Virus record (IMG/VR): IMGVR_UViG_3300046558_000114
Coordinates: 1 to 27,147 of that record
Reading direction: 5' to 3' (one strand)
Source: a virus
DNA: 27,147 bases
Shown here: positions 1 to 27,147 of the stretch, piece after piece
Layout: each line of letters begins with the position of its first letter
Position numbering within the stretch: position 1 is the stretch's first letter
Translations under genes and position numbers: made by a program
Notes under the pieces: generated by a model
The model's input: the letters and a program-made list of their open reading frames with translations, nothing else
Told to the model about the DNA's origin: nothing
The model's database searches: none

Positions 1-1567
1 TGATGACCGATGCCGATTCGATCTCGATGCGCCATGCCTTGAAGCGCCCGGGTGGACAGCGCAGCGCCGCCGCACTGCTCACGGCCACGGTATGGTGCAG
101 CGCATTGTCGGCGTACAGGTACAGCGTGACGGGGCCGTTATCGAATGATGAATCGACCTGGATCCAGCCGAACCCGGTATCGCGCGAGAATTGGAACGTC
201 TTGCTGGACCAGCGTCCGGTGCGCGGCGCGCCAGCCGCTGGCAACAGGTCGCGCAAGGCGGTGCCGTCCAGCACAAACAGTCCATCCTGGCTGGCAAATA
301 CGGCGTCTGCCGACTGGTCGATCTCGCATAAGGTGCGCGCCTTGTAGTCGAATAGCAGGCCGCCGCGGGCGTTGTCGGCCTTGGTGTAAAACACCACATA
401 CAGGCTGTCAAAACCGGCGGCGCGCATGCTGGGCGGGTTGTAGGCGGCCCAGGTGGCGCGGTCGATGCCGTCCGATACGATCGCTACGTGCCCGTTCTCG
501 TACAGCGCCAATCCGTCCGGGCTGGCATAGAACACGGCGCCGCCGATCGCCACCATCGAGCGCGGCGCGCTGCACGGCACCAGATCGGCCAGCCGTTCCT
601 CGGACAGGCTGGCCGAATCGGATCCGCTGACAAGGTAGGGGTAGGCGGTGGTACCGACGAACGCGCTTTGACCCAGCGCCGCGATGCCGACGATCGCGTG
701 CGGCAGCGGCTTGTCGTACTTGGCCGGGTAGGCATACGGCGCATACGGCTCGCAGGCGTACAGCGTGCGCCCGTCAAAGCCCAGCATGATGCCGTTGGCC
801 ATGCCGGTGAGCCCCTGCAGCGTGGCCGGCGGCTCGCGCCAGCCGAAGGTCGCGCATACGTCGTTCAGCTGGGCGTCGTCCACGGTGTCCACGATCACGG
901 TCTGCGCGATCGGGTATTCGCCCTGCAGCTTGTAGGCCGACTGGGTGGTGCCGGTGGCGGAGCGGTACAGCCGGCGCAGCGTGATGTGGCGCCCGGCCGG
1001 TGGCGCGCTGCAGGTCACGCTGGTGTGGTCGTTCTGGTCCAGCGTCACCAGCGCCGAAGCCGGCGACGGCGCGCTTTCCTCGCCCCAGTCGGTAACGAAG
1101 GTTTCGATGTAGGCGCGGGTAGTCTCGAGCAGTTCCACGCCGGCCGGGAAGCCCGGCAGCACCATCGTGTTGAACATCGCCTTCAGGCGCGTGGCCAGCG
1201 AATTCTGGAAGTCGCGGTAGCCAGACTCGAGCGCGCTGACTTGGGTTGCCATCTGGCTGACCGTCAGAATCAGGCGGCTCTTGACCGATTCGCTGGCGCT
1301 GGCCGGCGCCGCCGGCCAGTCCGGGTGGCCGGCCCAGTGCTCGCGCCCGACCACGCTCTGCAGGCGCTGGGCGATCTGCGCGGCCTGCGCCTGCTTGGCC
1401 ACCGGCGTGGCGCCGTAGGCGGTCAGGTAGCCGAACTGCTCGGCCAGCCACGTCGACAGCGCCGCCTCGTTGACGCGCTGCGCGCCGTCGGCATCGGTGT
1501 CGATGAAGCTGCGCACGTAGGATTCAACCAGGGCCGGCGACGAAATGGTGGTGATCTGCTGGGTCAT
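1..1567 (-). CDS. Tail (nozzle-type) protein, C-terminal half, cut by the window edge
   Basis: Starts at ATG 1567 (MTQQITTISSPALVESYVRS) and stays open through base 2, giving at least 522 residues; no stop is in the window. Residues about 1-145 are helical. From about 149, 'TTRAYIETFVTDWGEESAPS' corresponds to the 'RsYvyTyVtaWGEEgpPSpps' of large podovirus tail proteins, followed by SAPPAGRHITLRRLYRSATG, 'PPATLQGLTGMANGIMLGFD', a CEPYAPYAYPAKY segment and 'VSGSDSASLSEERL' with FYASPDGLALYENG, all typical of the second half of those proteins. Near the edge it reads FKAWRIEIESASV. Overlaps the previous gene by ATGA. Confidence 0.8.
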   Translation of the reverse strand, partial: MTQQITTISSPALVESYVRSFIDTDADGAQRVNEAALSTWLAEQFGYLTAYGATPVAKQAQAAQIAQRLQSVVGREHWAGHPDWPAAPASASESVKSRLILTVSQMATQVSALESGYRDFQNSLATRLKAMFNTMVLPGFPAGVELLETTRAYIETFVTDWGEESAPSPASALVTLDQNDHTSVTCSAPPAGRHITLRRLYRSATGTTQSAYKLQGEYPIAQTVIVDTVDDAQLNDVCATFGWREPPATLQGLTGMANGIMLGFDGRTLYACEPYAPYAYPAKYDKPLPHAIVGIAALGQSAFVGTTAYPYLVSGSDSASLSEERLADLVPCSAPRSMVAIGGAVFYASPDGLALYENGHVAIVSDGIDRATWAAYNPPSMRAAGFDSLYVVFYTKADNARGGLLFDYKARTLCEIDQSADAVFASQDGLFVLDGTALRDLLPAAGAPRTGRWSSKTFQFSRDTGFGWIQVDSSFDNGPVTLYLYADNALHHTVAVSSAAALRCPPGRFKAWRIEIESASVI

Positions 1568-2598
1568 GGGTTGTTGTAAGTGAACATCGCATCGAAGATC
1601 GCGGACACCGCCAGCGCCACCGCGTCATCGATGGCGCCGGTCACGTCGGCGCGCTGGTAGAACGCCTTGACGCCGCCCACGTTGGCGGCGGCGGCGGCGC
1701 TGCCGGTGTCGGCCAGCGTGACGAAATCCGCCTTCAGCTGCAGCAGGCGGGCGATGGCGAGATCGCGTGCCGCGTCGGCCGGCTTCAGGGCGTCGGTCAG
1801 GCTGGTGGTGATGGTGTCGATCTGGTCGGCGGACAGCAGCGCGCGGCTGGTGTCGCTCGGGTCGCGCAGCGCGTCGAGCGCGTCGCCCAGGCCGCCATCG
1901 AACAGGATCTGGAAGCCGCGCACGGTCATGCTGCAAAAGCCGTACACGGCGCCGCCCACGGTATCCACATGAAAGCCCATGCGGTCGTCCATCAGGTTGG
2001 CGTGCGCCGGGTTGGTCGGCACGAACGCGCCGGCCACCAGCGCCCCGGGGAACTTGAAGCTGTAGGACCATGGCGCCTCGGCCGGGCCCGGCACGAAGCG
2101 GGCGGCCAGATCGGCGTCCGCCAGCCCCACATACGGATGCGTGACATGGTTCCACACGGCGCTGACGAACTCCGACAGCTTGGCCGCCTGCGCCTTGGCC
2201 GCGTCATCGGTCGAATACTGGCCGGTGGCCACCAATTCGATCACCGGCGCGGCGCCCGGCGCCGGCACGCCCAGCTGGCGCACTTCGCCGAACTGCGTCA
2301 CTACCTTGGGCAGGCCGTCGCCGGTGTAGTAGGTGCGCTCTAACGCATCGTTCGGGATCGGGCCGCGCACGTAGTTGACCACGCCGGGATTGGTGATGAA
2401 GCCGCCGCCGGACTCGAACCGGTACAGCGTCTGCCCGGCCGCCAGCGGTGCGCCCAGGGCGGCCGGCTGCGGCAGCGGCCGGAAGTCGCCGAAGCGCAGC
2501 GACAGGTTTTGTGCCCAGGTCGCGGCGCCGTCCGGCAGCGCCTTGGCGTTGGCCGACGGCTGCATGCCGCCGAAGCTGCGCAGTACGATGGTGGACAT
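1564..2598 (-). CDS. Tail (nozzle-type) protein, N-terminal half of a split gene
   Basis: A 344-residue protein. Its start (LRSFGGMQPSANAKALPDGA, then ATWAQNLSLRFGDFRPLPQP) is the standard opening of large podovirus tail proteins: 'PxxDxxxLPdGaAxxAxNxxLrxGxLRPl'. YYTGDGLPKV and LGVPAPGAAP follow, also as in those proteins. From about 130 to 344 the sequence is an Ala-rich helical region that I do not recognise, ending TYNNP. It ends in ATGA overlap with the next gene, which continues with the second half of the family pattern. So it probably works together with that product in the tail tube (inference). Confidence 0.75.
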   Translation of the reverse strand: MSTIVLRSFGGMQPSANAKALPDGAATWAQNLSLRFGDFRPLPQPAALGAPLAAGQTLYRFESGGGFITNPGVVNYVRGPIPNDALERTYYTGDGLPKVVTQFGEVRQLGVPAPGAAPVIELVATGQYSTDDAAKAQAAKLSEFVSAVWNHVTHPYVGLADADLAARFVPGPAEAPWSYSFKFPGALVAGAFVPTNPAHANLMDDRMGFHVDTVGGAVYGFCSMTVRGFQILFDGGLGDALDALRDPSDTSRALLSADQIDTITTSLTDALKPADAARDLAIARLLQLKADFVTLADTGSAAAAANVGGVKAFYQRADVTGAIDDAVALAVSAIFDAMFTYNNP

Positions 2599-3245
2599 CA
2601 GCGTTTTGCCTGCTGTGCGGCGTCGGCGCGCTCCTTCAGGCCCACCAGCGTGCCGAAGATGCCGTAGGCGGCTTGCGCCGCGCCATCCTCGCGCGCATAG
2701 TCGGCATCCTTGCTGTAGGCCCGGTACTCCATGTACTTGACCAGCGGCGTTTTATACACGTCGTCCAGCGTGATCGCGTCCGCCTCGTCGGCCACGTCGG
2801 GCGGCGCCGCCGAATACACCACTTCGACTTGATTTGGCACCAGCGGCTGCGGCGGGTACACGTAAAACCGCTTCGGATCCTGTTCATCGAACGTGTAGTG
2901 CAGCGCCGCCGCCGCTGGCGTCGCGCTGTGCCAGTCCGGGATCTGCTCGTCCAGGATGTTGATCTTCACGTGGCGCACCACGCGCCCGGGCGTGGCGCCG
3001 GTCAGTCCCATGTTGCGGTTGATGCGCATGAACACGATGCCGCCGGCCGGGATGGTCTGCTTGGTGCCGGCCACCAGCGCCAGACTCTCGTTCTTGACGT
3101 AGGAATCCGGCTTGGCCAGCACGATCTCGCGCTGGCCGTCGTTCAGGTATTCAAGCAGTTCGCCACGGCCCCACTTGATGTTGGTCGGGTCTTGCAGCGT
3201 GCGCGCCACGGCATCGATCAGGATCTGTGCGGCAATCGTTCCCAT
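2598..3245 (-). CDS. Adaptor/connector-type phage protein (DUF6682-like)
   Basis: A 215-residue protein with an N-terminal AAQILIDAVARTLQDPTNIKWG then RGELLEYLNDGQREI, followed by a beta core (SLALVAGTKQTIPAGGIVFM) and a C-terminal helical part (KTPLVKYMEYRAYSKDADYA), the arrangement of tail adaptor proteins found in podoviruses (T7 gp11-like, DUF6682). It likely forms the ring joining portal and tail nozzle. The stop codon shares its last base with the ATG of the next gene at 2598. Note the other connector-like gene at 7674 lies before the fibre genes; here the second comes after them. Confidence 0.8.
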   Translation of the reverse strand: MGTIAAQILIDAVARTLQDPTNIKWGRGELLEYLNDGQREIVLAKPDSYVKNESLALVAGTKQTIPAGGIVFMRINRNMGLTGATPGRVVRHVKINILDEQIPDWHSATPAAAALHYTFDEQDPKRFYVYPPQPLVPNQVEVVYSAAPPDVADEADAITLDDVYKTPLVKYMEYRAYSKDADYAREDGAAQAAYGIFGTLVGLKERADAAQQAKR

Positions 3246-3271
3246 GTGGAAATCCTTTCGTTATGATTTTG

Positions 3272-4483
3272 TCAAGTCGGGGGATTGGCCACCTGATGCA
3301 GGTAGCAATCGGCGTCGGGCAGGCTGGCGCTCACGCACAGGATCTTGCCGGTGTCCGGGTTGGTGATCTTGAACTCGTACAGGCTGCCCAGCGTGCCCAG
3401 CGCGTTGGGCCACAGCGCCAGCACGGCCATGCCGTCGGCGTCGGCGGTGGTCGTGATCTGCTCCGGTACCACATAGCCGGCCAGTTCGTCCACGTCGGTG
3501 CGGTCCAGGGTCACGTCGATCTCGGCGCCAGCCACCGGGTTGCCCTGCTGGTCGGCCGCCATCACGGTGACATTGACGGTGCGCGCGATGTGTTCGGTGC
3601 CCAGCGCCTCGATCGTCACGCTGGCGCTGCCGCTCTTGCTGCCATCGAGCACGCTGGTGGCGGTGATGGTCGCCACCTGGATGTCGGCGCTCGCGGCCGG
3701 TGCGGTGTACTGGCCGTTGCCGTCGATGCTGCCCAGGCTGGCCGTCCAGCTGACCGCCTGCGACGGGGCATTGGTGCCGGTCACGCTGGCGCCGAATACC
3801 CGGACGCCGCCACCGGCCAGTCGCGCGCTGCCCGGGCTGACCGTCACGCCGGTGACGGTCGGGGCCGATGGTGACGCCGACGAAGCGGCCACGGTGACGG
3901 TCGCGGTGCCCGACTTGGTGCCGTCCTGCACGCTGGTGGCGCGCACAACGGTAGTTTGCACGCTGCTGGTGGCGGCAGGCGCGGTAAAGGCGCCGGTACT
4001 GGCGTTGATGCTGCCCGGCCCCGATGCGATCGACCACGTGACGGCCTGCGATGGCGAGCCGGTACCGGCCACGCTGGCGCCAAAGGTGACGGAGCCGGTC
4101 GCGGCGGCCGGGCTGACGGTGACGCCGGTCACGGTCGAGCCAAAGGTGCCGCCGCCAGCCCCTGACTGCAGCGTGATCGTTTCCGGGCCCAGGTCCACGC
4201 CGTTCTTGGACAGGATGCCGGTCGCGGTGTAGGTGCCGTCCGCCGCTGGCGGGAAGCTGAACGCGCCATTCTCGGCCATGACGAAGCCGGCCGGCGCGCT
4301 GGTCAGCCGGAACCGGAATTCGTCGGTTGCCTCCGCCGTCGGGTTGATATCGTTATACATGACCGACGGGCCATTGGCGCCGGTCGCCGGAATGTCGCTG
4401 CCCGGCACGCCCAGGCCGCGGAATCCCCACTGGTAGCCGTTGGCGTGCAGCGGGGTGGCATCGAAACGGTAGCTTCCGCTCAT
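3272..4483 (-). CDS. Adhesin-like virion protein with two Ig-like (BIG2) domains
   Basis: A 403-residue protein. A beta N-terminal part (about 1-110) is followed by two tandem Ig-like repeats, about 117-200 and 208-292; both begin with TVTGVTVSP and end T-ATSV-DG-KSGSA/T-VTV, closely alike. The C-terminal part (about 300-403) has 'VTVMAADQQGNPVAGAEIDV' and later TTTADADGMAVLALWPN, the look of a transthyretin or carboxypeptidase-regulatory-like module. Such Ig-like domains are common on phage tail and capsid surfaces and bind host surface sugars weakly. It stands 2 bases after the beta-helix protein, so both are likely made together. Confidence 0.75.
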   Translation of the reverse strand: MSGSYRFDATPLHANGYQWGFRGLGVPGSDIPATGANGPSVMYNDINPTAEATDEFRFRLTSAPAGFVMAENGAFSFPPAADGTYTATGILSKNGVDLGPETITLQSGAGGGTFGSTVTGVTVSPAAATGSVTFGASVAGTGSPSQAVTWSIASGPGSINASTGAFTAPAATSSVQTTVVRATSVQDGTKSGTATVTVAASSASPSAPTVTGVTVSPGSARLAGGGVRVFGASVTGTNAPSQAVSWTASLGSIDGNGQYTAPAASADIQVATITATSVLDGSKSGSASVTIEALGTEHIARTVNVTVMAADQQGNPVAGAEIDVTLDRTDVDELAGYVVPEQITTTADADGMAVLALWPNALGTLGSLYEFKITNPDTGKILCVSASLPDADCYLHQVANPPT

Positions 4484-4485
4484 AG

Positions 4486-6309
4486 TCAGGTCGCCGTGAT
4501 GAGTTCAGCACCGATGACCGTACCGGCCGCATTGGTGGTGACGTGCTGGTAGGTGGTGCCGGCAATGATCGCGGCATCGCTGATCGTGTTGACGCCGGCC
4601 CCATCGGTGGTGCCGGTGGTGATGGTCTTGACCAGCGTTACCGGGTTCAAGGTCAGCACCGTCACTTTGAGCCCGGACAGCCCGGCCTGCACGGTGCCGC
4701 TGCCATTCTTGAACGGCTTAGTGGCCAGGGTGCCGCTGCTGGCCGCCGGGGTGGTGAACGAGGCGCTGTGCACCACATTGCTGTCGTTGCCGGACGCATC
4801 CGGCTGGATGTAGTGCGCATACAGCGTGGTCGAAGGCGGCAAGCCGGTGAACAAGACGGTTTGCTGCCCGGTCGCCGTGACGGCGGCGAACTTGTTGGCG
4901 GCCTTGATGGTCGGGCCCGACTCGATCGCGTTGGTGCTGACGTAGTAATACAGCGCGCCGCCGGCTTCGGTGGTGTTGACGGTGCCGGTGCCGGTGGTGG
5001 CGCCGGTCGCGGTGGCGGTCGGCAGGCTCAAATCTGGCGGCGTGGTGTCGCCCGGCGCACTGGTGGTGAACGATAGTCCATTAAGTACGTTACTATCGTT
5101 GCCGGCTGCGTCGGTGTGCAGGTGGTGCGGGTAATACGTCGTGCTTGGCGCCAGGGCGCTGGCGGGCACGGTCTGCACGCCGAGCGCCGTGACGGCTTGC
5201 GCCGCGCCGCTGGCCTTGATGGTAGCCAGCACTTCGGTGGCGTTGGTGGTAAACAGCGTGCGCAGCGTGCCGTTCGCCTCGTTGGTGGACACGCTGGCGG
5301 TGCCGGTGGTGGTGCCGGTCGACATGCTGGTCGGGTTTATCAGCGTGGGGCCGACCGTATCCGGCGCCGCTGGCGACTGCCATGCGCCGATATCGTAGGC
5401 GCCGGCCGGGCGCGCGGTGCCCATGATGTCGGTGGCGCCATAGGTGGCATCGGTGACGCCGACGCCGATCAAGCTAGATCCGGGCACCTTCAGGCGCCAG
5501 TCCGATGCGCCGTCGGTCACACTCTGGAACGTGGTGGCGTCGAACGGCACCAGCGTATAGCCGGCGCCGGCCCCACTGCTGTAGCATTTCGTGCGACTGG
5601 GCGCGCTAATGCCATCCTCGGGCGCGGTCACGCCGCCGACATAGACGTTTTCCAATGTCGCCGCAAGGTATTGCGTCTTGATGCCGAAGTTCAGCGGCAC
5701 GCCGCCGGTCGCCACGGCCGTGACGTTGCGCAGGCTGGCGCCGTTGCTGGCATCAATGATGATGGCCGTTGCCACCGCCTTGCGCTGCACCGCCACGCTG
5801 TTGCGCAGGGTGTTGGCGCCATACATGCGGACAAGGTGGTTTTCGGCGCTGTTGATCGAGTAGCCGACCAGCAGGCACTGGTTGATATCAACGCCGGTCG
5901 TGTTGCTGGTGCACTTCAGCACCGGCAGCGCATTCGCGCTTTGGTCGGTGCTGACGATCTGCAGCCTGGAAATGCGGGTGTACGGCAAGTCGATGTTGAT
6001 CGCGCGCGCGCCGCCCGTCACCTCGATCATTGCGCCCTTGGTTTCGTCGGCGCGCAGCGGGTTGGTGGCGGCGCCGGCATCATCGCGGAAGCTGGCCCCG
6101 GTGTCGGTGGTCAACTCGAAATAATGGGTGGCATCGACCCCCTTGCCGGTAATGTCCAACGTCGTGGCCGACGAGAATTTCTGCTTCTTCAGCTTGCCTT
6201 GCCAGATCTGGTCGGCCGCCACCAGACTGGCCGGGGCCGCCGCGAACCATGCCGCCGGGTCCGGGTAGTCGCCGCCGGTGCCGATGATTTTTGTGACAAT
6301 AGTTGCCAT
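4486..6309 (-). CDS. Tail fibre/adhesin-like protein
   Basis: A 607-residue protein, low in charge and rich in Thr, Ala, Gly. Residues 1-310 look like a right-handed beta-helix: it starts with a 'GTGGDYPDPAAWFAAAPASL' entry, then repeated short turns (RISRLQIVSTDQSA, GVDINQCLLVGYSIN, LRNSVAVQRKA, LRNVTAVATGG, LENVYVGGVT). Two related Ig/fibronectin-like repeats follow (about 315-415 and 422-520), both with D-x-x-x-P, 'NEANGTL' or 'TEAGGAL', and 'DAAGNDSNV' or 'DASGNDSNV'. The last 80 residues form a small beta domain (KPFKNGSGTVQAGLSGLKVT). Together these suit a receptor-binding or capsule-binding virion protein. Confidence 0.75.
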   Translation of the reverse strand: MATIVTKIIGTGGDYPDPAAWFAAAPASLVAADQIWQGKLKKQKFSSATTLDITGKGVDATHYFELTTDTGASFRDDAGAATNPLRADETKGAMIEVTGGARAINIDLPYTRISRLQIVSTDQSANALPVLKCTSNTTGVDINQCLLVGYSINSAENHLVRMYGANTLRNSVAVQRKAVATAIIIDASNGASLRNVTAVATGGVPLNFGIKTQYLAATLENVYVGGVTAPEDGISAPSRTKCYSSGAGAGYTLVPFDATTFQSVTDGASDWRLKVPGSSLIGVGVTDATYGATDIMGTARPAGAYDIGAWQSPAAPDTVGPTLINPTSMSTGTTTGTASVSTNEANGTLRTLFTTNATEVLATIKASGAAQAVTALGVQTVPASALAPSTTYYPHHLHTDAAGNDSNVLNGLSFTTSAPGDTTPPDLSLPTATATGATTGTGTVNTTEAGGALYYYVSTNAIESGPTIKAANKFAAVTATGQQTVLFTGLPPSTTLYAHYIQPDASGNDSNVVHSASFTTPAASSGTLATKPFKNGSGTVQAGLSGLKVTVLTLNPVTLVKTITTGTTDGAGVNTISDAAIIAGTTYQHVTTNAAGTVIGAELITAT

Positions 6310-6318
6310 GCGCTGCCC

Positions 6319-7509
6319 TTATGCGAAGTTGACCGTAACCCAGCTGTTGGCGGCCGGGATCGTGATGTTTTGCGGAGAAACTGGTTTGGTGAAAATTTCG
6401 CTGATCGGCTCGACCGTAACGGTGCGCGCGCCGGCAAGGCTGGTCACGTCGCAGGACCAGCCGGCGGCGCTCTCGCTGACATTGCGAAACTTCAGGTCGA
6501 TGTTGATGCCGCCCACCGCATCGACCGCCGGATCCTGGTCGCCGCTGTGGTTGGTGAACAAGGGATAGCCCTTGCCTATCTCGAAGGTGCCATACGGGTA
6601 ACTGCGCGTGATCGTGGTCGGCTGCGAACCGCCGCTATGGTCGCCGTTATTCCAAGCGAACGCGAAGCCGCGTTTGGCGGCGCGCAGCGCGGCCACGGCC
6701 GCGATATGGTCGGAGAACGGCGTATAGCCGTCGCCGCGGCCCACGCACCAGCCGATCCAGGGGATTTTCTTGGTGGTGTCGGCCACATAGGCGATCAGGT
6801 CCATCATGTCCGCGATCGGCGTACCACCCTCGGCCGGCGTCAGGTTCGGACCGCCAGCCACCAGCGTATCGACCCAGCCGGCGCCGTTCCAGTCGGCCAC
6901 GGCGATGTGGCCGGGCGTGTTGTTGTAGCGCCAGCGCGGCCGGTCCGGGTACAGCGCCGCGAACGCGATGCCACTGCGCAGCCCGAACGTCATCACGCCC
7001 CACGCGCCCATCGAGCCGCCCGACATGCAGCGTTTGCTCATCGCGGTGTTCGACAGATTCGCCTCGGCCCAGGTAATCAGGGCCTTGACGCGCCGGAACG
7101 TGATCAAATTCACGTCGGCGGTCGGCATGTTCTTGAAGCCCAGCCACATGCTTTCCTTCGGTCCGCCGTCGGTGCGGGTGCCGTAGTTATCGACTGGGCG
7201 CAACAGCAGGACATTGGGCGTGATCGAGCGCGCGGTGCTGAACTTGAAGGTGTCGTAGGGCGCGCTGTAGGCCATCAGGCCGCTGACGTTGGCGCGGTAC
7301 TGGCGCCCGTTGGTAGCGCCGCCGCCGCTGCTGCCGTGCAGGTCCAGCACCAGGATATTGCCGGTCACGTCGCCCGGCAGCGCGTCGGTGCTTTCCGACG
7401 TGATCGTGACGGCATCGAAGCCGGCGGATATCCCGCCCGGTGCGGCCATGCCGCCGTAAATGGTGACACCCGATGCAGCCGAATAGGTGTCATTTACTGG
7501 TGTCGCCAT
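6319..7509 (-). CDS. Alpha/beta-hydrolase-like tail protein (putative esterase)
   Basis: A 396-residue protein in the fibre region. It has the elements of a serine hydrolase: an oxyanion-type loop LDLHGSSGGG (about 55-64), a nucleophile elbow GGSMG (164-168, Ser166), a following helix (AWGVMTFGLRSG), an acidic candidate in VGRGDGYTPFSD (Asp260 or Asp267) and a late GDHSGG (His291). These are in the right order for the fold. Residues from about 310 form a separate beta-sheet part (GWSCDVTSLAGARTVTVEPI). Placed among virion genes, it may deacetylate host surface sugar or break cell-wall or capsule esters, and so act in adsorption. Substrate and virion location are inferred. Confidence 0.75.
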   Translation of the reverse strand: MATPVNDTYSAASGVTIYGGMAAPGGISAGFDAVTITSESTDALPGDVTGNILVLDLHGSSGGGATNGRQYRANVSGLMAYSAPYDTFKFSTARSITPNVLLLRPVDNYGTRTDGGPKESMWLGFKNMPTADVNLITFRRVKALITWAEANLSNTAMSKRCMSGGSMGAWGVMTFGLRSGIAFAALYPDRPRWRYNNTPGHIAVADWNGAGWVDTLVAGGPNLTPAEGGTPIADMMDLIAYVADTTKKIPWIGWCVGRGDGYTPFSDHIAAVAALRAAKRGFAFAWNNGDHSGGSQPTTITRSYPYGTFEIGKGYPLFTNHSGDQDPAVDAVGGINIDLKFRNVSESAAGWSCDVTSLAGARTVTVEPISEIFTKPVSPQNITIPAANSWVTVNFA

Positions 7510-7673
7510 CTGCGAACCTTTCAGATTGATTGTCGAGGGCGGCCCGGGCGTTCCGCTGGAAACCTCAGCGCCGGCCCGGGCTCATCGTCCGTTTTCTTGG
7601 TCAGGCACGGTGCGCCGATCCTGGGCTTGCGCCTGCGCGGCACCACCCGCGCCACCACTCCACCCGCCCTACG
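7510..7673. other. 164-bp non-coding gap with a large GC hairpin
   Basis: No gene is seen here. GCCCGGGC occurs at 7542-7549 and again at 7574-7581 (each copy is its own reverse complement) with CGCTG (7554-7558) and CAGCG (7566-7570) between, so the DNA or RNA can fold into a two-part hairpin with a 7-base loop and a small internal loop. No T-run follows. A T-tract (minus strand, near 7676-7683) stands at the end of the connector gene upstream. The fibre gene's ribosome site (AAAGG) is near 7518. Confidence 0.6.
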
Positions 7674-8264
7674 CTAAAAAAATTGCGCCGCCACCCGCAC
7701 CGGTGCGCTGCTGTAGCCGCTGCCGACGGCGCTCTTGGCTTCGGCAATCTCGAGCTCGAAGGCGGCGCGCTGCTCCAGCGCCGCCGCCGGATTGGAATAC
7801 GGCTTGCCGGTCTGCGCATACAGGTCGGCGCGCGCGCCCATCGCCAGCACCTTGGCGTACTTGTCGGCGATTGCCTTGTCGATGCCGGAAGCCGTGTTCG
7901 ATGGCTCCACCGCCGCGAACAGCACGATGCGCTGGCCGGCCGGCGGCGCCGGGGCCAGCGTGAACTCGGTCAGTGAGCGCACCGAAATGCACTTCTGGCC
8001 GCTGCGCGGCGCCATCACCAAGTCGATCGGCTCGCCGTTCAGCTTGGCCGACAGCACGCGCACCAGTTCAATCTCTCTCGACAGGTCAAACTCATAGAGC
8101 GTCCTGCCGGCGCGCGTCAGGACCGGATCGAGGTCGATGCGCCATGCGCGGCTGCGCTCGCAAAACACCTGGGCGGCCCGGCGCAGCGCATCGCACGCGC
8201 CCTTGACGGTGCAGCCGGTCACATCGGCCAGCTGCGCATCGTACAGTTCAATCCAGGAAGTCAT
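7674..8264 (-). CDS. Head-tail connector (adaptor) protein, putative
   Basis: A 196-residue protein. It begins with a helix-rich part (CTVKGACDALRRAAQVFCER, SRAWRIDLDPVLTRAGRTLY), followed by a beta core (EFDLSREIELVRVLSAKLNG, then VLFAAVEPS) and closes with helices (YAKVLAMGARADLYAQTGKP and AALEQRAAFELEIAEAKSA). This order, and 'SNPAAALEQRAAFELEIAEA' at the end, is that of adaptor proteins that dock below the portal. It is similar in layout to the protein at 2598. The final codons are CAA TTT TTT followed by TAG, so a T-tract lies at the gene end. Confidence 0.75.
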   Translation of the reverse strand: MTSWIELYDAQLADVTGCTVKGACDALRRAAQVFCERSRAWRIDLDPVLTRAGRTLYEFDLSREIELVRVLSAKLNGEPIDLVMAPRSGQKCISVRSLTEFTLAPAPPAGQRIVLFAAVEPSNTASGIDKAIADKYAKVLAMGARADLYAQTGKPYSNPAAALEQRAAFELEIAEAKSAVGSGYSSAPVRVAAQFF

Positions 8265-8276
8265 CGGCCGCTCCGC

Positions 8277-8732
8277 TTATTCGCCGCGGGTCTTCTCGAT
8301 GATCTTGGCGATCACGGTCTGGTCGGGCCACTTGTGGTGGACGGCGATCTTGAAGGTGTCGCGCGCCAGGATGCGCAGTTCCTCGGCGCTCAGTTCCGCC
8401 AGATTGATTTCCTTCTCGCCGTCGGAAATGAGGATCGGTTTTTTCTCGGCCACGGCCGGCTGGTTGCCGATCGCCACGGTCACGCCCACGGCCTTGGCCG
8501 GACGCGGCGGCAGTTCGGCGTCCGGGTCGACAAGGTGGAAGCCTTCCTTGATCGCCAGCAGGCGGTAGATCACATCGGCGCGCGCGAACGGCACCGCCGC
8601 CACGTGCTCCGCTTCCGGGTTGTCCTTCTGGTCGTCGGCCGGCTTGAAATGCACGACGATGCCCAGCAGCGGAATCTTGCTGCCGCCGGTGCGGCGCTGC
8701 TTGCAGGCGATGAGGACGGTCTTGTCTGCCAT
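8277..8732 (-). CDS. Head-module protein, unknown function
   Basis: A 151-residue protein. The N-terminal half looks like a beta domain (TVLIACKQRRTGGSKIPLLG, about 5-24) with an acidic insert (ADDQKDNPEAEHVAAVPFAR). A Pro/Ala linker (about 75-100) leads to a C-terminal helical region (NLAELSAEELRILARDTFKI). The ATG at 8732 is supported by AAGGAG. This kind of gene between capsid and connector is common in phages with an N4-gp56 capsid. Function is not known; a role in head maturation is inference. Confidence 0.7.
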   Translation of the reverse strand: MADKTVLIACKQRRTGGSKIPLLGIVVHFKPADDQKDNPEAEHVAAVPFARADVIYRLLAIKEGFHLVDPDAELPPRPAKAVGVTVAIGNQPAVAEKKPILISDGEKEINLAELSAEELRILARDTFKIAVHHKWPDQTVIAKIIEKTRGE

Positions 8733-8794
8733 GGTGGTGCTCCTTGGTTCAGGTGGGGAAACGGTGGCCACGTGCAGCGGCCACCGGGAGGGGA

Positions 8795-9259
8795 TTAGCC
8801 GGCGGCCGACAGCAGCACGGCGAGGTTTTTGCCGGCACCGGCCCAGGTCGCGGGCGCGGTCACGATCTTGACGCCCAGCTGGCGCGGCGTGCCGGCGCGG
8901 CCCGACAGATAGACGTTGGCGCTGGTGGCGCGTGCGATGCCGCCGGTTTGGCCCACGGTCGATGCCGTGATCCAGGCGCTGGTGGCGGCGGCGTCAATAT
9001 CGGTACCGGCCGCGTTCAGGATGCCCACGGTCATGGTCAGGGTCGGCGCGCCGTTGGTGTCCAGGTCGTCGGTCAAGAGCGCCGCGTCGACCGGCTTCAC
9101 GTCGGTTTCGACCGGGCCCAGCTTGATGATGTCGCCGGCCAGTGGCGCCGCCGCTTCGGTGGTGTACTCGTACAGGATGCCGGCCACCAGCGCCGACAGC
9201 AGCGAGGTGATCGGCTTCTGGCCCTTGGCCGTTTTGCCGAGGAAGATAGTTTGTGGCAT
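8795..9259 (-). CDS. Phage structural-type protein, possible capsid decoration
   Basis: A 154-residue protein rich in Ala, Thr and Gly with few charged residues, the composition of a beta-sheet virion protein. It starts PQTIFLGKTAKGQKPITSLL and ends with KIVTAPATWAGAGKNLAVLL. The place just downstream of the capsid gene fits a decoration or head-stabilising protein, but no family signature is visible. A ribosome site (GGAG) precedes the ATG. Confidence 0.7.
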   Translation of the reverse strand: MPQTIFLGKTAKGQKPITSLLSALVAGILYEYTTEAAAPLAGDIIKLGPVETDVKPVDAALLTDDLDTNGAPTLTMTVGILNAAGTDIDAAATSAWITASTVGQTGGIARATSANVYLSGRAGTPRQLGVKIVTAPATWAGAGKNLAVLLSAAG

Positions 9260-9289
9260 ATGTCTACTCCGTATACAAAGGATGAGGGA

Positions 9290-9307
9290 ACGGGCCCGCA
9301 GGCCCGT
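9290..9307 (-). other. Stable GC hairpin after the capsid gene
   Basis: ACGGGCC-TGCG-GGCCCGT on the minus strand, 7-bp stem with a 4-base loop. A C/T-rich stretch follows but no clean T-run, so termination would be partial at most. It may protect the capsid mRNA end. Confidence 0.55.
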
Positions 9308-9321
9308 CAGCTACCCGGGGA

Positions 9322-10440
9322 TCAGCCCGGATCGGCCACTGCGGTGTCGGCCGCGATCACGCCGAAGTCGCGCGATACGCCGTCGATCGTGAACGCCGTT
9401 TTCTTGACGCCGAAGATCGAGCCGGTGGTGATGACCACCTGATTGCCGCGGTCCTCCTGCTCTTCGTGCCAGTCGAAGCGCAGGCCGCTGCCGTTCGAGC
9501 CGAATGCCACCACTGCCGCCTGACGGCCCAGGAACAGCGAGCGCGCGCTGGACACGTTGGCGCCGGCGCCGTAGTCGTTCGACAGCACCACCGAACGGTG
9601 CTTGTGGAAAATCACGTTGTTGTGCATGCCGGCGCCACCCTTGCACAGCGGCGAGTTGCGGCCTTCCGCCGTGGCCAGCGCCTTCTGCACCTCGAGCCAG
9701 CCACCGGCGCCGGCGTCGCGGCGCAGGTCGTACTCCTGCCATGGGTGCATCACGTGGATGAAGTGCGGTTCGCCGTCGATCGCGCACGGCTCCATCATCG
9801 GCACGCCGGCCGTACCGCCGCCCATGGTTTCCGCACGCGCCACCAGACGATCGACCAGCGCCAGCGAGAACTTGTCGCTGGCCTGCAGGGTCGCCTTAGA
9901 AGTGGCGGCGCCGCCGAACATCTGGTGCAGGCTGTCGGGCGCGACGAACGCATTGCCGGCGAGGCCCTGGTAGTCCTGCGAGTAGATGTAATCGGTGTTG
10001 ACGCCGCGGCGGCCCGACAGGTACATGAAGAACAGCTCGTCGAACACGCGCGCCCACCATTCGGTCTGACGGGCGCGGGCGATCTTGCGCAGGTCGTGGA
10101 TGGTGCGCTTGCGGCTCATCTTGCCGCCGGTGTTGACGCCGCCGCGCGACTGGTCGATCGAGATCGAGTCAGTGTAGAGCTTCAGGTCTTCCTCGTTGCC
10201 GCGCAGCTGCTTGTCGCCCTCGATCGGCTGCATGCGCAGCTGCATGACCAGATCGTAGGTGACGGTATCGCCGGCGTCGTTCTCGAGGTTGAGCAGGGTC
10301 TGGATCGGGGTTTGCGCTTCCACGCCCACGCCCATGAACTTCTTGTTGAAATACGAAGTGCGGCCAACGTCCACCGCCAGAAAGCCGCCGAACTTCTTGA
10401 CGGCCTTGGCATCGTTGACACCAACGACAGTTTGTGCCAT
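9322..10440 (-). CDS. Major capsid protein, N4-gp56 family
   Basis: A 372-residue protein of the N4-gp56/DUF4043 family, which builds the icosahedral shell. Family signs include 'TSYFNKKFMGVGVEAQTPIQ' near the start, the acidic LRGNEEDLKLYTDSISIDQS (about 79-98), 'NTGGKMSRKRTIHDLRKIAR' and WWARVFDELFFMYLSGRRG (about 130-148), and a late 'FGSNGSGLRFDWHEEQEDRG'. The fold is HK97-like. The ribosome site AAGGAG is strong but lies in a stem-loop. It is followed by a stable hairpin (9290-9307) after the stop. The capsid is the main late product, so leader and trailer structures may tune its level. Confidence 0.94.
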   Translation of the reverse strand: MAQTVVGVNDAKAVKKFGGFLAVDVGRTSYFNKKFMGVGVEAQTPIQTLLNLENDAGDTVTYDLVMQLRMQPIEGDKQLRGNEEDLKLYTDSISIDQSRGGVNTGGKMSRKRTIHDLRKIARARQTEWWARVFDELFFMYLSGRRGVNTDYIYSQDYQGLAGNAFVAPDSLHQMFGGAATSKATLQASDKFSLALVDRLVARAETMGGGTAGVPMMEPCAIDGEPHFIHVMHPWQEYDLRRDAGAGGWLEVQKALATAEGRNSPLCKGGAGMHNNVIFHKHRSVVLSNDYGAGANVSSARSLFLGRQAAVVAFGSNGSGLRFDWHEEQEDRGNQVVITTGSIFGVKKTAFTIDGVSRDFGVIAADTAVADPG

Positions 10441-10448
10441 GGAAAATA

Positions 10449-10473
10449 CTCCTTAAAAAAGTGATTTAAGGAG
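10449..10473 (-). promoter_or_regulatory. Stem-loop hiding the capsid ribosome binding site
   Basis: CTCCTTAAA (10473-10465) pairs fully with TTTAAGGAG (10457-10449) across a 7-base loop on the minus strand. The 3' arm is the Shine-Dalgarno sequence AAGGAG of the capsid gene, 8 bases from its ATG at 10440. Folding would block ribosome loading, so translation of the capsid could be switched by a protein, an upstream ribosome or temperature. Confidence 0.7.
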
Positions 10474-10495
10474 CACTTTCTGCGCTCGTTATCGT

Positions 10496-10509
10496 GGGCT
10501 ATCTTGCCC
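10496..10509 (-). promoter_or_regulatory. Leader stem-loop 2 before capsid gene
   Basis: GGGC-AAGATA-GCCC on the minus strand: 4-bp GC stem with a 6-base loop. Starts 2 bases after stem-loop 1. Weak alone but part of a row of three. Confidence 0.45.
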
Positions 10510-10510
10510 G

Positions 10511-10530
10511 TTTGCACTAAACAGTGCAAA
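10511..10530 (-). promoter_or_regulatory. Leader stem-loop 1 before capsid gene
   Basis: TTTGCACT-GTTT-AGTGCAAA on the minus strand: perfect 8-bp stem with 4-base loop. No T-run follows, so it is not a terminator. First of three stem-loops in the capsid leader. Confidence 0.7.
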
Positions 10531-10542
10531 TTCTTTGTGCGC

Positions 10543-10755
10543 CTAGCGCCGATCGTCGGCGCGGCGTCCCGGTGTCGCTTCCCGCACGTCGTCGCGCCGG
10601 TCCGGCAGGCGCCGGATATCGGCGCCCTGGTGCTCGAACCGCAGCTTGATGCGCTGCCCCGATTTCTGCTCCACGGTGATGACCATGCCGCCGTCGATCG
10701 TCACCGATTCGTTCACCTTCAGGTCCATCAACAGCGTGCGGGTTGTGCTCGTCAT
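10543..10755 (-). CDS. Small CsrA-like protein
   Basis: A 70-residue protein between scaffold and capsid genes. Residues about 7-42 (TLLMDLKVNESVTIDGGMVI then TVEQKSGQRIKLRFEHQ) follow the beta-strand layout of CsrA: L-xx-KVGES-x-I ... I-x-I-x-V ... SGQ-x-V-x-L. CsrA binds GGA-containing mRNA leaders and blocks ribosome binding. The conserved CsrA C-terminal helix with its key Arg is not clearly present; instead there is an Arg/Asp-rich tail. So the fold match is plausible and the RNA-binding function is only inferred. It ends about 100 bases before the capsid gene, whose leader has three stem-loops. Confidence 0.6.
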   Translation of the reverse strand: MTSTTRTLLMDLKVNESVTIDGGMVITVEQKSGQRIKLRFEHQGADIRRLPDRRDDVREATPGRRADDRR

Positions 10756-10758
10756 CAG

Positions 10759-11787
10759 TTACATCCTCGCCCAACGGTCGCGCTGGCTCTCGTTCATGCC
10801 GGCGATCGCGCGCTCCAGATCCATGCCGCTGAGGTTGTCCAGGTGCGCGAATTCGCCGCCTTCCTGGCCGTCGGGGCTGGCCGCCGCCGGCAATCCGCCA
10901 AGTGTCGGCGGCAGCGTGCCCAGGTCCGGCGCTCTAGCATGCGATTTTGCAACATTTTTCGGTGGAGTAACAGGTTTTTCTTTCCCTGCTGCCGCTGCCG
11001 GCGCCGCCGCGCGTGCGTTTGGCGTCACATCGAACTCGACCAGCACCTTTTTATGGGCCAGTTCGAGGATTTCGGCCTCGCTCTTACCATCCTTGTTGGC
11101 CTTGGCCAGACGTTTTACCCAGTCATCCCAGGCCTCCGCCTTGTCAGCGTCGGTGTCGTAGTTAATGCCCGACTCGGCCAGCGCCTTTTCCTTGAAAGAA
11201 TGCACGCGATGGAAGAACTGAGTGTCGGCCGCCTTGATATCGCGCAGGCCGTCGCGCTGCTCCATGTAGCGGGCCTCGTACTCGGAATATTCCTTGGCGC
11301 TCAAGGTGCCTTCCATCATCTGCTCGAATTTGGCGGCCTTTTCGGCGTTCAGCGCCTTGAGGCCTTCGCTGTACTCGGCGTCGAGAAACTTCAGGTCCAG
11401 CGGCGCGATCACGGCGCCGGCCGCGTCCAGCAGTGCGTCGCCCGGGGCTTCCGTGCCCGCCGGCTGGGCCGCAACAGGGGCCGCCGCTGCAGCAGCTGCC
11501 GGCGACTCTTCTTCTTCTTCCTCTTCTTCTTCCTCTTCCTCTTCTTCCTGCTCGGACGGGGCCTTGCGTGGCGGTTCCACGCGCTGCTCGTCCGGGTTCG
11601 GATGCTCGTCGCCGTCGGCGGCCGGCTTGGCCTTCATTTCAACGGCTTTGCCGCCGGCCAAGATCTCGGCAATGATGGCGTCGGTGCCCTCGTCGTCGCC
11701 CTGCATGCCGCGCAGTTCGTCGGCCGACAGCAGCTTGGCGGCTTCGCGGAATTCGTCCAGATCGTCCTGATTCATTTCAGTTGCCAT
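10759..11787 (-). CDS. Acidic scaffold-like head assembly protein
   Basis: A 342-residue, highly charged protein between portal and capsid genes, the standard place for a scaffold. It starts with an acidic helical part (DDLDEFREAAKLLSADELRG), then a Pro/Glu linker with 14 consecutive Glu (81-94) and an Ala run. The middle (about 125-245) is a helical, coiled-coil-like region (YSEYEARYMEQRDGLRDIKA). The C-terminus is Pro-rich then helical (NLSGMDLERAIAGMNESQRD). This suits a scaffold that binds the capsid protein by its C-terminal helix and is later lost. Start ATG 11787 has a GGACCACCACC-type leader with weak ribosome site, and lies 15 bases after the portal stop. Confidence 0.75.
   Translation of the reverse strand: MATEMNQDDLDEFREAAKLLSADELRGMQGDDEGTDAIIAEILAGGKAVEMKAKPAADGDEHPNPDEQRVEPPRKAPSEQEEEEEEEEEEEEEESPAAAAAAAPVAAQPAGTEAPGDALLDAAGAVIAPLDLKFLDAEYSEGLKALNAEKAAKFEQMMEGTLSAKEYSEYEARYMEQRDGLRDIKAADTQFFHRVHSFKEKALAESGINYDTDADKAEAWDDWVKRLAKANKDGKSEAEILELAHKKVLVEFDVTPNARAAAPAAAAGKEKPVTPPKNVAKSHARAPDLGTLPPTLGGLPAAASPDGQEGGEFAHLDNLSGMDLERAIAGMNESQRDRWARM
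11506..11547. repeat. GAA/GAG microsatellite encoding 14 Glu
   Basis: On the minus strand 14 consecutive GAA/GAG codons encode residues Glu81-Glu94 of the scaffold-like protein. The tract is a purine run with mixed synonymous codons, so it is under protein-level constraint or is an old expansion. An alanine run (about residues 97-104) follows soon after. Confidence 0.9.
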
Positions 11788-11802
11788 GGTGGTGGTGGTC
11801 CT

Positions 11803-14205
11803 TTAGGTAGTAATGCCGTCGGCGACGGGGGTTTCGATGCCTTGCTGGGCACCATCGGCTTGCTGCAGGTCGGGCGTGGCCGGCGCGGGTGGCGGCGCGC
11901 CGTCGGTTGGTGCCGGCGCGCCCGGATCGGCCGGGCCGGCGCCGACGAACACGCCATGCTGCGGCTGCGGCGTCATGGCCGGCAGCGTGCCGGCCGGGCC
12001 CGGGATATTCGGATCGGTGCCGCCCTGGTCCTGATAGCCGGCGCCGGCCAGAATCGCGTCGGCCACCGGCGTGACGTTTGGTACCGTGGCCACGATCTGC
12101 GCCGCCTGCAGCGCCTCGTAGGCGGCGGTCACGCCCTTCTGCACGGCGTCGGCCACGATACGCTGGATCTCGGCGTCAGTCTGCTTGGCCTTGGCCAGCG
12201 CGGCGTCGGTTTCGGCATGCACCTTGGCCAGCTGCGCCTTGAGGGTGTCCGCCTGCACCTGCTCCAGTTCGGCCGCCTTCTGTTCGCGCGCCTGCTGCGC
12301 CGCCTGCTCTTCCGGCGTCGGCTTGCGGCCGGGGTCGCCCTGGCCGTTGATCTTGCGGATCCGCGCCACGATCTCGTCCTTGTTGGGCACGTCGGCGAAG
12401 TCGATCACCATGTCCAGCAGCGCCAGCCCCACCTGCGGTTCGAGCTTGCCCACCAGTTCCATCATCGACTCGAACATCGCCTGCCGGTTCGATGCCTTGA
12501 AATCCTGCTCCGACACGATGAAGTCGGCGGCCGACTTGGTAATGTCGTTCAGGTAGCGTTCGGCGGCAGCGTCGTACACGTTGATGCGCAGCCACTCGAT
12601 CGGCTTGTTCTCGCCGATGATGCGCACCACCTTGGGCGCGCTGTAATATTGTTCGAGCAGGGCCAGCTGGATCTCGCTTTGCAGCTGGATCGCAAGGCGC
12701 AGGTTGTCGAACAGCGCGGCGGTCACGATCGTGCCCTGGTCCTGCAGCTTGCCGATCGCCTTGCCCGACAGCCCGGCGTCGTCCTTGCCTAGGTTCTGGT
12801 CGGTGACGCCGCCCACGTCGCGGATCATCTGGCCATCGAACATCATCAGCTTGATGTGCTCTTCCGCCAGCGCCTTGTCCTGCTCGATCCGCAGTTCGGC
12901 ACCGCGCTTCTTCTCGATCACGCCATCCGGGCGCGCGATCTCGTTGCGCAGTTCGTTCTTGTCGTCTACCGCGTCCTTGTCCATGATCACGCGCACGGTC
13001 GACAGGATATACAGCGCCTTGCTGGCGCGCTTGTTGTAGTCGATCTGCGCATCGCGCACGTCGCGGATCACGCCATACGGCAGGCCGTCGCGGTGGCGGC
13101 GGTAGCACCATGCCGGCGTGAACGGCAGGCGGTTGTGGCGGTACGGGCTCTTGCCCTCGTACAGGATCTGCGATTCCGTCATCACCGCTACCCGCACTTC
13201 CTGGCGCACGTGGCTGGCAACGCTGATCAGGCCGTCCTGGTAGGCGTCGACCAGTTCGGCGTCGCTCTCGTCGTAGTCGCGCCCATGCAGGTGCAGCGTC
13301 GCCGGGTCGCAGGCGCGGCACACGTTCACGCGCGCCGGTACCCGGTACCACGCTTCGATCAGCTTGACCTTTTCGCGCCCCAGCGTCAGGCCGGATCCGG
13401 CCATGCCGCGGCGCGACACCGCCGCGTAATCGCTGGTGGCGTCGGTGTTGATGCGCGACCCCATGTACCACACGTTGTCGTCGTCGGTGGCCATTTGGGT
13501 GGCGTCGATCGCCGCCGCCTGCAGCACTTCCTTGAAGCCCGGGCACAGGGCCTCGGCTTGGTCCAGGTCCGTGAACGACCAGCGGAACAGATAGCGCATG
13601 TCGCTGCCGTCGATCTCCTTGAAATCGGAATCGTGGTAGATCTGCTTCCAGTCCACGTAGCGCGTGGTCAGCAGTTCCTTGGACGGGTCCGGCTCGATGC
13701 AATCCTCCATCCAGCCGACCCCGGCCACCACCTGCGACTTGAAGCAGGCGGAGCGGATCCATGGCGTCTTGTTGGTGTCCGACAGGTATTTGAGCAGCTT
13801 GGTCTTGACCTGGGCCAGTTCCTCGTCGTCGGCAGAGCGCGGCAGCACCTTGCCGTCGATCCGGGTCCGGCGCTCGGTGCCCAGCAGCCAGTTAATGGTC
13901 GGCTTGACCTGATTGAATACCAGCGGCGCCTGCCCGCGCTCGGCCAGCACCGCGGCGTCCTCGTCGGACCACTGCAGGCCGTCATAGAAATCCTCATCGA
14001 TCGCCATTTCGACCCGGTTCGGCCCCTGCTTGTCGCGCTCCTGCCGGTACCAGTCCATCAGGCGTGCATGCAGTTTGGCGAGGCGCTGCACTTCGGCCGC
14101 GCTGCGGCGGCGCTTGCCGTTGTTCTTCGGTGCCGGCGGCGCGATCCCGCCCAGGCGTGCCGGATCGGCGGCGGCCGGCTGCGCCGTCACATTGGAAATC
14201 CCCAT
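11803..14205 (-). CDS. Portal protein, P22-like
   Basis: An 800-residue protein of the P22 portal type. It forms the dodecameric ring through which DNA enters and leaves the head. Family features include a long N-terminal helical region (RQERDKQGPNRVEMAIDEDF), the core motif 'FYDGLQWSDEDAAVL', 'NQVKPTINWLLGTERRTRID' and a central DYNKRASKALYILS (about 390). Residues about 630-690 form an Ala/Gln/Glu coiled coil, followed by a Pro/Gly/Ala-rich tail of about 70 residues. P22's own portal is about 725 residues; the extra length here is mainly this tail. A four-Cys-like cluster (RVNVCRACDP, about 290) is unusual for a portal. Confidence 0.9.
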   Translation of the reverse strand: MGISNVTAQPAAADPARLGGIAPPAPKNNGKRRRSAAEVQRLAKLHARLMDWYRQERDKQGPNRVEMAIDEDFYDGLQWSDEDAAVLAERGQAPLVFNQVKPTINWLLGTERRTRIDGKVLPRSADDEELAQVKTKLLKYLSDTNKTPWIRSACFKSQVVAGVGWMEDCIEPDPSKELLTTRYVDWKQIYHDSDFKEIDGSDMRYLFRWSFTDLDQAEALCPGFKEVLQAAAIDATQMATDDDNVWYMGSRINTDATSDYAAVSRRGMAGSGLTLGREKVKLIEAWYRVPARVNVCRACDPATLHLHGRDYDESDAELVDAYQDGLISVASHVRQEVRVAVMTESQILYEGKSPYRHNRLPFTPAWCYRRHRDGLPYGVIRDVRDAQIDYNKRASKALYILSTVRVIMDKDAVDDKNELRNEIARPDGVIEKKRGAELRIEQDKALAEEHIKLMMFDGQMIRDVGGVTDQNLGKDDAGLSGKAIGKLQDQGTIVTAALFDNLRLAIQLQSEIQLALLEQYYSAPKVVRIIGENKPIEWLRINVYDAAAERYLNDITKSAADFIVSEQDFKASNRQAMFESMMELVGKLEPQVGLALLDMVIDFADVPNKDEIVARIRKINGQGDPGRKPTPEEQAAQQAREQKAAELEQVQADTLKAQLAKVHAETDAALAKAKQTDAEIQRIVADAVQKGVTAAYEALQAAQIVATVPNVTPVADAILAGAGYQDQGGTDPNIPGPAGTLPAMTPQPQHGVFVGAGPADPGAPAPTDGAPPPAPATPDLQQADGAQQGIETPVADGITT

Positions 14206-14489
14206 TACAGCAGTCCTTTCAGTTGGTCCTGGTGTTCGGTCAGGCTGTCATGCGCCAGCTTGATCAGGCGCTGGGCCTCGGCGCCGTCGCCGTCGGCGAT
14301 CGCGCTGGAGATCGCTTCGAGCGAATCGGTGGCGTCGGCCAGCGCCTGATACCACGCCTGCAGCTGGGGCGATCCGTTGCTGGTTTCGGCGCGAACCATG
14401 CGCAGCCAGCGCAGCGGATGCCGGAACCAAATCCGGTTCACGAACCACCAGAAGCGCAGCCGGTCAGCCAGTTGGAACAGGCGTTTCAT
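14205..14489 (-). CDS. Small helical protein before the portal gene
   Basis: A 94-residue protein. The N-terminal 32 residues are rich in Trp, Phe and Arg (KRLFQLADRLRFWWFVNRIW, then FRHPLRWLRM), amphipathic rather than a clean membrane segment. Residues 43-94 make two helices of a likely hairpin (QLQAWYQALADATDSLEAIS and EAQRLIKLAHDSLTEHQ). No family is recognised. It is linked to the portal gene by a TAATG overlap, so its product may be needed in step with the portal. Confidence 0.7.
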   Translation of the reverse strand: MKRLFQLADRLRFWWFVNRIWFRHPLRWLRMVRAETSNGSPQLQAWYQALADATDSLEAISSAIADGDGAEAQRLIKLAHDSLTEHQDQLKGLL

Positions 14490-14959
14490 ACTTGGGTTTC
14501 CAGCAGGATCTGGCCGCTGCGTCGGTCCTTCAGCACCAGTTCATCAGTGCCGGAAGTCGGGCGGTTGGCCACTTCCTGCGCTTTCGGCTCGGGCGGCATG
14601 CCGATCAGGATGGGCATGCCGTCGGCGATGATGCCGATCAGGCGGAAGATGGTCGCCTTGTCGTGCTCACTGTTCAGGGCTTTGGCCGCCTGATGGCACA
14701 GGTCCATCAGCAGCTTCTTGCTCGGGTTGCCGTTGGACAGCACGAATTCGTGGGCATCCTTCAGTTCGATCATGAACGCCTGGGTGTTCTTGCCCAGCAC
14801 GCGCTTATACAGCAGCATGACCGGCTCGCCGTCGACCCACTTGTATTCGCTGACGATATCGCCGGTAGTGTGCTGCTCGTACACGAAGCCGCCCAGCATG
14901 ACCATGGGCCGGCCGCTCGCGTGCAGCAGGCTCGATGCTTTCAAACTGTCCTTGCCCAT
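14486..14959 (-). CDS. Conserved phage protein between terminase and portal
   Basis: A 157-residue protein of unknown function. It opens MGKDSLKASSLLHASGRPMV and has a beta-rich N-terminal half (GGFVYEQHTTGDIVSEYKWV, about 23-42). A helical part follows (KKLLMDLCHQAAKALNS, about 81-97), then a hydrophobic helix (ATIFRLIGIIADGMPILIGM, about 102-121) that could touch a membrane or another protein. The end (TDELVLKDRRSGQILLETQV) is beta-like. Position suggests a role in packaging or head assembly. Stop overlaps the next start (ATGA). Confidence 0.75.
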   Translation of the reverse strand: MGKDSLKASSLLHASGRPMVMLGGFVYEQHTTGDIVSEYKWVDGEPVMLLYKRVLGKNTQAFMIELKDAHEFVLSNGNPSKKLLMDLCHQAAKALNSEHDKATIFRLIGIIADGMPILIGMPPEPKAQEVANRPTSGTDELVLKDRRSGQILLETQV

Positions 14960-14983
14960 CCTTCGTTCCCCTTGTGGTAGTCG

Positions 14984-16534
14984 TTACAGCACGCGCCAAT
15001 TGCCCACGGTGCGTTTCTTTTTAGCATTATCAGGCAAAGCGGCGCTCGCGTGGTAGCCCTGGCCGTAGCAGCGGAAGCCATCGGCGCCGTTGGAGGCCCA
15101 GTTGTGCAGCGGCACATTGGTGAACGTGTCGCGCTGCTTGTTGAAGGTGCGCACGTAGGAATCGAGCGCGCTGATGCCCTGCTTGCAGTTTTCCGCATCC
15201 ATCCAGACCGTCGGGAACCGTTCGCGCGTCAGTTCGATGCCGTTGTAAATATCCTTGGTGCGCGGCACCACCACAAAATTGTGACCGGGCAGCAGGCGCT
15301 CCAGGATCTCGAGCCGGGTTTCCGGCACTTCCTTGTCGGTCTGCATGCGCGCGTTGGCGTCGTGCGGCAGGTAGTGGGTGCCGAAGGTGTAGCCGGTGGC
15401 CAGCATGTAGTCGACAAAGTGCTTGAGCCCCTTGCCGTTTTCCTCGTAATACTCGATGAACTGGTGGCGCAGGCCGTTCTGCTGCATGAACCAGATGGTG
15501 GTCTCGTTGTTGGTGGACACCCCGAAGTCCCAAAACGTGTGCACCGGCAGCGCCGGATCCCACGGCACGCTGGTGATCCGGTTGTTCTGGCGCAGCCACA
15601 GCATCTGGCTCTCGTAGTACGCGCCCTTGAGCGCCACGTGGAACGCCTCTTCCGGGTAGCTGGGATTCTCCCGGTGCATGTCGCCCTTGAGCTTGCGGCT
15701 CTCGTTGACGTGCCACGCCTTCTGCGCGTCGTCCAGGTAGATCCCGCGCTCGGCCGCCAGCTTGTCGAAATAGATCGACTCGTTCGCCGTGATCTCGACC
15801 GTATCGGGATCAAGCCGGTTGGTCGGCTTTTGCCACCACGCGAAGAAATGCAGGCGGAACGAGCGCACCGACAGCGGCTTGCCGGCTTGCTGGGTCTCCA
15901 GCGCCTCCATCGCATAGTCGTGGAAGTAGCCTTCCTGGCCCTCGGCGGTCGATTCCACGAACACCATGTTGCCCACCGCCACCGCCGGGAACGCGCCCGT
16001 CACCACTTCCTTGGCGCGCTCGGGTGCCTTGCTGCAGATCTTGCCGAACTCGGACACGTGCAGGATCGTCATGGTGTCCGAACGCATCGACATGCCGACC
16101 TGGATCGAAGAGCCATTGCCCAGGCGCAATTCCGACTCGTTCAGCTTGGTGATCCCGACGGCATCGCGCAATTCCTTGGGCAGATCCATGTACGGGTTGC
16201 GGATCTTGTTCTGGAATAGCTTTTTTACATCATCGTCGGTCTGCGCGATGATGCCGAACCGGGTATTCGGCACGAACAGGCACTGATCCAGGCCCCAAAT
16301 GTCGATCGCCGTGGTGAACCCCATCTGCCGGGCCTTGAGGATCAGGTTCCAGTACCACAGTGAGTCGTAGAGCTCTTCCTGCTCGGCGTTCATGCGGAAC
16401 TTGATCTTGTTGCCGTTGGCGTCGGTGATCCAGTACAGGTTGTTGATGCGCCACTTCGGATCACTGAACTGCGCGAGCGACGCATTCCACAGCGTCAGCA
16501 GTTCCGGCGGGACGGCAAAGGCCAGTTCCGTCAT
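14984..16534 (-). CDS. Terminase large subunit (ATPase-nuclease)
   Basis: A 516-residue DNA-packaging motor. The ATPase half has a variant Walker A, KARQMGFTT (67-75), a Walker B with catalytic Glu at TILHVSEF (156-163, Glu162), and the coupling motif VFVESTAEG (191-199). The nuclease half shows three acidic sites of the RNase H-like fold: WDFG (Asp336), YLPHDAN (Asp392) and NGADGFR (Asp485). It cuts concatemers and pumps DNA through the portal ring. Length is usual for the family. The order small subunit, large subunit, two small genes, portal is conserved in N4-gp56-capsid podoviruses known to me only in outline. Confidence 0.96.
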   Translation of the reverse strand: MTELAFAVPPELLTLWNASLAQFSDPKWRINNLYWITDANGNKIKFRMNAEQEELYDSLWYWNLILKARQMGFTTAIDIWGLDQCLFVPNTRFGIIAQTDDDVKKLFQNKIRNPYMDLPKELRDAVGITKLNESELRLGNGSSIQVGMSMRSDTMTILHVSEFGKICSKAPERAKEVVTGAFPAVAVGNMVFVESTAEGQEGYFHDYAMEALETQQAGKPLSVRSFRLHFFAWWQKPTNRLDPDTVEITANESIYFDKLAAERGIYLDDAQKAWHVNESRKLKGDMHRENPSYPEEAFHVALKGAYYESQMLWLRQNNRITSVPWDPALPVHTFWDFGVSTNNETTIWFMQQNGLRHQFIEYYEENGKGLKHFVDYMLATGYTFGTHYLPHDANARMQTDKEVPETRLEILERLLPGHNFVVVPRTKDIYNGIELTRERFPTVWMDAENCKQGISALDSYVRTFNKQRDTFTNVPLHNWASNGADGFRCYGQGYHASAALPDNAKKKRTVGNWRVL

Positions 16535-17298
16535 TTCTTGATCGGCAGCTTGCCGCCGCCCTGGTCTTGCAGCGCCTGCAGGAACGCCTGCATGTCGCTG
16601 CCCTTCTGCTCGTTGTCGAGCTTATACAGACCTTTGAACTTGAACAGCTTTTCGAGCGCGCCCAGCTTGTCCACCAGCAGCATCTGGTAGCCATCCTTGG
16701 TCTGCTTGACGCCGGCATACAGCGCGCGCGCTTCCACCGACAGCTGACCGGTTGGCTTGTAGAACGCATCGCCCACGCCGTCGCCCCAGCAATGGGTGCA
16801 GTCCGGCACCGGCGCCTTGCGCGCGTCGTAGCCGATTCCGCCCTGCTCGTCAAAGTCGCCCAGGGCGTCGATCTGCTGCTGGTTGCTGCAGGCGCGCCGG
16901 TCTTTCTCGTACTGGCGCCGGGCCCGGCTCATTTCGGCCACCGTGCGCTGGTAGTCGTAATCGATGCCATAGCAGTGGCGGCAGCAGCGGCGCCGGAACT
17001 CCACCAGTTCGTTCACGTCGGCGGTGGCGATGCCCCACGCCTCGGCCACCACGCGCTCGGTGGTGACTTCCGTTTTCTTCTCCACCCGCGCCATCCGCTG
17101 CTGCACCAGCAGCTGCACGTCCTCGCGCGCCAGCAGCTTCGATGCCTGGGCGGCGGCACTGGACGTGGCATAGCCGGCCCGGATCGCGGCGGCCTTGCCG
17201 TTGAAGTCGACCGTGTATTCCATGGCGAAGCGGCGCATCTGGTCGCTCATGGCGCCGATGGTGCTCTTCGTTTTCGGTGCTGCCGCTTTGCTCGCCAT
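16531..17298 (-). CDS. Terminase small subunit
   Basis: A 255-residue protein of the Terminase_2 type, which recognises phage DNA and loads the large subunit. A helix-turn-helix covers residues about 16-65 (SDQMRRFAMEYTVDFNGKAA, then AIRAGYATSSAAAQASKLLA). A helical oligomerisation region follows (61-100). Residues 106-109 (CRHC) and 167-170 (CTHC) form two CxxC pairs separated by about 60 residues, with a basic tyrosine-rich helix between, which suggests a zinc-binding insert absent from the shortest family members. The C-terminus ends with a Gly/Lys tail. Its stop overlaps the large-subunit start (ATGA). Confidence 0.9.
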   Translation of the reverse strand: MASKAAAPKTKSTIGAMSDQMRRFAMEYTVDFNGKAAAIRAGYATSSAAAQASKLLAREDVQLLVQQRMARVEKKTEVTTERVVAEAWGIATADVNELVEFRRRCCRHCYGIDYDYQRTVAEMSRARRQYEKDRRACSNQQQIDALGDFDEQGGIGYDARKAPVPDCTHCWGDGVGDAFYKPTGQLSVEARALYAGVKQTKDGYQMLLVDKLGALEKLFKFKGLYKLDNEQKGSDMQAFLQALQDQGGGKLPIKK

Positions 17299-17300
17299 AG

Positions 17301-17546
17301 TTACGCGCCGTCCGGCTCCGCCACCGGCACGCCCTTGAACTTGGCGAAAATATGCGCCTGCAGGTGCTTGCCGACCGACTCCGCGCCCTGCAGCGCCGCG
17401 AACTGGGCGCCGGATACGCCGTCATAGCGGTACAGCTGGCCGTTGCTCTTGAAGCGCACGAACAGTGCACCGTGGGCGTGGCCGATCTGACTCGCGCTCG
17501 ATGACTTGACCGCGTGCAGCGGCGGGATGGCCGGGTGCTTGCTCAT
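17301..17546 (-). CDS. KTSC-domain protein
   Basis: An 81-residue protein with the KTSC domain: 'SSSASQIGHAHGALFVRFKS', then 'GQLYRYDGVSGAQFAAL' and 'AESVGKHLQAHIF', matching the pattern S.I....y...L.v.F..G..Y.Y.GVp...f..l..A.S.G.y. The domain is named after a lysyl-tRNA synthetase C-terminal context and its molecular role is unsettled; it is frequent in phages near packaging genes. It overlaps the previous gene by 4 bases (ATGA) and ends 2 bases before the terminase small subunit start. Confidence 0.85.
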   Translation of the reverse strand: MSKHPAIPPLHAVKSSSASQIGHAHGALFVRFKSNGQLYRYDGVSGAQFAALQGAESVGKHLQAHIFAKFKGVPVAEPDGA

Positions 17547-17878
17547 GGCGCTGCGTTCCAGTCTTTCGCGCTCGGGCTTTCCAGCGTGACCGTGCCGCTG
17601 GTCGGCTGCTCGTCTTTCTTGGCCTGCCCGACCTGGTACGGCATCCATTCGGCGTAGGCGCTCACCCACGTTGGCAGCGCGTCGTCCTGCTTCAGGTACG
17701 CGGAGCAGCGGGTCGACATGGTGCCGTTGGCGTCGAAGATGACCAGATTGACACAGTTGTCGTTGTGTACGGCAACAATGGTCGCGTCAAGCGGCTGATC
17801 GCCAATAACGGCGAGCGTGCTGCGTTCGCTGGCGCTCGGGCGATACCAGACCTTGCGGCCTACGGTGGGCTTAATCAT
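17543..17878 (-). CDS. Small conserved phage protein, unknown function
   Basis: A 111-residue protein. It opens with MIKPTVGRKVWYRP and has NDNCVNLVIFDANGTMSTRC (about 40-59), the pattern of small proteins frequently found near the head genes in podoviruses of Gram-negative hosts: 'VGxxVxYRP...a.I..V..D.cVNLvvfdanG'. The fold is probably a small beta barrel. Function is unknown. The start overlaps the spanin stop (ATGA at 17875-17878), and its own stop overlaps the KTSC gene in the same way. Confidence 0.78.
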   Translation of the reverse strand: MIKPTVGRKVWYRPSASERSTLAVIGDQPLDATIVAVHNDNCVNLVIFDANGTMSTRCSAYLKQDDALPTWVSAYAEWMPYQVGQAKKDEQPTSGTVTLESPSAKDWNAAP

Positions 17879-18423
17879 GGGGGAACTCCTTCGGTTGGTG
17901 GTGGGGTGGTGCATTGGACGCGCAGGCGCTCGTAGCGGTCTACGACTTCGGCGTGCTTGCGGATGGCGCTGTCGCCGCGGTCGGTGAGGCGGACAAGGTT
18001 TTCAGCAGTTCCCGGGTCAAGGTCGGCGTATCCTTGCGCGCCAGTTCCGCCGGCAGCGGGTCCACTTCCATCTGGCGCGACCGCACAAACCGCACCGACG
18101 ACGGGGATGCGCAGCCGGACAGCGCCGCGGCGCAGGTCAGCAATAAGGCGGTCAGTGGTTTGTTTCGCATCGGCTTGCTCCTGTTGGTAGTGGGTGAATG
18201 CCAGCTGGTCGGTGCGGCGCAGCGCGCGTTCGCGGGCCAGTACGTCGGCATCGGCGTCGGCCTGGGCCTGCACCGCCTTGGCCGTGCGCGTGACTTCGGC
18301 CAGCTGGTCGCGCTTGGTGGCCACGCGGTCGCCCCAGTGGTAGCAGCCGGCCGCCAGCGCCAACGACCAGACCAGACCGGCGGCCAGCTTGATCAGTGCG
18401 GCGCGCGGATCGGTGCACATCAT
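17875..18423 (-). CDS. Rz-like inner-membrane spanin
   Basis: A 182-residue protein with a single N-terminal membrane anchor (about 10-29, LIKLAAGLVWSLALAAGCYHW) and a long periplasmic coiled coil (about 35-100, heptads rich in Ala, Gln, Arg). A Pro/Gly-rich part follows (about 106-140), then a C-terminal helix. This is the plan of an i-spanin, which joins the outer-membrane o-spanin to fuse the two membranes at the last step of lysis. An Rz1-like lipoprotein gene is nested within it in another frame, which confirms the call. Two adjacent ATGs (18423, 18420) could start it; both overlap the previous stop. Confidence 0.85.
   Translation of the reverse strand: MMCTDPRAALIKLAAGLVWSLALAAGCYHWGDRVATKRDQLAEVTRTAKAVQAQADADADVLARERALRRTDQLAFTHYQQEQADAKQTTDRLIADLRRGAVRLRIPVVGAVCAVAPDGSGPAAGGTGAQGYADLDPGTAENLVRLTDRGDSAIRKHAEVVDRYERLRVQCTTPPPTEGVPP
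17940..18170 (-). CDS. Rz1-like outer-membrane lipoprotein spanin, nested in Rz
   Basis: A 76-residue frame wholly inside the inner-spanin gene in a different phase. It begins MRNKPLTALLLTCAAALSGC, a lipoprotein signal peptide with the lipobox L17-S18-G19-C20. The mature part is short, Pro- and Ser-rich, and free of membrane segments. Full nesting of Rz1 within Rz is a hallmark of lambda-type spanins. The start at 18170 is chosen for the signal peptide; in-frame codons further upstream lack a signal structure. Confidence 0.85.
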   Translation of the reverse strand: MRNKPLTALLLTCAAALSGCASPSSVRFVRSRQMEVDPLPAELARKDTPTLTRELLKTLSASPTAATAPSASTPKS

Positions 18424-18752
18424 GTGGCCCCCAGCATTGCCGCCGTTGCCCATGCCACTTTGCAGGCAAGGTGCAGGGCTTGGTCGGTGTTCAGCGAAAT
18501 GCGCTGTTCGCACTTGGCGAAGTCGATATAGGCGTGCAGCACGGTTTCGCCCAATGCCAGCAGCATGGAACCCGTCAGCAGCAGAACCATGCCGCCGTGA
18601 ATGATCGCGTGCGCTGCCAGCGCATGCGGCCAGAACTCGCTGCCGACTTTTGTATGGCGGTTCTTCGCCTCGGACAAAAACGGGCCTTGCAGCGGGTAGT
18701 CGGCCAGCATGTGTGCGAACACCAGCAGAAATAGCAGGGTCAGGAAGTCCAT
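18420..18752 (-). CDS. DUF3307-like membrane protein in the lysis cassette
   Basis: A 110-residue, strongly hydrophobic protein with 3 or 4 membrane segments. Conserved polar residues inside them follow the DUF3307 pattern: HMLADYPLQ (14-22), HALAAHAIIHG (43-53), HAYIDFAK (73-80) and a late DQALHLACKV (90-99). The role of this family is unknown. ATG 18752 is used: it overlaps the endolysin stop (TGATG) and has AGGGGG upstream; a start at 18773 would add seven residues with no ribosome site. Its place between endolysin and spanin suggests a lysis accessory, antiholin or second holin (inference). Confidence 0.75.
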   Translation of the reverse strand: MDFLTLLFLLVFAHMLADYPLQGPFLSEAKNRHTKVGSEFWPHALAAHAIIHGGMVLLLTGSMLLALGETVLHAYIDFAKCEQRISLNTDQALHLACKVAWATAAMLGAT

Positions 18753-19306
18753 CACGCTGCCCCCTGCAGGCATAGGTCGCGCTCATTGCCGCGGCGGGTG
18801 GTCAGCCCGGGCAGCGGCACCAGCACGCCTGCCACGCGCGCCTTGTTCCAGCGCGGCAGCTGCTCGCAAGCGGCGCTCAGGGTGCGCTTGGCGTCCAGCG
18901 TCTGCCCGGTCGCCGCATCCTTGTAGACGGCGCGCGCATAGCGGTACAGATAGCGCGCGGCGCTCGAATTGGCGGTGTCGCAGGCGATCGTCGGCCCCAT
19001 GTTGAACACGGCATCGCTGAACGCGGCCAGCACTTCGGGCGGCAGGCCCGGCGCGCAACGGTCCACGATGCCGACCGCCTTGCGCATGTCGTCGGTCATC
19101 CAGGCATCGCACTGGGCCAGCGAGTAGGTGACGCCCTTGCGCACATCGGCGCCGGTGTGGCCACGGCAGGCGGTCAGGATCCCGGGCGGGTCGTAGTAGG
19201 CAGTCTGCCGGATGCCCTCGGCCGGGATCGCCAGCGCGGTGGCCAGCGCCGTCGCCAGCGCCAGTTTGGTGCCGCGCCCGGCCAGCTTGTTGGGTTGGTC
19301 GGCCAT
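18752..19306 (-). CDS. Endolysin, lambdoid-type lysozyme (GH24)
   Basis: A 184-residue muramidase that cuts the glycan strands of peptidoglycan. The GH24 catalytic triad E-x8-D-x5-T is complete: Glu30, Asp39, Thr45 in EGIRQTAYYDPPGILTACRG. A hydrophobic N-terminal segment (about 14-27, KLALATALATALAI) is of the signal-arrest-release kind, so the enzyme may be exported by the Sec system and held in the membrane until lysis; the holin would then trigger rather than release it. Later family elements (AFSDAVFNMG, and LPGLTTRRGNERDLCLQG near the end) are present. ATG 19306 is chosen over GTG 19315; the first overlaps the holin stop with the upstream GGTGG as a weak ribosome site. Confidence 0.92.
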   Translation of the reverse strand: MADQPNKLAGRGTKLALATALATALAIPAEGIRQTAYYDPPGILTACRGHTGADVRKGVTYSLAQCDAWMTDDMRKAVGIVDRCAPGLPPEVLAAFSDAVFNMGPTIACDTANSSAARYLYRYARAVYKDAATGQTLDAKRTLSAACEQLPRWNKARVAGVLVPLPGLTTRRGNERDLCLQGAA

Positions 19307-19307
19307 G

Positions 19308-19562
19308 TCAGCCACCGATCGTCATGCGGCCCAGCATCGCCTTGAACTCGGCCCAGCCGCGCCACAGCTGCAGGGCGAACTTGGCCGCCACGATGGACAC
19401 GCCCATGTAGCGGAACACGTTGGCGCCCAGGTACGGCGCCAGCGCCGGCAACTGGGCCTCGGCGAACGCGATGATCTGGTCCGCGAACGGAAACAGCGTC
19501 AGCAGCAGCGCCCACACGTTGGTGCGCGCCAGCTGCAGCGCCTTCTTGAACTTGTCGAGCAT
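19308..19562 (-). CDS. Holin-like membrane protein
   Basis: An 84-residue protein with two hydrophobic segments, about 16-35 (VWALLLTLFPFADQIIAFAE) and 48-66 (NVFRYMGVSIVAAKFALQL), a short basic start (LDKFKKALQLAR) and a C-terminus ending KAMLGRMTIGG. Size, hydrophobic pattern and position just before an endolysin are those of a holin, which opens the inner membrane at the time of lysis. The N-in and linker region with APYLG fits small phage holin families of proteobacterial podoviruses. The stop codon overlaps the start region of the endolysin gene. Confidence 0.8.
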   Translation of the reverse strand: MLDKFKKALQLARTNVWALLLTLFPFADQIIAFAEAQLPALAPYLGANVFRYMGVSIVAAKFALQLWRGWAEFKAMLGRMTIGG

Positions 19563-19566
19563 GAAA

Positions 19567-19830
19567 CTACCTCCCTTTCATGGTTTGGGCAGCGATCAGG
19601 ATCCGGTCCAACTTGCTATTGATTTCTTTGAAGTCCTCGCGGTTACTGCGCCGCATTTCCGCGCGGTCTTCGTCCTGGCGGCGGTCGATCGTCACCTGAT
19701 TGGCGCGGCTTTCCTCGAGTACCGCCACGCGCTTGTCCATCACGCCATACGCCGCAAAGCCCGACACCATGAATCCCGCGAAAGTCAGGACGTGGCCCAG
19801 GTTGATGGTTGGATCAAAGCGCATCGTCAT
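19567..19830 (-). CDS. Membrane-anchored coiled-coil protein, lysis region
   Basis: An 87-residue protein with one membrane segment (about residues 11-30, LGHVLTFAGFMVSGFAAYGV) followed by a charged coiled coil (about 32-80, VAVLEESRANQVTIDRRQDE and beyond). This plan is common for small proteins next to phage holins, which may act as holin partners or antiholins; that is inference from context. No clear Shine-Dalgarno precedes ATG 19830 or the alternative ATG 19824. The stop is 4 bases from the holin-like gene start. It is the first gene after the double terminator. Confidence 0.75.
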   Translation of the reverse strand: MTMRFDPTINLGHVLTFAGFMVSGFAAYGVMDKRVAVLEESRANQVTIDRRQDEDRAEMRRSNREDFKEINSKLDRILIAAQTMKGR

Positions 19831-19852
19831 AAGCGGTCGTGGTCAGGTTGGC

Positions 19853-19886
19853 AAAAAAAATCCCCGCACCGGCAGCGGCGGCGGGG
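19853..19886 (-). terminator. Intrinsic terminator 2 in the late leader
   Basis: On the minus strand CCCCGC (19886-19881) pairs with GCGGGG (19867-19862), with a GC-rich loop, followed by one A and eight T (19860-19853). It lies only about 23 bases before the first lysis-region gene, so late transcripts from the promoter at 19978-20006 must read through it. Confidence 0.85.
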
Positions 19887-19891
19887 TGAGG

Positions 19892-19916
19892 GTTCGGCGC
19901 TGTCCAGGCGCCGAAC
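19892..19916 (-). other. Perfect 9-bp hairpin between the two terminators
   Basis: GTTCGGCGC (19892-19900) and GCGCCGAAC (19908-19916) with a 7-base loop. No T-run follows on either strand, so it is not itself a terminator. Its place in the late leader between two terminators suggests an RNA structural element or protein site. Confidence 0.65.
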
Positions 19917-19924
19917 AGAGCATG

Positions 19925-19950
19925 AAAAAAGCCCGGGGGTACCGGGCTTT
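19925..19950 (-). terminator. Intrinsic terminator 1 in the late leader
   Basis: AAAGCCCGG / CCGGGCTTT, 9-bp stem with a 5-base loop (19928-19950), followed on the minus strand by a run of six T (19930-19925). It is about 20 bases downstream of the predicted late start, and also about 80 bases after the stop of the helix-turn-helix gene, so it can end the upstream operon too. The AAA/TTT ends make it partly bidirectional. Confidence 0.85.
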
Positions 19951-19963
19951 GGCAAATTTCCTG

Positions 19964-19991
19964 CCGGAACAACCGTGATGCTATGTTCCGG
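19964..19991. promoter_or_regulatory. Operator-like inverted repeat over the late promoter
   Basis: CCGGAACA (19964-19971) and TGTTCCGG (19984-19991) form a perfect 8-bp inverted repeat with a 12-base centre. It covers the -10 and the predicted start point of the promoter at 19978-20006, the usual position of a repressor site. It could also fold as a hairpin, but only part of it would be transcribed from this promoter, which favours a DNA operator. Confidence 0.6.
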
Positions 19992-20006
19992 GATGCAAGT
20001 TGTCAA
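19978..20006 (-). promoter_or_regulatory. Strong promoter ahead of the lysis/late genes
   Basis: Minus-strand -35 TTGACA (20006-20001, perfect), 17-base spacer, -10 TAGCAT (19983-19978, 4 of 6). Predicted start near 19971. It lies between the helix-turn-helix gene and two intrinsic terminators that transcripts from it would have to pass to reach the holin, endolysin and head genes. Confidence 0.7.
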
Positions 20007-20030
20007 CAAACAAGATTGATCTGCATCATG

Positions 20031-20282
20031 TCATGTGATGGGCGTCACATGGATGAAGCGGTCGCGCTTCTTGGGGCGCCGCTTGTGGCTGCTGCGTTCG
20101 CGCTCCTTGTTCATCGCTTCTTCAAAGGCTGCGGTGTCGCCATCGCGCCACAGCTTGTATAGCCGGCTGCGGTACATCGTGTTGTGCTTGATCCCGGCGC
20201 GCTGGGCCGCGGCGTAGGGCGTCACGCCCTGGAGCACCAGTTCCATCGCCTTCACGGTCGCGCCGCATGGTCGTCCTGCCAT
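20031..20282 (-). CDS. Small helix-turn-helix DNA-binding protein
   Basis: An 83-residue protein with a homeodomain-like helix-turn-helix at about residues 8-42: 'ATVKAMELVLQGVTPYAAAQ' then 'RAGIKHNTMYRSRLYKLW', the form also seen at the start of terminase small subunits and phage regulators. The tail (about 55-78) is very basic (RERSSHKRRPKKRDR), fit for DNA or RNA contact. It is the last gene before the late promoter and terminators, so it could bind sites there (inference). A true terminase small subunit with a fuller domain set occurs at 16531, so I prefer a regulatory role. Confidence 0.72.
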   Translation of the reverse strand: MAGRPCGATVKAMELVLQGVTPYAAAQRAGIKHNTMYRSRLYKLWRDGDTAAFEEAMNKERERSSHKRRPKKRDRFIHVTPIT

Positions 20283-20299
20283 CGTGTCGTCCTTTTCGG

Positions 20300-20506
20300 T
20301 TAGCGCCGCCGCACGTCGGGCGGCGGCGGGTCGTAGTTCGGCGCCGGCAGCTGGTGCGCGCCGGCCACCCGCTTGCGTTGGTCGAAGCCGCTGCGGCGCT
20401 CGCCCACACGCTGCTCGCTTATGAACATGATCGGATGGCGCGGGCGCACGCGCCGCCCTTGCGGGATCCGCTGGCTGGTACGGCGTTCGTCGGTTCTGGT
20501 GTGCAT
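20300..20506 (-). CDS. Small Arg-rich phage protein
   Basis: A 68-residue, strongly basic protein (DERRTSQRI near the start, VGERRSGFDQRKRV in the middle, ending PPPPDVRRR). The ATG at 20506 has a good ribosome site (GGAGTGATC before it). The two ERR-type elements recall the 'GERRSG.DRR' signature of small proteobacterial and phage proteins of unknown role. Longer in-frame starts lie over the upstream gene and are not used. Moderate confidence that it is a real gene, because Arg-rich frames also arise by chance in GC-rich DNA; the ribosome site and tidy spacing to its neighbours support it. Confidence 0.55.
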   Translation of the reverse strand: MHTRTDERRTSQRIPQGRRVRPRHPIMFISEQRVGERRSGFDQRKRVAGAHQLPAPNYDPPPPDVRRR

Positions 20507-20543
20507 GATCACTCCTGCCGGCGGGATGCCGGCCTTGATGCCA

Positions 20544-20972
20544 TCATGCCGCAGCGTCCGGCAGGCTGCCATGATCCAGCGCGCCCAGCGGTTCGAGCAG
20601 CGCCTGGGCGCGCAGCACGATGCAATCCGGCTTGTGCGGTTCCTTGTCGTCCAGGTCTGAATCGCAGCCGGTGCAGCACAGGGCTTCGAGCCGGTCGCGG
20701 TAGGTGTAGCTGCTGGCCACCGCCTCCACGAACTCGCGCAGGTGGTCCGGCAGCGCCGGGGTGTCGCACTGCGCCGCCAGCCAGCCGCGCCATTCATCCT
20801 GCACCTGCTCGATCAGGTAGTCGCCGGCCGTATCTAACTCGAACAAATGATGAAAAGACATCTTTAGGTCACGCCGGTGGCGCTCGATGAATAACTGCTC
20901 GAACCGGGAATGCTGCTTGATCAGGTCCAGTTCGCGCGCCTCGGTGCCCGGCTGCCGTTTGCGGGTGGCCAT
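20544..20972 (-). CDS. Phage protein with Cys cluster, unknown function
   Basis: A 142-residue protein. The first 50 residues are basic and helical (TRKRQPGTEARELDLIKQHS). The middle has a WRGWLAAQ element (about 62-69). Near residues 98-118 the sequence CCTGCDSDLDDKEPHKPDC places Cys and His residues so that they could bind a zinc ion. No family name can be given. It sits within the operon of small unknown genes and starts in overlap with the stop of the gene before it. Confidence 0.65.
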   Translation of the reverse strand: MATRKRQPGTEARELDLIKQHSRFEQLFIERHRRDLKMSFHHLFELDTAGDYLIEQVQDEWRGWLAAQCDTPALPDHLREFVEAVASSYTYRDRLEALCCTGCDSDLDDKEPHKPDCIVLRAQALLEPLGALDHGSLPDAAA

Positions 20973-21526
20973 CAGCTGCCCTCCTGAACTATTTCGGGAC
21001 GCACCGCGCGGTCGAGCGCCAGCAGCGCGTTACGGCCGGCGGGATCATCTGGCACCACTACCCAGTCCAGTACGCCTCCTGCAGCCTGTTCGATGGCCTG
21101 CAGCCGGGCCAGATCGCTGTGTTCATTGCCCAGCATCTGGTCGGCGTAGTGCCAGCGCCACGCGAAAAACCGCTCTTCCTCGCCCTGGATCGTCCAGCTG
21201 GCCAGTGCTCCCTCGGCGCGCTGGAAGTCGCGGTAGACGGCCAGCACGCGCAGGTCCACCTGCTGCTCGGTCGTGGTGCCGTTGCGCAGGCCGTTGAACT
21301 GTTCGAGCTCATGGCCGCTCAAGCCCAGCGCTCGGCCGCCGCTCGGCAGGTCAGGTTTGGGCGTCTTGCGCGGCGGCTCGAACCATGCCGGCATCGCCGG
21401 CGCGTGGGCGGCGTAATACTGGCGCAGGGCCATGCCTTCCTGGCTCTTGGAAATGCTGGTACCGGCCGGACTCCAGGCCGCCGTGCGGGCGAACGCCGGG
21501 CCGCCGTTCTTGATGTTGTCGCTCAT
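20972..21526 (-). CDS. Phage protein with GGPAF...GMALRQYYA N-terminus
   Basis: A 184-residue protein. Its first 45 residues (NNGGPAF-like 'NGGPAFARTA', then GMALRQYYAAHAPAMP) match the N-terminal signature shared by many phage accessory proteins of the type 'GGPAFP...GMSLRDYFA', whose function is unknown. Here a longer C-terminal part is attached, with a Trp-rich segment (WTIQGEEERFFAWRWHYADQ, about 111-130). The stop and the next ATG overlap by one base at 20972. No catalytic motif is visible. Confidence 0.72.
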   Translation of the reverse strand: MSDNIKNGGPAFARTAAWSPAGTSISKSQEGMALRQYYAAHAPAMPAWFEPPRKTPKPDLPSGGRALGLSGHELEQFNGLRNGTTTEQQVDLRVLAVYRDFQRAEGALASWTIQGEEERFFAWRWHYADQMLGNEHSDLARLQAIEQAAGGVLDWVVVPDDPAGRNALLALDRAVRPEIVQEGS

Positions 21527-21547
21527 CTGATCCTCTGTTGTGTGGGG

Positions 21548-22006
21548 TTATCGTTGCAGGCGCTTGGCGTCGGCCGCGCGCTTCTTCTCGCCCAGGTAGG
21601 CGATCGCCAGATCCACCAGCGCCTTGCGCAGCGCATGGGTGTTGCTCGGATGGTCCTGATAGTTGGCGGTGAGGCTGAACGGGCCCAAACCGTCCGGCGG
21701 ATTCAGGAACAGGTGCACGAAGTTGCTATGCCACGTCAAATCCGCCGGCACTTTTGCAAACAGGTCGCCCAGCGCGTGGGCGTCGCGGCGCCAGCGCGGC
21801 AGCGGCCCGACATGGATCGGCACCGTCTTGGGCCCCACTTCGCTGGCGAACTCGTAGCCCTTGGAGCCGAAGATCCAGGCGGCGCGGTCGTGTGCGCCCG
21901 GCACCTGCAGGTCGCTGTAGCCCATCAGCGGCGCCAGCGCGATCTCGTCCTGCACGCATTGTTCCCAGTAGGCGGCCGGGATCCGCAGCGGGTCGAGATT
22001 AGCCAC
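21548..22006 (-). CDS. Phage protein, possible Phage_ABA_S-like domain
   Basis: A 152-residue protein. The run from residue 23 to about 88 (LAPLMGYSDLQVPG, then AWIFGSKGYEF, then PRWRRDAHALGDLFAKV) recalls the small 'phage ABA sandwich' family, in which a catalytically unassigned 'MGW...FSTD..AA.ev' pattern recurs. The end (FSLTANYQDHPSNTHALRKALVDL) also fits that type, where a closing helix carries AxxxAALxAL. The match is by eye and moderate. Function is unknown for the family. Overlaps its upstream neighbour by 8 bases. Confidence 0.65.
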   Translation of the reverse strand: MANLDPLRIPAAYWEQCVQDEIALAPLMGYSDLQVPGAHDRAAWIFGSKGYEFASEVGPKTVPIHVGPLPRWRRDAHALGDLFAKVPADLTWHSNFVHLFLNPPDGLGPFSLTANYQDHPSNTHALRKALVDLAIAYLGEKKRAADAKRLQR

Positions 22007-22499
22007 GATCGGCCTCCCCCAGCATCGGGTATGGCTCGCCGGTGTACGTTTCGATCGCGGTACGCGCCTCGGAGCGCACCAGCGTGGCGAACTGGTTGTT
22101 TTTCGGATCGCTGCCCACGATCCGTTCGAGCGTCGTCACCAGATGCTGCACGCGCGCGAGTTCGGCGCGGCTGGTCGCCAGTTCGTCCAGCAACGGCAGC
22201 ACGTCAACGGCCGGCATCCAGCGCCCTTGACGGGTCGGCAGCATGCCGCCGTCGGCCGGGTTGAAGCGGCCGATCTCGTTCGGGCCCGGGCGATAGCCTT
22301 CGGGACGCTCGGGCAGCGCCTCGATCACCTGCACGTACTGGGTCATCATGCGCAGCATCGAGCCATCGGCGAAGCGGTATTCGGCGCCGTGGCCGATCGT
22401 GGTCTTGTGGATGCAGGCGCGGGTGGCGGCGTCGGCCAGATCGAAGAATGCCGGGTGGCGCTCCTTGAGTTCTTCGGCGCGGTTGGGGGATTGGTCCAT
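21999..22499 (-). CDS. Phage protein, unknown function
   Basis: A 166-residue protein. The N-terminal part has GHGAEYRFADGSMLRMM (about 37-53), a short beta-turn element seen in phage accessory proteins; residues 100-125 (DVLPLLDELATSRAELARVQ) form a likely coiled-coil helix, and the end (EARTAIETYTGEPYP) is another helix. ATG at 22499 is used, since the sequence further upstream in this frame lies over the previous gene and has no coding character. It overlaps the next gene by 8 bases. I do not recognise a domain and give no function. Confidence 0.7.
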   Translation of the reverse strand: MDQSPNRAEELKERHPAFFDLADAATRACIHKTTIGHGAEYRFADGSMLRMMTQYVQVIEALPERPEGYRPGPNEIGRFNPADGGMLPTRQGRWMPAVDVLPLLDELATSRAELARVQHLVTTLERIVGSDPKNNQFATLVRSEARTAIETYTGEPYPMLGEADRG

Positions 22500-22539
22500 G
22501 GGTTCCTCGGGTGGTTGGCGCCCGGCTGGGCGCGGATGG

Positions 22540-22857
22540 TCAGTTGAAAGCGGTAACGAGCAGCTGCTGGGCGTCGATGCGCACCAGCTGGCCAAAGTCA
22601 TCCACGGCATAGAAGCCTTCGACCGGGTGCGGCGCGAAGTTGCGGCCGGGCCCGGTGATCTGGTACACGCCCAGCGCGTCGATCCGGTGCGGCACATACC
22701 AGTCGTTGGCGCGCGGCTGGCGCCGGCCCTGGTACACGTCCATCTGTGCGCTGCGCTGCTGCCGTTGCTGCATGTCGCACACGCGCGCGTCGATGCGTGC
22801 GTGCGCCTGCTGGTGGATCTCGGCCGGGGTGGTGAGTGCGATTGCTGCCAGTGCCAT
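22540..22857 (-). CDS. Small phage protein, unknown function
   Basis: A 105-residue protein, first gene of its transcription unit. The N-terminal 40 residues form an Ala/Gln-rich helix (TPAEIHQQAHARIDARVCDM then QQRQQRS). The C-terminal half (about 58-100) is beta-like, with DWYVPHRIDALGVYQITGPG and FYAVDDFGQLVRIDAQQLLV, giving the look of a short barrel or sheet. The ATG at 22857 is chosen for its AGAGGT ribosome site and because it fits the upstream promoter; an in-frame start at 22917 would lie upstream of the predicted transcription start. No family is recognised. Confidence 0.7.
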   Translation of the reverse strand: MALAAIALTTPAEIHQQAHARIDARVCDMQQRQQRSAQMDVYQGRRQPRANDWYVPHRIDALGVYQITGPGRNFAPHPVEGFYAVDDFGQLVRIDAQQLLVTAFN

Positions 22858-22896
22858 GTCTACCTCTTGGTGGTTTGTTGTTATGGATGCGTTTAA

Positions 22897-22934
22897 CGCC
22901 AAACAAGTATATGCCAAGTTGCACTATATGCCAA
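22897..22934 (-). repeat. TTGGCATATA direct repeats over the promoter
   Basis: TTGGCATATA occurs twice on the minus strand, at 22934-22925 and 22917-22908, exactly 17 bases apart, so one copy covers the -35 and the other runs into the -10. A third partial copy (TTGGCG, 22902-22897) lies near the transcription start. The spacing and placement suit a repressor or activator binding site. Confidence 0.6.
22906..22934 (-). promoter_or_regulatory. Sigma70-type promoter
   Basis: Minus-strand -35 TTGGCA (22934-22929, 5 of 6 consensus), 17-base spacer, -10 TATACT (22911-22906, 5 of 6). Predicted start near 22899, about 40 bases before the ATG at 22857, which has a good Shine-Dalgarno (AGAGGT). It lies directly after an intrinsic terminator, as expected of a new transcription unit. 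Confidence 0.75.
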
Positions 22935-22993
22935 CATGGAAAATGTTGTGCACCGCGTTGATTGAACGCAAACCGTGTTCATTCAGCGACAAC

Positions 22994-23028
22994 AAAAAAG
23001 CGCCGGGCCAGCTGGTGGCTGCGGCGCT
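22994..23028 (-). terminator. Intrinsic terminator after the right-arm operon
   Basis: Read on the minus strand, AGCGCCG (23028-23022) pairs with CGGCGCT (23005-22999), with an inner GCCA/TGGC stem in the loop, followed by six T residues (22999-22994). It stands about 20 bases after the stop of the 442-residue gene and ahead of a new promoter, so it separates two transcription units. Confidence 0.85.
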
Positions 23029-23048
23029 CGCGCTGAAGTTGTCAGAGA

Positions 23049-24377
23049 TTAACGCTCGTCCTGCAGGTCGCGGTCGTCGTGGCGGCGCAGTGGCTTGTCC
23101 TGCAGTAGGCTGCGGTTGAACTTGTCCGGGCCGTCCAGGTTGAAGCCGCTCTTGGCGGGGTCGGGCCATACCGCGCCCGGGATCTTGGCCGGCTTGTGCT
23201 GCGGTTGCGGGTCGCTGGCGGCGGGATCCTCGGTGGCGTGCTGGCGCCGCTCCGGTCCTTGGTACACAGCTTCGTGGTCCACGTGCTGCATCGTAATGCC
23301 GCGCTGCACGCCGAAGCCCACGCCATGCACCAGCGCGTCGCGCAGGATGGCCTCGCGGGCGATCCTGCTCTTCTCGCTTCTCTCGAATATCGCCAAGTCC
23401 TCCGCGCTGAATTCAGTGTGCAGGATCATTATCCGCGTCATGCCCTCGCCTGCAGCCACGTCGAAGCCGACACGTACCGGCTCTTCTACGCGAGCATCAA
23501 GACCGAAGCCCCTGATTGCCTTGATCTCCACGCCGGACAGATTGGCCACTGCGGTGGTGTCCGGTACGATAGTGCCATTCATGGTGCCAACGATCATTGC
23601 GTCTGTCACGGCGTTGAAGTTGGCGTTAATGCGTTCCTGCGTGGTCTTGCTCATGTCCGCATCGCCGATCGACCAGTTCGGGCCATCGCCTTGGCCTTGA
23701 AGTAATTGCCACGAACCGGAATCAATCATGGCCTTGATCTCAGCAATGCCCATCGGTTGCGCCGGCTCGGCCTGGGCGTCCTGCTCGGGCGTCGTCACCA
23801 TGTCCAGCGGCTCGATCGTCACCACCACGCCGCTGTCGGTTGGTGTTCTCACTGGCGGCTCGTCATTCATTCCCAGCAATACGCGCATGGCGTCGTCCAC
23901 CAGCGGCACGAACAGACCATCGCCGATGGTCGGGTGAGTGAACGTGAAGCGCACCGACCTGCAGGGGAATGTCGTCTGCGCCAGCATCTTTGGCGCACTC
24001 TCGATCGCTTCCAGCGCGTTAGCCCATGGATCGTTCATGTTACTGTGCTCGCCGATCTCGATGCCCAGGTGCGCGGCGATGCCGTTGGCCAGCTGGTCGG
24101 CCATGTCGGCGTTATGGTCGCGGTCGCGCATGGTCTGGTCGTCCAGGCGCTCGCGCTCGGCCAGCTGGCGGTGCAGGTCAGTGGCGATCGTGTTCACCGG
24201 CGGTTCCGAGCGGTAGCTGTCCAGCGCGTCGCGCACGATGCACTGGATGCGCGCCTTGTATAAGCACCCGCCGCCCAGTTCTTTGGCCGGGTCGAGCGCC
24301 AGAATGTTGGTCGCGGAGTCGAGCGCGATGCCGTCGATATCCACGGCTGGTTTTCCTTGTTGTACGGTCTCTTGCAT
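23049..24377 (-). CDS. 442-residue phage protein of unknown function with YxGPERR motif
   Basis: The longest gene of the right arm and one I cannot name. Residues about 77-125 (DDQTMRDRDHNADMADQLAN, then GIEIGEHSNMNDPWANALEAI) match a 'GEHS-N-x-PW-x-x-AL' segment common in small phage accessory proteins, including some Ea22-like ones. The middle (about 135-190) has beta-rich sequence; a linker rich in Gln/Ala/Pro leads to a second domain from about 205. Near residue 385 is AVYQGPERRQ, the YxGPERR motif found in many proteobacterial proteins. The C-terminus is low-complexity and charged. A Shine-Dalgarno (AAGGGG) precedes the ATG. A strong intrinsic terminator follows the stop by about 20 bases, so this is the last gene of its operon. 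Confidence 0.75.
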   Translation of the reverse strand: MQETVQQGKPAVDIDGIALDSATNILALDPAKELGGGCLYKARIQCIVRDALDSYRSEPPVNTIATDLHRQLAERERLDDQTMRDRDHNADMADQLANGIAAHLGIEIGEHSNMNDPWANALEAIESAPKMLAQTTFPCRSVRFTFTHPTIGDGLFVPLVDDAMRVLLGMNDEPPVRTPTDSGVVVTIEPLDMVTTPEQDAQAEPAQPMGIAEIKAMIDSGSWQLLQGQGDGPNWSIGDADMSKTTQERINANFNAVTDAMIVGTMNGTIVPDTTAVANLSGVEIKAIRGFGLDARVEEPVRVGFDVAAGEGMTRIMILHTEFSAEDLAIFERSEKSRIAREAILRDALVHGVGFGVQRGITMQHVDHEAVYQGPERRQHATEDPAASDPQPQHKPAKIPGAVWPDPAKSGFNLDGPDKFNRSLLQDKPLRRHDDRDLQDER

Positions 24378-24458
24378 GGTTTCCCCTTATTTTTACAACG
24401 TTGAATGAGACTTCGCCGTGCTTTGTTAGTCGCGGCTCGAAGGCTCTGAAAATTTCGT

Positions 24459-24824
24459 TCAGATTGCGCGCCCGACGTGCTGCAGAATCTCGCGTTCAGC
24501 GTCCAGGATCGCGTGCGGACCGAATGGCGAATCGGTCACAATACTGCGAATCTCCGCCAAGTGCTTTGCCTTGCGCTCGATTTGGCGCTCGGTCAGGCGA
24601 CAGGGGCCGGCGTGCAGGTCATCCCAAAACTTGCGCTCCGCCCTGGCCAGCACGCCAGCTTGGTCGACTTCCACACGAGCACGGAATACCAGCAATTCCT
24701 CGGCACGCTCGCGCCGATGATGGCGCCGCTCGATCCACAGTGCGCCGACGAAGGCGATCGCCACGAAGATGGCCAGCGCCAGCAGCCCGGCGTCGTGCGC
24801 GCTCAGGGTTGGCAGGTCAGGCAT
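24459..24824 (-). CDS. Small single-pass membrane protein, unknown function
   Basis: A 121-residue protein with one clear membrane segment at about residues 13-31 (LLALAIFVAIAFVGALWIE), followed at once by a basic run (RRHHRRER) that would place the C-terminal part in the cytoplasm. The rest is a charged helical domain (RLTERQIERKAKHLAEIRSI). The ATG at 24824 gives the membrane segment a short N-terminal tail and overlaps the upstream gene by 8 bases; a longer in-frame form starting at 24905 lies wholly over the upstream gene and is rejected. No family is recognised. It ends about 80 bases before the next gene. Confidence 0.7.
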   Translation of the reverse strand: MPDLPTLSAHDAGLLALAIFVAIAFVGALWIERRHHRRERAEELLVFRARVEVDQAGVLARAERKFWDDLHAGPCRLTERQIERKAKHLAEIRSIVTDSPFGPHAILDAEREILQHVGRAI

Positions 24825-25365
24825 GGGCGGCCTCCGCACGGTAGTTGATGAACTTGCCCAGGTGGGCAAGCGCCAGCCGCTCCAGGTCGCGTGCGGTGTC
24901 GTCAATCACGGCGATGCCGGCCAGCAGGCGGTCGCGCGCCACGCCGAACTGCGCGCTGATCTCGCGCACGGTCCAGCCGTTGCCGCGGTCGCGCACCGCG
25001 ATGTAGTGGCGCGTCACCAGCTTGTCGACCACGCGGCGGTCGGCCAAATGGCGTTGCAGGTGCGGGTAGAACAAGTTCTGCAATTGCTCCACCGCGCCGC
25101 GCTTATCGTCCCAGTTGCGCGAATACGTGGCGGTCAGGGCCGCGCGCTCGCTGGCGATCAGGTTGCCGCGCAGCGCCAGCAGCAGCGCGGCGGCCTGCTC
25201 GCGCAAGCGTTCGGGCGATGGCCCCTCTCGCACCACCTCATACGGCACACCGGTATCATGCAATGCCATGTGCAGCGCGTTGCCGCTGCTGGTGGCGTCG
25301 CCCGGGTACTGCTCGAGCGTGAAAGCAAAGCGCAGCGCCTGCGCGGTGTCTTTGAAAATTTCCAT
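24817..25365 (-). CDS. Helix-turn-helix-like phage protein, candidate regulator
   Basis: A 182-residue, mostly helical protein. Residues about 128-160 (GWTVREISAQFGVARDRL) look like a helix-turn-helix, in which 'tVREIsaqfGVaRdrL' has the pattern of a recognition helix preceded by a glycine turn. The preceding region (ERAALTATYSRNWDDKRGAVEQLQ, about 78-101, and VDKLVTRHY) is helical and charged. Position at the end of an early-type operon, upstream of the late genes, and the size are compatible with a Q-like antiterminator or other late activator, but I cannot match it to a named family. A Shine-Dalgarno (GAGG) precedes the ATG. It overlaps the next gene by 8 bases. Confidence 0.7.
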   Translation of the reverse strand: MEIFKDTAQALRFAFTLEQYPGDATSSGNALHMALHDTGVPYEVVREGPSPERLREQAAALLLALRGNLIASERAALTATYSRNWDDKRGAVEQLQNLFYPHLQRHLADRRVVDKLVTRHYIAVRDRGNGWTVREISAQFGVARDRLLAGIAVIDDTARDLERLALAHLGKFINYRAEAAHA

Positions 25366-25380
25366 TGGGTTGCCTCGTTG

Positions 25381-25926
25381 TTATTTGCTGTATTCCCGGA
25401 TGGTCCACTGGCCATCCTTCCCCTTGGTGCACTTGAACACGCGGAACCATGGCAGCACTTCCGCGCACAGCTTGATTTTCAGTTGGCCCTTGTCGGTCGT
25501 GAATCCCCCCTTGGTTTCGTGCAGCTGCAGTTCGCGCCCGGCCGTCATTACCAGAAAGTCGGGTTCATAGAATGTGTTGTCGGCCAGCCGCACGCGGATA
25601 GGGTGAAAGCGCCAGTCCAGGATATCGCCGGCCGCCTTCCGCGCGTCGAGCAGCTGGGCATAGGCGGCTTCGGTCTTGTTCATCGTGCCCTTGGCCAGCC
25701 GCCCCAGCGCATAGAACGCTTCACCGGGCCCGGACATTCCCGCTTGCGCGGGAATCGGCAACTTGACCGATTTGGCAAGTTCGGCCTTGGTTGCCTCGAT
25801 GCTGTGCCGAGCCCCTTGAAGATAGTCGTACGGGGGTGGCGGATCATCGCCTGGGCGCTGGCGACAGCGCGCGTTGAATTCGGCCAGTTGTTCCGGTGTC
25901 CACCTGACTGCGCCGCCCTTACCCAT
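25381..25926 (-). CDS. DUF1064-type PD-(D/E)XK nuclease
   Basis: A 181-residue protein with the signature of the DUF1064 phage family, thought to be PD-(D/E)XK endonucleases. Visible active-site elements are KTE (Glu86), EPDF (Asp123) and ETKG (Glu137, Lys139), in the right order and spacing for the fold. The last 40 residues (KIKLCAEVLPWFRVF) match the family's closing strand-helix. The N-terminal 65 residues are a variable extension, with a Pro-rich run near 29-33. The start at 25926 overlaps the methyltransferase stop (TAATG). Such nucleases may act in recombination or in breaking host DNA; the substrate cannot be read from the sequence. Pairing with a methyltransferase makes a self/non-self DNA role worth considering, but this is inference. 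Confidence 0.85.
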   Translation of the reverse strand: MGKGGAVRWTPEQLAEFNARCRQRPGDDPPPPYDYLQGARHSIEATKAELAKSVKLPIPAQAGMSGPGEAFYALGRLAKGTMNKTEAAYAQLLDARKAAGDILDWRFHPIRVRLADNTFYEPDFLVMTAGRELQLHETKGGFTTDKGQLKIKLCAEVLPWFRVFKCTKGKDGQWTIREYSK

Positions 25927-26660
25927 TACGCCGCCTCCTTCGTCAGTTGCGCCATGCGTTGCTCTGCAATGGCGAATTCCTCCGCGTACTTCTCGATCCC
26001 GATGAAGCCGCGCCCGGTGTTCCAGCATGCCACGCCGGTGGTGGCGCTGCCCATCGCGTTGTCCAGCACCAGTTCGCCCGGGTTCGAGTAGGTGCGGATC
26101 AAGTATTCCATCAGCGCCAGCGGTTTTTGCGTCGGGTGCAGCTTGCTGCGCTGCTTGTCGCTGGAGAAGAACTGCACCGTGCGCGGGTAACGGCTGGTTG
26201 AGTCGTAGCTGATTGTTGCCGCCGCATCCCCATAAACCTCGCTTGACTGGCTGCGCTTCGATGTTTTGCGCGCATGGCCGTGCGTCATTTGCGGGTTGTA
26301 GGTCGGCTGGCCGTTGCAGAACACCAGCACCGATTCGTGCGCTCGCAGCGGTGCGCGCTTCGAGTTCAGGAACCCGGTCGCGTTGCCTTTCTCCCATACC
26401 CAGTCATACAGGAACCATTCCGGGTTGCTCATCACCAGCGCGCTGGTGAACGGCTGGCTGGCGGTCAGCACGATGGCGCCGCGCGGCTTGATGACGCGCC
26501 GATACTGCTCCCACATCGGCGCCAGCGGGATGATCGAATCCCATTTGCAGCGCGTGGTGCCATACGGCAGGTCGGCCAGAATCAGGTCGATTCTGGCCTC
26601 GGGTAGCTCGCGCATCCGTTCGAGGCAGTCGCCAAACAGCAAGGTCGCGGCGCCTTTCAT
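25926..26660 (-). CDS. DNA methyltransferase (N6-adenine/N4-cytosine type)
   Basis: A 244-residue protein that should transfer a methyl group from S-adenosylmethionine to an exocyclic amino group of adenine or cytosine in DNA. The catalytic motif IV appears as DLPYG (residues 30-34), a phage variant of DPPY. The conserved HPTQKP lies at 175-180 and the SAM-binding motif I (VLDNAMGSATTGVA, about 198-211) comes after it, so the motif order IV to I is that of the beta class (N6_N4_Mtase family). In motif I the usual DPF is DNA and GSG is GSA. The ATG at 26660 is chosen because it overlaps the upstream stop (TGATG) and because upstream residues look non-coding. It is followed directly by a nuclease-like gene through a TAATG overlap. 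Likely role: protecting phage DNA from host restriction or marking it for regulation (inference). Confidence 0.92.
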   Translation of the reverse strand: MKGAATLLFGDCLERMRELPEARIDLILADLPYGTTRCKWDSIIPLAPMWEQYRRVIKPRGAIVLTASQPFTSALVMSNPEWFLYDWVWEKGNATGFLNSKRAPLRAHESVLVFCNGQPTYNPQMTHGHARKTSKRSQSSEVYGDAAATISYDSTSRYPRTVQFFSSDKQRSKLHPTQKPLALMEYLIRTYSNPGELVLDNAMGSATTGVACWNTGRGFIGIEKYAEEFAIAEQRMAQLTKEAA

Positions 26661-27147
26661 CAGCCGTGCTCCACCGGATGCAAGACCGGGTGCGCCGACT
26701 CTTTCCATTCGCTGCCGGCCGGGAATTCGTGGTCGATCTGGCGCAGCGTCGTTACCTGATTGAACCGTAGCGGTGGGCCGCTGTAGGCCGCCAGCGCATC
26801 CAGTTCCTCCGGCGCCCACTGCGCACCTCCGATGAATCCCCGCATCTCCACTTGCTCGAGCGTGACCGGCTGCGGGTTCGGTGCGCGCGCATGGCCCGCC
26901 TCGAACGCCGCGCTCGGGCTGTAGCTGGCGCTGCCGTCCTCATGGCGCACGAAGTAGCCGCCCACCATCGGGCAGTGCGTGGCCATGAATTCGACCGGCA
27001 CCTGCTGCACCGTGGCGCCGCCGTCGGGCAGGCCCAGCATCAGCGTCACCAGCCGCGCGCCGGAACCCTTGGCCGGGTAGTCGATCGCCTGGATCGGGGC
27101 CGCGCGCACGCTGATGCAGCGCACGAACTGGGGCAGTTCGGGGTTGA
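26660..27147 (-). CDS. Unidentified phage protein, 5' end outside window
   Basis: The reading frame is open to the right edge of the window; a GTG at 27124 could start a 154-residue protein, but the codons before it (reading NPELPQFV) look coding, so the true start is probably beyond the edge. The segment around 'VEFMATHCPMVGGYFVRHEDG' followed by 'SYSPSAAFEAGHAR' resembles small phage proteins that carry a 'polypeptide-then-W/YSP' pattern and are usually of unknown function. The C-terminal half has a tryptophan-rich stretch (GAQWAPEEL). The stop overlaps the methyltransferase start in a TGATG, so the two are probably translated together. No catalytic motif is recognised and no function is proposed. 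Confidence 0.6.
   Translation of the reverse strand, partial: NPELPQFVRCISVRAAPIQAIDYPAKGSGARLVTLMLGLPDGGATVQQVPVEFMATHCPMVGGYFVRHEDGSASYSPSAAFEAGHARAPNPQPVTLEQVEMRGFIGGAQWAPEELDALAAYSGPPLRFNQVTTLRQIDHEFPAGSEWKESAHPVLHPVEHG

Follow-up and report, generated by a model that had tools for sequence, protein, structure and literature searches.

The late promoter pR' of phage lambda gives a terminated 6S RNA in the absence of the Q protein. In Pseudomonas aeruginosa, lysis genes are controlled by AlpA, a processive antiterminator which binds between the -35 and -10 elements, requires polymerase to pause in a sigma-dependent manner, and constricts the RNA exit channel (PMC7969949, PMC9371919). AlpA acts at alpB and at PA0807, the latter having two terminators, and its fold resembles that of the phage 21 Q protein (21Q) without sequence similarity between them (PMC7969949, PMC9371919). 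It is a bacterial lysis regulator, for which a prophage origin has been proposed (PMC7969949). Since Q-type antiterminators share a fold and almost no sequence, late control is unknown for most uncultured phages, and we found no report of AlpA-like late antiterminators in phages in the open-access literature.

The DNA analysed here, called the window (or WIN in comparisons), is the IMG/VR virus record IMGVR_UViG_3300046558_000114 at its full length of 27,147 bp. With a probability of about 0.77, we consider that it carries the late operon of a podovirus-like phage controlled by processive antitermination of the Q/AlpA type. The sequence-only reading of this DNA had likened the region to lambda pR'/tR', and at the level of anatomy the likeness holds, both in gene order and in a promoter-terminator unit found in five lineages.

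Layout of the late operon and its leader

The virion genes of the window match those of podovirus-like phages (portal phrog_156, internal virion protein phrog_511, and terminase), and its large terminase subunit (TerL) is about 40% identical to those of Burkholderia DC1, Serratia Parlo, and Pseudomonas Itty13. A DNA similarity search detected no close relative in the annotated phage collection, and a TerL search of the genome contigs with one query sequence gave no match. All genes discussed lie on the minus strand, in the order resolvase, Q-like gene, middle genes, promoter, terminators, lysis, terminase, and portal, and the main features are as follows.

25381-26397, minus strand: Holliday junction resolvase-like protein (C-terminal part), marking the Q slot; phrog_190 at E 6.5e-17, no Pfam match
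24817-25365, minus strand: 182-aa AlpA/Q-like protein, candidate late antiterminator, directly after the resolvase gene
20031-20282, minus strand: 83-aa helix-turn-helix (HTH) protein, its gene immediately upstream of the promoter and beside it in 5/5 lineages
20001-20006, minus strand: -35 hexamer TTGACA, identical in L002, L049, and L058
19984-20000, minus strand: 17-bp spacer, candidate loading element; lambda Q and AlpA bind there in their own promoters (PMC7969949, PMC9371919)
19978-19983, minus strand: -10 hexamer TAGCAT; TAGCAT, TAGGAT, TAGAAT, and TACAGT in relatives
19957-19969, minus strand: TTCC-GGCA-GGAAA element at about +2 to +14, present in 5/5 lineages as TTCC-N4-G(G/A)AAA; a small 5' RNA hairpin or a DNA dyad
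19925-19950, minus strand: intrinsic terminator T1, 9-bp stem including A-U pairs, six T; conserved with changed pairs
19892-19916, minus strand: middle hairpin, perfect 9 bp, without a T run
19853-19886, minus strand: intrinsic terminator T2, eight T
19567-19830, minus strand: lysis cassette, first gene (87 aa), with a membrane segment and a coiled coil recognised by eye; phrog_24782 (function not assigned), weak spanin match
19308-19562, minus strand: putative holin by position, 84 aa; a 62% identical gene in G001
18752-19315, minus strand: endolysin; PF00959 at E 8.7e-20, phrog_7
17875-18786, minus strand: Rz-like spanin; phrog_1327 at E 3.1e-19
14984-17298, minus strand: small and large terminase subunits, the next genes of the late operon

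The promoter, lying on the minus strand, agrees with the consensus at 10/12 positions and its start is predicted at about 19971/19970; downstream of 20006, the coding strand of the window holds no other promoter-like site. T1, formed by AAAGCCCGG-TACCC-CCGGGCTTT (19950-19928) with its six T at 19930-19925, begins at about +22 and is followed by the middle hairpin, GTTCGGCGC-CTGGACA-GCGCCGAAC (19916-19892). T2 consists of CCCCGC...GCGGGG (19886-19862), one A, and eight T (19860-19853), and ends 22 bases before the lysis cassette. These promoter, hairpin, and terminator elements had all been named in the sequence-only reading, and they were confirmed to the base. An inverted repeat, CCGGAACA-N12-TGTTCCGG (window 19964-19991), spans the -10 and the start and is a candidate operator; it is partly retained in L058 and L149 and absent from L002 and L049.

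The leader folds at -54.6 kcal/mol (z = -4.39), a stability equalled by 0/200 shuffles, and the minimum-energy fold contains T1, the middle hairpin, and T2; terminated RNAs of about 45 nt or about 115 nt are predicted. Because a standard terminator scan missed T1 and T2, a fold-based scan of the minus strand of the whole window was used, giving four terminator-like sites with T1 and T2 among them; under a strict terminator test of the same strand three stems pass, and these two are again included. No Rfam family fits the leader. The open reading frame of the first lysis gene starts at 19830, relatives using the in-frame ATG at 19824, and its 87-aa product gave no tblastn match in the annotated phages. 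Within the middle operon stands a second terminator, whose position is kept in L058 and L052, and in the window two overlapping promoter-like sites follow it, upstream of a 125-aa gene (window 22998-23029 and 22906-22952).

Conservation of the promoter-terminator unit

Relatives were collected through the endolysin, the first lysis gene, TerL, and the HTH protein, and the set is therefore one assembled by phage-gene searches. It comprises five lineages, namely the window, L002 (on the same contig as L052 and L059, and nearly identical in L060), L058, L049/L050, and L149. In the four other lineages, the promoter-T1 unit is found at the equivalent position, between the small HTH gene and the late genes, with T1 beginning about 54-58 nt after the -35. 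The columns conserved in all five are the TTG of the -35, the TA...T of the -10, TTCC-N4-G(G/A)AAA, and T1, while most of the spacer, the T1-T2 leader sequence, and the sequence of the middle hairpin have diverged. T1 itself shows changed pairs, C-G to U-A and A-U to G-C, as judged by eye, MAFFT misaligning the 5-nt loop of the window. The window, L058, and L149 have T2, which is weak in L002 and missing from L049; the promoter of L149, TTGCTT-17-TAGAAT, has a weak -35.

TTGACA-17-TANNNT occurs once per record in G001 (64 kb), G002 (62 kb), G003, and G004, always at the late-operon site, with a control pattern found 0 times, and G001 has a promoter with at least 10/12 consensus positions only at this site. 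At about 8001 in L061/L062, the same lysis cassette (first gene 73% identical) follows other genes without the promoter-terminator unit, and the unit is thus a feature of where the late operon begins rather than of the lysis genes themselves; the cassette of L061/L062 represents a module swap. The distant relative G016 carries an AlpA-like gene, has only a terminator and no promoter-T1 unit before its terminase, and bears a promoter-terminator pair elsewhere (31.3-31.4 kb). An intein-like insertion of about 230 residues interrupts the TerL of G016 (L123:10985-13342) close to the Walker A region.

Spacers differ among the lineages. ACTTGCA is shared by the window and L058, and GGAACG of L002 lies near the AlpA position; the P. 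aeruginosa AlpA-binding element (ABE, GGGACG) is not conserved in the spacers compared. A good -10-like pause sequence in the first transcribed bases exists in L049 (TATATT) and in the more remote locus L176 (TAAATT), is weak in the window and L002, and is lacking in L058 and L149; in the window, L058, and L149, three of the five lineages, it is poor or absent.

In dinucleotide shuffles TTGACA-(16-18)-TANNNT is expected 0.03 times per strand. A promoter with two terminators arose in 0/100 shuffles, and a promoter with T1 in 0/200 local shuffles for each of the window, L002, L058, and L049. The promoter scan alone is near chance (4 found, 1.6 +/- 1.2 expected) and the terminator scan missed T1 and T2, hence significance rests on co-occurrence and conservation. 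When the whole collection was scanned for a promoter with TTCC-N4-GGAAA, a terminator followed only in L049/L050 and L058, all other matches being in unrelated phages. Eight of these (L090, L092, L093, L094, L099, L102, L104, and L105) show strong sigma70-type promoters and then, immediately past the start, ATGTTCC-N4-GGAAA, which forms the same small hairpin as here, without a terminator, L102 having two such promoters 350 bp apart. It is possible that ATGTTCC-N4-GGAAA is a common 5' RNA element of phage promoters, the matches having been selected by a pattern that itself includes the element.

The candidate antiterminator and the helix-turn-helix protein

The product of the gene at 24817, already singled out in the sequence-only reading, has an AlpA/Q fold. 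Its relatives in G001, G003, and G016 are 38-42% identical, and an AlphaFold model (AF2, four-row alignment) reached pLDDT 86.8 and pTM 0.83. In a Foldseek search of the PDB with this model, the AlpA chains 7xyb_G and 7xya_G came first (E 2.8e-4, with TM 0.59/0.64, and 1.3e-3; probability 1.00, TM 0.59-0.67 over both), the next match having an E of only 0.94, and 21Q was not present among the best 50 matches listed. Against the viral models of BFVD, four matches had a probability of 1.00, one of them named "Antitermination protein Q". Searches of sequence families gave sub-threshold matches only, with no Pfam match above the cut-off, and PF06530 (Phage_antitermQ) was found in 0/14 records and in no relative. 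Neither the sequence profile of the protein against PDB sequences nor phmmer with a remote homologue retrieved 7xya/7xyb, and tblastn against the annotated phages gave no match. Because sequence profiles connect the protein to neither AlpA nor Q, the AlpA link is one of fold only, which agrees with the literature on AlpA and Q (PMC7969949, PMC9371919). The model and the gene order support a candidate regulator of AlpA/Q fold whose gene lies in the Q slot. The AlpA-like profile found no gene in G002 (62 kb), which has the promoter-T1 unit and may carry another Q type, nor in L149, where the contig may start too late. In G002 the gene after the resolvase encodes a protein of 149 aa.

Profile searches over 399 genomes of the order of Hydrogenophaga (Burkholderiales) revealed remote homologues of the 182-aa protein, located after NinB-YbcO(-RusA) in prophages, at least two of them being followed by a promoter, a terminator, and terminase. 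In L176, where NinB/YbcO-like genes lie upstream (by eye), the Q-like gene overlaps at its 3' end with TTGACA-17-TAAAAT, after which come a terminator and terminase. In L174 a promoter, T1, and T2 lie about 1 kb beyond the Q-like gene and precede a methyltransferase and terminase; for both loci, promoter plus terminator came up in 1/200 shuffles each. L177 has a weaker promoter, a terminator 172 nt further on, and then terminase, and in L175 the Q-like gene is immediately followed by two terminators, the promoter being weaker and less certain. The head modules of these prophages belong to different terminase families, making simple shared descent of one locus unlikely. An inverted repeat with TTTTG at its centre lies in the promoter spacer of G016 (L124:11325-11436) and likewise in those of L174 and L177, and it is possibly a binding site of the AlpA/Q-like proteins. 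One Burkholderiales genome, G270 (L156-L160, L173), holds at least six AlpA/Q-like copies, those examined being ordered NinB, YbcO, RusA, Q-like. Cargo behind its Q-like genes varies (including a SIR2_2 protein at L157:2891-4435, a DUF4365/TPR protein at L160:584-4591), and the site looks like a slot for cargo or defence genes.

The model of the 83-aa HTH protein (AF2, pLDDT 81) has no significant match among PDB folds, its sequence has only sub-threshold matches to families, and tblastn found no match in the annotated phages. Short HTH proteins related to it are encoded by other phages that have no promoter-terminator unit of this kind. The 83-aa protein accompanies the unit in 5/5 lineages and may act as a co-regulator or itself confer specificity.

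Proposed antitermination, its alternatives, and known systems

We infer the activity, the loading site, the pause, and the order of events in the following manner. Host RNA polymerase with the main sigma factor would start constitutively at about 19971, as the promoter suggests. Without a phage protein it would, from the structure of the leader, stop at T1 after about 45 nt, and polymerase passing T1 would mostly stop at T2, before the lysis genes. The 182-aa protein, whose gene follows that of the resolvase in the middle operon, would load onto polymerase held at the promoter-proximal region and, in the manner of AlpA and phage 21 Q, narrow the exit channel for RNA; the modified polymerase would then read through T1, T2, and later stops into the lysis, terminase, head, and tail genes. 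The model, and with it the interpretation given in the sequence-only reading, is supported by the verified anatomy and its conservation, by the absence of another strong consensus promoter on the coding strand of the late region, by the AlpA-like fold, by the gene order at the Q slot, and by the prophage loci. Points against this model are an AlpA match by fold only, G002 without an AlpA-like gene, G016 without the unit, the poor pause element, the ABE that is not conserved, and the early T1.

The sequence-only reading had allowed that the terminators simply end the upstream operon, with the promoter as the odd part. T1 and T2 do stand at the end of the middle operon, and the promoter would then be a chance match or a weak one of no consequence, the late genes being driven from elsewhere. 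A promoter scan not far above chance and the sole terminator retained before the terminase region of G016 would suit such an arrangement, which is nonetheless very unlikely because in all five lineages T1 follows the promoter at a constant distance, while most of the spacer has diverged; in addition, the coding strand carries no other strong consensus promoter for the late genes, and shuffles fail to give a promoter with terminators. It is also unlikely that specific regulation comes from the HTH protein (20031-20282) and not from the AlpA-like protein, through binding of a dyad at the start (GGAACA...TGTTCC or TTCC-N4-GGAA) and control of initiation or read-through, with T1 and T2 blocking leak. 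The HTH gene lies directly upstream of the promoter in 5/5 lineages, including G002 which has no recognisable AlpA-like gene, and TTCC-N4-G(G/A)AAA is conserved at the start; on the other hand, its model resembles no known antiterminator, related proteins exist in phages lacking such a unit, and L002 and L049 do not keep the GGAACA half of the dyad.

A leader RNA that modifies polymerase without a phage protein, as HK022 put does, had also been envisaged, and in keeping with it the transcript begins with several hairpins, including the conserved 5' mini-hairpin. The presence of a Q-like protein and the lack of an Rfam fit make this mechanism less likely, a strong terminator at +22 leaves little room for a put-like structure, and the sequence of the middle hairpin is not conserved; we regard it as highly improbable. 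There is likewise only a very slim chance that the promoter serves to make a short terminated regulatory RNA, the late genes being reached by read-through from upstream. Terminated RNAs of about 45 or 115 nt are predicted and the 6S RNA of lambda offers a precedent, whereas the T1-T2 leader sequence is not conserved among relatives, and by analogy with lambda a short terminated RNA is compatible with antitermination.

Beyond this locus, it is conceivable, though rather doubtful, that many Betaproteobacterial phages and prophages control their late genes with AlpA-fold antiterminators from one large, unannotated family, and that in this branch loading depends on the 5' TTCC-N4-GGAAA together with a partner HTH protein and not on a -10-like sigma pause. 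In any case, a DNA signature (a promoter leading into terminators) and a fold search together point to an unnamed protein family, which is a way to find more of them; the window offers a concrete promoter-protein pair, and AlpA gains fold-level phage relatives in the expected place.

Compared with AlpA at alpBCDE and PA0807 of P. aeruginosa (PMC7969949, PMC9371919), the likeness lies in the fold of the regulator and in a sigma70 promoter that leads into terminators, one at alpB and two at PA0807, ahead of genes for lysis or the cell wall. The window differs in that its protein has no detected sequence similarity to AlpA, the GGGACG element is not conserved, T1 lies at about +22 compared with +54 for tB, the operon is that of the late genes of a phage, whereas AlpA acts on a chromosomal lysis operon, and there are an extra HTH gene and a conserved TTCC-N4-GGAAA after the start. 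With lambda Q at pR'/tR', and with Q21 and Q82, it shares the series of resolvase/nin region, Q, late promoter, terminator, lysis, and terminase, as well as late genes placed behind an early terminator, but its protein lacks a PF06530 or PHROG match, genes lie between the Q-like gene and the promoter, and the two terminators stand much closer to the start. HK022 put is alike in the hairpins at the 5' end of the transcript; no similarity to it was found, and the window has a protein candidate. Bcep22-like podoviruses (Lessievirus, Parlovirus, Ittyvirus) share the terminase (about 40% identity), the portal and internal virion protein families, and genome size, yet in those examined, Parlo and Itty13, the promoter before terminase has no terminator after it and no lysis genes are found there. 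The protein family of the 182-aa product had no Pfam, PHROG, or NCBIfam name, while the overall design is familiar, and the loading signal of the window system is possibly new.
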